Positions 1 through 61,544 of a DNA stretch of 61,544 bases are shown here, piece by piece. The DNA comes from an uncultured Clostridia bacterium (GTDB lineage Bacteria > Bacillota > Clostridia > Christensenellales > UBA1242), in contig CALVPQ010000006.1 in assembly GCA_944351415.1 (NCBI GenBank), positions 1-61,544 of the forward strand. The letters run 5' to 3'. The notes beneath the pieces are model-generated. The model saw only the letters and a program-made list of their open reading frames with translations. It ran no database searches and was not told the DNA's origin. Each line of letters begins with the position of its first letter. The first letter of the stretch is position 1. The position numbers were made by a program, and so were the translations under genes.

Positions 1-1
1 A

Positions 2-35
2 AGAACATATTAGACTACAAAATCTAACATGTTCT
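2..35 (-). terminator. hairpin downstream of yajC
   Basis: A 13-bp stem (2-14 with 23-35) and an 8-nt loop. In minus-strand RNA the single imperfect pair becomes a G-U wobble, so the fold suits the transcript running out of yajC. Any U-run on that strand lies beyond the window edge. On the plus strand the hairpin is followed by a T-rich run, so it may also end a gene to the left. Confidence 0.5.
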
Positions 36-74
36 CTCTTTTTTATTTGTTGTCCGTTTTAATCAAACAACATC

Positions 75-551
75 TTACATCTTCTTCTCTTTTTTTGATT
101 TTTTATTTTCTGCATCATTTTGCTGAGTTTGTTCTTCTACTTGAACCTGAGCTTCATTAACACTGCTAGTCTCATCTACTGTTACATTGCTGTTATCTTC
201 GCTATCCTTTGATTTTTTACTTTTATCTTCAGTTGTAGAAACAGCAGGTCCTGTTTTTTGTTCTTCATCTTTAAAGATAGTGTATATAGCATAGGCATCA
301 ACTGACATATACCCTTTTTTTGTATCTGTTCCTGTTTCAATAGTAACAATTTTTTTATCACCATCAAGTTGAAGGTCAACAATAGTGCCATAAACACCAC
401 TTGTAGTTAAAACCTTGTCTCCTCTTTTAAGAGAGTTGGTTTGTTCTTGCATTCTTTGATTTTCTTTTTTATTTCTTGCTGAAATCATAATTGGATAAAT
501 TATAATTAAAAGCACAATAAAAACAATAAGTATGATTTGTGTTGCGTCCAT
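75..551 (-). CDS. yajC: YajC, Sec translocase accessory subunit
   Basis: Small single-pass membrane protein of the Sec translocon, which works with SecDF in protein export. The 158 residues begin with one hydrophobic segment (about 5-23). The YajC core follows (about 30-88), with the family pattern of a basic stretch, a K-x-GD-x-V-x-T-x-x-G-x-x-G turn and beta strands. The last 65 residues are a low-complexity Glu/Lys/Ser/Thr/Gln tail that makes the protein longer than the usual ~90-110 residues. secD and secF are not in the window and would be expected further left. It lies 82 nt downstream of thrS on the same strand, with no clear terminator between them. Confidence 0.93.
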   Translation of the reverse strand: MDATQIILIVFIVLLIIIYPIMISARNKKENQRMQEQTNSLKRGDKVLTTSGVYGTIVDLQLDGDKKIVTIETGTDTKKGYMSVDAYAIYTIFKDEEQKTGPAVSTTEDKSKKSKDSEDNSNVTVDETSSVNEAQVQVEEQTQQNDAENKKSKKEKKM

Positions 552-633
552 ATTATCTCCTTTTAAATAAATTTATTAAACTTGACATAACAAAGTCTAA
601 CATAAATATACTAAAAATGTAAAATGAATTTTA

Positions 634-2394
634 TTATATTTTCTTTGTTTTTACTTCATTTTCAAGTCTGTCGATAAATTCTGACAGTATTAGACCTGAT
701 TTATTTTCAAATCCCCTTCCTCTGATAGAAATTGTTTTATTTTTTTCTTCTTCATCACCAACAATAATGAGATAAGGAATTTTCATTGAAAGAGCTTCTC
801 TTATTTTATAGCCTATTTTTTCATTTCTTATATCACTTGTAGCTCTAAAACCTTTTAATAAAAGTTGCTCCTTAATTTTTTCTACATAGTCATTATTTCT
901 TTCTGTTAAAGATAGCACTCTTACCTGTTCAGGAGCAAGCCATAATGGAAGCAATCCTTTAGTTTCCTCAAGAAGAAAGGCAATAAATCTGTCAAGAGAG
1001 CCAAGTATTGCTCTGTGTATAACAACTGGTCTTTGTTTCTGATTGTTTTCGTCTATATATTCAAGCTCAAACTTTTCAGGAAGTTGATAGTCAAGTTGAA
1101 CAGTAGAAAGTGTTACTTCATGACCGAGTGCACTATATACTTGAATGTCTATTTTAGGTCCATAGAAAGCAGCTTCCCCTTCAGCTTCATAATAATTTGC
1201 ACCTGTTGACTTTATAATCTCTCTAAGCGCATTTTCACTCTTTTCCCAAAGCTTATCATTACCAAAATATTTTGAAGTATCATTCTTGTCGCGAAGAGAT
1301 AATCTTAAAGTATAATTCTTAAATCCAAAATCCTTATATACCTCAAGTATCAAGGATATAACCCCTTTTATTTCATTAGCAATTTGCTCCGGTGTGCAGA
1401 AAATATGCGAGTCGTTTTGTGTGAAGGCTCTTGCTCTTTCAAGTCCACAAAGATTTCCGCTATCTTCAAATCTAAAATCATTTGCAATCTCTGCTATTCG
1501 TATAGGAAGGTCACGGTATGAGTGAAGAGAATGTTTAAACATAACCATGTGATGTGGACAGTTCATAGGTCGAAGCACATACGCCTCGTCATCAAGTTCC
1601 ATAGCAGGAAACATATCTTCTTTATAGTGTTCCCAATGTCCAGAAGTTTTATAAAGGTCAACATTTCCAAGCGATGGCGTCATGACATGCTTATACCCTT
1701 TTGAAATTTCTTTATCCATGATATAATCTGACAAAATTCTTCTTAAAATAAATCCATTTGGAAGATACATTGGAAGTCCTTTACCAATAAGTTCATCAAA
1801 CATAAAAATATTAAGTTCTTTGCCAAGTTTTCTATGGTCTCTTTGTTTTGCTTCTTCAACAAGCTTTAAATAATCTGCAAGTTCCTTTTTAGTTTTGAAG
1901 GCATAACAATATACCCTTTGAAGCATTTTGTTTTTTTCACTTCCACGCCAATATGCTCCATTTACAGCATGAATTTTAAAACCAAAATTCTGTAAACGTC
2001 TTGTGCTATCTACATGTGGACCTCGACAAAGGTCATAAAAATCGTTGCCAGTATAATAAAGCGAAACTTCTTCACCTTCTGGTAGTTCATTTATTATTTC
2101 AGTTTTATATTCATTATCAGCAAAAATCTTAAGAGCTTCATCTTTTGAAATAACTTTTTTTGTAAACTCTTCACCCCTATTAACAATTTCCTTCATTTTC
2201 TTTTCAATTTTTTCATACTCATCAGGAGTAATTGAATGAGAAAGGTCTATATCATAATAAAAGCCATTATCAATAGCAGGACCTATTGTAAGTTTTGTGT
2301 CTGGATATAGTTCCATCAAAGCTTTTGCAAGCACGTGTGCAAGAGAATGTCTTGCTTTCATAAGTTCTTCATCTTGTTCTTTTTTAATTTCCAT
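634..2394 (-). CDS. thrS: threonyl-tRNA synthetase, lacking the TGS domain
   Basis: Charges tRNA-Thr with threonine in the cytosol. I start it at the ATG at 2394, because AAGGAGAT lies just upstream of that codon, inside an in-frame extension that reaches 2415. The 586-residue protein opens almost directly into the N2 editing domain, with HSLAH (His16, His20) and a later C-R-G-P-H site. The class II catalytic core has MNCPHHM (zinc ligand), FRFEDSG (motif 2) and a GSLDRF motif 3, followed by an anticodon-binding domain. Typical ThrRS is about 640 residues with an N-terminal TGS domain, which is absent here. A T-box leader lies immediately upstream. Confidence 0.96.
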   Translation of the reverse strand: MEIKKEQDEELMKARHSLAHVLAKALMELYPDTKLTIGPAIDNGFYYDIDLSHSITPDEYEKIEKKMKEIVNRGEEFTKKVISKDEALKIFADNEYKTEIINELPEGEEVSLYYTGNDFYDLCRGPHVDSTRRLQNFGFKIHAVNGAYWRGSEKNKMLQRVYCYAFKTKKELADYLKLVEEAKQRDHRKLGKELNIFMFDELIGKGLPMYLPNGFILRRILSDYIMDKEISKGYKHVMTPSLGNVDLYKTSGHWEHYKEDMFPAMELDDEAYVLRPMNCPHHMVMFKHSLHSYRDLPIRIAEIANDFRFEDSGNLCGLERARAFTQNDSHIFCTPEQIANEIKGVISLILEVYKDFGFKNYTLRLSLRDKNDTSKYFGNDKLWEKSENALREIIKSTGANYYEAEGEAAFYGPKIDIQVYSALGHEVTLSTVQLDYQLPEKFELEYIDENNQKQRPVVIHRAILGSLDRFIAFLLEETKGLLPLWLAPEQVRVLSLTERNNDYVEKIKEQLLLKGFRATSDIRNEKIGYKIREALSMKIPYLIIVGDEEEKNKTISIRGRGFENKSGLILSEFIDRLENEVKTKKI

Positions 2395-2423
2395 TTTTAT
2401 CTCCTTTTTGGGCATTTTATAAT

Positions 2424-2616
2424 AAAAAAACGCCCTTAAAATAATTTAAGGACGATTTAAACAAAACCGCGGTTCCACCTTAATTGCAAAAGTGCCACTC
2501 ATTAAAACTTATCACCATAGCAGTGGTTTCAATATTATTTTAGCTAAGATTTTTCACCAACCAATCTCTCTCTATAAGCATCAAATAACTCTACTTGTCT
2601 GCTACTCCAAGTACAT
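2424..2616 (-). promoter_or_regulatory. T-box leader controlling thrS
   Basis: On the minus strand the leader contains the conserved T-box AAGGTGGAACCGCGG (plus-strand 2467-2481). It is followed by a 10-bp terminator hairpin (2431-2440 with 2445-2454, one G-U pair) and a run of seven T. The 5' part has the AGAGAG and GGTTGGTG motifs of the Stem I base and Stem III. Uncharged tRNA-Thr should stabilise the antiterminator and let thrS be transcribed. Stem I looks short (about 55 nt, with a TACTTG/CAAGTA hairpin), and I could not place an ACN specifier codon with confidence. Confidence 0.9.
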
Positions 2617-2622
2617 ACTCGC

Positions 2623-2651
2623 ATTTTATCACTAAAATTTAAAATTGTCAA
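2623..2651 (-). promoter_or_regulatory. sigma-A-type promoter of the thrS T-box transcript
   Basis: On the minus strand, TTGACA (2646-2651) is followed by 17 nt and then TAAAAT (2623-2628), preceded by a TG one base upstream. The predicted start is near 2616, just before Stem I of the T-box. Confidence 0.75.
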
Positions 2652-2670
2652 CTAAATTTTTTAAATATTT

Positions 2671-3450
2671 TTAAATCTTGTAAATCGGGCTTATGTTGTT
2701 ATAATTATTTTTTGTATTTATATTATTTATAGTTATTCGCTCTTCAAATATGCGTTCAAGAAGATTTGTTGCACTACTTGATTCTTTAAAATACAAATTT
2801 ATTTTTTGAGGAGAAAGGTCTATAACATTAGAGACTATGGACTCTTCATTAAACACTTTATTCTGATATTGTCCGTTATTTAAGGTAAATATTTTATAAC
2901 CATCATCTTCTTTAACAACACTTATTTCATCTTCACGAATATCCAAATTATCAACTAGAAACTTTAATAAATCAATAAAACTATCAGAAGAGATAAGATA
3001 ATCACTATTTTCATTCGATAAAGAAACAAGTTCTGCCCATTTTTCTTGAAGAGGCTTTAACTTAAAATAATAAAAAGACTCTAAAAATAAATCATGTTCC
3101 AAAACAAGATATTTTTTCACAATATATTTATCAGTTTCTTTATCAAAATTTAAAAGAGCCTTTTTAAAGGCAAGCATTCCTATTTTATCTTTTCTTGGAA
3201 AGATTAAAAAATTATCTAAAAAAGCCATTTTGAAATTTGTGCAAATAAGTTCTATTATACAAGATGTTATAAGAAGCTTTGCTTGCTCCTTAAACTTTTC
3301 GTTTATACCAACAAGAATTGATATATAGTTTTTATCTTCATCAATAGTAATTATTCCACCCATTTCTTGTAATGAGTTTAATAAAGATTTATATAAAATA
3401 TTTGCAACAGTTGTGTTCTCCGATTTAATATTAAGTGATATTTCCCACAT
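2671..3450 (-). CDS. ytxC: YtxC-like sporulation protein
   Basis: Member of the YtxC family, found in endospore formers and of unknown biochemical function. In Bacillus the gene also sits next to thrS, as here. The diagnostic part is residues ~125-170: ESFYYFKLKPLQEKW, then an acidic helix and FIDLLKFLVD. This matches the family pattern of an FRLK motif followed by a helix ending in LL-x-FV. The 259 residues lack a signal peptide or membrane segment. It faces the plus-strand lipoprotein gene head to head across about 130 nt. The family call rests on this motif and on synteny. Confidence 0.8.
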   Translation of the reverse strand: MWEISLNIKSENTTVANILYKSLLNSLQEMGGIITIDEDKNYISILVGINEKFKEQAKLLITSCIIELICTNFKMAFLDNFLIFPRKDKIGMLAFKKALLNFDKETDKYIVKKYLVLEHDLFLESFYYFKLKPLQEKWAELVSLSNENSDYLISSDSFIDLLKFLVDNLDIREDEISVVKEDDGYKIFTLNNGQYQNKVFNEESIVSNVIDLSPQKINLYFKESSSATNLLERIFEERITINNINTKNNYNNISPIYKI

Positions 3451-3525
3451 ATTTGCTCCTTGCTATAGTATTTTATGCAAGGCTTCAAAAAATACACTTA
3501 GAATTTAAAAATTAAATCAAATAAT

Positions 3526-3554
3526 TTGACAAATAAACGAAAAATATTGATAAT
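3526..3554 (+). promoter_or_regulatory. promoter of the lipoprotein gene
   Basis: TTGACA at 3526-3531, 17 nt, then GATAAT at 3549-3554. An AAGGA ribosome binding site lies at 3566-3570, 8 nt before the ATG at 3579. Confidence 0.8.
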
Positions 3555-3578
3555 ACTTATATATAAAGGAATGACAAT

Positions 3579-4340
3579 ATGAAAAAATCAATTAAAATGT
3601 TTTTAATATCGCTTTGTCTTTGTCCACTTTTGTTGCTCACAGCTTGTGGAACAACTTCATACTATACAATAACAGTTTCACCAAGTGATAGCGTGCTTGG
3701 TTCAGTGCTTGGCACATTAAGTGACTCAACTCAAGTTGAAGGCACAACAGTAACACTCACAGCTAAGGAAAATAGTGCTCAAACTAACCCTTTTATTTGC
3801 TGGATAAAAAATAATAACACGGTTGTATCTACTGACACTGCACTTACACTTACCTACAATAGTGAAACTGCTGGAAGGTACACCGCTCTGTTTGATGAAA
3901 CTAATCCTAACTCAATGATGTATGCAGCCTTTGATACAATTACATTTGAACCAATAGCTGATGTGACAGAAATAAACTTTACTTTAAGTTATTCAAGAAC
4001 AGCTAGCGGAAATGATGTATACACAACCCTTGCAAGAGGTTCCCTTTCAACAGAAAACACATACACATCTGACCATACATCTGTTTTATATCTTGGCTCT
4101 GTTGGGACTATCAGTAGTTATCAGTATAGATTTAGACTTAATATAACATTAGTAGATTCAAATGGAGCAGAAACTTCTTATAGCCTTACAAGTCAGGCAA
4201 TTCTAAATAATTCTTCCTTTAATAGCACAAGGGATTATGAAATAACGATTTATGATAGTAATTCAGATAGCGATATTGTTTTGTCTTTTGTAAAGTTAAG
4301 CAAAGAATTATTCTCGTCAGCTGATACTCAACTTTTATAA
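3579..4340 (+). CDS. putative lipoprotein of unknown function
   Basis: A 253-residue exported lipoprotein. It has a basic N-terminus, a hydrophobic core (about 8-21) and the lipobox LTAC with Cys23, so it should be lipid-anchored outside the cell. The mature part is rich in Thr, Ser and Tyr and has a beta-sheet look. An early stretch (about 28-105) resembles the bacterial repeat type in which a poorly conserved sequence is followed by an aromatic-rich strand, as in cell-wall adhesins, but I cannot name a family. It is one of the few plus-strand genes, with its own promoter and its own terminator. Confidence 0.8.
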   Translation: MKKSIKMFLISLCLCPLLLLTACGTTSYYTITVSPSDSVLGSVLGTLSDSTQVEGTTVTLTAKENSAQTNPFICWIKNNNTVVSTDTALTLTYNSETAGRYTALFDETNPNSMMYAAFDTITFEPIADVTEINFTLSYSRTASGNDVYTTLARGSLSTENTYTSDHTSVLYLGSVGTISSYQYRFRLNITLVDSNGAETSYSLTSQAILNNSSFNSTRDYEITIYDSNSDSDIVLSFVKLSKELFSSADTQLL

Positions 4341-4354
4341 AATATAAAAAAATT

Positions 4355-4389
4355 AAAATAAAAGAAGGCAAGTTGCCTTCTTTTATTTT
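4355..4389. terminator. bidirectional terminator
   Basis: Perfect 17-base complementary arms (4355-4371 and 4373-4389) with A-rich and T-rich flanks. The hairpin therefore ends both the plus-strand lipoprotein transcript and the minus-strand 43-codon gene. Confidence 0.9.
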
Positions 4390-4398
4390 GGCTGAAAA

Positions 4399-4530
4399 CT
4401 ATTTGCAATCCTTTGTTGAACTTGTTTTAGAACCGCAACTTTTAGCTTCTTTAGATGCCTCTACATTTTTTGCAGATTTTGACATCTTGCCCTTGGCACT
4501 TTTCCCCATTTTGGAATTTTTACCAAACAT
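4399..4530 (-). CDS. 43-residue Lys/Ser-rich peptide with two cysteines
   Basis: A short gene supported by an excellent ribosome binding site: GGGAGGTG ends 6 nt before the ATG at 4530. A strong terminator lies 10 nt past the stop. The peptide begins MFGKNSKMGK and ends TSSTKDCK. It has 12 lysines, 9 serines, two cysteines (positions 32 and 42) and no hydrophobic segment, so it should be soluble, very basic and disordered. I do not recognise it. Its composition is like that of small spore or coat-associated peptides of clostridia, but that is only a guess. An 11-bp inverted repeat sits directly against its ribosome binding site. Confidence 0.7.
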   Translation of the reverse strand: MFGKNSKMGKSAKGKMSKSAKNVEASKEAKSCGSKTSSTKDCK

Positions 4531-4543
4531 AGTTTTCACCTCC

Positions 4544-4592
4544 CTGTTATCAAGGTATACAACCTTGTAATTTAATTATGGCTTGATAACAG
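4544..4592 (-). promoter_or_regulatory. inverted repeat abutting the ribosome binding site of the 43-residue peptide
   Basis: CTGTTATCAAG (4544-4554) and CTTGATAACAG (4582-4592) are perfect 11-base complements separated by 27 nt. The gap also contains CAAGG/CCTTG arms that compete for part of the outer stem. In the minus-strand RNA the 3' arm ends exactly where GGGAGG begins. It could be an RNA switch at the ribosome binding site or a DNA operator. Confidence 0.55.
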
Positions 4593-4689
4593 AAAAATAT
4601 ACATAATATAAGAATAATTTTCTATCCATTAATATTTGGGAAAAAAGGCTATAGTAGATAAAATGTTTTTAGAACATATTAAATATATA

Positions 4690-4731
4690 AAAAAACGACT
4701 TTCTAAATATTGATTAGAAAAATCGTTTTTA
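4690..4731 (-). terminator. terminator after the DUF1292 gene
   Basis: Long hairpin AAAACGA...TCGTTTT with an inner TTTCTA/TAGAAA stem. On the minus strand it is followed by a run of T. It lies 24 nt past the stop codon. Confidence 0.75.
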
Positions 4732-4754
4732 CTTAAAAACATAAACGTCTGGAA

Positions 4755-5222
4755 TTATTTTGTTGTTTTCTTTGTTTTTCCAGCAGTTTTTGAAGTTGAT
4801 GTTGTCTTTTTAGCAGGTTCTTTTGCTGCTTTAGTTGTTGTTTCTTTAGCCGCTGTTTTCTTGGATTTTTCTGCATTTTGAGCATCTTCAAGAAGGTCGT
4901 AGTATTTATCAAATACTGCAATAGCAACTTCTTCATCTTCTTCAACTTTTACGATTGAATTACCATCTTTATCTTGGTCAATCACAAACACGATTGCTTC
5001 ATCATCGGCAATTCCTTCAATTTTATCCATTGGTTTTAAAACACAATATAATCTTTTTTCTTTTCTTACTTCATAAGGAATAACAGCAATTTGCTCAAAA
5101 GTTAATTGTCTGCCATTTTCGTCCATAAGAACAATAGGGTCTCTATTGTCTTGGTCAAGAAGCACATCAAGAATATCAATAGGTTTTAATTCCTCGTTAT
5201 TTTCAGTTTTCTTTTCTTCCAT
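4755..5222 (-). CDS. DUF1292 domain protein with a basic tail
   Basis: A 155-residue cytosolic protein. Residues ~15-108 fit DUF1292, a small domain common in Firmicutes and often encoded directly after ruvX. The pattern is D-P-I-V-L-x-D-E-x-G, then a Y-x-V-L-K-P strand and a D-D-E-A-I-V-F strand. The last ~40 residues are a Lys/Thr/Ala-rich tail like those of nucleic-acid-binding proteins, and longer than most family members carry. It starts 2 nt after the ruvX stop and is followed by a terminator, so the two are co-transcribed. The function of the domain is unknown. Confidence 0.85.
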   Translation of the reverse strand: MEEKKTENNEELKPIDILDVLLDQDNRDPIVLMDENGRQLTFEQIAVIPYEVRKEKRLYCVLKPMDKIEGIADDEAIVFVIDQDKDGNSIVKVEEDEEVAIAVFDKYYDLLEDAQNAEKSKKTAAKETTTKAAKEPAKKTTSTSKTAGKTKKTTK

Positions 5223-5224
5223 AT

Positions 5225-5650
5225 TTAATCCCCTTTTAAATTTTCTATAAATGTCTGCAAAATTAGTTGTGCAGCTATTTTATCGATGAGTTCCTTTCGC
5301 TTTTCCCTTCGAACACCGCTCGATATTAAAATATCTTCCGCCTCAGCCGAGGTTAAGCGCTCATCTATAAAATGAACTTTAACACCAGAGTAGAGTGCAA
5401 GTTTTTCACCAAAAGCTCTATGCAATTTTGCTCTTTCACCTTCAGTGCCGTCCATATTCAGTGGTAATCCCATTGCAACTTCATCAACATCATTATCTTT
5501 GATAATTTTATCTAAGTGTTTTAATGCATCTTCTTCGCCATGATTTTGATACACTTCATAAGGACTAGAGATAATACATAACTGGTCACTTAAAGCAATT
5601 CCAATACGTTTATCTCCATAATCCACTCCCATCTTTCTATGCTTTTGCAT
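5225..5650 (-). CDS. ruvX: RuvX / YqgF-type Holliday junction resolvase homologue
   Basis: A 141-residue RNase H-fold nuclease of the YqgF family, implicated in pre-16S rRNA 5' end processing and proposed as a Holliday junction resolvase. The catalytic pattern is complete: GVDYGDKRIG near the N-terminus (first Asp), GLPLNMDGTEG in the middle and an I-D-E-R-L-T motif near residue 95. GGAGATGT lies 4-5 nt before the ATG. It is followed directly by the DUF1292 gene, as in many clostridia. Confidence 0.93.
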   Translation of the reverse strand: MQKHRKMGVDYGDKRIGIALSDQLCIISSPYEVYQNHGEEDALKHLDKIIKDNDVDEVAMGLPLNMDGTEGERAKLHRAFGEKLALYSGVKVHFIDERLTSAEAEDILISSGVRREKRKELIDKIAAQLILQTFIENLKGD

Positions 5651-5726
5651 TACATCTCCATAATGAGTATACCCTTTTATACAAATTTAGTCAAACAATT
5701 TAGACAACTTTTTAATTATTTTGTGA

Positions 5727-6392
5727 TTATTTTATAAAGGATAAAATAGATATTAGGTCATCTGTGTGTTTTATTGTCTCGTTCCAAAAAAGTTTATTAT
5801 CAAAATGAGCATCATCTGGATTTATACATATTGTTTTTATTCCAGTTTTATAAACATCTTCATCATTCTTCCCATTTCCAAAGAACAGCACTTGATTTGG
5901 ATTTAATCTAAGGTTTTTCATAACTATATCCACATATTGGCTTTTATCTTCAATATGATGTTCAAGAACTGTTATATCAAATAATTTTCCATTTTCATCA
6001 AATAGCAACTCTTGTGCCTCTATTTTGTAGATATACTTTTTACATTCTCCCAAGACCTCATCTATTATATTTTTTATTCCACCAGACAAAATAATAATTT
6101 TTATATCATTTTCATATAAAAATCTAAATACTTCTTCTGCATTATCAAGAAGCGAAGTGTCTTTTGAAATTTCCTTTAAAAGATTTTTACTTACACCAGC
6201 ATCTCGATAGACTTTAATTACTTCTTTAGCCCATTGATTATAATCAAATTCACCCTTACAATATTTTCCATATAAAATTTCATCGTCTTTTTCTCTTCCA
6301 ATTTTATTCCATACTCGTGCCCAACTATTTGGAAGCTTGCTTGGTTTACTTAATGTTCCATCAAAATCAAATATAATAAGTTTAGTTTTCAT
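5727..6392 (-). CDS. HAD-superfamily phosphatase, SerB-like
   Basis: A 221-residue soluble phosphatase of the haloacid dehalogenase superfamily. Motif I is FDFDGTLS (residues 8-15, with nucleophile and acid Asp), motif II is ILSGG around residue 100, and motif III/IV is FFGNGKNDEDV near 172. The helical insert after motif I places it in the subclass of phosphoserine-phosphatase-like enzymes. The substrate cannot be told from sequence. It starts 11 nt after the polA stop, so it probably belongs to the polA transcript. Confidence 0.85.
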   Translation of the reverse strand: MKTKLIIFDFDGTLSKPSKLPNSWARVWNKIGREKDDEILYGKYCKGEFDYNQWAKEVIKVYRDAGVSKNLLKEISKDTSLLDNAEEVFRFLYENDIKIIILSGGIKNIIDEVLGECKKYIYKIEAQELLFDENGKLFDITVLEHHIEDKSQYVDIVMKNLRLNPNQVLFFGNGKNDEDVYKTGIKTICINPDDAHFDNKLFWNETIKHTDDLISILSFIK

Positions 6393-6403
6393 TTAAACTC
6401 CAG

Positions 6404-8899
6404 TTATTTACAGTCATATAAACTTTCTCCAATACCCATCGACACTATAAGTGGAACTTGCAATTTAGCAACGTCTTCCATCTCATTTTTAAGTATTTCT
6501 TTAACTTTTTCTTCCTCGCCTGGATAAGTATCAACTATCAACTCATCGTGAATTTGAAGAATAAGTTGGCTTTTTAATTTTTCACTTTTCATTCTGTTAA
6601 AGACTTTTATCATTGCAAGTTTTATTATATCAGAAGCAGTGCCTTGAAGTGGCATATTCATTGCAACCCTTTCACCAAAAGCACGTGTATAATATTTTGA
6701 AGATTTAAGTTCTGGTATTTTTCTTATTCGCCCAAACTTAGTGATTGCATACCCGTGTTCTTTTGCAAAGTTGACATTATTGTCCATAAATTTTTTTACG
6801 TTAGGATACCTTGTAAAATAAGATTTAATATAATTTTTAGCTCTTTCCACAGAGGACTTTATATTTTGTGAAAGACCATAATCACTTATTCCATAAATAA
6901 TACCAAAGTTAACCGCTTTTGCCTCCCTTCTTTGCTCGGCTGTTACATCTAGAGGAGAAACATTAAATATTTGAGATGCCGTTAAAGTATGTATATCCTT
7001 ACCATTTTTATAAGAGTCAATAAGAGCTTGTTCGTTAGACATATCAGCAAGAAGCCTTAATTCAATTTGATTATAATCGGCAGAAATTATCTTGCCATTA
7101 TCAAATTTTGATACAAAGATTTTTCTTAAATTTTTTCCAAGTGCATCTCTTGTTGGAATATTTTGCAAATTAGGTTCACTGCTTGACAATCTACCTGTGC
7201 TTGTTAATGTCTGGTTAAAGGTTGTATGAATAACATCGCCACGCTCTTTAATAAGCTTTTTATACACATCAATATATGTATTTTTTATTTTTGCAAACTT
7301 CCTATAAGTTAAAATATCATTAACTAGCGGAATATATTTAAGTTCTTCAAGCACTAATGCCTTAGTTGAATTACGTTTATTGTTATAGGCTTTAATACCC
7401 AGTTTTTCAAAGAGAATATATGCAACCTGCTTTGGCGAATTTATATTAAATTCTTCCCCTGCCTCTTGATAAATATTTTTAGTAAGGCTTGAAAGACTTT
7501 CACTAAACTCGTTGTCGAGTTCATCAAGCTTTTCTTCATTTATTCTAAAACCATTTTGTTCCATAAAAAAGAGTATTTCAATTAAAGGCTTTTCAATATC
7601 ATTATAAATAAAATCAAGCTTTTGTTTCTTAAGTTGTTCAGTTAAATTCAAATAGCTATTATAAAAATTTTCGAGAGCTATCTCCTCACTTGCCTTTATA
7701 CCTGCATTTATAATATATTCTGCAACTGACAAATCAAAATAATTATTAAGCTTTATATCATAACCTTCTAAAGCATGCATATCAGCTTTTGCAGAATAAG
7801 TTATTTTTAAAATTTTATTATTTTCAAAAATATTCTTTATTTGAGATGAAATATCATTAAAATTTACCGTATCAAACATACTTAAATTTTTTTCAAGATA
7901 ATATATTTTACCATCTATCAAAAATTCCATTTTATGTAAATCATAAGGGAAAAATTTCCCTTTAAAGTTACTAAAAACTTCTATGTTATCACTATTTAAA
8001 GCCTGTCTTTCAAACTTTGTTGTCTCTAAATTTGTAATTTGAACATTACTAAAAAGCGACTGATTATTAGTAAGAGAACTAAAATCCATTTTTTTAAAAA
8101 ATTCATAAACTGAATATGAAAAAGGAAATTTTAATACACAATCATCAAGATTAAAATTAAATTGACAATTTGTTCTTATGGTTGCAAGGTCTTTTGAAAT
8201 ATAAGCCATCTCTTTATCTAAAACAAGTTTTTCCTTAAGTTTTCCATTAATATTATCAATATTTTTATATACATTATCAAGATTCCCATACTCATCAATT
8301 AAAGCATGAGCAGTTTTTTCTCCAACACCTTTTACCCCAGGAATATTGTCAGATGTATCGCCCATTAAGGCTTTTAATTCTATAACTTGACTTGGTGATA
8401 TATTATATAACTCTTTAAGCCTTTTTTCATCAACCTTTTCAACTTCACTTACACCCTTTTTTGTAAGCCACACAACAGTGTTATCATCAATAAGTTGCAA
8501 TAAGTCTCTATCTCCAGAGAGAATAAATTTTTTACAGCTATTGTTTTTTGCTATAGTGCCTATAATATCGTCTGCCTCAATCCCAGAAATTTCCGCAGTT
8601 TTTATATCCATAGCATTTAGCATTTCCTTAATTAATGGAAATTGAGATATTAATTCTTCAGGAGTTGCCTTTCTTTGCATTTTATACTCTGAATAAATTT
8701 GATTTCGGAAAGTCTTTCGTGCATGGTCAAAAGCAATAACAATATGGCTTGGCTTTTCTTCATGAATAATCTTTATTAAAATGTTAGCAAACCCAAAAAC
8801 TGCTCCTGAGGGCTGACCTTCTCTATTAGATAAAAAAGGAAGAGCATAAAATGCTCTATTTGCTATACTATTCCCATCAACAATTAACAACTTTTCCAT
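6404..8899 (-). CDS. polA: DNA polymerase I
   Basis: Repair and Okazaki-fragment polymerase of 831 residues. Residues 1-~285 form the 5' nuclease domain (LIVDGNSIANRAF start, GIEADDIIGT, SGDRDLLQL, MGDTSDNIPGVKGVGEKTA). Residues ~300-460 hold a 3'-5' exonuclease fold in which I do not find the DxE metal residues, as in many Gram-positive Pol I proteins. The polymerase domain fills the C-terminus: TGRLSSSEPNLQNIP, SADYNQIELR, RREAKAVNFGIIYG and IHDELIVD. It begins 2 nt after the stop of the small membrane protein, so the two are coupled behind the same structured leader. Confidence 0.97.
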   Translation of the reverse strand: MEKLLIVDGNSIANRAFYALPFLSNREGQPSGAVFGFANILIKIIHEEKPSHIVIAFDHARKTFRNQIYSEYKMQRKATPEELISQFPLIKEMLNAMDIKTAEISGIEADDIIGTIAKNNSCKKFILSGDRDLLQLIDDNTVVWLTKKGVSEVEKVDEKRLKELYNISPSQVIELKALMGDTSDNIPGVKGVGEKTAHALIDEYGNLDNVYKNIDNINGKLKEKLVLDKEMAYISKDLATIRTNCQFNFNLDDCVLKFPFSYSVYEFFKKMDFSSLTNNQSLFSNVQITNLETTKFERQALNSDNIEVFSNFKGKFFPYDLHKMEFLIDGKIYYLEKNLSMFDTVNFNDISSQIKNIFENNKILKITYSAKADMHALEGYDIKLNNYFDLSVAEYIINAGIKASEEIALENFYNSYLNLTEQLKKQKLDFIYNDIEKPLIEILFFMEQNGFRINEEKLDELDNEFSESLSSLTKNIYQEAGEEFNINSPKQVAYILFEKLGIKAYNNKRNSTKALVLEELKYIPLVNDILTYRKFAKIKNTYIDVYKKLIKERGDVIHTTFNQTLTSTGRLSSSEPNLQNIPTRDALGKNLRKIFVSKFDNGKIISADYNQIELRLLADMSNEQALIDSYKNGKDIHTLTASQIFNVSPLDVTAEQRREAKAVNFGIIYGISDYGLSQNIKSSVERAKNYIKSYFTRYPNVKKFMDNNVNFAKEHGYAITKFGRIRKIPELKSSKYYTRAFGERVAMNMPLQGTASDIIKLAMIKVFNRMKSEKLKSQLILQIHDELIVDTYPGEEEKVKEILKNEMEDVAKLQVPLIVSMGIGESLYDCK

Positions 8900-8901
8900 A
8901 A

Positions 8902-9204
8902 TTAACCTTTAAAAACCTCAAGTGTTTCACTTCCAAGAATACCAAATAAATTTCTAAATACATCTGGTATAGCAATAGTTAAAATAAGAACAACAACAGC
9001 TAGCACTAATAAAATAAAGAAAGCGATTTTTAAAGGGTTTCCAAAGAAGTTAATACCTGCATAAAGCAAGGCTATCACAAGTCCGCCATATACTGATATG
9101 TATTCTATAATAGCTCCAGCTGGTTGAGCTATATTTACATAACATAGAAAACCAATATAAACAATTGTTAAAACCGCTAAAATGAAATATATTATAGATT
9201 TCAT
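8902..9204 (-). CDS. small three-helix membrane protein of unknown function
   Basis: I start it at the ATG at 9204, because AGGAG ends 6 nt before that codon; the in-frame ATG at 9210 touches the AGGAG and is unlikely to be used. The 100-residue protein has three hydrophobic segments (about 3-24, 34-53 and 59-82) and a short polar C-terminus. There is no recognisable family motif. It is transcribed ahead of polA from a promoter at 9365-9393 and carries a ~150-nt leader that can fold extensively. A small integral membrane protein cotranscribed with polA is unusual; polA may simply share its promoter. Confidence 0.8.
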   Translation of the reverse strand: MKSIIYFILAVLTIVYIGFLCYVNIAQPAGAIIEYISVYGGLVIALLYAGINFFGNPLKIAFFILLVLAVVVLILTIAIPDVFRNLFGILGSETLEVFKG

Positions 9205-9358
9205 AATCATCTCCTATAGTTTTTGTTATCGGAAACCGAACTTGCTTGCAAAAGTGAGGCTGATAGTAATTCAAACTGTGATAAGTGTGCATTAGCACAC
9301 AAATTCGTAGGAATTTACTAAAATTTTATGTTAGTAAAATTTAGCATCACATAGTCTT
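9205..9358 (-). promoter_or_regulatory. structured 5' leader, possible cis-regulatory RNA
   Basis: In minus-strand RNA an outer stem (9346-9351 with 9277-9282) can enclose three hairpins: 9314-9321/9331-9338, 9301-9306/9311-9316 and 9285-9290/9295-9300, of which the first two share three bases. The 5' arm of the outer stem can instead pair downstream (9343-9350 with 9254-9261, one mismatch), giving two mutually exclusive folds. ACTT/AAGT and CGG/CCG hairpins follow before the ribosome binding site. It matches no riboswitch class I know. Confidence 0.5.
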
Positions 9359-9364
9359 TATTTT

Positions 9365-9393
9365 ATATTAGCACATTGTTATAAGATATGCAA
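9365..9393 (-). promoter_or_regulatory. promoter for the small membrane protein and polA
   Basis: On the minus strand, TTGCAT (9388-9393), 17 nt, then TAATAT (9365-9370) with an extended TG one base upstream. The predicted start is near 9358. Confidence 0.7.
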
Positions 9394-9398
9394 ATATT

Positions 9399-10448
9399 TT
9401 AAATATTTTGTGAATTATTATTCTGGTTATCAGTATTTAAAGAAGTCTCTTCTTGGCTAGTTTCTCTTCTTAACCTTATTTTTCTCATTCTTGCATCATG
9501 TTTTTCTTTATTTTTTAGAGGTTTAATTTTTTTTGATTTCTTTTCAGCCTTCCTTGCCTTTCTTTTTAATTTTCTAGATTTTCTTACAAGTTTCTTTGGT
9601 ATAGTTCCATCATCTGGCATACTTGTTAGAAGTATTTCAGGATTTGCTATTATATCATTACATAACTTTAAGCTTTTACCCATATAAAGACCATCTGCCA
9701 CACGTTCATCAAGACTCATACCAAGATTCATAAATTTACCAATTTTAATTTCCTTATTATTTTCTATGTATGGCTCCATTCTCTCTTTACCCATAGAAAC
9801 AAACATAGTTGTTGTTCCAAAATTATAAAGATGATGATAAATATGCCCAAGTTTTATTGATTTTAAATTAGTTAAAAAACAACTTGTATGAAATGGGCTT
9901 GCATCTACAAGTCCTTTAGTTAGCATACCATGCTTATCAAGCCATCTAAATATTGCCATTACCCATCTAAACATAAAGTCAGGGAATTTAACAAGTTTAC
10001 CTGCAACTTTGGTTGTTTTGTGCACAGAATTTGTTTGAGTATTTTCAAAAATTTCCCTATCCACAATTTCTTTAACCTCTTGAATACTTTCACGTCCTGT
10101 GAATTTCATCTTTAAAGTTACACTTTCCCCTTCATCTTCAAGTTTTTTCTTTATATCCATTGATATACTTATGTAATTTCTTTGATAAATTGAGCCACGC
10201 ATAATAAATCTATTTAGCTTTTTCCTTATATACAAAACACGAACAAGTGTTGCAATAACAATATGCATATAATTATAACTTGTTCCGTTACGTCTTTCAC
10301 GTGCAATAAATTCATCAAGTTTTGCACAAGGCACTTTAACAGTTGTGTAATTAACCGCATCTATTCTTTGTGGCATAAAAAACGGTTCCGCTTTATCTAT
10401 TATATTCAAACCTTTAACTTTCTTTCCATCACATCTATGACCAAACAT
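9399..10448 (-). CDS. 2-oxoacid dehydrogenase E2-like acyltransferase fold protein, catalytic His missing
   Basis: I use the ATG at 10448, because AAGGAGAT precedes it by 6 nt. The 349-residue protein resembles the trimeric acyltransferase core shared by E2 subunits and chloramphenicol acetyltransferase: a D-x-x-N-Y-T-T-V substrate strand, H-I-V-I-A-T-L-V-R helix, G-T-T-T-M-F-V-S-M-G strand and a final D-E-R-V-A-D-G (247-253) before a helix ending P-E-I-L-L. The canonical motif is HRxxDG; here Glu248 replaces the general-base histidine. There is no lipoyl domain. A very basic tail (~288-330) ends in an Asn-rich segment. It follows rarA with a 16-nt gap and is probably in its operon. The activity is unknown. 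Confidence 0.7.
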   Translation of the reverse strand: MFGHRCDGKKVKGLNIIDKAEPFFMPQRIDAVNYTTVKVPCAKLDEFIARERRNGTSYNYMHIVIATLVRVLYIRKKLNRFIMRGSIYQRNYISISMDIKKKLEDEGESVTLKMKFTGRESIQEVKEIVDREIFENTQTNSVHKTTKVAGKLVKFPDFMFRWVMAIFRWLDKHGMLTKGLVDASPFHTSCFLTNLKSIKLGHIYHHLYNFGTTTMFVSMGKERMEPYIENNKEIKIGKFMNLGMSLDERVADGLYMGKSLKLCNDIIANPEILLTSMPDDGTIPKKLVRKSRKLKRKARKAEKKSKKIKPLKNKEKHDARMRKIRLRRETSQEETSLNTDNQNNNSQNI

Positions 10449-10464
10449 GTTCTTATCTCCTTCC

Positions 10465-11745
10465 TTATTTCCCATCTGGAATATCTGTTCTAAATTTTTT
10501 TCTAATTAAATTCTTTTCACGACCATTTTTGCCAGGTTTATAGTAAATTCTATCTTTTAGTGAATCTGGCATATATTGTTGTTTAACATAGCCTCCATAA
10601 TCGTGAGGATATTTATATTTTCCATGCCCATCTTTATTTGTGCTTGGGTGGTTTTTTAAATGATTAGGAACCTTATTATCAGTAAAGTTAATAGCATCAT
10701 CTTCCGCTTTGTGAAGTGCTATAACAACTGAATTAGATTTTTCAGCTTCACATACATAAATGATTGCGTGTGTAAGCGGAATAAGTCCTTCTGGAAGTCC
10801 CATTTTCTCCATAGCATACATGGCACTTGTTGCTAATAGTAAGGCATTAGAGTCAGCCATACCAACATCTTCGCTCGCATGAGCTACTAGTCGTCTTGCA
10901 ATTATCATTGGGTCGCACCCTGCTTTTATAAGGCGCTGTGAATAATAAAGTGCCCCTTCAACATCACAGCCACGAAGACTTTTGCAAAAAGCCGACAAAA
11001 AGTCGTAATACATATTCTCGTCCATAGACAAAGCTTTTTTATCTATAGATTGTTCGGCGGTAAGTCTATCAATATGTATCTTTTTATCTTTTGCAATTGG
11101 TGATGTCATAACAGCAAGCTCTAGTGCATTTAAAGCTGAGCGCAAATCTCCGCCACAAGCAATTGAAAAATAATCAAGAGCTTCGTTATCATATTCAACA
11201 GGCAAATTACCTAGACCATTTTCTTTATCATTAATTGCTCTTATTAGAGCTTTTTTAATGTCTTTTGATGTGATAGGTTTAAATTCAAAAACTCTACATC
11301 TTGAAACAATAGCTCTCGTCATTGAAGTGTATGGATTTTCTGTTGTTGTTCCAATAAAAAAAATAGAACCATCTTCAATTGCTTCAAGCACACAATCTGA
11401 TTGTGCCTTATTCCATCTATGACATTCATCTAGTATTAAAAATGTATCATTGCCAAACATGGCTTTATCCTGCCTGGCTCTTTCAATAATGGCTTTAGCA
11501 TCGCTTACACCACTTGTAACGGCATTGATTTTAACGTAGTTTGCCTTAAGAGTATTAGCTATTATATTTGCAAGTGTAGTTTTCCCTGTGCCTGGTGGTC
11601 CATAAAAAATACAACTACCAAGTGTTCCATATTTGATAGCTCTATAAAGTAGACTATTTTTGCCAATTATATGTTCTTGTCCAACAAAGTCTTCAAAAGA
11701 TTTTGGACGCATTTTTTCAGCAAGTGGTATTCTAGGGTTTTCCAT
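10465..11745 (-). CDS. rarA: RarA/MgsA-type replication-associated AAA+ ATPase
   Basis: Clamp-loader-like ATPase that acts at stalled replication forks. The 426 residues contain GPPGTGKTT (Walker A, near 49-57), LILDECHRW (Walker B, near 103), TTENP (sensor 1 region), a GDLRSALNALE sensor 2 region and the C-terminal tetramerisation domain, with the family hallmark of a Y-K-Y-P-H-D-Y-G-G-Y-V-x-Q-Q-Y-x-P segment. Length and domain order are normal. Confidence 0.95.
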   Translation of the reverse strand: MENPRIPLAEKMRPKSFEDFVGQEHIIGKNSLLYRAIKYGTLGSCIFYGPPGTGKTTLANIIANTLKANYVKINAVTSGVSDAKAIIERARQDKAMFGNDTFLILDECHRWNKAQSDCVLEAIEDGSIFFIGTTTENPYTSMTRAIVSRCRVFEFKPITSKDIKKALIRAINDKENGLGNLPVEYDNEALDYFSIACGGDLRSALNALELAVMTSPIAKDKKIHIDRLTAEQSIDKKALSMDENMYYDFLSAFCKSLRGCDVEGALYYSQRLIKAGCDPMIIARRLVAHASEDVGMADSNALLLATSAMYAMEKMGLPEGLIPLTHAIIYVCEAEKSNSVVIALHKAEDDAINFTDNKVPNHLKNHPSTNKDGHGKYKYPHDYGGYVKQQYMPDSLKDRIYYKPGKNGREKNLIRKKFRTDIPDGK

Positions 11746-11762
11746 TACGTTTTTATTTTACA

Positions 11763-13064
11763 CTATGAATTACCAAAAGACAAGTAAATTTCATTATTTT
11801 TATTAAAAATTTCATCTGTTAATAAAGTGAAGTTAAAATACTTAATTTTGTCAGCAAATAAATAACGCGCATTATTATGCACTATAAAGACTCTCTTCCA
11901 TGCTAAATTCCTATATATTTTAACCTCTTTAAGCCCCTTAAATTCTTCATTTATTTGCAATCCTTTTTTGTAATTTTTAATGATTTGACTCTTTATTTTT
12001 AGCCATTCATTTTCACTTTTTTCGTCAACACCATTTTTTTGCCATTTTTCCCATATTTTATAAGGCAAAGAGAAGTTAAAGGATTGGTCAAAAAGTTTAT
12101 TGTGAGTGCTTATTTTTATATCAAAAATTTGATTTATTTTTTGCTGTGACAATTCAAAAAAATTTTGCATATCTGTTGGAGAATATATACAATATTTATT
12201 ATCACCATAGTTGAAATAACATTTTTTTGCTTGCTTTGGTAAGAGTGTAAGTTCTCCAACTACATGAATGCATGCAAAAGTGCAACTTTCAAGTCCATTC
12301 ATATTTGAAAAATAGAAACTGATATTCTTAAAATGAAAATTAAAATATGCTTTTTGTTTACTTGATAAGTTTTCAATTTCAATACAATCCATACCCTTCC
12401 TAAAAAAATAGTATCCTCTTGGAAGTGGTAAATTTATCTCAAAATTTATCTTCTTTGTGGTGTTCTGAGTGTTTATAAAATTTAAAATATAATTCTTTCC
12501 ATTTAAAAGAAAATTTGTCCCTTGAAATATCACTCCATCTTGCATTATTTTCTTTGTGTAATAAAATGGAATAAACTCAAATTCTACTTTTTTGCCATTA
12601 AAAGAAATATATTCTCCTTCTAAATTATTTATAAAATCACTATGAGATAAATAGTTTATATTAAGCGCTTCAAGTGTATTACTTAATAAAGAACCTTGCT
12701 CGCTTTCCAAAATAATATAGGTATCTTTTAATAACTTTATCTTTTTATCTATTACAAGTGGAGTTGTTGTTAAAATCAGGTTAAAATCAACCTTTTTTTT
12801 AACATTTAAAAAAGCTTGATAAAATAATTTATCAAGAGGTTTTTTATATAAAAATATAGGCAATTTTGTGTCTATTCCTATTGCATCTAAAAGTGCATAA
12901 TCAATATTATTATTCGCCAAATTTGGTGCATGATATTTAATCTTATTTATTATTAAACCTTCAATTTTTTCTAAATACTCTTTTTTATTCATACACCAAT
13001 TATTAACATCTTTTTTTATTTTTAATCCTAAATTTATAGAAGAATTATAATTATTTTTTATCAT
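11763..13064 (-). CDS. hypothetical protein, 433 residues
   Basis: I do not recognise this protein. It is very rich in Asn, Lys, Ile and Phe, has no signal peptide or membrane helix, and looks mainly beta-strand in the middle (about 150-300), with alternating hydrophobic and aromatic residues and a C-terminal helical part. The first ATG (13064) has no ribosome binding site and lies only 12 nt from the rnpB terminator. An in-frame ATG at 12992, starting MNKKEYLEKI, is a plausible alternative start. It reads toward rarA and ends 17 nt before it, so it may head that operon. Confidence 0.6.
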   Translation of the reverse strand: MIKNNYNSSINLGLKIKKDVNNWCMNKKEYLEKIEGLIINKIKYHAPNLANNNIDYALLDAIGIDTKLPIFLYKKPLDKLFYQAFLNVKKKVDFNLILTTTPLVIDKKIKLLKDTYIILESEQGSLLSNTLEALNINYLSHSDFINNLEGEYISFNGKKVEFEFIPFYYTKKIMQDGVIFQGTNFLLNGKNYILNFINTQNTTKKINFEINLPLPRGYYFFRKGMDCIEIENLSSKQKAYFNFHFKNISFYFSNMNGLESCTFACIHVVGELTLLPKQAKKCYFNYGDNKYCIYSPTDMQNFFELSQQKINQIFDIKISTHNKLFDQSFNFSLPYKIWEKWQKNGVDEKSENEWLKIKSQIIKNYKKGLQINEEFKGLKEVKIYRNLAWKRVFIVHNNARYLFADKIKYFNFTLLTDEIFNKNNEIYLSFGNS

Positions 13065-13075
13065 TTTTAGTTAAA

Positions 13076-13104
13076 TAAAAAAACCAGCTCTTAAAATAGC
13101 TGGC
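13076..13104 (-). terminator. rnpB terminator
   Basis: CCAGCT(A)TTTTA(A)GAGCTGG hairpin followed by seven T on the minus strand, directly after the mature RNase P RNA 3' end. Confidence 0.9.
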
Positions 13105-13435
13105 AAGTTATGCTGTAAGCCGAGTTCTGTATTAGACAATCATCTATCTAGCCTTATTGTTGCCAATAAGTTCAAGCGGTTCATTCAGGACGTGAGAGAA
13201 CAAGCACTTTATGCCCCTTTGACCTTGCATCAGGTGGAGTTCACAGAGCCTTAATTATCTCTAATTAAGCGGTGGTCTCTTACACCACCTTTCCAGCCTT
13301 ACCTATAAAAATTATAGGCGGTTTATTTCTGTTGCACTATTCCTAGAGTCGCCTCCGCTGGCCGTTAGCCAGCACCCAGTTCTCTTGATGCTCGGACTTT
13401 CCTCATCAAAAATTGACGCGATTGTCTGCATAACT
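13105..13435 (-). ncRNA. rnpB: RNase P RNA, type A
   Basis: Catalytic RNA of RNase P, which cuts the 5' leader from pre-tRNAs. On the minus strand it carries the universal GAGGAAAGTCCGAGC near the 5' end. It also has the GGTGTAAGAGACCACCG segment of P10-P12, GATGCAAGGTCAAAGGGGC of the P15 region, and CTCGGCTTACAG near the 3' end. The terminal helix P1 is formed by AGTTATGC (5') and GCATAACT (3'), which set the ends. The P10/P11 and P15 layout is the ancestral A type rather than the Bacillus B type. Confidence 0.96.
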
Positions 13436-13543
13436 ATGATGTAATTATACCAAATTCAATACATTTTGTCAAGTATGAATAGTTTGTTTGTTATTATACT
13501 TTTCATTAAAAATCAGCATAAAATAAATTTTTATTTTTAAATA

Positions 13544-14911
13544 CTAACCAACAGTAAACAAAACTTTAACTTTCCCATTTTTTCTGTCAGGATAAAATGC
13601 CTTTAAAATTCCATCTTGTGATATTTTTATTGCTATACCATATCTAGATAAAGTCGTTGCAGCTGCAAGTCTTCCACCACCATCACTGCCAGCTTCTATT
13701 TTTAAAATGGCACCAACTGCAATAATTGTTCCATCACTATCTATAACTGTTGCACCGTCCATACCAACAAGCTCTTGACGAAGTTTACGACTTAACTCAT
13801 GAAATGGTTTCCCAGATATTATTTTTCTTAAACATTCAGCTTTAACACAATGTTGCTGTTCTAGGAATGTTTGATATGAAACATTATAAATAGCCTCCAC
13901 ATAAGATAATGTTTGAAGATTATAAAGTTTACCTGCATTTTCGAGTTCTTGCCTTTTCTTTATTTCAAAATAACGTTCATCAAGAATATCATGTGCATTT
14001 ATATGGGCTAATGCGCCTTCTACTGTATCTTTATTTAAGTAAATAATGCACCCACCACTATAAGCAAAAGATGTGTCTAGGGCTGTATAATAAACAGAAC
14101 GTCTTATATCTTTCAAAGAATAATTCCCTCGATATGAAAGAAGCTGAATAACCTCCTCGTGTGAATAAACATTCCACCCACCAGACCTTTTTGAGAAAAG
14201 AAGTTCTCTATTTTTAAACAAAAGAAAATCTCCATTTTTTGTTAACACAATACCAATTCTTTTTTCATTACAAAACCTTGCAACCATCTCAAATTCATAA
14301 GGTGCAATGGCATTAACCTTTTTTACCTTATTAAGCTGAAGATAACCAATTAAATTCCCTTTCTTGTCAAATTCAACATAAGAATCAATACCATCAGAAA
14401 GAAGGGCAAAAAAATCCTTGTCCATCATATCTGAAAACGATATTGTTTCTGGTTGTTCTGAATTGTCAACACTTGTGTTTAGAATAATACCTATTGCAAT
14501 TTTTTTACCTTCATAAGTTCTTGCAGCCCATTTTTCAAGCTCGGTTAAAATTCCAAATAAAACATTTGTTGTTTCATTTTCACATAAACTTGCGCAGATT
14601 GACTTTTCAATTGCATTATTTTGAAGCACTGTTATATAACTTTCGTCATCTAGATTAAGCGAGGAAATTCTTTCAATTTCATTTAAAACATTTCTAAGAA
14701 GGCTTACTTCAAAAGCTTGAAATGGTTGTCCTCGTCTTAAAATAAGCCTGTATTCATCTGACTTTGATGGCTTAATCAACAAAGAATTACGTTTTCCAAA
14801 AGCAACTTCACTATCTCTTGAAGAAGACTCTTCTTCCCCTTCTATATAAGAGCCTATAAATAGTGGCAAAATAAGTTTGTTTACTACCTTATAAAATTCT
14901 GACTTTTCCAT
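13544..14911 (-). CDS. DisA_N (diadenylate-cyclase-like) domain protein with divergent active site
   Basis: A 455-residue soluble protein. The C-terminal half (about 205-440) has the strand order of the DisA_N/DAC domain that makes c-di-AMP. It contains DGA at 385-387 (canonical DGA motif), then a strand ending V-G-A-I-L, and GGGRLAAATTLSRYGIAIKIS at the position of the canonical G-x-RHRAA-x-x-x-S segment. The RHR motif is thus reduced to a single Arg414, so cyclase activity is doubtful and nucleotide binding is more likely. The N-terminal ~200 residues look like a separate alpha/beta sensor domain of no family I can name. It follows sigK by 86 nt on the same strand. Confidence 0.7.
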   Translation of the reverse strand: MEKSEFYKVVNKLILPLFIGSYIEGEEESSSRDSEVAFGKRNSLLIKPSKSDEYRLILRRGQPFQAFEVSLLRNVLNEIERISSLNLDDESYITVLQNNAIEKSICASLCENETTNVLFGILTELEKWAARTYEGKKIAIGIILNTSVDNSEQPETISFSDMMDKDFFALLSDGIDSYVEFDKKGNLIGYLQLNKVKKVNAIAPYEFEMVARFCNEKRIGIVLTKNGDFLLFKNRELLFSKRSGGWNVYSHEEVIQLLSYRGNYSLKDIRRSVYYTALDTSFAYSGGCIIYLNKDTVEGALAHINAHDILDERYFEIKKRQELENAGKLYNLQTLSYVEAIYNVSYQTFLEQQHCVKAECLRKIISGKPFHELSRKLRQELVGMDGATVIDSDGTIIAVGAILKIEAGSDGGGRLAAATTLSRYGIAIKISQDGILKAFYPDRKNGKVKVLFTVG

Positions 14912-14997
14912 ATATTCACCCCAATTAAATGAGAAAAATTAAAAAATAATTTCATTTTTATTAGTATATAATTATTTTTTTTAAGTATCAAGACTTT

Positions 14998-15735
14998 TTA
15001 AATATTTTTTTTAAAATTTTCTTCATTTTTTTGATTTTTTCCATCTTCTTTTATTAAATTTTTCTGAAGAATTTTAATTACCTTAGATTCAATACGTGAA
15101 ATATATGAACGCGAAATGTTAAATATTTCAGCTACTTCTTTTTGTGTTTTGATTTCATAACCACAAATTCCATAACGATATTTTATAATTTCTTGCTCCA
15201 TCTTTGATAGATGCTTTTTCATGGCATCTTCTACGTCCTGCATAAGACACCCAACTTCAACTTGATGAAAAACATCTTCTTCAGTCTCCGCAGGAATAAG
15301 ATTTGCAAGTTCCATTTCGTCGCTATCAGCTTTTGGTGAAAGCATGGAATTTAGAGAAACTATATCTTTATGCTTTTTGTTTGCTCTAATAAGCATTAAT
15401 ATTTCATTTTCTATACATCTAGAAGCATAAGTGGATAAAAGCACCCCCTTTGAATCATCAAAACTATCTACTGCCTTTATAAGTCCAATTGTTCCAACTG
15501 ATATAAGGTCATCAGCTTCCAGTGAATTATTATATTTTTTTACTATATGTGCCACAAGGCGTAAGTTATGATTTATTAAAATCTCCCTAGCTTTTGGGTC
15601 GCCCTCCTGTAATCTTTGAACTATTTCAATTTCTTCTTCTTTTGATAGTGGTTTGGGAAAACCTTGAATGCTACTTACAAATGATGTAAAACAACAAATT
15701 TTGCTGATAAACTTTGCAAAACTTTCATAAATCAT
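14998..15735 (-). CDS. sigK: sporulation sigma factor sigma-K with pro-sequence
   Basis: Late mother-cell sigma factor. The ATG at 15735 is preferred over upstream GTG codons because AAGGGGTGG precedes it. Of 245 residues, the first ~24 (MIYESFAKFISK... hydrophobic) form a pro-sequence. The conserved GFPKPLSKEEE junction follows, as in pro-sigma-K, then region 2 (NLRLVAHIVKKY, DLISVGTIGLIKAV, STYASRCIENEILM) and region 4 (QKEVAEIFNISRSYISRIES). The gene is not split by a skin element. Processing should depend on SpoIVFB, encoded at 36470-37342. A DisA_N-like gene lies downstream. Confidence 0.93.
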   Translation of the reverse strand: MIYESFAKFISKICCFTSFVSSIQGFPKPLSKEEEIEIVQRLQEGDPKAREILINHNLRLVAHIVKKYNNSLEADDLISVGTIGLIKAVDSFDDSKGVLLSTYASRCIENEILMLIRANKKHKDIVSLNSMLSPKADSDEMELANLIPAETEEDVFHQVEVGCLMQDVEDAMKKHLSKMEQEIIKYRYGICGYEIKTQKEVAEIFNISRSYISRIESKVIKILQKNLIKEDGKNQKNEENFKKNI

Positions 15736-15815
15736 ATACACCACCCCTTAAGTGAAGATAATCACAATAATATTTGTATATGTTGAAAGTTGTCGAATTT
15801 TGCTTGTCTAATAAA

Positions 15816-15845
15816 AAAAATAGCCATTAAAACATGACCATTTTT
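15816..15845 (-). terminator. terminator after the GNAT gene
   Basis: On the minus strand, a 12-bp stem (15816-15827 with 15834-15845, two G-U pairs) is followed by a T-run. It lies about 50 nt past the GNAT stop. Confidence 0.7.
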
Positions 15846-15896
15846 TAATAAAATTATAAACTTTTATTATGAAGTTATTTTATAAAACCACTATAA

Positions 15897-16322
15897 CTAT
15901 ACTTTTTCAATTTCTTCAACATGGTTATCATTTATAAGTTCAATATCTACTTTTTGTTTTGATAAGGTGTTTTTAGATACATATATGTCATAATATTCCC
16001 TATCAATTGAGTAACCATTATCCTGATAGAACTTCCTGACAATTTCATCTTTTTCCTCTGGATAATATTTCCCCTCAATATCTTTAACTAAATGTTCAAC
16101 ACAATAGTTTTCAAATAGTTTTATTAAATTTGTGCCTATTTTTAAATGTCTGAAAACTTCATTGACAAACACCTTATAAAGCCATGCCTTGCCTCTTTTT
16201 ACAACAAAAGACACATAACCTATATTTTTATTGTTGTAAACAGCATTTATAATAGTTGAACCATCATATTTTTCCTTTAAAATATAACTAATATCTTTAG
16301 CTTTAAATGATTTTGTTTCCAT
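15897..16322 (-). CDS. GNAT-family N-acetyltransferase
   Basis: A 141-residue acetyltransferase that would use acetyl-CoA. It has the GNAT beta-sheet with Y-V-S-F-V-V, then W-L-Y-K-V-F-V and an acetyl-CoA loop region R-H-L-K-I-G-T-N-L-I-K-L-F-E (the usual R/Q-x-x-G-x-G/A pattern), and a C-terminal F-Y-Q-D-N-G-Y. The substrate is unknown. I start it at METKSF (16322): a TTGACT-16 nt-TATTAT promoter ends 6 nt before this ATG. The in-frame ATG at 16340 therefore lies inside the promoter, and the mRNA is probably leaderless. It has its own terminator and is not part of the ftsY operon. Confidence 0.8.
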   Translation of the reverse strand: METKSFKAKDISYILKEKYDGSTIINAVYNNKNIGYVSFVVKRGKAWLYKVFVNEVFRHLKIGTNLIKLFENYCVEHLVKDIEGKYYPEEKDEIVRKFYQDNGYSIDREYYDIYVSKNTLSKQKVDIELINDNHVEEIEKV

Positions 16323-16328
16323 ATAACT

Positions 16329-16356
16329 ATAATAACACAAATTACTTAAAAGTCAA
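16329..16356 (-). promoter_or_regulatory. promoter giving a leaderless GNAT mRNA
   Basis: On the minus strand, TTGACT (16351-16356), 16 nt, TATTAT (16329-16334), then six bases and the ATG. Transcription would start at or within a base or two of the start codon, and no Shine-Dalgarno is present. Confidence 0.6.
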
Positions 16357-16462
16357 TATGTTAAAATTAGTATTGTCATTTCCATTAACTTTCACGAAAA
16401 AAGATGTAATTAAAAATTTAATCACATAAACCATACAGTAAAAATAGAAACAAGATTTATTT

Positions 16463-16735
16463 CTATCCTTTAAGTCCCTGCGCTTGTCGTGGCATATTTT
16501 CAATAACTACATCGTAAATTTCGCCAAGGCTAGCACAATATTCAAGAACTTTCCAAGGTGTATTTGTATGAAAATGAAGTTTTAAAAGTTCTTCATCGCC
16601 TACAACTAAAAGACAATCACCTTCGATATTTTCTGTGATATAATCTCTCACTTTATCATCAGATAAATCTTTTCCTTCAAGCAAAAGTTGTGTGTCAAAC
16701 TTGTAATTAATTTCTTCAAATTCTTCTTCGTCCAT
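16463..16735 (-). CDS. stand-alone C-terminal domain of a FakA/DAK2-type protein
   Basis: A 90-residue protein that corresponds to only the last domain of fatty-acid kinase FakA-like proteins: Y-K-F-D-T-Q-L-L-L, then G-D-C-L-L-V-V-G-D-E-E-L-L-K-L-H-F-H-T-N-T-P and a final I-E-N-M-x-x-Q. The kinase and phosphotransfer parts are absent. It is a complete small gene, with AAAGGAGAA before its ATG and a normal stop. Clostridial genomes often have such a small gene next to ftsY, as here (28 nt downstream of ftsY). The HFHTN strand lies at the C-domain site of FakA; whether it binds a ligand alone is unknown. Confidence 0.78.
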   Translation of the reverse strand: MDEEEFEEINYKFDTQLLLEGKDLSDDKVRDYITENIEGDCLLVVGDEELLKLHFHTNTPWKVLEYCASLGEIYDVVIENMPRQAQGLKG

Positions 16736-16762
16736 AATATTCTCCTTTTAACCTTTTTGGAT

Positions 16763-17659
16763 TTAGAATAAGTTTTCTATAAATTCATTATAATCGAATA
16801 GTTCAAGGTCATCAGCACCTTCGCCAACACCTATAAACACCACAGGAAGATGGTATTCTTTTTCAATTGCAACCACAACACCGCCTTTTGCGGTTCCATC
16901 TAGTTTTGTTAAGATAATACCATCAATATGAACAAATTCATTAAAAGCATTTATTTGATTTAAAGCATTTTGTCCTGTGGTTGCATCAAGCACTATAAAA
17001 TTATATTTATGAGCTTCTGGATACTCTCTATTAATAACTTTATCAATTTTTTTGAGTTCTTCCATTAAATTGGTCTTTGTATGAAGTCTTCCAGCGGTAT
17101 CAACAAGCAAAACATCTGTTCCTTTTGCTTTTGCACTGGATATACCATCAAAAACAACCGCCGCAGCATCAGCACCTTCAGCATGTTTTATAATACGTGT
17201 TTTTGTTCGTTCTGCCCATTCATTTAGTTGGCTTGAGGCAGCCGCTCTAAAGGTGTCACCTGCAACAAGTGTGACTTCCTTTCTTTGATTTTTGAAATAT
17301 CTTGCCATCTTCCCAATAGTTGTTGTTTTTCCAACACCATTAACCCCTATTATAGTGATAATAGCTGGATATTGAAGTTCAATTTGTGTAAGTGATGCAA
17401 ATTCTTCCTTTAATATTTCTTTTAATTCTTTTTTTACATCTTCTGCATTTCTTATTTTATTTTTTCTAGCCCTAAGTCTTAACTCATCAACTATATCCAT
17501 GCTTGTTCGAACACCTATATCACAAGATACAAGTATATCAGTAAGCTCATCATAGAAATCATTATCTAATTCGCCATGACTTAATAGTGAATCAATACGC
17601 CTTGCAATAGCTTCTCTAGTTTTTCTTAAAGCATTACCAATTTTCTTAAATAATCCCAT
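16763..17659 (-). CDS. ftsY: signal recognition particle receptor FtsY
   Basis: SRP-type GTPase that receives ribosome-SRP complexes at the membrane. The 298 residues consist of a short basic N-terminus (no long acidic A domain), the N helical bundle and the G domain: GVNGVGKTTTIGKMA (G1, near 110), DTFRAAA, DTAGR (G3), TKLDGTAKGG (G4) and a G-V-G-E-x-x-D-D-L closing loop. The short form is normal for Firmicutes. It starts 3 nt after the smc stop, in the standard rnc-smc-ftsY order. Confidence 0.97.
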   Translation of the reverse strand: MGLFKKIGNALRKTREAIARRIDSLLSHGELDNDFYDELTDILVSCDIGVRTSMDIVDELRLRARKNKIRNAEDVKKELKEILKEEFASLTQIELQYPAIITIIGVNGVGKTTTIGKMARYFKNQRKEVTLVAGDTFRAAASSQLNEWAERTKTRIIKHAEGADAAAVVFDGISSAKAKGTDVLLVDTAGRLHTKTNLMEELKKIDKVINREYPEAHKYNFIVLDATTGQNALNQINAFNEFVHIDGIILTKLDGTAKGGVVVAIEKEYHLPVVFIGVGEGADDLELFDYNEFIENLF

Positions 17660-17662
17660 CTA

Positions 17663-20600
17663 TTAATCCTCCTGAGCATGCTTAATAGCATCTGAAAGAA
17701 GCACTGAAACAATCTTTGATACCCCTTTTTCTTCCATTGTAACCCCATAAAGTGCATCAGCATATTCCATTGTTGGTTTCTTGTGTGTAATCAGAATAAA
17801 CTGTGTGTCAGTTGAAAGTTTTTTGAGATACTTATCAACGATTTCAACATTTGTATCGTCAAGAGCCGCCTCAACTTCGTCAAACAAGCAGAATGGAAGT
17901 GGTTTAATACGAAGAATGGCAAAAATAACTGCCATTGCTGTTAAAGATTTTTCCCCACCTGATAATAGCGTCATGTTTTGGATTTTCTTTCCTGGTGGTT
18001 GTGCAAATATTTCAACACCTGAATCAAGCGGTTCATTTTCATCAGAAAGTGCAAGTTTTGCTGTTCCGCCACCAAAGAGTTCTCTGAATGTGAGTTTAAA
18101 GCTTTCGTTTATTCTACTTAGTTCGTTATTAAATTTTTCAATCATAATACCAGAAAGGTCTTTGATTATCTTATTTAAGTCGTCTTGTGCTTTTTCAAGG
18201 TCTTGTGCTTGTCCATTTAAATCATCGTATCTATCAAGAAGAGCTTTGCAATCTTCAATAGCATTAACATTAACATAGCCAAGAGCATTTATATCTTTTT
18301 TAAGCTTGCTTATTTCTGGCATAGCAACTTCTATATCAAAATCAGCCCTTCTTAAATCTAGACAAGTTGTATATGAAAGTGAATATTCTTCGTATATACG
18401 TTCTTGCATTTGTTCAAGTTCGGTATCTACTTTTGATAGATTCATCTCTTCTCTAAACTTTTTATCACGCAGTGAGGAAAGTTCGTCCATAAGCGAAGAT
18501 TTACTATTATCAAGTTGTTTGATTTTATCCTGCAATTTTGCCTTGTCGCTTTCTATATTAACTCTACGATTTATATGCTCCTCAAGTTCAATCTTTTTAG
18601 CCGAAGATGGAGCTGATGCAAGTTTTTCTTTTATCATAATTTCGCATGATTCAATAAATTCATTATTCTTCTTTATCTGCTCATCAAGATTTATAATATT
18701 AAGATTATAACGTCCTAAGTCATTTTCAATACGTTCAAGGTCACCCTTGACCGAATCAATTTTTGTTCTTATCTCGGCAATTTCAACTTTAACTGTTAAA
18801 ATGTTATTATTTATATCGTCTCTTTCAGCTCTAAGTTTTTCATATTTTTCTTTTTTCTCTTTAATAAGTTCATCAGCATCGACTTTATTGCCGGATAATG
18901 CACTTTCTATCTTTTCAGAACGAGAAAGTTCTTCTAAAATAAGTTTGATTTTATTTTCAACCGTTTCAGATTCCATCTCGGCAACTTTTATGTTATCCTC
19001 CGTCTCTTCAACGATAGTTCTAAATTTATTATACTTTTCTCTTTCCGAAGCTATTTCAATTTCTAAATTACTTTTTTGCGAATTTAAACTATCCAGAGCT
19101 TTCTTTTGAACTATGAAGTTTTGATTATTTTCCAAAAGCTCTTTCCCTATTTCTTCAATGCGTTTTTCAAGTTTTAAAATATCTATACCAAGGGTTTCAA
19201 TTTCGCGTTCACGTCCTATAAGATTCGAAGATTCCGCTTTTTTACTTCCACCTGTTAAAGAACCTTGAGGTGCTATAATTTCACCATCAAGAGTAACAAT
19301 TCTAAATGCATATTTTGTTTCCCTTGCAAGGCTTATTGCAGTTGTCAGATTATCAACAATTGCAGTTGCACCCAAAAGATTACTAACAACATTATCTATT
19401 TTTTTATCATAATCAACAAGTGAACTTGCAATACCATAGCAACCAGTTTTTCCTGCTATAAGTCTTTCATCAAAAGTTCTTCGTTTCATAGAAGATATAG
19501 GAAGAAATGTTGCTCGTCCAAAAGAATTTTCTTTTAAAAATCTTATAAGTTCTTTTGCACCATCTTCATCATAAGTTACTATGTTTTGAACGGCTCCACC
19601 AAGAGCAACTTCAATAGCAGTTTCAAACTTTTCTGGCACTTTGATAAGCGAAGCAACAACACCGACTATACACTTTTTTAAAGTTGCATTTTTCTCGCTT
19701 TCACGAAGAAGTTTTTTTACTGCAAATGTATAGCCTTCATATTCGTTTTGCAAGTCAGTTAAAAGTTTCTTTCTATTTTCAAAAACTTTAATTTGAGTAT
19801 TTATATTTGCTTTTTCATTATCAAGTTCTCTTAGCTTTTGTTCTGCTATATAGTTTTTACTTGCAAGAGATTCTTGCTTCTCTTTTATATCTTCAAGTGC
19901 TTTTTCTTTGTCACCGAGCAAGGTTTTACTCTCATTTAAAAGATTAACATTCTCTTCTTTTTTCTTAGATAAAGAGTTAATATCTTCTTTTAAATTTGTA
20001 AGATTGGTTGAAAGAAGTTCTTTCTCTGCCATAAGACGAGATACCGAACTTTTAATATCACTTAGAGAACCAAGAGTTTCAATAATCTTCTGTTGCCCTT
20101 GTCCTGCCTCGTCTTCGCTTAATGTTAACTCATTTGCTATTTTTGAGTATTTTTCAGAAAGCTCGTCAAAAGATTTTTCAAGGGCTTCAAGGTCTGAATT
20201 TAACTCTTCTAATATTTTTTCTTTTGATGTTTTTTCCTCTTTGCATACTTCAATTGCTGTTTGATTATTTGTGCGGTCAAGATGCAATCTGTCATTTTCT
20301 TTATATGTATAATTTATACGCTCTCTAGCAATTTTTGTTTCACTTTCTTGCTTCTCTAAATTCACAGTAAGTTCCAATATTTCATCATTTAGTTTAGCAA
20401 GCATTTTGTCAAAATTTGTTAAGTCAAACATAGCCTGGTCATATTCGGACGAAGTTTTATCAAGGTCTTGTTGACGCATATCTATTTGTTTATTTAAAGC
20501 ATCAAGTTTTATATTGATTTTTTCTTTGACGTCATTTGCATTTTCATATTGATATATATAAGCATTTACTTCTAAATCCTTAAGTTTACCTTTATATTCA

Positions 20601-21247
20601 AGATATTTTTTTGCATTTTCAGCTTGCTTTTTTAATGGCCCCATCTGACGCTCTATCTCAGACAAAATATCCTTTACACGTGTTAGATTGTCAGTGGTTC
20701 GTTCAAGTTTTCTTTCAGCCTCTTTTTTATCATTTTTGTATTTAGAAATACCGGCGGCATCTTCAAACATTGCTCGTCTATTTTCAGGTTTTGCATCTAC
20801 AAGTTCGGTTACTTTGCCCTGACTTACTACTGAATAACCATTTTTTCCAAGTCCACTATTATATAAAAGATTTGTAATATCACGTAAGTGACAGGTATTA
20901 CGATTTATAAGATATTCGCTTTCACCAGAGCGATATAATTTTCTTGTGATTGCAAGCTCATCATAATCAAAATTAAAAAAACGTGTTGTGTTATCAAAAG
21001 TTAAAGTTACTTCACAGTAAGATAAACTTTTTCTTTTTTCTGTTCCATTAAATATAACATCTTGCATACTGTCGCCACGTAAAGTCTTTGGGCTTTGTTC
21101 ACCTAAAACCCAACGTATAGCATCTGAAACGTTACTTTTACCACAGCCATTTGGACCAACTATTGCTGTGAAATTATCATTAAATTCTATTACAGTTCTA
21201 TCTGCGAAGGACTTAAAGCCCACCATTTCTATCTTCTTAAAAATCAT
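17663..21247 (-). CDS. smc: chromosome segregation ATPase SMC
   Basis: A 1194-residue condensin subunit that compacts and segregates the chromosome together with ScpA and ScpB, both encoded near 38-39 kb. The N-terminal head has GPNGCGKSN (Walker A, residues 32-40). Two long coiled coils flank a hinge (about 505-670, containing R-A-T-F-L-P and a glycine-rich G-S-L-T-G-G end). The C-terminal head has LLSGGEKSLTAMA (signature) and CLFDEVEAALD (Walker B). Length and order are normal. Confidence 0.98.
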   Translation of the reverse strand: MIFKKIEMVGFKSFADRTVIEFNDNFTAIVGPNGCGKSNVSDAIRWVLGEQSPKTLRGDSMQDVIFNGTEKRKSLSYCEVTLTFDNTTRFFNFDYDELAITRKLYRSGESEYLINRNTCHLRDITNLLYNSGLGKNGYSVVSQGKVTELVDAKPENRRAMFEDAAGISKYKNDKKEAERKLERTTDNLTRVKDILSEIERQMGPLKKQAENAKKYLEYKGKLKDLEVNAYIYQYENANDVKEKINIKLDALNKQIDMRQQDLDKTSSEYDQAMFDLTNFDKMLAKLNDEILELTVNLEKQESETKIARERINYTYKENDRLHLDRTNNQTAIEVCKEEKTSKEKILEELNSDLEALEKSFDELSEKYSKIANELTLSEDEAGQGQQKIIETLGSLSDIKSSVSRLMAEKELLSTNLTNLKEDINSLSKKKEENVNLLNESKTLLGDKEKALEDIKEKQESLASKNYIAEQKLRELDNEKANINTQIKVFENRKKLLTDLQNEYEGYTFAVKKLLRESEKNATLKKCIVGVVASLIKVPEKFETAIEVALGGAVQNIVTYDEDGAKELIRFLKENSFGRATFLPISSMKRRTFDERLIAGKTGCYGIASSLVDYDKKIDNVVSNLLGATAIVDNLTTAISLARETKYAFRIVTLDGEIIAPQGSLTGGSKKAESSNLIGREREIETLGIDILKLEKRIEEIGKELLENNQNFIVQKKALDSLNSQKSNLEIEIASEREKYNKFRTIVEETEDNIKVAEMESETVENKIKLILEELSRSEKIESALSGNKVDADELIKEKKEKYEKLRAERDDINNNILTVKVEIAEIRTKIDSVKGDLERIENDLGRYNLNIINLDEQIKKNNEFIESCEIMIKEKLASAPSSAKKIELEEHINRRVNIESDKAKLQDKIKQLDNSKSSLMDELSSLRDKKFREEMNLSKVDTELEQMQERIYEEYSLSYTTCLDLRRADFDIEVAMPEISKLKKDINALGYVNVNAIEDCKALLDRYDDLNGQAQDLEKAQDDLNKIIKDLSGIMIEKFNNELSRINESFKLTFRELFGGGTAKLALSDENEPLDSGVEIFAQPPGKKIQNMTLLSGGEKSLTAMAVIFAILRIKPLPFCLFDEVEAALDDTNVEIVDKYLKKLSTDTQFILITHKKPTMEYADALYGVTMEEKGVSKIVSVLLSDAIKHAQED

Positions 21248-21387
21248 AAAAACCTCAATATATAAATAATGTTAAAAGGTTAACTCTTGACTTATAATTT
21301 ATAAATAAAATTGTCAAAAGAAAAATATACTCTTAAAGAGTATAACAAATTTTTCTTATTTTTCAAAGGGTTTTTTATAAAAATCTT

Positions 21388-22011
21388 CTAGCTTATTAAA
21401 AACAACCTGTCTATAGCCTTCTTTGCCGCCTGTTGCTCGGCTTCAATTTTACTCTTCCCTTTACCTGTTGAAATCTTATCTTCGTCCATATAAAAACTAG
21501 AAATAAATCCATCGTCAGATGCAATAGTCACGTATTGAATTTTGCATTTAAAATTTCCTTGCACAAGTTCTTGAAGCCTAGATTTGTAATTATCATCAAC
21601 TATAGATTTATAATTTTGAAGGTCAAAGTTTTCAAGCACAAATTTTCTAGCTTCTTTTATTCCATTTTCTCCAGCATCAAGATAAATCGCTGCAAGGATT
21701 GCCTCAACAACATCATCTTTAATTGCTTTAGAAATTTCACCCTGCCAGCTTTTCCCAAGCTTTACATCATTTTTTAAATCTAGCTTATCAAACACACTTG
21801 ACATATAGTTTTCAGAAACATAATGACTTCTAAGCACTGTAAGCCTTCCTTCATCTTCACCGCAATGTTCAAAGAAATATTCACCCACTAAAAAATCTAA
21901 AATGCTATCTCCTAAAAATTCTAATCTCTCATAGTTGTTAGTAGATTTAGAAGAGTGAGTTAATGCTCTTTCTAATAATTCTTTATTTTTAAATTTATAA
22001 TTAATCTTCAT
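21388..22011 (-). CDS. rnc: ribonuclease III
   Basis: Double-strand-specific endonuclease for rRNA and mRNA processing. The 207 residues include the signature ERLEFLGDSILD (about 29-40), the second catalytic cluster D-D-V-V-E-A-I-L-A-A-I-Y-L-D (about 98-111) and a C-terminal dsRNA-binding domain ending in A-E-Q-Q-A-A-K-K-A-I. The N-terminus is shorter than average, which fits the short leader M-K-I-N-Y-K-F-K-N-K-E-L-L. It lies 140 nt upstream of smc. Confidence 0.97.
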   Translation of the reverse strand: MKINYKFKNKELLERALTHSSKSTNNYERLEFLGDSILDFLVGEYFFEHCGEDEGRLTVLRSHYVSENYMSSVFDKLDLKNDVKLGKSWQGEISKAIKDDVVEAILAAIYLDAGENGIKEARKFVLENFDLQNYKSIVDDNYKSRLQELVQGNFKCKIQYVTIASDDGFISSFYMDEDKISTGKGKSKIEAEQQAAKKAIDRLFLIS

Positions 22012-22182
22012 TTTAATCCTTTTTTATAGTGAACAAATCGTATAAATAAATTGCAAAGGAATAACTTTATCAGTTTTTTATTTATAAAAAAGAAAATCAA
22101 TAGGCAAACTAGTTATATTAAAACTCGTATAAACTATAAAATTACCCTTTGTTATTTACTATTAAAAATATCTAATTATAAA

Positions 22183-23190
22183 CTACTTTTCACTTAAATT
22201 TAGATTTGCAATAGCATCTTCAATCTTCTTATTAAGATTATTTTCGTGAAGTTTTATAGTCTGTTCAATTGATGCACAAATATTAACACGGTTGCACCCA
22301 CCATGATTTTTAACAACAAGTTTTTTACACCCAAGAAGTGGTGAACCGGCATGTTTTTTTTGAACATCAACCCTTGCTTTAATTTCTTTAAATGTTTTTC
22401 CCATAAAAAGATAGCCAATCTTACTCCAGAAATGAGATTTTATGCTCTTTTTAAGTATAGAAATAACCGCAGTTACCGCTCCTTCAGTTCCTTTAAGCAA
22501 GGCATTTCCAGCAAAACCATCAGCAACCATAACATCAACATCACCACTCATAAAATCAAACCCCTCTCTATTACCTATAAAGTTTATAGGTGCATTTTTC
22601 AAAAGAGGAAAGGTTTCCTTTGCAAGTTCATTTCCCTTTTCATCTTCAACACCATTATTTAAAAGTGCCACTCTCGGAGCTTCTTTATTATAAATGATTG
22701 AATAATATGCAGAACCCATTAATGCAAAGTGCAAAAGATTAACAGGTTTACAGTCTATATTTGCCCCACTGTCTATAATAATAACATCAGTATCCTTTTT
22801 AGTTGGAAGTATAGGAGCAAGAGCTGGTCTTGAAATTCCCTTAATTCTTCCAATTTTCATTATAGCACCGGCAAGAACAGCACCTGTGCTTCCAGCAGTT
22901 ACTAGACCAACAACATCTTCCCTGTTTTTTAATACATCATAAGCAACAACAAGCGATGAGTCGCTTTTATGTCTAATTGCCTCTGTTGGAGCATCTTCAT
23001 TTGTGATAACTTCGCTTGCATTTACAATTTCAACTCTTTCATTACGACCATTTAGAATTTCTTTTATTTTGTCTTCTTTCCCACATAAAATAACTTCAAG
23101 TTCTTTGTGTTTTTGTAGTGCCAATAATGCACCTTCAATAACTTCAAGTGGAGCATTATCTCCGCCAAAAGCATCAACTACTACTTTCAT
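22183..23190 (-). CDS. plsX: phosphate acyltransferase PlsX
   Basis: Makes acyl-phosphate from acyl-ACP, the first committed step of phospholipid synthesis in Gram-positive bacteria; peripheral to the membrane. The 335 residues start V-V-V-D-A-F-G-G-D-N-A-P. They contain S-S-L-V-V-A, L-V-T-A-G-S-T-G-A-V, R-P-A-L-A-P-I-L-P and a near-terminal G-G-x-N-R-V-N segment. The acyl carrier gene that often follows plsX is not in the window; rnc comes next, 171 nt on. rpmF lies upstream. Confidence 0.96.
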   Translation of the reverse strand: MKVVVDAFGGDNAPLEVIEGALLALQKHKELEVILCGKEDKIKEILNGRNERVEIVNASEVITNEDAPTEAIRHKSDSSLVVAYDVLKNREDVVGLVTAGSTGAVLAGAIMKIGRIKGISRPALAPILPTKKDTDVIIIDSGANIDCKPVNLLHFALMGSAYYSIIYNKEAPRVALLNNGVEDEKGNELAKETFPLLKNAPINFIGNREGFDFMSGDVDVMVADGFAGNALLKGTEGAVTAVISILKKSIKSHFWSKIGYLFMGKTFKEIKARVDVQKKHAGSPLLGCKKLVVKNHGGCNRVNICASIEQTIKLHENNLNKKIEDAIANLNLSEK

Positions 23191-23342
23191 AATCTAGTCT
23201 CCTTTATTCAATATAACCTTCAAAGTATAAATTATAATAACAAAAATCAATAAATTATGCAACTATTTATTTTACCTTTTTAAAAACAGTGCAACTACAT
23301 TTCATTACTATAGGATAAATACTCAATTAATTTAAGATGCAA

Positions 23343-23393
23343 AAGTTACCATATATACTATTATGTCTTGCATATATAATACTATATATTGTA
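23343..23393 (-). repeat. dispersed palindromic repeat, copy 1
   Basis: Read on the minus strand, 51 nt align without gaps to the copy at 37551 (37 of 51 by my count). Both are imperfect palindromes around T-A-G/G-T-A-T-T-A-T...A-T-A-A-T-A-C/G. This copy is further enclosed by a 7-bp inverted repeat, GATGCAA/TTGCATC (23336-23342 and 23394-23400). It lies between rpmF and plsX. Confidence 0.55.
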
Positions 23394-23419
23394 TTGCATC
23401 TTCTTTTTGTTAATAAAAA

Positions 23420-23452
23420 GAAAAAGCTCTCCATATTCCATGAGAGCCTTTA
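23420..23452 (-). terminator. terminator after rpmF
   Basis: On the minus strand, GCTCTCAT...ATGGAGAGC hairpin followed by TTTTTCTTTTT, just past the rpmF stop. Confidence 0.7.
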
Positions 23453-23457
23453 AAATG

Positions 23458-23649
23458 TTATTTCTTTTCTTCTTTCTTTTCAATTATGGTTTCACCCTTA
23501 TAAGTTCCACATTTTTTACATACTGTGTGTGGCTTTTTCATTTCGTGACATTGTGGGCATTCAACAAGTGTAGGCATAACTGCTTTTGAGTTTGCAGAGT
23601 GTCTTGAATTTCGTCTTGCTTTAGAAACCTTATGCTTTGGAACTGCCAT
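23458..23649 (-). CDS. rpmF: ribosomal protein L32
   Basis: A 63-residue large-subunit protein. It has the basic N-terminus MAVPKHKVSKARRNSRHS and the zinc ribbon C-P-x-C (38-41) with C-K-K-C later. The C-terminus is Lys/Glu-rich. The yceD (DUF177) gene that usually precedes rpmF is not present. The arrangement rpmF-plsX is conserved in bacteria and links translation to lipid synthesis, though here a terminator lies between them. Confidence 0.97.
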   Translation of the reverse strand: MAVPKHKVSKARRNSRHSANSKAVMPTLVECPQCHEMKKPHTVCKKCGTYKGETIIEKKEEKK

Positions 23650-23874
23650 TTTATCCTCCTTAAATTATATCCTTAAATACATTATGCTTTTTAATTATAA
23701 TTATTTTCTTTTCCTTTGTCAAGCATTTTTATAAAATATTACAAAGTTCACCTGTGTTTATCAGTTTAAAATAATGAATCCATCTAGTGTAGATTAATAA
23801 TTTTTTGCTAACTTTATAATATTATTTTACTTTAAATTAAATTTTTATTTAACATAAATTAAGTCTGCAGAAAT

Positions 23875-25074
23875 TTATTTGCTAATTAAAGCCTTTGTGT
23901 CTCTTGCAATTAAAAGTTCTTCATCTGTTGGTATCCTAAACACCCTAACTTTAGAATCACTTGTGCTAATTTCTTCTACAGTGCCACGTGGAAGATGATT
24001 ATTTTTTTCAACATCAATTTTAATGCCAAAATTTTCCATATCTTCAAGAGCACCTTCTCTTAAATCCTCTTGATTTTCTCCTATTCCACCAGTGAATACT
24101 ATTGCATCAACTCTTCCAAGCACAGCCATATAAGAGCCTATAAATTTCTTTACTCTATATATAAGCATATCAAGTGCGAGTCTTGCCCTTTTGTTTCCTT
24201 GTTCAATAGCTGTATTTAGCTCTCTCATATCACTTGAAACACCACTAACGCCTAAGATGCCACATTGCTTATTAAGATAATTTACAACTTCACTTGCACT
24301 CATGCCTTTCTTTTCTCCAAGATAACTTACAACTGTTGGGTCAAGGTCTCCTGACCTAGTTCCCATGATAAGTCCTTCAAGTGGTGTAAGTCCCATTGTT
24401 GTATCAACACTTTGTCCATTCTTAATTGCAGTTATCGATGAGCCATTTCCAAGATGCACTGTGATAATGTTAATGTCTTTAGGCTCTTTTCCTAAAAGTT
24501 TTGCAGTTTCTCCTAAAACATACCTATGACTTGTTCCATGAAACCCATATTTTCTTACATGGTATTTTTCATAATCTTCATATTTAATACCATACATATA
24601 AGCTTTGGCTGGCATAGTAGCATGGAATGTTGTATCGAAGATAACTGCTTGTGGTGTGTTTGGCATAAGTTCATGACAACCCAAATATCCAGCCATATTT
24701 GCGTGTGCATGAACTGGAGAGAGGTCTGTAAGCTGATTTAATTTTTCAACAACACTATCATCAATAAGCACGCTCTTATCAAACAACCAACCACCTTGAA
24801 CAAATCTATGTCCAACCGCATCAATTTCAGAAAGGTCTTTAATTACCCCTTCTTCCTTATCCGTTAAAATATCAAAAACAGCTTTTACTGCAACTTTATG
24901 GTCAGGTATTTTTATAACCTTTTCTTTCTTCTCTCCAGTTGTTTTATAACCTACAAAAGAGCCTTCTAGCCCAATTTTTTCGCAGTTTCCTTTTGCTATA
25001 ACTTTCTCATTTTCCATATCAAAAAGTTGAAATTTTAATGATGAACTACCTGCATTGATTACTAAAATTTTCAT
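23875..25074 (-). CDS. ackA: acetate kinase
   Basis: Converts acetyl-phosphate and ADP to acetate and ATP, the energy-yielding end of acetate fermentation. The 399 residues start V-I-N-A-G-S-S-S-L-K-F. They carry F-D-T-T-F-H (family signature), H-L-G-N-G-S-S, T-M-G-L-T-P-L-E-G-L-x-M-G-T-R-S-G-D and F-T-G-G-I-G-E-N. Its ATG follows the pta stop with no gap, so the two enzymes are translationally coupled. Confidence 0.98.
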   Translation of the reverse strand: MKILVINAGSSSLKFQLFDMENEKVIAKGNCEKIGLEGSFVGYKTTGEKKEKVIKIPDHKVAVKAVFDILTDKEEGVIKDLSEIDAVGHRFVQGGWLFDKSVLIDDSVVEKLNQLTDLSPVHAHANMAGYLGCHELMPNTPQAVIFDTTFHATMPAKAYMYGIKYEDYEKYHVRKYGFHGTSHRYVLGETAKLLGKEPKDINIITVHLGNGSSITAIKNGQSVDTTMGLTPLEGLIMGTRSGDLDPTVVSYLGEKKGMSASEVVNYLNKQCGILGVSGVSSDMRELNTAIEQGNKRARLALDMLIYRVKKFIGSYMAVLGRVDAIVFTGGIGENQEDLREGALEDMENFGIKIDVEKNNHLPRGTVEEISTSDSKVRVFRIPTDEELLIARDTKALISK

Positions 25075-26058
25075 TTATTTATCCTCCTTTATTGTTTGCA
25101 GAACAGTTACTGCTGTTACAGTTACTATATCTTCCGGGCTACAGCCACGAGATAAGTCGTTCACAGGCTTATTAAGACCTTGCAAAATAGGTCCAATTGC
25201 ATTTAACCCGCCAATATATTGCATTGTTTTATAACATATATTTCCACTATTCAAATCTGGGAATATAAGTATATTTGCATCTCCTTTTATGGCACTCTCA
25301 GGTGCTTTATGTGCAGCAACTGACTCAACCATCGCGGCATCAAATTGAAGTTCTCCATCGCATGGAATTCCTGTCTTCTTAAATTTTTCATAAGCCTGTT
25401 TTACAATTTCTACACTTTCATCTTTTGCTGAACCTTTGCTTGAAAAAGATAAAAATGCAACTTTTGGGTCTTTAAGCCCAAGACTTTTATATGTTTCAAC
25501 ACTTTGACAGGCTATTTGATAAAGTTCATCTGCTTTTGGGTGCATAATAACACCGCAGTCCGCTATAATTAAAGTTTTATCCTTCAAAAATTTATTTTTG
25601 CCATACATTAAAAAGCATGATGAAACAACTCCGCCCTTCTTCTTTGCTTTAATAACTTGAAGAGCTGGTCGAACAGTGTTTGCAGTTGAAGCTTCAGCAC
25701 CAGCAACCATACCATCAGCAAACCCAGCATCTACAAGTAATGTTGAAAAATAGTAAGGGTCCTCAGTAAGTTTTTGAGCCTCTTCATAAGTCATACCCTT
25801 ATCCTTACGTTTTTCATACAATCTCTTTGCCAAATCATCTTTATTTTGAAAGGTCTTTGGGTTAATAATTTGAAATTCTAGAAGAGATTTGTCTCTTAAA
25901 ACAAGAGCACTTTCATCTCCAATAAGAATTGGGTGAGCAATTTTCTTTTTTTGAATATATTTAACAGCTTCTATTGTTCTATCACTAAAACCAGCTTCTG
26001 GAAAAACTATAGTTTTTTTAAGCTCTTCCGCCTTTCTATATAAATCTTTAATTTTCAT
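25075..26058 (-). CDS. pta: phosphate acetyltransferase
   Basis: Converts acetyl-CoA and phosphate to acetyl-phosphate. The 327-residue short form lacks the regulatory N-terminal domains of the E. coli enzyme. Features are I-V-F-P-E-A near the N-terminus, A-D-G-M-V-A-G-A, S-S-C-F-L-M, A-D-C-G-V, F-S-x-K-G-S, D-G-E-L-Q-F-D-A-A and the C-terminal N-I-L-I-F-P-D-L-N-S-G-N with G-P-I-L-Q-G. It forms the pta-ackA pair and is divergent from ylbJ. Confidence 0.97.
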   Translation of the reverse strand: MKIKDLYRKAEELKKTIVFPEAGFSDRTIEAVKYIQKKKIAHPILIGDESALVLRDKSLLEFQIINPKTFQNKDDLAKRLYEKRKDKGMTYEEAQKLTEDPYYFSTLLVDAGFADGMVAGAEASTANTVRPALQVIKAKKKGGVVSSCFLMYGKNKFLKDKTLIIADCGVIMHPKADELYQIACQSVETYKSLGLKDPKVAFLSFSSKGSAKDESVEIVKQAYEKFKKTGIPCDGELQFDAAMVESVAAHKAPESAIKGDANILIFPDLNSGNICYKTMQYIGGLNAIGPILQGLNKPVNDLSRGCSPEDIVTVTAVTVLQTIKEDK

Positions 26059-26245
26059 ATTTGTCCCCTTCTAAACATGCTGTAATTTGAATAAATTATT
26101 AATAAATAAAAAAATAGTCCAAGCCTTCATTTTATCAACTAGGTTTTTAACTATAGGTTTTTATTTATATAAAAATCCATAATTCTCTTACACTAATTTA
26201 ATTATATTATTTTGGTATTATCTTGTCAAATCTTTGGAGCAATTA

Positions 26246-27169
26246 ATGAAAAAATATAGTTTTATTTTATCACTTTTTGTTTTATATGTAATTGTAAATA
26301 TGGTTCTTTCTCCAGAACTTTATATAAAACAAACTCTTAACGGCATCACTGCTTGGGCTTTTAATGTACTTCCAAGTGTTCTCCCTTTTATGCTTTTAAC
26401 AAAAATCCTTTCTTCACTTGGGGAAATTGAAAAATTTTCAAAAATATTTAGTAAACCAAGCAGTAAATTATTTAAAACCCCAGCCATATCATCTTATGTT
26501 TTCTTTATAAGCATATTGTCAGGCTACCCTGTTGGAGCCAAAATGACCGCAGACCTTTATGAAACAGGAAAAATCAGTAAAAGTGACGCATTTAAAATGA
26601 CTAGCTTTTGTTCTACATCTGGACCTATGTTTATAATTGGTGCAGTGGGAATTGGAATGCTTAAAAATGTTACTTATGGCTATATAATCATGATTGCACA
26701 TATTGTTGGAGCACTTCTTAATGGACTTTTATATCGCTCAATAAAAATTAAAAGCAATACACCTGCATTAAAAAATAAAGAAAGTAAAAATAATATTGAC
26801 CTTTCTGGTATAGTTTTAGACTCTGCCTTAAGTATTATTTCCGTTGGCACAATAATTGCAATATTTTTTGTAATTATAACATCTCTTTCCCCTATTTTTA
26901 GTCTTTTCCCTTCACATATTACTGGTATTTTAGAAGGTATTATAGAAATAACAAAGGGTTGTTATGATATTTCATCATCATTAAATGGAATATGGGCTGT
27001 TGTTGCATGCACTTTTGTTATAAGTTTTGGCGGAATTTCAACCATCTTACAATCAATCACTATGCTCAATAAACTTGATATGCCAATCAAACTTTTTGTA
27101 TTGCAAAAGTTCACTCATGCTGTTTTTGCAACCATTATAAGCATAATTTTATTATTCATATTTTTTTAA
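26246..27169 (+). CDS. ylbJ: YlbJ-like sporulation integral membrane protein
   Basis: Multi-pass membrane protein of the nucleoside-recognition (Gate) fold. In Bacillus, YlbJ is a sigma-E-controlled mother-cell protein needed for spore cortex formation. I start it at the ATG at 26246, with GGAG 7 nt upstream, rather than an in-frame TTG at 26234. The 307 residues contain about eight hydrophobic segments. The family motifs I-L-S-G-Y-P-V-G-A-K and C-S-T-S-G-P-M-F-I-I-G sit near residues 90-135. It is on the plus strand, head to head with pta. Confidence 0.9.
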   Translation: MKKYSFILSLFVLYVIVNMVLSPELYIKQTLNGITAWAFNVLPSVLPFMLLTKILSSLGEIEKFSKIFSKPSSKLFKTPAISSYVFFISILSGYPVGAKMTADLYETGKISKSDAFKMTSFCSTSGPMFIIGAVGIGMLKNVTYGYIIMIAHIVGALLNGLLYRSIKIKSNTPALKNKESKNNIDLSGIVLDSALSIISVGTIIAIFFVIITSLSPIFSLFPSHITGILEGIIEITKGCYDISSSLNGIWAVVACTFVISFGGISTILQSITMLNKLDMPIKLFVLQKFTHAVFATIISIILLFIFF

Positions 27170-27178
27170 CAATTAAAA

Positions 27179-27207
27179 AACAGCAGTAACATAATCAAAC
27201 TGCTGTT
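27179..27207 (-). terminator. terminator of the acidic hypothetical gene
   Basis: AACAGCAG/CTGCTGTT 8-bp stem (27179-27186 with 27200-27207), followed by six T on the minus strand. It lies between the convergent ylbJ and the gene at 27288, and could also slow the ylbJ transcript. Confidence 0.75.
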
Positions 27208-27287
27208 ATTGACTAAAAAATAAATATTTAAAAAACAAACTATATTTATTACCTACTGCTTTTATCTTAAATAAAAATTATACAAAC

Positions 27288-28031
27288 TTAGATATTTAGA
27301 ATATCCAATATTTCCTTTACTAAAAACTTTGCTTGTTTTGCTTTACAAGCTTTAAGAGCAAGCCCTAGAGAATATGTAACCTCGCTATCTCGTAGTTCTG
27401 TTGTCTTAACAAGAGCTTTGCATACTGTTACTGCATTAACATTATTTTGTGAATTATTATAATATTGCAGTTCACTTATAATTTGCACTGCAATTTTTTG
27501 AATGCGTAAGAAATCATCGCCATAATCATCACCTTCATTTTCATTATCAAGATTATTTTCTTCAGGCTCTTCTTCTGCTTCTTCAGATTCTTCTTTTACT
27601 TCTTGTTTTTGCACTTCAAGCTTAGGATAGCCAAAAACTTCAGCAAGTAAATTTCTAAATGGGATAACCATGCTATCCATAAAAGCCTTGAAAGGATTTT
27701 CTTCTCTGCCGTAGAATCTTTTTATAAAATCAACTAAGTCCACTTTTTTATTATCCATATCCACAAGCATACAAAAAACAAAAGCTATCACCTTATATTC
27801 TTCTGTTGGCATAAGACAAATGTATTCACCATGCCCATCTTGTATGAAAGCCTTAGAAAACTCTCTATCTCTATTAAATTGTTCTAAACATTCTCCTACA
27901 AGTGAACAAAGTTCCTCGTTTTGAGCTAGCAGTTGAAGCATACGTTGAAGTTTATATTCAGCAACCAAAAACTTGCAGTTTATAAAGTCATCACAAGCAT
28001 CAAAGAACTCTTTTAATTTATTCTGTTCCAT
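27288..28031 (-). CDS. conserved-looking hypothetical protein with an acidic linker
   Basis: I start it at 28031 (MEQNKLKEFF), because AAGAGG precedes this ATG; an in-frame ATG at 28058 lacks a site. The 247 residues have an N-terminal helical domain (about 1-140), a 35-residue linker made mostly of Glu/Asp (near 142-175) and a C-terminal helical domain (about 180-247). There is no signal peptide, membrane segment or metal motif. I do not recognise the family. It is a single-gene unit divergent from the DUF4364 gene, with its own terminator. A two-domain cytosolic adaptor is possible but unproven. Confidence 0.7.
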   Translation of the reverse strand: MEQNKLKEFFDACDDFINCKFLVAEYKLQRMLQLLAQNEELCSLVGECLEQFNRDREFSKAFIQDGHGEYICLMPTEEYKVIAFVFCMLVDMDNKKVDLVDFIKRFYGREENPFKAFMDSMVIPFRNLLAEVFGYPKLEVQKQEVKEESEEAEEEPEENNLDNENEGDDYGDDFLRIQKIAVQIISELQYYNNSQNNVNAVTVCKALVKTTELRDSEVTYSLGLALKACKAKQAKFLVKEILDILNI

Positions 28032-28105
28032 ATTAACCTCTTGTTTGTATTTTACCATACATTAATAAAAAATCAAACAAATTAAAGATAGTTATTTAAA
28101 AAAAT

Positions 28106-28133
28106 TTGATTTCTAAAAAAAACATGGTATAAT
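28106..28133 (+). promoter_or_regulatory. promoter giving a leaderless DUF4364 mRNA
   Basis: TTGATT (28106-28111), 16 nt, extended TGGTATAAT with the -10 at 28128-28133. Only six bases separate the -10 from the ATG at 28140, so the transcript should start at the start codon. There is no ribosome binding site. Confidence 0.65.
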
Positions 28134-28139
28134 ATTTAA

Positions 28140-28697
28140 ATGGATAAGATACTTACAGATAAAGAACAAATTGTTTTAGACAAACTTATCATGCTTTTTG
28201 TTATTGACAAGATGGAAATACCTTTAACAGAAGATTCTATTCTTGACGTTTGTAGTGTCAAAAATACTTGGATAAAAAATTACATGGATTGCAAAGCAAT
28301 CATACATGATTTAGTTGATACAAACCTTTTATATATAATTGGCGATGCAAGTGACGATAAAGAACTCTTCGCTCTCACTTATGAAGGAAGAGAATGTCTA
28401 TCCCATCTTTATAGACGTATTCCGCTTGCTATTCGAGAAGAAATATCTGCCTACTTACAAGCAAATAGACTTAATGTTAAATCTTCACAAGAGTATAGTG
28501 CAACCTATTCTAAGAATGAAGATGGTTCATATAATGTTGAGTTAAAAATATATGAACCACTTATAACTCAACCTATGTTTATTTTGAATATAAAAGCACC
28601 CTCTCGTCAAGCCGCAAACGAGGCTATCCACAAGTGGAAGATAAATGCCCCTATCATATATGAAACGATATATGAAAAGTTAATAAATACTGATTAG
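28140..28697 (+). CDS. DUF4364 family protein
   Basis: A 185-residue cytosolic protein of a family widespread in clostridia and of unknown function. It matches in overall plan: an N-terminal winged-helix-like region (about 1-85) with a D-K-E-Q-I-V-L-D-K-L start and L-T-Y-E-G-R-E-C-L near residue 80, then a linker helix and a C-terminal beta region (about 115-150). The winged helix suggests a DNA-binding regulator, by inference only. The gene is monocistronic, starts directly at its transcription start, and is followed by a terminator shared with rnhA. Confidence 0.78.
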   Translation: MDKILTDKEQIVLDKLIMLFVIDKMEIPLTEDSILDVCSVKNTWIKNYMDCKAIIHDLVDTNLLYIIGDASDDKELFALTYEGRECLSHLYRRIPLAIREEISAYLQANRLNVKSSQEYSATYSKNEDGSYNVELKIYEPLITQPMFILNIKAPSRQAANEAIHKWKINAPIIYETIYEKLINTD

Positions 28698-28755
28698 ATT
28701 CGGTTGCGAAAATTAGTTATTAAAAAATAATCAATATATATTAAATACACATCAT

Positions 28756-28783
28756 AAAAGACCATGTAGTTATGGTCTTTTTA
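28756..28783. terminator. bidirectional terminator between DUF4364 and rnhA
   Basis: AAAAGACCAT/ATGGTCTTTT 10-bp stem (28756-28765 with 28772-28781) with a 6-base loop. It has T-rich ends on both strands and is placed between convergent genes. Confidence 0.85.
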
Positions 28784-28803
28784 TAAAATTTAAAACAATT
28801 AAA

Positions 28804-29247
28804 TCAATTTTCATCTTTAATTTTTATTATTTCTCCCCTAGCCAAGGCATCACAACGATTATTAAACTCATTATCAGCATGCCCTTTAACTTTATGCCAA
28901 CTCACATTATGTAAATTTATAAGTTCTAATAGTTTTTGCCATAAATCAATGTTTAAAACCATTCCTTTAGATGTTCTCCACCCATTATTTTGCCAATTTT
29001 CTATCCAATTTTGTAAAAAAGCATTCACAACATAAGCTGAATCGCTATATATATCAACCTGACAAGGTTCTTTTAAAGCTTCAAGCCCTTTAATAACTGC
29101 AGTTAACTCCATACGATTATTGGTTGTTTGCGCCTCGCCGCCGGACAATTCTTTTTTTATTTCATTATAGATAAGTATAGCACCCCAACCACCCTTTCCA
29201 GGATTTCCAGAACATGCGCCATCAGTATACAATATAATGTGTTTCAT
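28804..29247 (-). CDS. rnhA: ribonuclease HI
   Basis: Removes RNA from RNA-DNA hybrids. The 147 residues show the complete catalytic set: Y-T-D-G-A-C-S-G-N-P-G (Asp8), N-N-R-M-E-L (Glu), Y-S-D-S-A-Y (Asp) and G-H-A-D-N-E (the fourth acid and catalytic His). Length is that of the bacterial type I enzyme without a hybrid-binding domain. Its ATG follows the HIT gene stop directly, so the two are one transcript. Confidence 0.97.
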   Translation of the reverse strand: MKHIILYTDGACSGNPGKGGWGAILIYNEIKKELSGGEAQTTNNRMELTAVIKGLEALKEPCQVDIYSDSAYVVNAFLQNWIENWQNNGWRTSKGMVLNIDLWQKLLELINLHNVSWHKVKGHADNEFNNRCDALARGEIIKIKDEN

Positions 29248-29652
29248 TTATTTCACCTTAAATTCTTCGCAAAGTTCTTCAAGTGTTTTTGCATTCTTTT
29301 CAAGTGTTGGAAAAACGTGCATATTGTCATTTCTCTTTCTAGGCAAAATATGAAAGTGAAGATGAAAAACACTTTGCTCTGCACTCTCTCCGCTAGCATT
29401 CAAAATGTTTATGCCTTCAAATCCACAATTGTTTATAAGATGATTGCCTAGCATTTTAACGGTTTTCATTATATGAGCTAAGGTTTCTTCATCACAATCA
29501 AGCACATTTTTGCAATGTTTTTTAGGAACAACGAGAATATGCCCATTTCCATCATTACTTATATCTAAAAAAGCATAAGTAAACTTATCCTCATAAAGTT
29601 TATAAGAAGGCATCTCGCCTTTTATTATTTTACAAAATAAACAATTATCCAT
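29248..29652 (-). CDS. HIT family hydrolase (HinT-like)
   Basis: A 134-residue nucleotide-binding hydrolase of the histidine triad superfamily. It has C-L-F-C-K-I-I-K-G near the N-terminus, G-H-I-L-V-V-P-K-K-H in the middle and the triad F-H-L-H-F-H-I-L-P-R near residue 98-107. Such enzymes hydrolyse adenosine phosphoramidates; the in-cell substrate is uncertain. It overlaps neither neighbour and lies between degV and rnhA on one transcript. Confidence 0.92.
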   Translation of the reverse strand: MDNCLFCKIIKGEMPSYKLYEDKFTYAFLDISNDGNGHILVVPKKHCKNVLDCDEETLAHIMKTVKMLGNHLINNCGFEGINILNASGESAEQSVFHLHFHILPRKRNDNMHVFPTLEKNAKTLEELCEEFKVK

Positions 29653-29674
29653 AAATTCTCCTTTCTTAAACTTA

Positions 29675-30526
29675 TTATTTTTCTTCTAGTAAATACAAAA
29701 TTCCAAGAGTATTTTCCCCACAATGGCAAGAGATTGTTGAGCCAGCTACAGATGATACAACCTTATCAAATATGTTTTTATTCTTCACATACTCTACAAT
29801 TTCTTCAACAAATGCCAAGTCTTTACAAGTATGGGTAATAAAACATAAATCCTTTTTTATATTGCTATGAATTGAAAGCATATCATCAATATATTTGCAT
29901 ATAACACTATTGAATTTTCCCATGTATTTACCTGTGTTTTCAATTTTTCCGTCAATAAGTTCAAGTCTTGGCTTTATTTTAAGAAGATTAGCTCCAAATC
30001 TAGCCATAGCAGAGCATCTTCCACCTTTATAAAGAAAATCTAGTTTATCGACGACAAACGATGTTTGATTAAACTTAGCTTGTTCTTCAACAAGTTTACA
30101 AATTTCATCACAACTTTTCCCACTCCTAGCAAGCTCTGATGCATACAAAACTAAAAGTCCTATACCTGTTGACAATGATTTACTATCAATGATATGTAGT
30201 CTATTGTTATTAAGCTCTTCCTTCGCTTGTATTGCATAGTTATATGCAGATGAAAGCTTACTTGAAATTCCCATATATATAACTTCATCACCATCTTTAA
30301 GTAAATTAGAAAAAAATGCCTTAAATTCTTCAATACTTCTTGCTGCAGTCTTAGGTAGCTGACCTGTTTTTTCTACGTAACTAAATATATCTTTTGGAGT
30401 TATATCTACACCATCTAGATATTCTTTATCATCAAGTATGATTGACAATGGAAAAACAAAAATATTATTTTCTTCAATTTGGTCCTTATTTATATCAACA
30501 CAACTATCTGAACAAATTTTAATCAT
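29675..30526 (-). CDS. DegV family fatty-acid-binding protein
   Basis: A 283-residue protein of the DegV/FakB family, which binds a fatty acid and presents it to the kinase FakA. Typical features are I-C-S-D-S-C-V-D-I at the start, K-T-A-A-R-S-I-E-E-F (a Thr-x-x-x-Ser contact), S-S-K-L-S-S-A-Y, D-S-K-S-L-S-T-G-I-G-L and L-Y-K-G-G-R-C-S. Full-length FakA is not in the window; only a lone FakA C-terminal domain is present at 16463-16735. Confidence 0.93.
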   Translation of the reverse strand: MIKICSDSCVDINKDQIEENNIFVFPLSIILDDKEYLDGVDITPKDIFSYVEKTGQLPKTAARSIEEFKAFFSNLLKDGDEVIYMGISSKLSSAYNYAIQAKEELNNNRLHIIDSKSLSTGIGLLVLYASELARSGKSCDEICKLVEEQAKFNQTSFVVDKLDFLYKGGRCSAMARFGANLLKIKPRLELIDGKIENTGKYMGKFNSVICKYIDDMLSIHSNIKKDLCFITHTCKDLAFVEEIVEYVKNKNIFDKVVSSVAGSTISCHCGENTLGILYLLEEK

Positions 30527-30665
30527 ATTATCCCCTTTGCTTTATATATTTTAATTATAATGATTTATTAAATTTTATCAAACTTATTTTTAACAAAAGT
30601 AAAATATTTTTTGCATAGAAGAATATTATTAATATTTCTACACACAATATCTACGGAGGTTGAAA

Positions 30666-30827
30666 ATGAGTAAACAATGGAAACCTGGTGAACAAGCACC
30701 AAAATCTGGCAACTATTCTTGCTATGACAAAAATGGCAGATGTGGCGGAAGTTGTTACCTTGAAAAAGGTCAACGTTTCCCTGCAACACAAAATTCTGGT
30801 TCTCATTATGAAATGGACGAAGAATAA
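30666..30827 (+). CDS. YjzC-like small protein
   Basis: A 53-residue peptide preceded by GGAGG seven bases before the ATG. The pattern K-P-G-E-x-A-P-x-S-G, then a Cys-rich turn (Tyr-x-x-Asp-x-x-Gly with Cys at 19, 26 and 30), L-x-x-G-x-R-F-P-A-T and an acidic end matches the YjzC family of small Firmicutes proteins of unknown function. The three cysteines are an addition that could bind a metal. It is followed by its own terminator, on the plus strand. Confidence 0.85.
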   Translation: MSKQWKPGEQAPKSGNYSCYDKNGRCGGSCYLEKGQRFPATQNSGSHYEMDEE

Positions 30828-30839
30828 ATAGTTGTCTTT

Positions 30840-30870
30840 AAAAAACTGTGAGTTTTTTCACAGTTTTTTT
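30840..30870 (+). terminator. terminator of the YjzC-like gene
   Basis: AAAACTGTGA...TCACAGTTTT hairpin followed by seven T, 13 nt past the stop. Confidence 0.9.
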
Positions 30871-30887
30871 ATTTAAAAAATTTTTTG

Positions 30888-30957
30888 GGTGGCAGTCAAA
30901 ATAATTTTTTTAAATAATCAAAATAGAAATAAATTTATAAAAACTTAGGCGGCAGTC
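30888..30957 (+). repeat. direct repeat pair upstream of tRNA-Ser
   Basis: GGTGGCAGTC at 30888-30897 and GGCGGCAGTC at 30948-30957 differ by one base and are exactly 60 bp apart in otherwise A+T-rich DNA. The function is unknown. Confidence 0.35.
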
Positions 30958-30989
30958 TTATATTAAAATAAATTTTTAACCTTTTTTTC

Positions 30990-31018
30990 TTGACAACACC
31001 TTCTTTTCATGTTATCTT
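30990..31018 (+). promoter_or_regulatory. promoter of tRNA-Ser
   Basis: TTGACA (30990-30995), 17 nt, TATCTT (31013-31018), 8 nt before the first base of the tRNA. Confidence 0.85.
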
Positions 31019-31026
31019 AAAGTTAT

Positions 31027-31114
31027 GCAGAGATGGCCGAGCGGTTTAAGGCGCACGCTTGGAAAGCGTGTAAGGTTCATACCTTCGCAGGTTCGAATCC
31101 TGTTCTCTGCGCCA
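31027..31114 (+). tRNA. tRNA-Ser(GGA)
   Basis: Class II tRNA of 88 nt including an encoded CCA. The acceptor stem is GCAGAGA/TCTCTGC. The anticodon stem CACGC/GCGTG holds the loop TTGGAAA, giving anticodon GGA (reads UCC and UCU). A long variable arm follows and the T loop is GGTTCGAATCC. Confidence 0.98.
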
Positions 31115-31125
31115 ATTATAAAATA

Positions 31126-31170
31126 TACTATATTTAGTATTATTTATGCATATTATACTCTCTATTTAGC
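31126..31170 (+). repeat. dispersed palindromic repeat, copy 2 (internally deleted)
   Basis: The first 23 bases, TACTATATTTAGTATTATTTATG by position 31126-31148, match the copy at 37551-37573 at 22 of 23 positions. The last nine bases match its end, CTATWTAGC. The middle right arm is shortened. It sits directly after tRNA-Ser. Confidence 0.55.
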
Positions 31171-31211
31171 TTATTAAAAATTTTTAGGAACATTTTTAAA
31201 AAGAAGATAAC

Positions 31212-31243
31212 AAAAATCCGCCAGTGAATTTGGTGGATTTTTA
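31212..31243. terminator. terminator hairpin between tRNA-Ser and the nitroreductase gene
   Basis: AAAAATCCGCCA...TGGTGGATTTTT hairpin, usable on both strands. It can end the tRNA transcript on the plus strand and the nitroreductase transcript on the minus strand. The rest of 31171-31400 holds no gene I can support. Confidence 0.8.
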
Positions 31244-31400
31244 TTAAAACTTTCTCCTACTTACTATTTTAACAGTTATTATTTCTCTGCCAAATCGACC
31301 AACTTGGAATATAGCTATACTTGACAAAATAACACAAACGGAAGATAAAAAACCTTCCATACACCCAACAAAATGATTGACACTATTATAAAAATTTTGT

Positions 31401-32042
31401 TTATTTTTTCAAGTTTATTATTGATTTTTGAAAATCATTATATTTTGGTCTTTTAAAGTAAACAAAATTATCCCTGAATTTTCTTCGCCAAGAGAAATTT
31501 CGTCTTCTTTTTGGATACCCAATTGCAAGAGAAGAAACAAGTTCTAAATTTTTACCTTTCATCATATCACAAACTTCTTTCTCAATTGAATAGACGTCCC
31601 TTATACAAAGAGAAGAAAGCCCAAGGTCTGTTGCACATAGACACATATTTTCTATACACCCACCAATCGAGAGATTATCAGCTATAGCCCAAGGCTCATT
31701 TGTTTCTTTAAAGATAAGAATTAAAACAGGAGCTTCGGAAATAACTCTCATAGAATTTTTAACAGAACTAGCGGTATTCCAAACTTTTCTTTCATAATTT
31801 TTAAGTTCTTCAAAAGTTTCCTTGGAAATCTTTTCTTTCATAAAAGAGACAATTTTATCTTTTGTCTCACCTTTTGCAATTGCAAATCTCCAAGGCTGAC
31901 GATTTTTTGCAGAAGGAGCAGTTATACCCATTTCAAGAATCTCTAAAATAAGATTATCGTCCACATCTTCTTTTCTGAATGAACGACAACTATATCTATT
32001 TGTTACACATTTTTTCATTTCCATAAAATGATGATAAAACAT
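31401..32042 (-). CDS. nitroreductase family protein
   Basis: A 213-residue FMN-dependent oxidoreductase of the nitroreductase superfamily. It has the start N-R-Y-S-C-R-S-F-R, the FMN phosphate and cofactor site P-S-A-K-N-R-Q-P-W-R-F (about 38-48), and a C-terminal A-I-G-Y-P-K. The substrate is unknown. The first ATG has no ribosome binding site; starts at the internal codons M-E-M-K-K-C-V are also possible. The C-terminus is basic. It is probably a single gene. Confidence 0.87.
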   Translation of the reverse strand: MFYHHFMEMKKCVTNRYSCRSFRKEDVDDNLILEILEMGITAPSAKNRQPWRFAIAKGETKDKIVSFMKEKISKETFEELKNYERKVWNTASSVKNSMRVISEAPVLILIFKETNEPWAIADNLSIGGCIENMCLCATDLGLSSLCIRDVYSIEKEVCDMMKGKNLELVSSLAIGYPKRRRNFSWRRKFRDNFVYFKRPKYNDFQKSIINLKK

Positions 32043-32163
32043 TTAGAGAAATCAAGTCAAGAAAATAAAGGTTATTCTTTATTTTTCTACACAAAGTTTT
32101 ATCACGTGCTTAAACAAACAGTCAACCAAAATCATCAAAAAACATGATTAATTAATTGCTAAT

Positions 32164-32199
32164 AAAAAATAGTAGAAACAATTTGTTCCACTATTTTTT
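32164..32199 (-). terminator. terminator of the DUF378 gene
   Basis: Ten-base arms AAAAAATAGT/ACTATTTTTT with an inner GAAACA/TGTTCC stem, 27 nt past the stop on the minus strand. Confidence 0.75.
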
Positions 32200-32225
32200 C
32201 TGCTAGTTTTAAATAAACTTATTTT

Positions 32226-32453
32226 TTAAACATTCCTATATAAAGCATTTGTAAGAACTATTCCACCATCTATAGCAGCTGAAATAATTAACCATATCGT
32301 TGCAATTAATACTAAGATATAAATAATTCTTTCAATTATCTTATGCCCCATACTTATCCATGCCACTAAGTTGAAATTAAAAAGTCCAACAAGCCCCCAA
32401 TTAAGTCCACCTAGTAGCAAAATAATGAAAGCTATATAATTTGCTATAATCAT
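32226..32453 (-). CDS. DUF378 family membrane protein
   Basis: A 75-residue protein with two hydrophobic segments (about 4-30 and 41-62). The family motif G-G-L-N-W-G-L-V-G-L-F-N-F-N-L-V fills residues 15-30. DUF378 proteins are small membrane proteins of unknown function. GGAGGT lies before the ATG (plus-strand CACCTCC is seen at 32459-32465 as part of TACCTCCTAC). It is monocistronic with its own terminator. Confidence 0.9.
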   Translation of the reverse strand: MIIANYIAFIILLLGGLNWGLVGLFNFNLVAWISMGHKIIERIIYILVLIATIWLIISAAIDGGIVLTNALYRNV

Positions 32454-32530
32454 TTTTTACCTCCTACTCTTATGTTGGCTTTTTTTATGAATTTTATACT
32501 TGTTAATAAAAACTCATTTGATAAATTTTG

Positions 32531-32642
32531 ATAATGAGGGCTGCAAAAAACTTTTAGCATTTTGCTAAAAGTAGAAAAAAAAAGCGAAGCTTTTTTGTGC
32601 AAACTCTTGTTAAAGAGTTTGTTTTTGCAGCCCCGCCATTAT
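32531..32642. repeat. cloverleaf-shaped inverted-repeat element
   Basis: An outer stem is formed by 32531-32536 with 32637-32642 (6 bp), a 1x3 internal loop, and 32538-32549 with 32622-32633 (12 bp). Inside are three perfect hairpins: 32551-32559/32563-32571 (9 bp), 32578-32585/32589-32596 (8 bp, GAA loop) and 32600-32608/32613-32621 (9 bp). Only a few bases separate them, so the whole folds as a four-way junction on either strand. It lies between DUF378 and mnmA. There is no coding capacity. Confidence 0.75.
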
Positions 32643-32649
32643 AATAAAT

Positions 32650-33744
32650 CTAACTTATTTTATTTCCATCTTTATCAAAGCTTTCATCAATTGTTCCGCC
32701 ACCTAGACAAATACCATCTTCGGTATATAGAACAACATATTGACCAGGAGTTATTGCTCGTTGACTTTCAGCAAAATCAACTCTAATATGGTCTTTATCT
32801 AAAATTTTAACTCTAACCTTTTGGTCAGGTTGACGATACCTAAATTTAGCAAAGCAATCAAATTCATCTTCTGCTGGAATTTCTGGTATCCAGTTCATAC
32901 CACTCGCAAGTAGATAGTCACTATAAAGCAATTTATCCTCGCCTTGAGAAACATAAAGGATATTTTTTTCTAAATCCTTTTTTATAACAAACCATCGTTC
33001 CCCATTTCCATCTTTTTTACCGCCAATATTAAGACCACGTCTTTGCCCTAAAGTGTAATACATAAGACCATCATGTTTTCCAACAACATTTCCATGCAGG
33101 TCTACTATATCCCCAGGTTTTGCAGGCAAATATTCTTGTAAAAATTTTTTGAAGTTTCGCTCTCCAATAAAACAAATTCCTGTGCTATCCTTTTTATCAG
33201 CATTAACTAGAGACAATTTATGTGCAATTTCTCTTACTTTAGGTTTATCAATATCTTCAAGTGGAAAGATAACACTTGCAAGTTGGTCTTGCCTTAATTG
33301 ATTTAAAAAATATGACTGGTCTTTATTTAAGTCTGATGCTTTTGCTAGATAAAATTTCCCATCTTTTTCAATCTTTTTTGCATAGTGACCTGTTGCAATC
33401 ATTTCAGCCCCAAGCTTTTTTGCTTGTTCAAGAAAGGGTCCAAACTTAACTTCTCTGTTACACAGAACATCAGGATTAGGTGTTCTTCCTTTTTTATACT
33501 CACTAAGAAAATATTCAAAAACTCTTGTATAATACTCTTTTGAGTAGTTAACAGAAAAATATGGAATCCCTATTTTATTACAAACTCTTTTAACATCTTC
33601 AAAATCTTCCTCGGCTGTGCAAGCTCCATCTTTTTCTTCCCAATTAACCATAAAAAGGCCTATAACATCATGCCCCTGTTCTTTTAAAAGATACGCTGCA
33701 ACTGAAGAGTCAACTCCTCCACTTATTCCAACAACAATTCTCAT
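32650..33744 (-). CDS. mnmA: tRNA-specific 2-thiouridylase MnmA
   Basis: Inserts sulfur at C2 of the wobble uridine in tRNA-Lys, -Glu and -Gln. The 364 residues start [14 protein letters not shown] (PP-loop). They contain N-P-D-V-L-C-N (first catalytic Cys), [21 protein letters not shown] (second catalytic Cys) and Y-T-L-G-Q-R-R-G. It overlaps the TM2 gene by 4 nt (ATGA), a coupled arrangement. The usual cysteine desulfurase partner is not adjacent. Confidence 0.97.
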
Positions 33745-34499
33745 CTGTTTTCTCCACTATTAGTTTTATTTTTATCTTCGGCTTTTGATTTAGCAACTCT
33801 TTTATTATCAACTTCTTTGTTTGCGCTTTTACATTCTCTCTCTTGTTCTATTAAGTTTTTTCCTTCTTGAATCAAAAGTTCAATGCTATCAATATCAATT
33901 TTATCTTCTATTTGTTTTGTTTTGCTAACCCTATCATTCTCATCGCTACTTTTTAAAGATGGTATTATTTCTTTACTATTTTCATTTTGTTCCTTGGCAG
34001 AGTTGTTGATTTGTTCTATATCTAAATCTATTGCCACAGGAACTTTAAATTTTTTAAATAAAATCATAAATATATCCCAAACCCATGTAAACAATAGAAT
34101 AAGACCACACACCGTTGATAACACTCCAAGCAGTGCCCCATCGTTTATTGCAGCCACCTGGGAATTAAAAACTGTTAAAAGAATAATTGCTACAAAATCT
34201 GCTAGAGTTATTGCTCCACGTAAATACCTGCCCACATAAAAACAATGAACTCCAAAAATTCCCAAAAATATGGAGTAAAGCAGAAGTTTTATAAAACTTA
34301 CATCACTTGGCAAAGTTGATGAGCGAATAATAAAGTCTCTATCGTGACGTAGTATTTTATTTTTAGCTTCCCTATTTGTTGCGATTTTTAGGCGTGAAAA
34401 AGATAGTCCACAATCTGGGCAGACATCAATACTTTTAAGGCATTTTAACCCACATCTTGGACAATATTGATATTCATTTATTGCACGCTTCCATTTCAT
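33741..34499 (-). CDS. TM2 domain membrane protein with N-terminal zinc ribbon
   Basis: A 252-residue protein. Residues 13-34 are a zinc ribbon (C-P-R-C ... C-P-D-C), and a cytosolic stretch follows. Residues ~68-155 are a TM2 domain with [12 protein letters not shown] and two or three membrane helices. A long polar tail rich in Glu, Lys and Ser (about 165-252) completes it. TM2 proteins have no agreed function. It is translated just ahead of mnmA with a 4-nt overlap; the pairing may be accidental. Confidence 0.85.
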
Positions 34500-34560
34500 G
34501 CAAAAAATATACCACTAAAAGCTTTAATTTGTCAAGTAACAGGTAGATTTTATAGAAAAA

Positions 34561-35997
34561 CTATGATTTTACAAGTTTTTCTTTAGTATTACTGTAGTAG
34601 ATATATCCTGCTCTATCACTAGGATTGCTTCGTAGGTTATCTTGAAAATAGGTAATTGCCTGATTAAAATTGCCGTTATTATAATTGATAATACCACGTT
34701 CAAAAATTCCCTTATTCCTAACAAATCTCTCCGCTTCGTTTTTAGGATATACATTTAAGTTTTCAAATAACATTATCTCTTGTTTAGCAAAGTTATTTAC
34801 AGAGCCTAAATAGCGATATGCAAGTTTATAATTAACAGGCAGATTATCCAAAACTGACTTTGTGAAAATTATTTTTGTATGCATAAATTCTGCAATCTTA
34901 TCAACTCTTTCTAGAATTTCAATTTCATCAGAAATAATAATAGGTTTTTTATTTTCTTCCATTCCCATAACTTTATAAGTAACACTAGAAGTAAAAATTG
35001 ATATTCTTTCTAATAGATTCTGCCCACCCTTACTCGTCCGATTTTTTATTTTTATAGTTCGTGAAATAATTAATGAGCACTCTATTGCATCTTCAGCCCT
35101 GGCAAATACTGCAACTAAACCATTTTCATTATACTTTTCTACATAACCTGAAAAACGTTTTACAAGCGGAGTTATATCTTTATAATATGATTTTATTAAA
35201 TCAAAATCAGCTTGCAAAGATTTATCACTTCCATTATAAGATAAATGAGCATATAGCAAGGTTACCTGTTTAGTTATGGATCTGCCAAGCTCAAGCTCTA
35301 CTATATTATTTCTACCTATAATTTTCACAAGTTGTTTTAAAGAATCCTTTCTTTTTAATTTTGATACTTTTAATGAGTTATCTTTTTCTTTATAATTATT
35401 ATTGATTTTATTAAGACCATGTTCAATTGTTTTAAATTGTCTGCCACCACCTATAGTCAAATTTTCTTCTTTAATCTTGCCATCTCCCAAGCGTGCAACA
35501 ACTTTTTCCACTCTATTTATAGGACGGCAAATTACAAAATAATTAAGTGATAATAAAGCTATGAAAATAAGAGTGATAAGTATTGCCCATAAAATTGTGT
35601 TATAGGCATTATCGGTTGATAAATTTAAAAGAGATTGCACGGATTTTGCAAAATCATTTTCTATGTTTGATAAATCAGCTATTAAGAAAATTATTGCCCC
35701 ATAAATAACTATAAGAGGAATACTTGAAAAAAATAATAATTGTTCAAACTTCAAATTAGATAAAAATTTTGTATATAAGATGCTACCTAAAATAACTGAA
35801 ATTGCAGTCAAACAAAGTGCTATAATGCCCTTTGTGTCAAAATCAAATACAAAACCATTATTGGTAGCTTTTATCCCTGACAGGATTGAACCACCAAGCA
35901 CTAAAGATGGAACTGTTACAAGCACAAATAATACAATAAGAAACTTTGTTGACTTTTTCATACTGATATTGTTTGCAAAGAGAAAAAATGTATTCAT
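34561..35997 (-). CDS. membrane sensor with HAMP, degenerate adenylate-cyclase and TPR regions
   Basis: A 478-residue protein with four hydrophobic segments (about 18-40, 58-76, 88-108, 134-156), then a HAMP-like linker (about 158-205, R-P-I-N-R-V-E-K-V-V). A class III nucleotide cyclase-like domain follows (about 243-420). A short TPR-like C-terminus has G-I-I-N-Y-N-N-G-N-F-N-Q-A-I-T-Y-F. The cyclase core lacks both metal-binding aspartates: the F-x-D-I strand reads L-Y-A-H-L and the G-D-G turn is E-N-G (291-293). It should therefore be a non-catalytic sensor. The start could be the internal MKKSTK ATG (35961); neither start has a clear ribosome binding site. Confidence 0.75.
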   Translation of the reverse strand: MNTFFLFANNISMKKSTKFLIVLFVLVTVPSLVLGGSILSGIKATNNGFVFDFDTKGIIALCLTAISVILGSILYTKFLSNLKFEQLLFFSSIPLIVIYGAIIFLIADLSNIENDFAKSVQSLLNLSTDNAYNTILWAILITLIFIALLSLNYFVICRPINRVEKVVARLGDGKIKEENLTIGGGRQFKTIEHGLNKINNNYKEKDNSLKVSKLKRKDSLKQLVKIIGRNNIVELELGRSITKQVTLLYAHLSYNGSDKSLQADFDLIKSYYKDITPLVKRFSGYVEKYNENGLVAVFARAEDAIECSLIISRTIKIKNRTSKGGQNLLERISIFTSSVTYKVMGMEENKKPIIISDEIEILERVDKIAEFMHTKIIFTKSVLDNLPVNYKLAYRYLGSVNNFAKQEIMLFENLNVYPKNEAERFVRNKGIFERGIINYNNGNFNQAITYFQDNLRSNPSDRAGYIYYSNTKEKLVKS

Positions 35998-36045
35998 ACT
36001 TGAATAAAATTTTAAATATTACACAAACAATAATAGGAGGATAAA

Positions 36046-36489
36046 ATGGACAATAAAGAAAAATTAACAGAATATATAAATGCAATCTATCAAAATATTA
36101 GAACTGCCGTTCAATCTATTGAAGATATTTTGCCTAAGGTAAAAGATGCAAATCTTCAAAAAGAGCTGGCAAGTGAAGAAGATAAATATCTTGCACTTGA
36201 AAAAGAATGTGAACTTCTTGCTAAGGCTGAAAAAATCGAAGGCATAAAAGATAATAACTGGTTTGAAAAGGCTAGATTGTGGAGCTCTATCAATATGTCT
36301 ACTATGACTGATAAGACAACTAGACATATTGCAGAACTAATGTTAATTGGCACATTTATGGGATATATAACCTGCATAAAAGACCAAGCAGACCATCAGG
36401 GACTATCAAATGAACTTGATGAAATATTGACAAATTTGAAAGAATTAGAACACAAAAATATAGATGCTCTTATTCCTTTTCTTGTTTAA
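36046..36489 (+). CDS. helical cytosolic protein of unknown function
   Basis: A 147-residue, almost wholly helical protein preceded by AGGAGG. It has a Q-N-I-R-T-A-V-Q-S-I-E-D-I-L-P-K-V helix, a K-D-N-N-W-F-E-K-A turn and M-T-D-K-T-T-R-H-I-A-E-L-M-L-I-G-T in the second half. I believe similar proteins occur in other clostridia, but I cannot name a family. The heptad pattern and Glu/His content suggest a four-helix bundle. Its 3' end overlaps the spoIVFB 3' end by 20 nt on the opposite strand. Confidence 0.75.
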   Translation: MDNKEKLTEYINAIYQNIRTAVQSIEDILPKVKDANLQKELASEEDKYLALEKECELLAKAEKIEGIKDNNWFEKARLWSSINMSTMTDKTTRHIAELMLIGTFMGYITCIKDQADHQGLSNELDEILTNLKELEHKNIDALIPFLV

Positions 36490-37342
36490 GAATTTTCTCA
36501 AGTGAAGTATTGACAGGATACTTTAGGCTAAGTTTTTTAACTTGACCTTCATCTAAAAAAATCACCTTATCACCTTTTAATGTCACCACAAAAATAGTCA
36601 TTTTATTTATTTCAATATGTCGTAATAATTTCAAAATTGTTGTATTGCAATCTACTGTTAAAAATATAGGCTTAGAAAAGTTTTTATTTTGCTTTTTAAA
36701 AAGTGCTATTGGTTGATATTTAGATTCATATTTGCTATCTATTATTCCCATAATTAAAAAACAACCAAAAAGGCATAAGCTTGGATTAAAATCTATAAAG
36801 CATGAAATGAAAAATAAAAGTAACATTATAAAAGAAAAAATAAAATTAAAAATACTAGTCAGTTTTACTGCCCTTTCCCTTGAAATATAATTTTGAAGTA
36901 AACCAACCATAATTCTTCCACCATCAAGTGGATAACATGGAAGTAAATTAAAAAGACCTAGCATAGTAGATTGCATAACGAAGGAATGAGAATAATTATA
37001 TATATCTGGAGCAATCCACCATAGTGAAACAATAACTAAGCTTAAACATAAATTGACAGCTGGACCTGCTAAAGCAATTAAAACTTCATCTTTGCTATCA
37101 AAAGCTCTTTCCTTGTAATTTAAACTCACACCATAAGGTGCAATAAAGAAACTATCCAATTTATACCCTAATTTTTTAGCCACAATATAATGACCAAATT
37201 CATGAGTTAAAATAACGATTGCAAATATAAAAAAAGCAGATATGTTTTTTGTTAAAACAAACCATAGAAAAAATAAAACAAACGTTGGGTGAATAGGCAC
37301 TTTTTTTAGGCTCTGTTTTGTTTTTAAAAACCAAGAGCCCAC
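36470..37342 (-). CDS. spoIVFB: SpoIVFB-type intramembrane metalloprotease
   Basis: Site-2 protease family enzyme. In Bacillus, SpoIVFB cleaves pro-sigma-K in the outer forespore membrane. The 290 residues have about six hydrophobic segments. The zinc site is HEFGH (47-51, in a membrane helix), and the third ligand is in N-L-L-P-C-Y-P-L-D-G-G-R-I (Asn132 to Asp140). The C-terminal ~75 residues form a divergent CBS-like region. It starts at GTG (37342) with a weak AGGTG upstream. Its substrate pro-sigma-K is encoded at 14998-15735. A 48-codon ORF overlaps its start. Confidence 0.92.
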   Translation of the reverse strand: MGSWFLKTKQSLKKVPIHPTFVLFFLWFVLTKNISAFFIFAIVILTHEFGHYIVAKKLGYKLDSFFIAPYGVSLNYKERAFDSKDEVLIALAGPAVNLCLSLVIVSLWWIAPDIYNYSHSFVMQSTMLGLFNLLPCYPLDGGRIMVGLLQNYISRERAVKLTSIFNFIFSFIMLLLFFISCFIDFNPSLCLFGCFLIMGIIDSKYESKYQPIALFKKQNKNFSKPIFLTVDCNTTILKLLRHIEINKMTIFVVTLKGDKVIFLDEGQVKKLSLKYPVNTSLEKILKQEKE

Positions 37343-37470
37343 AATACACCTAAAATAATTTCACATATAAATAAAGTTAAGAATAAAAGTTTAAGAACTT
37401 TAGCTTTATTAAATCTAAACTTAACTTTCGTGTAATTATACCTTTCACCATAACTTTTTAAACTTCTCAT
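37324..37470 (-). CDS. 48-residue single-pass membrane peptide overlapping spoIVFB
   Basis: An ORF of 48 codons in another frame of the minus strand ends 19 nt inside spoIVFB. The peptide is basic at first (MRSLKSYGERYNYTKVKFRFNK) and then has one membrane-length hydrophobic segment (residues ~27-48, ending L-W-A-L-G-F). There is no Shine-Dalgarno, but CATAAATT about 13 nt upstream of the ATG resembles a sigma-E or sigma-K -10 element. I do not recognise the sequence. The overlap suggests translational coupling to spoIVFB, as for a regulatory partner such as SpoIVFA or BofA, but that is inference. Confidence 0.45.
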   Translation of the reverse strand: MRSLKSYGERYNYTKVKFRFNKAKVLKLLFLTLFICEIILGVLWALGF

Positions 37471-37511
37471 GTTTTAATTTATGTTTGTTTCTATCTAATA
37501 ATTCTTAATTT

Positions 37512-37539
37512 AAAAAACACAGGTTAAACCTGTGTTTTT
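37512..37539. terminator. terminator between scpB and spoIVFB
   Basis: AAAAACACAGGTTAAACCTGTGTTTTTG hairpin (10-bp stem) with T-rich ends on both strands. It separates the scpA-scpB transcript from the spoIVFB region. Confidence 0.85.
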
Positions 37540-37550
37540 GTTTTTTAATT

Positions 37551-37609
37551 TACTATATTTGGTATTATTTATGTTAAACATAATACCAAATATTGTATTT
37601 CTATATAGC
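37551..37609 (+). repeat. dispersed palindromic repeat, copy 3 (most complete)
   Basis: Contains a perfect 13-bp inverted repeat, 37556-37568 with 37580-37592, around an 11-nt spacer. Flanks are TACTAT and TTGTATTTCTATATAGC. The last nine bases enter the scpB 3' end. It matches copy 2 (31126) at 22 of 23 leading bases and copy 1 (23393, other strand) at 37 of 51. Confidence 0.6.
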
Positions 37610-38341
37610 ATTACTTTCAGAATCTTGACCACTAGAAAGATTCTCCAATTTCTCTTTAATAGCTTTTTTCTCGTTTTCCAAATTTTCATCAGCTTCTATC
37701 AATTCAAAATTTTCACCTTTTAAGTAATCAGGTAACTCTTCATTAAATTCAAGGTCATCTACATTTCTAAATAAGCTATCTTCTTTCTCTTCGTCCTCTT
37801 GACGAATTGTTTTGATTCTATTTAAAAGTTCTTCATAATCAGGAAGGTCTGTTATGTCTTTTATATCAAAACGTTTTAAAAAGTTTTCTGTTGTTCCAAA
37901 AAGAAGAGGTTTCCCAACAGCATCTTTACGACCTACAACCTCTATCATATTTTGGTCTATAAGGATTTGAACTGCATAATCAGAGTTAACTCCCCTTATA
38001 TCTTCAATATCAAGTTTTGTTATTGGTTGTTTATATGCAATAATTGCGAGGGTTTCAAGTGCTGCCCTAGTTAAAGATTTTTCTCTTATTGGATTTAAAA
38101 CCTCAGATATGTAATTTGCATAACTTGGATTTGTTGCAAGCTGAAGCTTTTCTTTGTATTCAATTAAATGTATACCATTATCTCCACTAAGTTCTTCTTT
38201 TAACTCTGTTATGGCTTTGTCTAGCATCTTTTTGCTTATATCAAGTTTTTCGGCAATGAAAGATTTATCAATTCCATCACCTGCAACAAACAATATTGCT
38301 TTCAATATCTCGTTTAAATTTTTATCATCTAATATATTCAT
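37601..38341 (-). CDS. scpB: segregation and condensation protein B
   Basis: The kleisin-interacting winged-helix subunit of the SMC complex. The 246 residues have two winged-helix domains (about 8-80 and 95-175) with the signature L-E-T-L-A-I-I-A-Y-K-Q-P-I-T-K, then D-I-E-D-I-R-G-V-N-S-D and R-K-D-A-V-G-K-P-L-L-F-G-T-T. An acidic, Lys/Glu-rich tail (about 185-246) is longer than in the Bacillus protein. It overlaps scpA by 4 nt. Confidence 0.96.
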   Translation of the reverse strand: MNILDDKNLNEILKAILFVAGDGIDKSFIAEKLDISKKMLDKAITELKEELSGDNGIHLIEYKEKLQLATNPSYANYISEVLNPIREKSLTRAALETLAIIAYKQPITKLDIEDIRGVNSDYAVQILIDQNMIEVVGRKDAVGKPLLFGTTENFLKRFDIKDITDLPDYEELLNRIKTIRQEDEEKEDSLFRNVDDLEFNEELPDYLKGENFELIEADENLENEKKAIKEKLENLSSGQDSESNAI

Positions 38342-39150
38342 GATTGAACCTCATTTGAAATTATATTTATTTGTTGGAATATTCCCATCTGTTCTACTCT
38401 TACAGATTGTAATTTTAAAAGTTCAAGAAGAGCTAGAAATACATTTATCATTTCACTTTTTGTCATATCAAAAGTGAATAACTCTTCAAAAGGAAATCTG
38501 CGATGTTCCCTTGCATAACTTCTAATTGAAACTATTTTTTCTGCTACTGTAAATCTATCTTTAACAACCTTTTTAGGTTCTTCCTTTTCCTTGCCACGAG
38601 CCATCTGCTTTGCAAGCATATTTGCAAAAGCATCAAGTAGTTTATCAAGAACCATATCCTTAATAATAATTTTAACTTTTTCAGTTTCCTTGCCTGGTGC
38701 ACGATAAAGTTTATTTATATCTTCAATTTCTCTTAGCTTAGCACCCGTTTGCTTAAATAATTCATACTCTTTAAGACGCTGTAGAAGTAAAGTTTCGCTG
38801 TCTTCTTCGTGTGGCACATCTTCTGTCTCAACAGGCAATAGATGCTTTGATTTTATTTCAATAAGGGTTGCTGCAACTGTGATAAATTCACTTGCTCTAT
38901 CCATATCAATAGTATCAATATCCTGCATATATTCAAGATATTGTTCTGTGATGTCTGCAAGTTTTATGGTCATAATGTCTAATTTTGAGTCTTTGATTAA
39001 ATGAAGAAGCAAATCAAGTGGACCTTCAAAGTTATCTAATTTAAAGCGGTATTTATTGTCAACAAAAGATAATTGTTCAGTTTCAGAAACAATTTGTTCA
39101 TTTTGATTTTCTTGCACGTTTTCAATAATTTCCTCTTGCGAAAAGGACAT
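38338..39150 (-). CDS. scpA: segregation and condensation protein A
   Basis: The kleisin of the bacterial condensin, which links the SMC heads. The 270 residues have the family start F-E-G-P-L-D-L-L-L-H-L-I-K (about 39-51) after an acidic N-terminal extension of ~30 residues. E-Y-M-Q-D, then F-I-T-V-A-A-T-L-I-E-I-K-S-K-x-L-L-P and a C-terminal winged-helix segment with F-L-A-L-L-E-L-L-K-L follow. It is translated first, with scpB overlapping by 4 nt. SMC is encoded 18 kb away at 17663-21247. Confidence 0.96.
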   Translation of the reverse strand: MSFSQEEIIENVQENQNEQIVSETEQLSFVDNKYRFKLDNFEGPLDLLLHLIKDSKLDIMTIKLADITEQYLEYMQDIDTIDMDRASEFITVAATLIEIKSKHLLPVETEDVPHEEDSETLLLQRLKEYELFKQTGAKLREIEDINKLYRAPGKETEKVKIIIKDMVLDKLLDAFANMLAKQMARGKEKEEPKKVVKDRFTVAEKIVSIRSYAREHRRFPFEELFTFDMTKSEMINVFLALLELLKLQSVRVEQMGIFQQINIISNEVQS

Positions 39151-39366
39151 TCTTCCCCCTTTGAATATAAAATAAACATTTCACTTATAAATGCTTCATA
39201 TTAATTATATTAAATAATCTAGTAAAAATCAAGTAAAAAATTATTTTTATAAAACCAATTGTTTTGTTATGTAGATAATTATATAAAATAGATAATTATA
39301 AATATGAATAAAAAATAATGTTATAAAATTTATTATTATTCATGACAAACGCTTATACAATAAAAA

Positions 39367-39387
39367 AAGTAGGCTTATAGCCTACTT
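39367..39387 (-). terminator. dacF terminator
   Basis: AAGTAGGCT/AGCCTACTT 9-bp stem followed by seven T on the minus strand. It lies in the 389-nt gap between dacF and scpA; the rest of that gap is A+T-rich and empty. Confidence 0.85.
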
Positions 39388-39539
39388 GCAAAATTCAAAT
39401 GACTAATGTTTTTTAAAAACCTAACTTGCTTAAAAAAATTGATAACAACTAAGATTTAACTTATCTTAAATAGCATAACTATTCAAAAATATTAAGGTCA
39501 AAAAATTTATAAAAATATAAGAAAATTTTTAATTTTAAT

Positions 39540-40691
39540 TTACCAAGCATTTACAATTTTATCAAAACAGTCTTTAAGTGAAAGTTCAGCAATATCATTT
39601 TTAATAATTAAGTCTATTTCTTCTAACACATTTCCATTTTTTGAAATAATTGCTTTACCTATCACGTCGCCATTTTTTGTTGGGGCATTTACTTTCTCTG
39701 GATTTTCAAAAGTTACTTCATAATCATGTTGGTCACCCTTTTTTACTACAACTGCAAAATTGTCTTTGGCAAATATATCTACATTATCACACTTACCCTT
39801 ATTAACCTTTAGGTTCATAACAGGTGTAAGGCTATCTAATATTGTTTTAGATTCAAAATTCGCAAAACCATAGTTAAATAATTTTGTGCATTCATTGAAT
39901 CTTGTTTGACTATTACTTGCACCGATAACAACAGAGATAAGCCGCATATTATTCCTTTTTGCTGATGCAGATAAACAACACCCTGCTTCATTTGTTGAAC
40001 CAGTTTTCCCACTGTCACACCCTTCATAATATCTTATAAGTCTGTTTGTGTTAACAAGTTCTGTTTTTCTACCCGATGGGTGGATTAATTCGTCAAGCCA
40101 AATAGTGCTATACTTATGATATAAATCATGTTCTGCAACTTCTTTTAAAACTATGGCACAATCCTGTGCACAAGAGTATTGTTCAGGAGCTGGAAGCCCT
40201 GTGCAATTAACATAATATGTATCATTCATTCCAAGTTCTTTTGCTCTTTCATTCATTTTTGATACAAAGGTCTTTTCACTTCCACTTATATGCTCTGCAA
40301 GAGCAACAGATGCATCATTTGCAGAAGCCATAACAACACTCTTTAATAAATCACCTGCAGTATATTGAACATAAGGGTCTATAAATACTTGACTACCACC
40401 CATACTAGATGCATTTTCAGTTGTAGTTATAAGAGTTTCTTCAGTTAAATTCCCCTTATCAAATTCATCAAGTGTGAGTAAGATTGTCATCATTTTAACC
40501 ATGCTGGCAATAGGAAGATGCTCTTTAGGATTATGTCCGTAGAGCATTGTTCCTGATGCATAATCCACAAGGCAGGCACTTTTACAAGTTAAGTCAATCT
40601 CACTTTCAGCAAGTGTAGACGGAAAAGTAGAAACACAAAATGTTGTAGCTAGAATACATAATAAAATACTAAATATGAAAAATCTTTTCAT
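39540..40691 (-). CDS. dacF: DacF-type D-alanyl-D-alanine carboxypeptidase
   Basis: Low-molecular-weight penicillin-binding protein that trims peptidoglycan side chains outside the membrane. I start it at 40691 (MKRFF), because AAAAGGAG precedes this ATG; an in-frame ATG at 40724 has no site. The 383 residues have a signal peptide (about 1-26) and S-M-V-K (SxxK, after the I-A-S junction). S-A-N-D (SxN) and D-S-G-K-T-G-S-T (KTG) follow, then a C-terminal beta domain. In Bacillus, dacF lies next to the spoIIA operon; here its neighbours are spoIIM and scpA. Confidence 0.9.
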   Translation of the reverse strand: MKRFFIFSILLCILATTFCVSTFPSTLAESEIDLTCKSACLVDYASGTMLYGHNPKEHLPIASMVKMMTILLTLDEFDKGNLTEETLITTTENASSMGGSQVFIDPYVQYTAGDLLKSVVMASANDASVALAEHISGSEKTFVSKMNERAKELGMNDTYYVNCTGLPAPEQYSCAQDCAIVLKEVAEHDLYHKYSTIWLDELIHPSGRKTELVNTNRLIRYYEGCDSGKTGSTNEAGCCLSASAKRNNMRLISVVIGASNSQTRFNECTKLFNYGFANFESKTILDSLTPVMNLKVNKGKCDNVDIFAKDNFAVVVKKGDQHDYEVTFENPEKVNAPTKNGDVIGKAIISKNGNVLEEIDLIIKNDIAELSLKDCFDKIVNAW

Positions 40692-40810
40692 AAAACTTTC
40701 TCCTTTTAAAAATAGTTTTATCAAAAAAATCTTTTTTATTCAGTTTTTAATATGTTTATTAAATAACTTGTTAAGGACAAATTGGTTTTTATCAATAGTA
40801 AGGAAATGAA

Positions 40811-41434
40811 CTAAATTACAAGTATTATCTTTGCACTAAATAATGTTAGTAATATTGACTCCACTAAACAAACAAGTAATAATAAGATTAAAGTTACTAG
40901 TATTATTTTTGTTTTTTGTTTAGGTATTCGACACCCACCAAAAGCCCTGTAATCACAAAAAGTTTTTGACATCATAATGAAAAATATCCCAAGGATAGCA
41001 AGGGTTATAAGCTGACAAGGAAAAGCCACTATCACTGAAACAATCACACCTGAAAATCCATAGAAGATAATCATTAAGCATAGGTTTAGCCCAAGCAAAT
41101 ATGCCCTGTAGCCTAAAAAGATAAGTCCAATAACAAAGGTATATTTATTATAAGAACTTCCAAGTAGTATTAAAAATACTAGTAACATAGATAAAAGTCG
41201 TGTAAAGAAAGTGGAGGTGCTTATATCATTTGAAGACAAATTCACTACCCCATAATTGTTTTGAATGTTGTAGCTATCAGAAGTTCTTATAGCGACAATA
41301 ATACCTGTGATTAAAGCTATTATCGATATAACTATAAGCAATATTGTTTTTATTTTACATTCTTTTATTGACTCAAGAATAAAACTATAACCATCTTTTA
41401 AAATATGGTTTCTATTTTTTTGTTTCATACTCAA
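40811..41434 (-). CDS. spoIIM: stage II sporulation protein M
   Basis: Membrane protein of the SpoIIDMP machine that degrades septal peptidoglycan at engulfment. The 207 residues have about five hydrophobic segments and match the family in the first helix, S-I-K-E-C-K-I-K-T-I-L-L-I-V-I-S, then G-Y-R-A-Y-L-L-G-L-N. It runs in the same direction as dacF and lies 119 nt upstream of it. spoIID and spoIIP are not in the window. Confidence 0.85.
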   Translation of the reverse strand: MSMKQKNRNHILKDGYSFILESIKECKIKTILLIVISIIALITGIIVAIRTSDSYNIQNNYGVVNLSSNDISTSTFFTRLLSMLLVFLILLGSSYNKYTFVIGLIFLGYRAYLLGLNLCLMIIFYGFSGVIVSVIVAFPCQLITLAILGIFFIMMSKTFCDYRAFGGCRIPKQKTKIILVTLILLLLVCLVESILLTLFSAKIILVI

Positions 41435-41501
41435 TTGTATGAATATTTTGTCGAAAAAAGAACAAATTTGTGATAAAGATAGTGCTGTTTAATTTATAAA
41501 A

Positions 41502-41963
41502 TTAATGAAATAACTCTTGAGTTTTTTCGCTTAAGATGGTTAAATCAGTAATCTTGTCTTGAAATTTTTCTTTGAACTGAAGAAAAGCATCTAATTTTTC
41601 ACCTGTTATCCAAAAACAAATATTTGTTTTATAGTTGTTTAATATGCTTTTATCATAAGGCTGAGCTAAGATATATATAAAATTCCTTGGAAGTGTTCTT
41701 ACTTCAACCACATCTTCCCATTTTATACTATTTATAACTTCTTTGCCATAGACCTTACTTACTTTTGTTTCTGAAAACTCTATTTTGGCAAAAAATAATT
41801 TACGCCAAATTATGCACGGAATTGCAAAGAGTAAAGATAAGATAAAACAGAAAAGTGCTGGCAACCACTCTTCTAAAAATAACAATATAACACTTGCAAT
41901 TATAGGAAAAGCAATTAGCAGATAAAAAGACCAAACATCAAAACAATAGAATCTATTTTTCAT
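41502..41963 (-). CDS. two-helix membrane protein with a PH-like C-terminal domain
   Basis: I use the ATG at 41963 (MKNRFYCFDV), with GGCGGTG upstream. An in-frame ATG at 42011 overlaps the stop of the PLP gene (ATGA) but has no ribosome site. The 153 residues have two adjacent membrane helices (about 10-27 and 32-52). A soluble part with K-I-E-F-S-E-T-K-V and a W-E-D-V-V-E-V-R-T strand pattern follows, as in bacterial PH-like membrane proteins. The function is unknown. It is cotranscribed with the YnbB-type gene. Confidence 0.7.
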   Translation of the reverse strand: MKNRFYCFDVWSFYLLIAFPIIASVILLFLEEWLPALFCFILSLLFAIPCIIWRKLFFAKIEFSETKVSKVYGKEVINSIKWEDVVEVRTLPRNFIYILAQPYDKSILNNYKTNICFWITGEKLDAFLQFKEKFQDKITDLTILSEKTQELFH

Positions 41964-42007
41964 AAAACACCGCCAACTTTTTACTACAAAAACGAATTTT
42001 ATAGTCA

Positions 42008-43231
42008 TCAATAAATTTCAATCAGTTTCTCTGCAAAGGCTTTAACATGTTCATAAGTTAGCCCACCTTGAAAATAGGCAATATACGGTGCTCTTATTGG
42101 GCTGTCGCATGAAAGCTCTATTGAAGAGCCACCAACAAAAGTTCCTGCCGCCATAATAACTTTATCTTTATAGCCAGGCATATCCCAAGGAAGCGGAAGA
42201 ACATAGCCATCTATCGGAGAAACCGTTTGCACAGTTTGAACAAATTTGATAAGTTCTTCTGCTGTGTTAAAAACAACCGATTTAACAATATCTTCTGGTA
42301 TTTCTTGATTTGAAGGAATAACTTTATAGCCCTTGTCTTCCATAATCTGCCCTACAAGTGCAGTGCCCTTTAATGCTTGAGCCACTGTGTGTGGAGCCAA
42401 GAACAGCCCTTGATAAAATAGTCTATACCCCATTTCAAAAGAGCCAATCTCAAGTTTAAGCGATGGGTTTGTATAACGAGTGGAGATAAGGTCTATGGCT
42501 TTTTCACTTCCAACAATATAACCGCCTGTTGGAGCTATACCACCCCCTGGGTTTTTTATAAGAGAGCCTACAATAACATCTGCACCAACATCTGTTGGCT
42601 CTATATCATCAACAAATTCACCATAGCAGTTATCCACTACGATAAAACAATCTTTTGATAACTTCTTTACATTATCAAAAAGTTCTTTCATACCATAAGG
42701 AGAAAGAGCCTTTCTGCTAGAATACCCCCTTGACCTTTGTAGATATACCACCTTTGGATTTACTTGTTTAATAGCAGAATAAATTTCTTCATATTTAAAA
42801 GTGCTATCTTCGTTTAAATCTATCTGCATGTATTTTACCCCATAATCTTCAAGTGAGCTATTACCCTTTCCAAAAAGAGTTTCATGGAGTGTGTCATAAG
42901 GTAGTCCAGTTACAGAAAGCATTGTATCACCTGCCCTTAAAAGTCCATATAAAACTGTTGTTATTGCATGTGTGCCACAGGTTAAGATTGGTGAAACAAT
43001 TGCCTTTTTACCACCAAAAACTTTTGCATAAACCTTTGCTAAAGTATCTCTGCCAACATCATCATAGCCATAGCCTGTTGTGCCTGCAAAACACTGTGAT
43101 GATACCTTCAATTCTATAAAAGCCTGCAAAACTTTCTTTTGATTTTTGAATGCTATTGAATCAATCCTTGCAAATTGTGGTTGTAATTTCTTTTCTGCCT
43201 CTTTTAAAACTATTTCTGTATTTTTAGCCAT
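42008..43231 (-). CDS. YnbB-type PLP-dependent enzyme (methionine gamma-lyase-related / aluminium resistance family)
   Basis: A 407-residue fold-type I PLP enzyme. It has C-G-T-H-A-I-T near residue 85, V-V-D-N-C-Y-G-E-F (Asp binding the PLP ring nitrogen) and G-S-L-I-K-N-P-G-G-G (Lys bearing PLP). The end carries a long conserved C-terminal domain. This matches the YnbB / aluminium resistance group, which is common in Firmicutes next to miaA. Substrate specificity is unproven; the methionine gamma-lyase name is annotation by relatedness. It overlaps the miaA end by 22 nt. Confidence 0.85.
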   Translation of the reverse strand: MAKNTEIVLKEAEKKLQPQFARIDSIAFKNQKKVLQAFIELKVSSQCFAGTTGYGYDDVGRDTLAKVYAKVFGGKKAIVSPILTCGTHAITTVLYGLLRAGDTMLSVTGLPYDTLHETLFGKGNSSLEDYGVKYMQIDLNEDSTFKYEEIYSAIKQVNPKVVYLQRSRGYSSRKALSPYGMKELFDNVKKLSKDCFIVVDNCYGEFVDDIEPTDVGADVIVGSLIKNPGGGIAPTGGYIVGSEKAIDLISTRYTNPSLKLEIGSFEMGYRLFYQGLFLAPHTVAQALKGTALVGQIMEDKGYKVIPSNQEIPEDIVKSVVFNTAEELIKFVQTVQTVSPIDGYVLPLPWDMPGYKDKVIMAAGTFVGGSSIELSCDSPIRAPYIAYFQGGLTYEHVKAFAEKLIEIY

Positions 43232-44136
43232 TTTTCTATCTCCTTACAAGCATCTTTAAATGCTTTATCCTTGTTTTTATTATCTATATATATAACATTA
43301 TTAATTCCATGTAAAAACGTAAGTTGTCTTTTGGCATAATTTCTTGTGTGCTGTTTTATAAGTTCTATCATTGACGATTTTTCAACTTCACCATTCAAAT
43401 ATGGCAATACTTCTTTATATCCAATTGCTTTCATTGGTTGAATGTTTCCCCCATACTTTTTATAAAGTGATGATACTTCTTCTATTAAGCCATTCTCAAG
43501 CATCTTATCAACTCTAAGATTAATTTTATTATAAAGAATTTCTCTATCGAGTGTTATAGCAATAAGTTTAAAATCATACTGACAGTTATTTGTTTTCGCT
43601 TTACTACTGCCAAAATTTGCAATTTCAAAAGCTCTAATAACTCTTACTGGATTATTCCTATCTATACTTTCTGCAAGTTTGCTATCTTTTATGTAAAGTT
43701 TTTGATAAACATAGTCAAGCCCATGTTCTTTTATTTCTTCTTCAAGTTCTATGCGAAAATCATGATGTTTTTCAGTATTGCCAAAGTTATAACCTTCTAT
43801 CAAAGCCTTAACATATAAGCCCGTTCCGCCAACAATTATAGGGAGCTTTTTCCTTTTTGTTATATCTTCTATTTTCTCTATTGTATATTGAACATAATCA
43901 TAGACTGAAAATTCCTCTGTCGGCGGTTTTAGAGAAATGCCATAATGAGTTATGCCTTGCATTTCACTTTTTGTTACTTTTGCTGAGCCTATATCAAACT
44001 CTTTATATATTTGAACAGAATCAGCAGAAATAATTTCTCCATTGTATTTTAAAGCAAGTTTGATTGCAATCTCTGATTTACCACTTCCTGTTGGTCCAAG
44101 TATAAATAATACCTTTGGTTTGTTTATAATTTCCAT
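43210..44136 (-). CDS. miaA: tRNA dimethylallyltransferase MiaA
   Basis: Adds dimethylallyl to A37 of tRNAs that read UNN codons; MiaB, encoded at 48966-50093, then methylthiolates it. The 308 residues have G-P-T-G-S-G-K-S-E-I-A (P-loop), I-S-A-D-S-V-Q-I-Y, G-G-T-G-L-Y, R-D-K-N-like R-N-N-P-V-R-V-I-R and a C-terminal R-N-Y-A-K-R-Q-L-T. It lies 181 nt from mutL. Confidence 0.96.
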   Translation of the reverse strand: MEIINKPKVLFILGPTGSGKSEIAIKLALKYNGEIISADSVQIYKEFDIGSAKVTKSEMQGITHYGISLKPPTEEFSVYDYVQYTIEKIEDITKRKKLPIIVGGTGLYVKALIEGYNFGNTEKHHDFRIELEEEIKEHGLDYVYQKLYIKDSKLAESIDRNNPVRVIRAFEIANFGSSKAKTNNCQYDFKLIAITLDREILYNKINLRVDKMLENGLIEEVSSLYKKYGGNIQPMKAIGYKEVLPYLNGEVEKSSMIELIKQHTRNYAKRQLTFLHGINNVIYIDNKNKDKAFKDACKEIEKWLKIQK

Positions 44137-44316
44137 AGAACACCTATTAATAAAAAAATCATCAAAATTAGTTATAATAAAATAATTTTATATTTCAAAA
44201 TTAAAAGTAATTTGTATTGATAAGTTATTTAACAAAATTATGTTATATAGCAAAAAATTATATAAATTTATATTAATAAACATAATCAACTAAAAAATCA
44301 ATTAAATAAAAAGAAT

Positions 44317-46359
44317 TTAAACCACTCGTTTAAACATTTTTTCAAATTCATATTTCGTTATAACAAGGGTTATCGGTCTGCCGTGTGGACAAAGCATAAC
44401 ACCCTTTCTTACTTGTTCAATTAAATATGCACATTCTTCTTTTGATAAATTATCACCAGCCTTTATAGCATGTTTACAAGCTGATTGACAAAGCTTATTA
44501 TGAATAAAATCACTAGGTTTTTTATCCCAACTTATACTATCCTTTATAAGTTCATCAACAAATTTATCAAGCTCTATATATGAAAGCACGTAAGGCACAC
44601 TTGTTATCTTATAGGTATAATCTGTTTTTTCTATATTAAATCCAATTTTTTGCAAGTCATCTAATGCCATATCAAGATGTTGAGACTCTTTTGCACCAAG
44701 TGTGAAAGTATAAGGTGCAAGAAGTTCTTGCTTTACCACATTGCCCTCATCAACAAGTTTAACTAGTCTATCAAATAGAAGTCTTTCATGAGCTGCATGC
44801 TGGTCTATAAAATAAACGCTGTCGTCTAGTTCTATTACCATATAAGTTTTAAATAATGTGCCAAGAATCTTCATTTCGTCTTTGACAGAAGCTTTTAAAA
44901 AGTTTTGTTCCGCTGTTCTTAATTGACCTGTATATTTTTCTCCAGACTGGTCAAAGAAAAATGTTGACGAATTGTTTGTTGTTGTGACATATTTATCTTT
45001 TATTGACATATTTGATAAGGCATCAAGCTCGGAATTTGTTTTATTGTTTTCATCAATTATATCTTTATTCTTTATATTTTCTTCTTTTTCAACTATAATT
45101 TCAAATTCCTTTGGGTCAACTGCTTTTTTATCTCTGTCAAATAGGTCAACACTATAACTATGCCCCTGCTGTGCTAAATTTATTTTGTTAGCAACATTCT
45201 CTCTTGTCATAGCCTTTATTTGATTATTTTTATCTGCAAGCCTATCATTATTATTTAACAGTTGGGTCTTATCATTATCATTTAACGGCTGGGTATTATT
45301 ATTTAAAACTTTATCTAGGTTATTATTTTTTGCTGCTATGTATTCATCTTCGTTAAACATAAAGCTCGCAATTTGATTGACAGATAGAAGTGCATTTTCA
45401 ACTGCTTTACGAACCATGCTAAACATTCTATTAGGATTTTCAAATTTAACTTCTTTTTTAGATGGGTGCACATTCACATCAACACAATCAGCAGGCAATG
45501 ATATTGAAATCACATAGACAGGAAATCTGCCTTTCATTAAAAATGATTCAAACACACTTTGAACAGCATTTGATATAAGAAAATTCTCAACACATCTTCC
45601 ATTAACAAAAAGGGTTTGATAAGTTCTATTGCTTTTTGAAATTTTTGGCTTCGTTATATATCCAGAAATTCTGTAACCGCTATCTTCGTAATTAAGTTCA
45701 ATTATGTTATCATAAACTTCCTTGCCATATATCGTATATATTATGTCTTGCATATTACAAGATGTTGTATTATAAATTAGTTTTCCATCAACATAATAAG
45801 AAAATGCTATATGGCTGTTTGACAACATAAACTTCTCTATTAGATGTGTTATCTCTGCCTCTTCAGTTTTAGGTTTTCTTAAAAATTTTGCTCTTGCTGG
45901 AGTATTAAAGAATAAATTTGAACAGGATATTGTTGTTCCATTTGTTCGCGCTATTTCAGTCACTTTATCAAAGTTGCCACCGTTTACCTTTATAGAATAA
46001 CCAATTTGAGAATCGGCAGTTTTTGTTGAAAGTTTAACTTGACAAACTGAAGATATACTTGCAAGTGCCTCTCCCCTAAAACCTAAACTTTGAATATTAT
46101 CAAGGTCATCAACATCTTTTATCTTGCTTGTTGAATGCGGTAAGAAAGCTATCACAATATCGTCTCTTTCAATACCACAACCATCATCTGATACTGTAAT
46201 ATTTTTTATTCCGCCTTCTTCTATTTCTATTCTAATATTTTTTGCACCTGCATCAATACTATTTTCAACTAGTTCTTTAACTATTGATGCTGGTCTTTCA
46301 ACAACTTCGCCTGCGGATATTCTATTATATACCCTTGGCTCTAGAACATTAATCTTCAT
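44317..46359 (-). CDS. mutL: DNA mismatch repair protein MutL
   Basis: ATPase and likely nicking endonuclease in mismatch repair. The N-terminal GHKL ATPase domain (about 1-330) shows S-I-D-A-G-A, S-D-D-G-C-G-I and S-L-G-F-R-G-E-A-L. A long Asn/Asp/Lys-rich linker (about 335-475) follows. The C-terminal domain contains D-Q-H-A-A-H-E-R-L-L-F (endonuclease metal site), C-Q-S-A-C-K-H-A and C-P-H-G-R-P. The linker is unusually rich in Asn repeats. It overlaps the mutS end by 11 nt. Confidence 0.97.
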   Translation of the reverse strand: MKINVLEPRVYNRISAGEVVERPASIVKELVENSIDAGAKNIRIEIEEGGIKNITVSDDGCGIERDDIVIAFLPHSTSKIKDVDDLDNIQSLGFRGEALASISSVCQVKLSTKTADSQIGYSIKVNGGNFDKVTEIARTNGTTISCSNLFFNTPARAKFLRKPKTEEAEITHLIEKFMLSNSHIAFSYYVDGKLIYNTTSCNMQDIIYTIYGKEVYDNIIELNYEDSGYRISGYITKPKISKSNRTYQTLFVNGRCVENFLISNAVQSVFESFLMKGRFPVYVISISLPADCVDVNVHPSKKEVKFENPNRMFSMVRKAVENALLSVNQIASFMFNEDEYIAAKNNNLDKVLNNNTQPLNDNDKTQLLNNNDRLADKNNQIKAMTRENVANKINLAQQGHSYSVDLFDRDKKAVDPKEFEIIVEKEENIKNKDIIDENNKTNSELDALSNMSIKDKYVTTTNNSSTFFFDQSGEKYTGQLRTAEQNFLKASVKDEMKILGTLFKTYMVIELDDSVYFIDQHAAHERLLFDRLVKLVDEGNVVKQELLAPYTFTLGAKESQHLDMALDDLQKIGFNIEKTDYTYKITSVPYVLSYIELDKFVDELIKDSISWDKKPSDFIHNKLCQSACKHAIKAGDNLSKEECAYLIEQVRKGVMLCPHGRPITLVITKYEFEKMFKRVV

Positions 46360-48976
46360 TATCTTTCTCCTTAGAACGTGTGACTAAATCGTTAAGTAGG
46401 TCAAATGCATGTAATGGTGTTACTCTATTTATATCAATATCACGCAGTATTGACAGAATTTTAAGAGCAAGTTTTGTGTTATCTTCAGCTTTTTGTTTAT
46501 TTTCTTTAAAAACGTTTAAATCTAATTTTTGATTAACCTTTTCTAAGTTTATAGAAATCTCTTTTGCTCTTTCTATTACTTCTTTTGGAACACCTGCAAG
46601 TTTTGCAACTTCTATACCAAAACTCTTGTTTGCACCACCTCTTACAATTTTTCGCAGGAACACAACGTCATCATCTAGTTCTTTGACTGTTATCTTATAA
46701 TTTTTAACCCCTTCAAGCACTCCTTCAAGTTCTGTAAGCTCATGATAGTGGGTTGCAAATAAGGTTTTTGTTTTAAAGTTTTTTGATAAGTACTCAACAA
46801 CAGACCATGCGATACTTAATCCATCAAAAGTTGAAGTTCCCCTGCCAATTTCATCGAGTATAACAAGACTTTTGTCTGTGATATTTGCAAGAATATTGGC
46901 TACTTCGCTCATTTCAACCATGAAAGTGCTTTGACCAAAAGCTAAATCATCGCTTGCACCAACCCTTGTGAAGATTCTGTCTGTAATTGGAATACTGGCT
47001 TCCTTCGCTGGAACAAAGCTTCCAATATGTGCAAGAAGTGTGATAAGTGCCACCTGCCTCATATATGTGCTTTTTCCTGCCATATTTGGCCCTGTTATTA
47101 TCATAATTTTATTTTCATTTTCATCAAGTAAAGTGTCGTTTGTTACAAACTGCCCTCGGCTTAAATATTGTTCTACAACTGGGTGTCTTCCATCTATTAT
47201 CTTAAGTTGTTTAACATTGTTATTTATAGTTGGTTTTACATAGTTATTTTTTACTGCGACTTCTGCAAGAGAGTATATAGCATCTAATTTTGAAATTCCA
47301 TGGGAAATCTGTTGAAAGGTTAAAATGTATTTAGATAATATATTTTTAATTTCAGTTAAGATACTATTTTCAAGTTCTATTGCCTTTTCTTCAGAATTTA
47401 AAACTTTGTCTTCTATAACTTTTAAATCTTCTGTGATATAGCGCTCATTATTTGCAACTGTTTGTTTTCTGATGTATCTTATTGGAACTTTATCTATTTG
47501 GCTTCTATTCACTTCGATAAAATATCCAAAAACTTTGTTTCTTTGAATTTTTAGGTTCTTAATACCAGTTGCTTCTATTTCTTTTTTCTCAAGTTCTTCG
47601 ACCCATATTTTACCAAGTTCTTTTGCATTCCTATAATCGTCAAGTTCTTTATTGAAACCTGCCTTAATAAATCCACCATCTTTTAGTTTAACATTACTTT
47701 CAGTTAATCTATCTTCGTCTATGGCTTTATCAAGCATATCAGTGATATTGCTTACATCTATAAGCTCGTCTCTGCATTCTATAAGATAAGGCTCTTCAAC
47801 ATCTTTTAATATATCTTTCAATTGTGGAATTTTCATAAGTGCAGTTTTAAGTTGAACCATACCTTTAGGCTCAATATTGCCATAAGCGACTCTTCCAGCT
47901 AGTCTTTCAATATCACTCATTCCAAGCAGGCTTTCAGCTATTCTGTCTCTTAATATAAGTTTCTTAGCTAAGTATCCAACAGCATTTAAACGCATATTAA
48001 TAGCTTTAGAATCCTGTAAAGGTTCATCTAACATTTTCCTTAGGAATCTTCTTCCCATTGCGGTTTTTGTTTTATCTATAACAGATATAAGTGAACCTGC
48101 CCTTCTTCTGTCATAACCAGATTCTATAAGTTCAAGATTACGTCTTGTGTTCATATCAATAGTCATAAAATTTTTATTTTTAACAACTTCTATCTTATTG
48201 ATATTTTTTAAAAATCTCTTCTGAGTTTCATTTAGATACTCAAGAAGTGCTCCAGCACTGCATACGATTTCATTTTTTCCTTTTAAATCATAAACTGCTT
48301 CAAAGTTTTCTCCAAACTGTTTTGAAAGATTATCAGTTGCCCTTGTTTTTGAAAAAGCCCACTCATAATACTTATTAAGTTTTGTTGCAGAACCAACCTT
48401 TACAATAGCTAAGTTATTATAAAAAATTTCAGCTTCTTCATTTCCTATAATCTCTGATGGAGCAACCCTTGAAATAAGGTCGTTAAGCTGGCTCTCAAGT
48501 TTATTTACAACTGAAAGCACTTCAAAACTTCCAGTTGAAATATCAACATAACTTATTCCAATTTTGTCGTTATTTTTATAAATCGACATAAGATAATTAT
48601 TCTTTTGACCTTCAAGCATTTCTTCATCAATAAGAGTGCCAGGTGTTATAACTCTAACAACGTCACGTTCAAGAGTTTTTACACCTTTTTGTGGCACACT
48701 TAACTGTTCGCATATTGCAACCTTATGCCCATTAGCTACAAGTCTTGAAATGTAGGTTTGGGCTGCATGATATGGAACCCCGCACATCGGTGCTTTCTTA
48801 TCTGTGCCACACGATTTGCCTGTTAAAATTAAATCTAATTCTCGAGATGCTGTTACAGCATCATCATAAAACATTTCATAAAAATCTCCCATTCTGTAGA
48901 ATAAAATACAATCTGGGTATTTTTCTTTTATCTGCAAATATTGTGTCATTGCTGGCGAAAGGTCGTTAGTCTTCAT
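46349..48976 (-). CDS. mutS: DNA mismatch repair protein MutS
   Basis: Mismatch recognition ATPase. I start it at 48976 (MKTNDLSPAM), because AAAAGGAG lies just before this ATG; the longer in-frame start at 49006 lacks a site. The 875 residues have the mismatch-binding domain with F-Y-R-M-G-D-F-Y-E-M-F (Phe and Glu in the recognition wedge). Clamp and lever helices follow. The ABC-type ATPase has G-P-N-M-A-G-K-S-T, D-E-I-G-R-G-T-S and a final T-H-Y-H. The gene order miaB-mutS-mutL-miaA is the common Firmicutes cluster. Confidence 0.98.
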   Translation of the reverse strand: MKTNDLSPAMTQYLQIKEKYPDCILFYRMGDFYEMFYDDAVTASRELDLILTGKSCGTDKKAPMCGVPYHAAQTYISRLVANGHKVAICEQLSVPQKGVKTLERDVVRVITPGTLIDEEMLEGQKNNYLMSIYKNNDKIGISYVDISTGSFEVLSVVNKLESQLNDLISRVAPSEIIGNEEAEIFYNNLAIVKVGSATKLNKYYEWAFSKTRATDNLSKQFGENFEAVYDLKGKNEIVCSAGALLEYLNETQKRFLKNINKIEVVKNKNFMTIDMNTRRNLELIESGYDRRRAGSLISVIDKTKTAMGRRFLRKMLDEPLQDSKAINMRLNAVGYLAKKLILRDRIAESLLGMSDIERLAGRVAYGNIEPKGMVQLKTALMKIPQLKDILKDVEEPYLIECRDELIDVSNITDMLDKAIDEDRLTESNVKLKDGGFIKAGFNKELDDYRNAKELGKIWVEELEKKEIEATGIKNLKIQRNKVFGYFIEVNRSQIDKVPIRYIRKQTVANNERYITEDLKVIEDKVLNSEEKAIELENSILTEIKNILSKYILTFQQISHGISKLDAIYSLAEVAVKNNYVKPTINNNVKQLKIIDGRHPVVEQYLSRGQFVTNDTLLDENENKIMIITGPNMAGKSTYMRQVALITLLAHIGSFVPAKEASIPITDRIFTRVGASDDLAFGQSTFMVEMSEVANILANITDKSLVILDEIGRGTSTFDGLSIAWSVVEYLSKNFKTKTLFATHYHELTELEGVLEGVKNYKITVKELDDDVVFLRKIVRGGANKSFGIEVAKLAGVPKEVIERAKEISINLEKVNQKLDLNVFKENKQKAEDNTKLALKILSILRDIDINRVTPLHAFDLLNDLVTRSKEKDNED

Positions 48977-50093
48977 CTTTAGTCTCCTTTTGCAAACTCT
49001 TTTCAAGGGAAAGAAGTTTGTTTACTCTATCATGTTTTACTTCATCAGAAATTTGCCCTTCCATCTTACTTGCAACTGTTCCTTCTCTTGGTGAATACAT
49101 AAAAGCAAATATACTATCATATTTCACTTGACGCACAAGAGCCATTGTATCTAAAAATTCTTCTTCTGTTTCTGTTGGAAAACCCACAATAAAATCAGAC
49201 GTTATTCTACAATTAGGGATTTTTGCTCTTATTTTATCAATAATCTCAAGGTATTTTTCTCTTGTGTATTTTCTGTTCATGAGCTTTAAAATTCTATTAT
49301 TTCCGCTTTGTGCTGGAAGATGAATAAATTTCTCAATTTTTTCTTCACCTGCAATTGCATCAATAACATCATCTGTTAAATCTTTTGGGTGAGAGGTCAT
49401 AAAAGATAGAGTAAAATCCCCTTCAATTGCACAAATATCTCTCAATAATTTAGCAAAGGTGACACCATCTTTAAGGTCATGCCCATAAGAATTAACGTTT
49501 TGCCCTAATAATGTTATTTTTTTATACTTTCCTTCGCTAATAATCTCTCTTATTTCATCTAGTATTTTTTCTTCCTTACGTGATTTTTCTCTTCCTTTAA
49601 CATAAGGCACAATACAATATGTGCAGAAGTTGTTACAACCTTGCATTATATTTACCCAAGCATTTTCACCGCTTGTTCGTTTGTAAGGCAACGACTCATC
49701 TATATCGCCTTCTGATAAAATTTCAAGTTGTCTGCCCTTTTTGACTGCTTCAATATAATATCCAAGTTTTGGTAAATTAAATGTGCCAATAACTATATCA
49801 ATAAATGGGAATGTATTCATAAGTTTTTGCGCTGTTTGTTCTTTCTGTGTCATACAACCGCACACAGCAATTATTAAATCTTTATTTTTCTTTTTTAGTT
49901 TTTTTAAATTACCTACATTACCAAAAACTCTGTCTTCTGCTCCTTCTCTTATAGCACAGGTATTGAATACAATAATGTCAGCCTCTTCACGTGAAGAACC
50001 TTCACTATACCCCATTTTTTCTAAAATTGCAGCTATTTTTTCTGATTCATGAACATTCATCTGACAACCATAAGTAACAATAAAATACTTCAT
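48966..50093 (-). CDS. miaB: tRNA-2-methylthio-N6-dimethylallyladenosine synthase MiaB
   Basis: Radical SAM methylthiotransferase acting on i6A37, the product of MiaA. The 375 residues have the UPF0004 N-domain with Y-G-C-Q-M-N and N-T-C-A-I-R-E (auxiliary cluster cysteines), V-C-G-C-M-T, and the radical SAM site C-N-N-F-C-T-Y-C. The C-terminus ends after about 372 residues, without the full ~60-residue TRAM domain that most MiaB proteins carry. That truncation looks genuine: the stop overlaps the mutS start by 11 nt. A good promoter precedes it. Confidence 0.95.
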   Translation of the reverse strand: MKYFIVTYGCQMNVHESEKIAAILEKMGYSEGSSREEADIIVFNTCAIREGAEDRVFGNVGNLKKLKKKNKDLIIAVCGCMTQKEQTAQKLMNTFPFIDIVIGTFNLPKLGYYIEAVKKGRQLEILSEGDIDESLPYKRTSGENAWVNIMQGCNNFCTYCIVPYVKGREKSRKEEKILDEIREIISEGKYKKITLLGQNVNSYGHDLKDGVTFAKLLRDICAIEGDFTLSFMTSHPKDLTDDVIDAIAGEEKIEKFIHLPAQSGNNRILKLMNRKYTREKYLEIIDKIRAKIPNCRITSDFIVGFPTETEEEFLDTMALVRQVKYDSIFAFMYSPREGTVASKMEGQISDEVKHDRVNKLLSLEKSLQKETKDED

Positions 50094-50182
50094 TATATTC
50101 TCCGTATTATAAACATTTTTTAATTTTTTTGCCTTAGATTTAAGTATTTAAAGTGGCAATATTTTTTTCGACATATATTTTA

Positions 50183-50211
50183 ATTATACAATAATTGCTT
50201 AAAATTTTCAA
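50183..50211 (-). promoter_or_regulatory. promoter of the miaB-mutS-mutL transcript
   Basis: On the minus strand, TTGAAA (50206-50211), 17 nt, TATAAT (50183-50188). It lies 90 nt before the miaB start. Confidence 0.75.
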
Positions 50212-50267
50212 TTAAAAATTATTATATAAAGTAAATAATTTGTTTAATTAGTAACATAATAAAAAAG

Positions 50268-52490
50268 ATGAAAAAATTTATTAAAATTACACTTATAATA
50301 ATTCTCTTGCTATTTATTACTGCTTTGATAGGAGTGGCTTTTTATATTTCTTCAATTTATATTAATGCAAAAGCGATGAAACTTGATGAAGATGCTTTGA
50401 GTTCTCCTTATGTTAATGTGGAAGTTTATGATAATGAAAATAAACCTATAAAAGAAGATAATGAAATTAACAAATCTTATGCAAGTTTAAATTCTCTTTC
50501 TGAGAACACAAAAAATGCCTTTATCTCTATTGAGGATAAAAATTTTTATAATCATAACGGCATCAATTATAAGAGAATTATTAAAGCTATGCTAAACAAC
50601 TTAAAGGCTGGAAAACTCAAAGAAGGAGGCTCCACAATAACACAACAACTTGTTAAAAACACACAACTTACAAGTGAAAAAACTTTTGAGAGAAAGATAA
50701 AAGAAGTAGCTCTTGCTGGGAAAATTGAAGGTAAATATACTAAAGAACAAATTTTAGAACAATACCTAAACATCATTTATTTTGGAAATAATTGCTATGG
50801 TATAGAAAGTGCTTCTAATTACTATTTTTCCAAAAGTGCTAAAGAACTTTCAGTTGAAGAAGCTGCCATGCTTGCAGGAATTATTAAATCTCCCGCCAAA
50901 TATTCTCCTATAAAGAACTATGACAATTCCTTAGCTAGACGTAATCTCGTTCTATCTGAAATGAATAAAGATGGATTACTTTCTGTAGAAGAATATAATA
51001 GAGCTAAGAATACTGAAATAGTGCTTAATATTAATAGAGAGCATAAAAACAGGTTAAATTCATATTGCCAAGCTGCCATTGATGAGGCAGAAAATATACT
51101 TGGTCTGCCGGCTAAACAAATAGCTTTAAAAGGTTATAAAATATATACATATCAAAATCAAGAAAAGCAGAAAGCTTTAGCTGAAGCTATTAAAAATCAG
51201 CAGATTGAAAGCGATTATGCTGGAATTGTTATAGACAATAAAAAGCACTCTGTTGTGGCATATATTGGAAATAGTAACTATAAAATTTTAGACGCAAAAA
51301 GACAACCTGGTTCTTGTATTAAACCTGTGCTGGTGTATTCCCCTGCATTAAATGAAGATATTATTTATCCTTGCTCTCAAATACTTGATGAAAAAACAAC
51401 AATCTCTGATTATTCACCAAAGAATGTTGGTGGGATTTATCACGGATATGTAAGTGTGAGAGAGGCTCTATCTAAATCTATAAATATTCCTGCTGTTAAG
51501 GTGCTTTCTTATGTTGGAATAGATAAAGCAAAGAGTTATGCCGAAGAAATGGGGATTGAATTTGATGAAAAAGATGATAGCTACACACTTGCACTTGGAG
51601 GCATGACTTATGGAGTTAATATTAAAGAGCTTGCTGGAGCTTATACAACCTTTGCAAACGATGGAAAATTTTCAATACCAAAATTTATATCTTTTATCAC
51701 CGATAAAAATGATAAACTTGTTTACATAAATAAAACTAAAGAAAAGGAAGTTTTACGTGAAGATAGTGCTTATCTCTTAACTGATATGCTGAAAACTTGT
51801 GCAGAAACTGGCACTGCAAAAAAGTTAGCAAGTCTAAAAAAGGATATTGCATCAAAAACTGGAACTGTTGGAAAGCCTAATTCAAAAGAAAACTTAGATG
51901 CATGGAATATAGCATATACCAAAGAACAGACTTGTGGAGTATGGCTTGGAAATCTTGATAACACACCTATTAGTTATGCAGGTGGCAATCAACCAACTGA
52001 AATTGTGAAAAGTTATTTTAAAAGTATTAATGATAATTCACATTTTATAATTCCAAATAATGTGGTTGAAAGACAAATTGATAGCACCGAATTAAATGAA
52101 AATCATAGAGTGGTTTTAGCTAATATCTATATACCAGAGCGGTATACACAAAAAGAATTATTTTCTACATTAAATTTGCCTAGTGATATTTCTAGTAAAT
52201 TCACAAAAGTTGATAAAACAATTTTTAATAGCAGAGTTGAGAATAATAATGCTATTATAAATTTTGAAGCTAAAGACTATATGACCTATGTTTTTATTAC
52301 AAATAATGAAAAGACCACAATTAGTGGGAAAAATGGAGCACAAAGTGTGACTTTGCCACTTACACAGACAAAACAAAATGTTGAAATAGAGTATTTCTAT
52401 ACCCTTTCACCTGAAAATAAGGAAGGTGAAAATATTAGTTTTATAAAAACAAATAAGACTCAAAAAAATAATAAAAAATGGTTTATTTAA
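50268..52490 (+). CDS. class A penicillin-binding protein (PBP1A type)
   Basis: Bifunctional peptidoglycan glycosyltransferase and transpeptidase anchored in the membrane. The 740 residues have a single signal-anchor (about 7-30). The GT51 domain carries S-I-E-D-K-N-F-Y-N-H (catalytic Glu) and G-G-S-T-I-T-Q-Q-L-V-K-N. The transpeptidase domain has P-G-S-C-I-K-P (SxxK), K-S-I-N (SxN) and S-K-T-G-T-V-G (KTG). A C-terminal ~110-residue extension is rich in Asn, Lys and Thr. There is no ribosome binding site upstream of the ATG. It is on the plus strand, divergent from miaB. Confidence 0.95.
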   Translation: MKKFIKITLIIILLLFITALIGVAFYISSIYINAKAMKLDEDALSSPYVNVEVYDNENKPIKEDNEINKSYASLNSLSENTKNAFISIEDKNFYNHNGINYKRIIKAMLNNLKAGKLKEGGSTITQQLVKNTQLTSEKTFERKIKEVALAGKIEGKYTKEQILEQYLNIIYFGNNCYGIESASNYYFSKSAKELSVEEAAMLAGIIKSPAKYSPIKNYDNSLARRNLVLSEMNKDGLLSVEEYNRAKNTEIVLNINREHKNRLNSYCQAAIDEAENILGLPAKQIALKGYKIYTYQNQEKQKALAEAIKNQQIESDYAGIVIDNKKHSVVAYIGNSNYKILDAKRQPGSCIKPVLVYSPALNEDIIYPCSQILDEKTTISDYSPKNVGGIYHGYVSVREALSKSINIPAVKVLSYVGIDKAKSYAEEMGIEFDEKDDSYTLALGGMTYGVNIKELAGAYTTFANDGKFSIPKFISFITDKNDKLVYINKTKEKEVLREDSAYLLTDMLKTCAETGTAKKLASLKKDIASKTGTVGKPNSKENLDAWNIAYTKEQTCGVWLGNLDNTPISYAGGNQPTEIVKSYFKSINDNSHFIIPNNVVERQIDSTELNENHRVVLANIYIPERYTQKELFSTLNLPSDISSKFTKVDKTIFNSRVENNNAIINFEAKDYMTYVFITNNEKTTISGKNGAQSVTLPLTQTKQNVEIEYFYTLSPENKEGENISFIKTNKTQKNNKKWFI

Positions 52491-52561
52491 AAAAACTCTA
52501 TATATGAGGTAAACTTAGTATATAAATAATTTATAAAGTTTACATCATAGCTAGAGTTTTT
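52491..52561. terminator. large nested bidirectional terminator between PBP and recA
   Basis: Outer stem AAAAACTCTA (52491-52500) with TAGAGTTTTT (52552-52561). Inner stem GTAAACTT (52509-52516) with AAGTTTAC (52536-52543). It has T-rich ends on both strands and sits between convergent genes. The 71-nt size is above that of an ordinary terminator. Confidence 0.65.
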
Positions 52562-52566
52562 AATTT

Positions 52567-53613
52567 TTATTCTTGTGTTTCAGTTTCGTTAGTCTCAACT
52601 TTTACATTACCTATTCCATAAGCAGTTTTAACTTTTTCAAAAATTTCATTAAATACATCTTTGTTTTGCTCAAGGTATACCTTAACATTCTCTTTGCCTT
52701 GACCAATTTTTTCGTCATTATAAGAGAACCACGAACCAGATTTTTTGATAATATCCTTATCAAGTGCAAGGTCTATAACACAACCTGTCTGACTTATCCC
52801 CTGTCCATAAACAATATCAAATTCAGCTGTTTTAAATGGTGGAGCAAGCTTATTTTTAACAACTTTAACTTGTGTTCTATTTCCAATTATATTTGTTCCA
52901 TCTTTGATTGTGTCTTTCTTTCTTACATCAAGTCTAATACTTGAATAGAACTTTAATGCTTTACCACCTGTTGTTGTTTCAGGTGAGCCAAACATAACAC
53001 CAACCTTTTCACGTAATTGGTTAATAAAAATAACAGTTGTATTGCTTTTGTTAATAATACCAGTAAGCTTTCTTAAAGCCTGACTCATCATTCTAGCTTG
53101 AAGTCCAACATGGTTATCCCCCATTTCTCCATCTATTTCAGCCTTAGGAGTGAGCGCGGCAACTGAGTCAACAACAACAATATCGACTGCACCAGATTTT
53201 ACTAGTGACTCACATATATTAAGCGCTTGTTCTCCATTATCTGGTTGCGATACAAGAAGTTCCTCAAGTTTAACACCTAATTTTTCTGCATAAATAGGGT
53301 CTAAAGCATACTCTGCATCAATAAATGCAGCTGTTCCGCCAAGTTTTTGTGCCTCAGCTATAATATGAAGAGAAACTGTTGTTTTACCTGAAGATTCAGG
53401 TCCATAGATTTCAATTACTCTACCACGTGGGATTCCCCCAATACCAAGTGCAATATCAAGTGTTAAGCAACCTGTTGGAATAACATCTATAGGCTCATTA
53501 ACTTTATCGCCTAACTTCATAACAGCACCCTTTCCATATTGCTTTTCAATTTGAAGTAATGCTTGGTCTAAAGATTCTTTTTTGCTATCTTTTTTTATAT
53601 CTTTCTTTTCCAT
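52567..53613 (-). CDS. recA: recombinase RecA
   Basis: Strand-exchange ATPase and SOS co-protease. The 348 residues have G-P-E-S-S-G-K-T-T (Walker A), D-S-V-A-A-L (Walker B), a [10 protein letters not shown] loop L1 region, a [10 protein letters not shown] segment and G-G-x-A-L-K-F-Y-S-S (L2 region). The first 20 residues are a Lys/Asp-rich extension. It lies next to a CinA-like gene, matching the common cinA-recA order. No SOS box could be found by eye in the A+T-rich upstream region. Confidence 0.98.
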
Positions 53614-53684
53614 AATAATAACCTTTTAAAATAAAATTTTACATATATATTTTATCAAATTTTTATAAATTCACAAAACATATT

Positions 53685-54674
53685 TTAGAAAGTTAACTCA
53701 TTTTGTCTAAGTTTTTTAGTTAAATGAAATAGTAGTGAGTTTGTTGCTAAAGCAAGACAAGAATCCTTATCAGCCTTAAATGTGTTTTTAAAAATATGAA
53801 CTTCATTATGGTCTGCTATTGCAAAATTAAATTCCAGCCCATCTTCTAAAATTTTGCCGTTAGTCATAACGGCTAAACTTGCCTGAGAAGATTTTAAGAA
53901 CTTTACCGTTTTATCATATAATTGGTCATTGGTAAGATATTCAAACTCATCTATGGTAAAAGTTTTTAAAACTTCATTGAAATTTTCATTGTTTTCAAAT
54001 AAAGTATAAATAATTTTGCCTTGTGTGACATTTTCACAAAGTGCTAAACTCATTGATTTTAATTTAAGCATTTTGCCTACAATTTCTGGCAAATTTATTT
54101 CATTCCCACTATAGACATATTGATTAAACTCTGATGCAATCTTTACTTGATTATCATCTATTAACGTTGAATTGCCATCATAAGACACATATATATCGCT
54201 GAGTAAATCTTTGCATAAAAATTTATATTCAAATCCACTTATTTCATTTTGAAGTTTATTTAACTTATCTTCTATTTGTTTTTTTACCAATCCAAATAAG
54301 TGAAACTCACAATACTTTTTGTTTTGATTACGGGTAAAAACCTTGTTTAGAAGTTCAAGATTGCTTTCTATTGGAACAAAAGTAATTTTATTATCACCCT
54401 TTTCAAAAATAACAATTTGGTCATCAACAAAAGTTTTTTTATTGCCAAGTGAGTTAATATTTTTTATCACTAAATTGTCTAGATTTTCATTAGGACAAAA
54501 AATAATAAGGTTTTCGTTATCTTCAATAAAATGCCTGTTAATATCAAACTTTTCAATACTAATCTCTTTAATGCCTATAATATTAAAAGCACAAATTTTA
54601 TAAAACTTAGCATAATCAAAGTTATATTGCCCATTAATGACATCATTTGAAAATATAAAAACCTTATATTCCAT
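53685..54674 (-). CDS. highly divergent CinA-like protein
   Basis: A 329-residue protein in the position of cinA, between recA and pgsA. Residues ~1-110 have the length and order expected of the CinA N-terminal (molybdopterin-binding-like) domain. F-H-L-F-G-L-V-K-K-Q-I-E-D-K-L (124-138) fits the linker motif of CinA. The C-terminal part reads K-L-K-S-M-S-L-A-L-C-E-N-V-T-Q-G-K (204-220), corresponding to the deamidase motif G-L-T-L-A-x-A-E-S-x-T-G-G. The AES serine is Asn215 and TGG is TQG, so nicotinamide mononucleotide deamidase activity is probably lost. The call rests on synteny and faint similarity. Confidence 0.6.
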   Translation of the reverse strand: MEYKVFIFSNDVINGQYNFDYAKFYKICAFNIIGIKEISIEKFDINRHFIEDNENLIIFCPNENLDNLVIKNINSLGNKKTFVDDQIVIFEKGDNKITFVPIESNLELLNKVFTRNQNKKYCEFHLFGLVKKQIEDKLNKLQNEISGFEYKFLCKDLLSDIYVSYDGNSTLIDDNQVKIASEFNQYVYSGNEINLPEIVGKMLKLKSMSLALCENVTQGKIIYTLFENNENFNEVLKTFTIDEFEYLTNDQLYDKTVKFLKSSQASLAVMTNGKILEDGLEFNFAIADHNEVHIFKNTFKADKDSCLALATNSLLFHLTKKLRQNELTF

Positions 54675-54680
54675 CTGTTA

Positions 54681-55430
54681 TTATTCCTTTTTATCTTCTT
54701 TAGTTATATTTTCTTCTTTTTGTTTTTGCCCATCACTTTTTTCAATTTGAGTTACTTCAGTTTCTTTATCCTGGTTAATATCTTCGTCTTCGTCTGTTAT
54801 AACAGTTCCCTTTTCTGAAGTAAAAACCTTTCTATTTCTTATTAGATAACTTGCTCCAGAATAAATTGTAAGAATTGTTGCTATAATTAAAATCATCATA
54901 AGAATATATCTTACAATAGATAGCGCATTATCATTACTTTCTGTTATTTCTGGAATTATATCTGTAAGGACAAAGCCAAAAGCCATATATAAAGTTACTG
55001 CAACATATTGAACTGTGGCTTTTATCTTTCCACCTTTGTCTGCTGCGAGAACTATCCCTTTTGATGCTGCAACTTGTCTTAAAGCACTAATTATAAACTC
55101 ACGTGCAAGCATTATTATAACACAAGTAACACCAAGCCACTGAGTTGGATTGAAAACAGTTGTATAACCTTGAACAGGCACAGCAACGATAAGAAGCATA
55201 CCCGTCATAATAAGCACCTTGTCTGCAATAGAATCAAAAAATTTTCCAAGGTCTGTTACTTGATTGTTTTTTCTTGCAAGATAGCCATCAAGAAAGTCAG
55301 TTAAACAAGCTATTATAAACACAATAGTTGATACCAATCTTCCATAAGGGATAAAATCTGCTAGATAGAAAAATACTATCACAGGTATTAAAAGCAACCT
55401 TACAAGAGTTATTTTATTTGGTGTATTCAT
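54681..55430 (-). CDS. pgsA: CDP-diacylglycerol-glycerol-3-phosphate 3-phosphatidyltransferase
   Basis: Makes phosphatidylglycerophosphate in the cytoplasmic membrane. The 249 residues have about six hydrophobic segments. The CDP-alcohol phosphotransferase signature is complete: D-G-Y-L-A-R-x8-G-x3-D-x3-D (about 47-69). A polar tail of ~55 residues, rich in Glu, Lys, Asp and Thr, extends the C-terminus beyond the usual ~190 residues. It overlaps rimO by 4 nt. Confidence 0.95.
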   Translation of the reverse strand: MNTPNKITLVRLLLIPVIVFFYLADFIPYGRLVSTIVFIIACLTDFLDGYLARKNNQVTDLGKFFDSIADKVLIMTGMLLIVAVPVQGYTTVFNPTQWLGVTCVIIMLAREFIISALRQVAASKGIVLAADKGGKIKATVQYVAVTLYMAFGFVLTDIIPEITESNDNALSIVRYILMMILIIATILTIYSGASYLIRNRKVFTSEKGTVITDEDEDINQDKETEVTQIEKSDGQKQKEENITKEDKKE

Positions 55431-56749
55431 ACAATCTCTCCTTTATAATCACTACCATCAAAATCATAAATTTTAACTTTTATGTATGTATAGCAATTTA
55501 TACTACCATTATCCACAAATCGCACATTAAAGTCAACTAAAGGCGACATATTTTGTGCATGACCTATATATTCTCCAGTGTTTGAATCAAAAGAATCAAC
55601 AAGAACTTCAATAGTTTTACCTAAAAGTTCCCTCGCTTTATCTTTAACAATTTCATTTTGAAGTTTGGTTATTACTTTTACTCTACGTTTTTTTATAAAC
55701 TCTGGAACTTGTTTTTTCATGAAAAAACTTGATGTGTTTGGCTCTCTTGAATAAGGAAAGAAGCCCGCATAATCAAACTTGCTTTCTTTGATAAATTTAC
55801 AAAGTTTTTTAAATTGTTTTCGACTCTCCCCTGGATAGCCAATAATAAATGTTGTTCTAAGAGAAATTTGTGGATAATTTGTTTTAATTTTTTCAATAAG
55901 CGAACGAGTTTCTTCTTCCCCAAGTCTTCTCCGCATACTTTTAAGTATCTGCTCATCAATATGTTGAAGTGGAATATCTAAGTATTTACACATCTTATCA
56001 TTTTTGACAATAAAGTCTAAAAGTTCATCGGTAACTTTTTCAGGATAAGCATAGTGAAATCTTATCGAGTGAAGTTCTTTTATTTTTGATAGTCTGTCAC
56101 AAAGTTTTATAAGACTTGGTTCTTTGTATAAGTCTTCACCGTAGCGTGTTGTGTCTTGGGCTACAAGTATAAGCTCTTTAACACCACGTGATACAAGGTT
56201 TTTAGCCTCTAGCACAAGTTCGTCCATATCATAGCTTACAAATCTTCCCCTTATTCGTGGAATTGTGCAATAAGAACAAGCATTGTTACAACCATCTGCT
56301 ATTTTTAAATATGCGTAACTTGGGCTATTTGTTATCACTCGCTCATATTTTTTTATAGGCTTTGATGGTTCCATTCCATACAATTTTTCTATAATTTGAA
56401 CAATACTTTCATTCTCTCGTAAATGCAAAAATGCATCAATTGTTGGGAAATTTTCTTTCATTGAATTATAGTTTCTCTCTGGAAAACAGCCTGTGACTAT
56501 AACCTTTTCTATCACACCATTTTCCTTGAGTTTTTCCATCTCAAGAATATTCATTATTGCCTCTTCTTGAGCTGGCTGGATAAAAGCACAAGTATTAACA
56601 ATAACAATATCAGAGTTTTCAACTTCATCTGTTATTTGAAATCCATAGCTTTTTATTCTACCAAGCATATTTTCAAGGTCAACTTTGTTTTTATCACAAC
56701 CCAAACTTATTGCAGAAACAAGTTTTTTCGTTAGTTCTTCCTTAGTCAT
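55427..56749 (-). CDS. rimO: ribosomal protein S12 methylthiotransferase RimO
   Basis: Radical SAM enzyme that methylthiolates Asp88 of S12. I start it at 56749 (MTKEELTKKL), because TTGGAGAT precedes this ATG; an in-frame ATG at 56779 lies inside ftsK without a site. The 440 residues have L-G-C-D-K-N-K-V-D (UPF0004), N-T-C-A-F, V-T-G-C-F-P-E-R and C-N-N-A-C-S-Y-C-T-I-P. A TRAM domain ends in I-K-V-K-I-Y-D-F-D-G-S-D-Y. It overlaps the ftsK end by 8 nt. The paralogue MiaB is at 48966. Confidence 0.95.
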   Translation of the reverse strand: MTKEELTKKLVSAISLGCDKNKVDLENMLGRIKSYGFQITDEVENSDIVIVNTCAFIQPAQEEAIMNILEMEKLKENGVIEKVIVTGCFPERNYNSMKENFPTIDAFLHLRENESIVQIIEKLYGMEPSKPIKKYERVITNSPSYAYLKIADGCNNACSYCTIPRIRGRFVSYDMDELVLEAKNLVSRGVKELILVAQDTTRYGEDLYKEPSLIKLCDRLSKIKELHSIRFHYAYPEKVTDELLDFIVKNDKMCKYLDIPLQHIDEQILKSMRRRLGEEETRSLIEKIKTNYPQISLRTTFIIGYPGESRKQFKKLCKFIKESKFDYAGFFPYSREPNTSSFFMKKQVPEFIKKRRVKVITKLQNEIVKDKARELLGKTIEVLVDSFDSNTGEYIGHAQNMSPLVDFNVRFVDNGSINCYTYIKVKIYDFDGSDYKGEIV

Positions 56750-59700
56750 AAATATCTCCAAATATTGAGTAAAATTCATCTATAGTTATATAAACTGAAC
56801 GTTGTTTTGAACCTTCCGCACTTGAAATATAACCACGTTCTTCCATCTGGTCAACTATTCTCGCTGCACGCGGATAACCAATAGCAAGTTTACGTTGAAC
56901 CATCGTTGTTGAAGCGACACCATTATCAATACAAATTTTGAGTGCATTAGGAAGTAATGGGTCAACTCCATCTTTATCACCGCCACCATTTGTTGCTTTA
57001 TTTGGATTATTTATTGCATTATTTGCTTCTTCATCAAATATCTCTTCATTATTTTCAGTGATAAATGTTACTATATCTTTGGTTTCTGGTGTGTCTATAA
57101 AGCACCCTTGAAGTCTTGATGGTTCTGCATCAGCCGGTTTATAAAGCATATCACCATAACCTAAAAGCTTTTCAGCACCTGTTGAACCTAAAATAACTTC
57201 ACTATCCACCCTGCTTGCAACTTTAAAGGCAATTCTAGCTGGTAAGTTGCCCTTAAGAGTTCCTGTTACAACATCAGTTGATGGACGTTGAGTTGCAAGT
57301 ATCAAGTGAATGCCTGCAGCACGGGCTTTTTGTGCTATTCTTCTGATTTTATCCTCAATTTCATTTTTAGCAACAGCCATAAAATCAGCAAACTCATCAA
57401 ATATAATCACAAGATAAGGCATCTTTTTAACCTTGTTTTGAACAACCTTATCAAGTTTGTTATACTCACCTATATTTCTTACTCTTTCTTCAGATATAAG
57501 TTTAAATCGACGTTCCATTTCATCAACCGCCCATTGAAGAGCATTGACAGCTTTTGTTGGGTCTGTGATAACCCTTGGTATAACCATGTGTGGCAAGCCT
57601 TCATACATAGAAAGTTCCACTTGTTTAGGGTCAATCATTATAAATTTAACTTCATCAGGTGAAGCTTTATATAGAATTGACACAATTATTGAGTTTAAAC
57701 ATACACTTTTACCAGAACCAGTTGTTCCGGCAACAAGAAGATGTGGCATCTTCTGAAGATTACATACCTTAACATTACCAGTTATGTCTTTCCCAAGAGC
57801 AAAAGTTAATGGTGAAGGACTAAGTTGAAATTCTTTTGATTGCAACACATCTTTTATAGACACCTTTGCAACTTTACTATTTGGAACTTCAATACCAACA
57901 ATACTACGCCCTGGAATTGGAGCCTCTATTCTTATTTGTCCATTTGCAGAAAGTGCATAGGCAATATCAGCATCAAGTGATAATACTCTTTTTACTGATA
58001 TACCTTCTGGCATTTCTATTTCATATCTTGTAACAGTTGGACCTATAACAACATTTTGCACTTTGGCAGGAACTCCAAATTTTTCAAGAGCATTTTCAAG
58101 AGCAACTCGTTTCATTGGAATTTCGTCACCAATAATAGAAAGGTCATCTGACTTTGTTGTTATAAGGTCAAGTGAAGGACGAGTATATTTATACGGCTTA
58201 ATCTTTTCTTGTGGTTTTTCATCATCGAGTTGAACAAAACGTTTTCTACGTTCTATTTCGTCTACAGGTTTTTTCTGTGGTTCAATTCGTTGAGAGTTTT
58301 GTTCATTTCTATTAAATTCTTTATCTCGACTTATATCAAATTTATTATTATTTCTTTCTAGTGGCTGTTCCTCTCGCCTTTCTATATTTCTTTCGTGTGA
58401 TAGAATACTATCTCTTTCTCTTGAGATATTGTTTCTTTCTCTTGAAAGAAGGTTGTCTCTATTTGGAGTTACACTCTCATCAACGTTTATATCTCCACCA
58501 TCGTCATCTTCAACACTGCTATAGTCAATATAATCCTTGTTATCATCACTTTTTATAGAGTTATCTTCAATACTAGCTGTTCGGTCATAAATATTATTTG
58601 AATCTCTATCAAAAGAGTTTGTTGTTCTATTAAATGCATTGTTTTGTTGAGAGGATTGACTTGGTTGAGATATGTTATTTATTGCAGCATCTTCTTCTCG
58701 TTCTATTTTTTCCTGCTTGACAACTGACCTAATTATATCTTCCGCTTCATTTGTTATCTCTTCAGGTTTTACGTCTGGCAGACTTCCACGGCGAAGTGAT
58801 TGTTCTTGTGAAAAGTCATAGTTTTCTTCATGAACATAACTTGATGGCTTAACTTCATCATTATTTTTAAGAGCATCAATATTTCTATTTATTTCGTTTA
58901 TTGTTACATTATTATTTGGAACATTGTTTGCTTGGCTATTATTAGCAACATAATCTCTAGACGAAGTGTTTTGGACTGCCACTTGATGTTGCTTTGGACG
59001 TTGTTGCATAAACTTTTCAATATCAACCTTTGGTGGTTGTAATAAATATTCTCTTATTGACATACCTTCAGGCACTTTGCCATTTTGAGCCTCTTCAGGG
59101 AATTTTATTGTATTGTTAAAATTATTAAATTGTGAGTCCTGATTTGTTTGAGATATTTCTTCATTTCTATACTTACTGTTATACCCTTTTCCAACAAGAC
59201 CTAGTTTCTCTCGGGCAGAAAGCTCTCGTTTTTCTTCTTCAACTCTATTGCCATTAAACATAACATTATTTTCAATAGCTTCTTCTCTATGGAAAAGTTC
59301 TTGATACCTATTAGATTTAACTCTTGGATTTTCTATTTCTCTATTTTCCTTTTTCTCCTTTATTTGAAGCCTAATAGGTTTTTGCTCATTATTTGTTTTT
59401 CTAAGAGAAATAACTGCTTCCACAAAAAATGCAACACAAGCAACAAGTGCTATGGCAAGCACAACATAAGTTGCAGGGAGCCCCATAAGGTATGCAAGTG
59501 TAGCAGGCAAAAAACCTATAAGCATACCTCCTGCGGTAATTTGCTTAGTATAATTTAAAGCAAGAAATTGTCCATAAGAAAGTTCACTTGGAGAACCTAT
59601 TATTATAAGTTGAATGATTGCCAAAAATAAGATTAAACTAAGCCCTAGAAAGATGGCATAACGTTTTGGCATAACATATTTTTTATTATTAAGAAGAGCA

Positions 59701-59906
59701 AGGGAAACAATAAACCCTAGCACTGTTAGTGGATAAACAAAAATGCCCAAAATTCCTAAGAAGAAATATTGCAAGGCTGGAATTAAACTTGTTGCAGAAA
59801 ATAAAAAAACTAGAGTTGAAAGTGCAAGTAAAACCCAACCCACAATCTTTTTTACATTATTCTTACTATTACTATTTTTCTGTTTGTTTACTTGAAATGT
59901 TGCCAT
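56742..59906 (-). CDS. ftsK: DNA translocase FtsK/SpoIIIE
   Basis: Double-stranded DNA pump that clears the division or sporulation septum. The 1054 residues have four N-terminal hydrophobic segments (about 22-165). A long disordered linker (about 170-570) rich in Arg, Glu, Asn and Ser follows, with repeated R-E-R-D/N and H-E-R-N groups near 480-540. The RecA-like motor has G-T-T-G-S-G-K-S (Walker A) and a V-I-I-F-D-E-F-A-D-F Walker B. A C-terminal gamma winged helix has Y-P-R-A-A-R-I-V-D-Q-M-E-E-R-G. Whether it also works as SpoIIIE cannot be told from sequence. Confidence 0.96.
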   Translation of the reverse strand: MATFQVNKQKNSNSKNNVKKIVGWVLLALSTLVFLFSATSLIPALQYFFLGILGIFVYPLTVLGFIVSLALLNNKKYVMPKRYAIFLGLSLILFLAIIQLIIIGSPSELSYGQFLALNYTKQITAGGMLIGFLPATLAYLMGLPATYVVLAIALVACVAFFVEAVISLRKTNNEQKPIRLQIKEKKENREIENPRVKSNRYQELFHREEAIENNVMFNGNRVEEEKRELSAREKLGLVGKGYNSKYRNEEISQTNQDSQFNNFNNTIKFPEEAQNGKVPEGMSIREYLLQPPKVDIEKFMQQRPKQHQVAVQNTSSRDYVANNSQANNVPNNNVTINEINRNIDALKNNDEVKPSSYVHEENYDFSQEQSLRRGSLPDVKPEEITNEAEDIIRSVVKQEKIEREEDAAINNISQPSQSSQQNNAFNRTTNSFDRDSNNIYDRTASIEDNSIKSDDNKDYIDYSSVEDDDGGDINVDESVTPNRDNLLSRERNNISRERDSILSHERNIERREEQPLERNNNKFDISRDKEFNRNEQNSQRIEPQKKPVDEIERRKRFVQLDDEKPQEKIKPYKYTRPSLDLITTKSDDLSIIGDEIPMKRVALENALEKFGVPAKVQNVVIGPTVTRYEIEMPEGISVKRVLSLDADIAYALSANGQIRIEAPIPGRSIVGIEVPNSKVAKVSIKDVLQSKEFQLSPSPLTFALGKDITGNVKVCNLQKMPHLLVAGTTGSGKSVCLNSIIVSILYKASPDEVKFIMIDPKQVELSMYEGLPHMVIPRVITDPTKAVNALQWAVDEMERRFKLISEERVRNIGEYNKLDKVVQNKVKKMPYLVIIFDEFADFMAVAKNEIEDKIRRIAQKARAAGIHLILATQRPSTDVVTGTLKGNLPARIAFKVASRVDSEVILGSTGAEKLLGYGDMLYKPADAEPSRLQGCFIDTPETKDIVTFITENNEEIFDEEANNAINNPNKATNGGGDKDGVDPLLPNALKICIDNGVASTTMVQRKLAIGYPRAARIVDQMEERGYISSAEGSKQRSVYITIDEFYSIFGDIYD

Positions 59907-59983
59907 ATTCTCCTTCTACTCAAATTTTTAAATTTTAAAAATAAATAGAGAGCAAAATATAAATTATAAATTCTCTTTATATA

Positions 59984-60012
59984 AATATAGCACAAAATAA
60001 CAATATTGCCAA
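59984..60012 (-). promoter_or_regulatory. promoter of ftsK
   Basis: On the minus strand, TTGGCA (60007-60012), 17 nt, TATATT (59984-59989), with an extended TG. The remaining 60013-60300 of this 429-nt gap is A+T-rich and I see no gene in it. Confidence 0.75.
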
Positions 60013-60301
60013 GCACAAATTTAACTTTTGAAAAATATTTTTTGTAGTATTATGCAATATTTATTAATTTTTGGTTTAAATTCTAAATTTTAAACATTTA
60101 TACTTTTTAAGGACTTATAATACAGAAAATTCTTACTATAGCAAATACTAGTATGCAATGCAAAATATTATATGAAATAAACTTTATTTTATAAGCTATT
60201 ATGTTATGTTTTTATAATTAAAATCAATTTTCCAGATTATTTATTTGTTAAAAAATAAAGTTTTTTTCTAAACACAGTTATTTAACTTTTTTATAATTAA
60301 A

Positions 60302-60327
60302 AAGAGCAAATCATAAAGTTTGCTCTT
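60302..60327 (-). terminator. terminator of the deacetylase gene
   Basis: AAGAGCAAA/TTTGCTCTT 9-bp stem followed by TTTT on the minus strand, 9 nt past the stop. Confidence 0.8.
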
Positions 60328-60335
60328 AAAAATTG

Positions 60336-61064
60336 CTATTCAATAAGTCCAATATTATCAGAAACTGTTGTTAATGTGAAACCATTTTCTATGAAGAAAT
60401 CAATAATGTCTGGCAAAGCATCAATAGTTGCCTCTGTTGGGTGCATAAGAATCAAATCCCCACCCTTTGCATTCTTTGTTGCCCTCTGATAGATTAAATT
60501 TGAGTCATGGTCTCGCCAATCAATGGTATCGCGTGTCCACATAATAGTGTGATAACCAAGTTGTTCTGCACAGGAAACCGTAAGTTTATTATAAGAGCCG
60601 CTTGGAGGAGCAAATAATTTCATATCAACATCTAATAGCTCCTTGACTATTTTATGTGTGGTTGATATTTCGTTTAAATTTCCTTCTTCACTCAATTGGA
60701 TATGGTCCTTATGGTGATAGCCATGATTTGCAAGCTCATGCCCTGCCTGGTAAATCTTTGTTAAATAATCTTCGTTTAAAACTGCCCAGGTTCCACCTAT
60801 AAAAAATGTTGTTTTAACATCTTTATCTTCTAAAATTTGCAGCATTTCATCAAGGTATTCTGTTCCCCAATATACATTTATCATAAGTGAAACTTTGTTC
60901 GTTGATGTGTCTCCATTATAATAAACACCACTCACCGCCGTGGTTGGAATGGCATTAACACCTGCAATTACTGCAAATCCACCTATAACTGCTATAATAA
61001 GAGCTATTGCAAGATTACTTGCCCATCTTTTAATTTTTATTACTTTAAAATGAATTTTTTTCAT
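60336..61064 (-). CDS. PdaB-like polysaccharide deacetylase family protein
   Basis: A 242-residue secreted or membrane-anchored protein with an N-terminal hydrophobic segment (about 16-37) and a NodB fold. Motif 1 of the family (T-F-D-D-G, or F-D-I-S-W-G in PdaB-type) reads I-N-V-Y-W-G-T-E-Y-L, with Asn63 in place of the catalytic Asp. Motif 2 N-H-G-Y-H-H-K-D-H (113-121) keeps both zinc histidines, and motif 3 R-x-P-P-x-G is A-P-P-S-G-S-Y. In Bacillus, PdaB-type proteins act in spore formation; here the missing acid makes activity uncertain. Confidence 0.85.
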   Translation of the reverse strand: MKKIHFKVIKIKRWASNLAIALIIAVIGGFAVIAGVNAIPTTAVSGVYYNGDTSTNKVSLMINVYWGTEYLDEMLQILEDKDVKTTFFIGGTWAVLNEDYLTKIYQAGHELANHGYHHKDHIQLSEEGNLNEISTTHKIVKELLDVDMKLFAPPSGSYNKLTVSCAEQLGYHTIMWTRDTIDWRDHDSNLIYQRATKNAKGGDLILMHPTEATIDALPDIIDFFIENGFTLTTVSDNIGLIE

Positions 61065-61239
61065 ACTTCAGTTTATTCAAAAACTTTTCGAAATATAACT
61101 CTAGAAGTATTATAAAAGCTCATTATTTATAAATTAAAATTCTTATATGAATAAGGAAAAACTGAAAAAGTATTAAAAATTAAAAATTTGATAGCAAATT
61201 TCTTCAAAAAAAATTTAGGGAAGTCAGTGTATTAACTAA

Positions 61240-61322
61240 ATTAATCAATTTTGTGCAAATACAATTTAATATTTGCAATTTCAAGAAGTATGCGCCAAAC
61301 TATTAATGGTTTCTTTTGACAT
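61240..61322 (-). pseudogene. tnpA: N-terminal remnant of an IS200-type TnpA transposase
   Basis: An ATG (61322) preceded by AAAGGAG encodes MSKETINSLAHTS, then a stop, then N-C-K-Y, a stop and I-V-F-A. Canonical IS200 TnpA starts read N-S-L-A-H-T-x-W-x-C-K-Y-H-I-V-F-x-P-K. Two stop codons (at the Trp and His positions) and loss of everything after I-V-F-A show that the element is dead. The remaining transposase (H-U-H motif and catalytic Tyr) is absent. Confidence 0.75.
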
Positions 61323-61326
61323 AATT

Positions 61327-61392
61327 AACTCCTTTTGTGTATTAAATTTATTGTTAGGCTTCAGCTTATTTTTACACAAAAAGAGTTAATCT
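61327..61392 (-). promoter_or_regulatory. IS200-type leader hairpin occluding the tnpA ribosome site
   Basis: TTAACTCCTTTTGTGT near 61326-61340 and ACACAAAAAGAGTTAA near 61374-61390 are complementary 16-mers. They have one mismatch, which becomes G-U in minus-strand RNA. The stem covers the AGGAG of the tnpA remnant, as known for IS200 leaders. The 61065-61239 stretch holds no gene. Confidence 0.6.
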
Positions 61393-61395
61393 ATT

Positions 61396-61440
61396 TACCG
61401 GTAAACCTAAATAATGAACCACAGATATTCTGAGGGTTTT
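61396..61440 (-). mobile_element. IS200-type left-end remnant
   Basis: A perfect 12-bp palindrome TTTACCGGTAAA (61396-61407) lies in this region. An imperfect hairpin follows on the minus strand, with CAGA/TCTG and AACC/GGTT arms and an unpaired T-T (about 61412-61440). This is the form of the subterminal structures of IS200/IS605 elements. No matching right end was found within the window. Confidence 0.4.
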
Positions 61441-61455
61441 ATTTAACAACAAAAA

Positions 61456-61478
61456 AGACTAAGCAGTTTGCTTAGTCT
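61456..61478 (-). terminator. terminator of a gene beyond the right edge
   Basis: AGACTAAGCA/TGCTTAGTCT 10-bp stem (61456-61465 with 61469-61478), followed by six T on the minus strand. It probably ends a minus-strand gene starting outside the window. Confidence 0.75.
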
Positions 61479-61544
61479 CTTTTATGAATTAAATAATATA
61501 TATCTTCTTTAAATGCACTCTTAAGTTATTGTAGCATTTCTTTG

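Follow-up and report, generated by a model that had tools for sequence, protein, structure and literature searches.

An intergenic block in the window (the whole 61,544-nt stretch of DNA analysed here, from an uncultured Clostridia bacterium) is one copy of a family of cloverleaf-shaped elements that are alike in shape and share little sequence. The family has a tight geometry and, on most 5' outer arms, a purine-rich junction step; its copies are placed almost at random in intergenic sequence, they recur at orthologous sites in the nearest relative, with paired base changes, and some of them have been duplicated as units. We give about an even chance to the reading that the block is a copy of a dispersed, intergenic, strand-symmetric DNA element which is defined by its shape, which has spread partly as short units and whose stems are renewed by template switching. 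Such an element would be a sequence of about 94 nt whose two strands can each adopt a compact four-way junction with a 12-bp outer stem and three hairpins of some 9 bp each.

A family recognised by its shape

The window element folds strongly on both strands, with -49.7 kcal/mol (z -7.1) on the + strand, folded over positions 32520-32655, and -49.4 kcal/mol (z -8.8) on the - strand. None of 200 shuffles folded as well on either strand and no three-branched candidate appeared in five shuffled host scans (see below), which rules out a chance structure. Folding thus bears out two claims of the original prediction, namely an outer stem of 12+6 bp interrupted by a 1x3 internal loop and the ability of either strand to fold; of its three hairpins of 9, 8 and 9 bp, the last two stand, and the first has 10 bp instead (Table 1). 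The placement that it gave, between a DUF378 gene and mnmA, is supported by Pfam matches to both genes, which lie on the - strand. Counted from its 12-bp stem, the element stands 16 nt off the end of the mnmA ORF, and 84 nt separate it from the start of the DUF378 ORF.

Table 1. Parts of the window element and its flanking genes (positions in the window)
Feature	Position	Strand	Description
DUF378 gene	32226..32453	-	Pfam PF04070
Distal outer stem, 5' arm	32531..32536		6 bp, outside the 1x3 internal loop
Outer (proximal) stem, 5' arm	32538..32549		12 bp in the scan; 11 in the minimum-energy fold
Hairpin 1	32550..32572		10 bp, loop of 3 nt
Hairpin 2	32578..32596		8 bp, loop of 3 nt; AAAAAAGC-GAA-GCTTTTTT
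Hairpin 3	32600..32621		9 bp, loop of 4 nt; 10 bp in the minimum-energy fold
Outer (proximal) stem, 3' arm	32622..32633		pairs with 32538-32549, 12 perfect pairs in the scan
Distal outer stem, 3' arm	32637..32642		pairs with 32531-32536
mnmA	32650..33744	-	Pfam PF03054, PF20259, PF20258 (tRNA_Me_trans domains expected of MnmA)

The closest other match to the window element in the host genome (1.2 Mb, 43 contigs) is 18 nt long. A scan for a perfect outer stem of at least 8 bp closing a well-paired, branched interior nevertheless turned up 22 cloverleaves with three branches in the 461,544 nt of the host that it covered (38% of the genome), against none in each of five dinucleotide shuffles; when any number of branches was allowed, there were 27 candidates against 1, 0, 0, 1 and 3. 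This sequence consisted of the window and 20 further host stretches (the first 20 kb of contigs C1-C5 and C7-C21), which were taken blind to hits and account for 21 of the 22 cloverleaves. The earliest scan, in which overlapping loci were counted, had given 27 candidates against 6 in one shuffle.

Extended from the host (G000) to G055, which is its nearest relative, and to 11 more species of their genus, the scan gave 79 elements in 1.22 Mb in all. Part of this set was chosen by hits or by synteny with host copies, namely 36 kb from the host, 100 kb out of the 500 kb taken from G055, and several loci from other genomes. With an interior at least 70% paired, 78 of the 79 branched candidates in this set were three-branched and one was two-branched; at a looser 60% pairing, 86 were three-, 22 two-, 6 four- and 1 six-branched. 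The remaining 400 kb of G055 contained 21 copies. Among the well-paired candidates of the species G032 and G060, 21 were three-branched and 4 of 25 two-branched, locus overlaps being counted; the 9 and 12 clean copies of these genomes correspond to 7 and 10 distinct ones (L044/L376 and L045/L364 overlap). Weak sequence matches in other species of the genus (L009, L010) sit in the same architecture with different stems.

A plain MAFFT alignment left the hairpins unaligned, and the covariance models were therefore made in two steps, the first (R1) on a pair of close copies and the second (R2) on structural matches. In the host, R2 matched 13 distinct places, 12 of them at E <=1.4e-5. In the whole-genome searches it scored a limited number of first-pass candidates and missed true copies (e.g. 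G000:C9:6763), so that genome tallies are lower bounds. Such a search of host and relatives was the check that the original prediction had proposed, and it returned multiple copies with compensatory changes; the block is thus a dispersed structured repeat, one of the identities suggested for it, with its layout repeated in host and relatives and compensatory changes between copies. Uniqueness had been named as an argument against any element, and the window block is unique by sequence only, since the model and the scan reveal dozens of copies by shape. The other two arguments named, a lack of conservation in relatives and arms changing without compensation, do not hold, given the layout found in relatives and the compensatory changes seen there. 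Bacterial repeat families are usually found by sequence, and a family brought out by a structural scan suggests that sequenced genomes may conceal more of them.

In related species, the structural scan also found several cloverleaves at the 3' end of mnmA. Among 70 mnmA loci with enough downstream sequence (72 were fetched), 7 had a clean cloverleaf within 150 nt of the gene and the other 63, including close relatives such as L039, had none within that distance.

Geometry and sequence of the copies

The 79 elements are about 94 nt long (quartiles 90-99 nt), with an outer stem of 12-13 bp (quartiles) and hairpin medians of 9, 9 and 9 bp. Loops measure 3-4 nt in 204 of 237 cases, and the joints between stems are mostly 0-1 nt. 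A distal stem of at least 5 bp is present in 21 of 93 distinct elements, compared with 6.1% in swapped-flank controls. Stem sequences are unlike between most copies, and subfamilies with shared stems exist. Conserved terminal inverted repeats would be expected of a MITE; in the cloverleaves the outer stem is perfect, as the scan requires, but it differs in sequence from copy to copy, with a GAAA-like step found repeatedly at its inner side. Purines predominate where the 5' outer arm meets the junction: GAA occurs within its last 7 nt in 55 of the 79 elements and TTC in none. Because the outer stem is palindromic, this step reads alike on both strands. The window copy, whose 5' outer arm ends in CAAAAA, is among the 24 without GAA. 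The word pair AAAGC..GCTTT is found in 22 of the 79 members, and hairpin 2 of the window copy has one.

Conservation of pairing between copies

Fifteen elements, each read on both strands, were aligned by structure, the alignment being fitted to the model. Paired cells make up 97.8% of it (50.8% after shuffling), and it scores 0.996 for covariation (0.181 after shuffling). Double changes occur at all 36 pairs, but shuffles also give them at 31.3 on average.

Orthologous copies allow a finer comparison. G055 is the closest of the 112 genus genomes searched, with 90% identity to the host over one gene. Fourteen ortholog pairs were aligned, 13 between host and G055 and one between G032 and G060, both members having passed the scanner, which favours pairing. 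Of their 539 alignable base pairs, 461 are unchanged and 34 have changed on both sides to another Watson-Crick pair; 28 have changed on one side (21 breaks and 7 changes to G-U), and 16 double changes have left no pairing. Pairing is thus not absolute, in view of these single breaks, single G-U changes and non-pairing doubles. By comparison, 103 of the 190 positions outside stems show no change (loops were summed by hand).

For 14 of the 26 host elements, an orthologous region of G055 was compared, and all 14 regions hold a clean cloverleaf, a few long-span matches being orthologous at the level of the region only. In the reverse direction, 15 of 19 were clean. Three of the four others comprise one that is intact with a wholly different first hairpin, one that lacks the first hairpin and one that has decayed; the fourth (L179:5226) is a weak candidate. 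Because the scanner demands a perfect outer stem and a well-paired interior, near-perfect pairing has partly been selected for by the scan; decayed copies exist. The shape tends to survive changes of letters, and something may depend on the fold itself.

DNA or RNA

A structured RNA within transcripts, such as a 3' UTR stabiliser, a processing site or a bidirectional terminator, would be suited by the strong fold of both strands, by the compensatory changes and by the start of the window copy 16 nt past the mnmA ORF. At least one copy of G055, with a promoter-like sequence on one side and a start codon on the other, would suit this reading too and could act as RNA. The mismatches within stems lean the other way. 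Against 3,247 Watson-Crick pairs, there are 7 GT, 12 AC and 4 other 1x1 mismatches, and on the transcript strand of 45 codirectional elements there are 8 GT and 6 AC, so that G-U is scarcely favoured over A-C. The scanner accounts in part for the rarity of mismatches. It does not account for their strand symmetry, which is seen in small numbers, however.

The elements are placed among genes almost as if they had been inserted at random between them, and this extends to divergent gaps: 13 of 77 elements fall in such gaps, which make up 19% of intergenic bases (in this count, 8 placements overlap an ORF by more than 30 nt), and when only BLAST-supported genes are considered the figures are 9 of 64 and 16%. 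A terminator- or promoter-like placement was considered and shows no clear bias, divergent gaps being not clearly depleted as they should be for transcript-borne RNAs. Searches of Rfam with the window at the gathering score and with 16 element loci at E <=0.1 gave no match on any element. A terminator needs a single hairpin, which three hairpins on an outer stem exceed. Few mismatches without a clear G-U preference, together with the near-random context, favour DNA over RNA; the evidence leans this way without settling the matter, the argument resting on 14 to 23 mismatches. A structured RNA, which the original prediction had also suggested, thus finds no support here in mismatches, context or Rfam, and we regard it as rather unlikely.

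Spread and distribution

Some copies have been duplicated as units. G055 has near-identical copies with flanks in common, and G032 and G060 have a unit of about 136 nt, made of the cloverleaf and a second hairpin, which is found in tandem and dispersed, with decayed members too, and whose number differs between the two genomes. The second hairpin of this unit (L364:11790-11941, L373:16367-16646, L382) occurs in swapped variants, CTTGCTTGCAAG and ACAACTTTAGTTGT.

Multiple copies, sequence subfamilies, tandem units, the difference in unit number and a patchy distribution would also be expected of an ordinary non-autonomous transposon (of the MITE or REPIN type, or made by a reverse transcriptase) whose enzyme is rare, lost or unrecognised. 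The searches for such an enzyme gave a mixed picture. A Y1 transposase (PF01797) had no match in the host and was matched in 15 of 61 genomes of the order, a search that did not extend to G055. No reverse transcriptase (PF00078) was found in the host; among 20 chosen genomes it was present in 6, namely 5 of 10 that bear cloverleaves (G055, G060, G071, G095, G252) and 1 of 10 others (G043). Both enzymes were rejected as movers in the host, where they are absent; as several cloverleaf-bearing relatives have a reverse transcriptase, an origin by that enzyme is excluded for the host genome at most. This tally leaves our weighting unchanged, because the host and four further cloverleaf-bearing genomes have no reverse transcriptase.

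The GTAG tetranucleotide is the REP motif, and RYYYAAC and GTTRRRY form the integron attC core. GTAG or CTAC lies near the ends of 7 of 93 elements, compared with 2 of 93 in windows 40 nt outward, and the attC core pair is found in none of the 93. Direct repeats of 4, 5 and 6 nt flank 9, 4 and 1 of 93 elements, against 6.8, 1.9 and 0.9% with swapped flanks, and thus give no clear excess that would indicate target-site duplication. We found no protein that binds the element or moves it. A transposon is further opposed by the window element having no sequence copy in the host, by the retention of all three internal hairpins and by the cloverleaf kept in every one of the 14 regions compared with the nearest relative. 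The suggestion of a non-autonomous foldback element keeps some ground, as some copies have spread as units, and loses some to the lack of a clear target duplication and of both enzymes in the host; overall, we consider an ordinary transposon improbable.

The density of cloverleaves ranges from about 1 per 19 kb (400-kb samples each of G000 and G055) to about 1 per 50 kb (G032 and G060, where some stretches were chosen by hits). The R2 model matches at least 8 of 101 genus genomes and at least 2 of 197 family genomes, the host being counted in both. In 19 genomes taken as other genera of the family (G112-G130; genus label direct for 8 and inferred for the others), 337 kb gave one match, formed with a tRNA. 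Within genus g18, G252, which was chosen for its model hit, has three in 20 kb and G128 none in its 20 kb. The distribution is patchy.

Carriage by phages was considered and rejected: 21 viral contigs matched one outer-stem pattern, and the only loose scan match, L231:554-679, is 126 nt long, lies on a G+C-rich viral contig and was judged atypical. As a control, 80 of at least 120 further contigs matching a second outer-stem pattern, and thus chosen for inverted repeats, gave 2 clean matches in 695,731 nt.

Origin and maintenance of the stems

A few single cases hint at the way in which stems originate. In the host, the left outer arm and the 5' arm of the first hairpin of L155:18721-18814 lie inside the coding 3' end of a PSP1-domain gene (PF04468; presumably RicT-like), and the right outer arm is the inverted complement of the arm in the coding end. 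The same arrangement is found at the end of the PSP1-domain gene in G055. Among 17 PSP1 loci read (30 were fetched; 103 of 112 genomes matched), the element is present at the gene end in 2 and absent from 15. At three loci, L031, L082 and L060 (a two-branched match), the T arm of a tRNA serves as the outer arm; the tRNA was called by program in L060 and L082 and recognised by eye in L031. These cases may instead belong to separate tRNA-linked elements. Inversions also occur. The loop TTTTC of L044 is GAAAA in L045, an exact inversion between the close species G060 and G032, and in the orthologs L142:6097 and L156:8952 (G000 and G055) the interior is inverted relative to the flanks, as judged by eye. 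Such inversions are few, with one exact loop among 24 matched hairpins and one interior among 14 ortholog pairs, and loop inversion as a general rule was rejected on this count.

One proposal is that perfect stems are both made and kept perfect by template switching (PMC8794818), and another that the process makes arms alike and turns spacers round (PMC8604942), in the accessible parts of these two papers. At each cloverleaf site, template switching between arms during replication would renew the stems, which would account for stems that are perfect and unrelated, for changes in both arms, for the inverted interior and for the inverted loop. It is very improbable that template switching accounts for everything, the cloverleaves being purely mutational palindromes made and kept by this process without function or mobility: stems made and kept perfect, inverted spacers and homogenised arms are, on the accessible evidence, within its reach (PMC8794818, PMC8604942), as are arms common to host genes and the one inverted loop and one inverted interior, but it gives no reason for there being three hairpins of a fixed size, or for GAA being found in 55 of the 79 5' outer arms and TTC in not one, nor does it fit loops that are less conserved than stems or the single, tRNA-formed match in 337 kb of the 19 other-genus genomes.

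In the shape-defined DNA element that we favour, copies would occasionally spread as short units, and selection would keep the four-way-junction fold, either through a putative DNA-binding protein that reads the shape of the junction or because the extruded fold itself would matter for the chromosome. More tentatively, and on the doubtful side, the cloverleaves might represent a class of elements whose heritable identity is shape: a four-way junction (12 + 9 + 9 + 9 bp) in dozens of copies, selected for its fold, with a sequence that is almost free and is remade by template switching, and with a dedicated junction-binding protein as its reader. The family offers many natural replicates for separating selection on the fold from template-switch correction as causes of perfect stems, and the element is a defined DNA four-way-junction substrate with which a candidate reader protein could be fished out.

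Comparison with known elements

In the pneumococcal BOX element, boxA and boxC can pair as an outer stem around boxB modules, the sequence being conserved and the number of boxB modules variable. The cloverleaf outer stem likewise encloses internal modules; unlike BOX, cloverleaves have nearly always three hairpins and a free sequence. The mobile-looking double-hairpin elements of mitochondria are also kept by structure more than by sequence. They are organellar, have two hairpins and are not known to have the outer stem that closes a four-way junction in cloverleaves. An outer stem with internal hairpins, that is, a branched DNA fold, is also formed by AAV-type terminal hairpins and Streptomyces telomeres, and inverted (flip/flop) forms occur at AAV ends; these folds are the ends of replicons, whereas cloverleaves are dispersed internal copies.

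Another comparison is with the REPINs and BIMEs (REP doublets). In the accessible part of the paper by Bertels and Rainey (2011, PMC3116915), these are short and dispersed in extragenic space, with inverted repeats whose predicted hairpins would form in mRNA or in single-stranded DNA. Cloverleaves share with REPINs, as described there, their small size, their dispersal in extragenic space and their inverted repeats. REPINs are defined by an over-represented REP sequence and linked to RAYT transposases (PMC3116915, same part). Cloverleaves, by contrast, have little sequence in common, their host gave no match to a Y1 transposase, and their three hairpins stand on an outer stem. Bacterial stem-loop repeats comprise 92 families, mostly intergenic and most with a common predicted secondary structure, according to the accessible text of their survey (PMC2267715). 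Cloverleaves are likewise repeated, intergenic and alike in structure; those families were found by clustering similar sequences and by HMMs, as far as that text describes (PMC2267715), whereas a search by sequence brought up no second copy of the window element in the host. Titles and opening lines of abstracts described no dispersed, sequence-free element with three hairpins; this silence is no proof of novelty, since most subscription papers fell outside the search. We place the cloverleaves among the dispersed palindromic repeats, as a variant of these, and see a real chance that they are more than that.

Other sequences near the elements

Three tRNA genes, L148:199-275 (tRNA-Met, - strand), L060:4732-4819 (tRNA-Ser) and L374:6249-6334 (tRNA-Leu, - strand), are followed downstream by a 14-17 nt complement of their T arm, together with a CCC..AAA..TTT..GGG hairpin and a direct repeat of the tRNA 3' end (by eye). 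A T-arm complement of at least 10 nt is found in 6 of 82 tRNA contexts and in none of 410 shuffles. The arrangement resembles a small element in its own right that has inserted at the 3' ends of tRNAs.

In G055, a repeated promoter-like sequence, TTGAC..TATACT, whose spacer contains some 8 G in a row (a broken row in L170), was seen by eye at L170:13200-13500, L157:900-960 and L181:12410-12500, and cloverleaves adjoin such sequences; these G-run sequences may be phase-variable. The one in L170 lies upstream of an ORF that begins MSFKIKLISTVSAF and has no Pfam match. Other short repeats of the same genome (L171:6160-6300, L181:12800, L170:18830; CACTCTTCACTTTTCACT type and CCGGACAnnCGnC type) form a mosaic around cloverleaves where the intergenic sequence is long. 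A SAM riboswitch (RF00162; L007:527-614, - strand) lies 80 nt from the cloverleaf copy L007:694-792.
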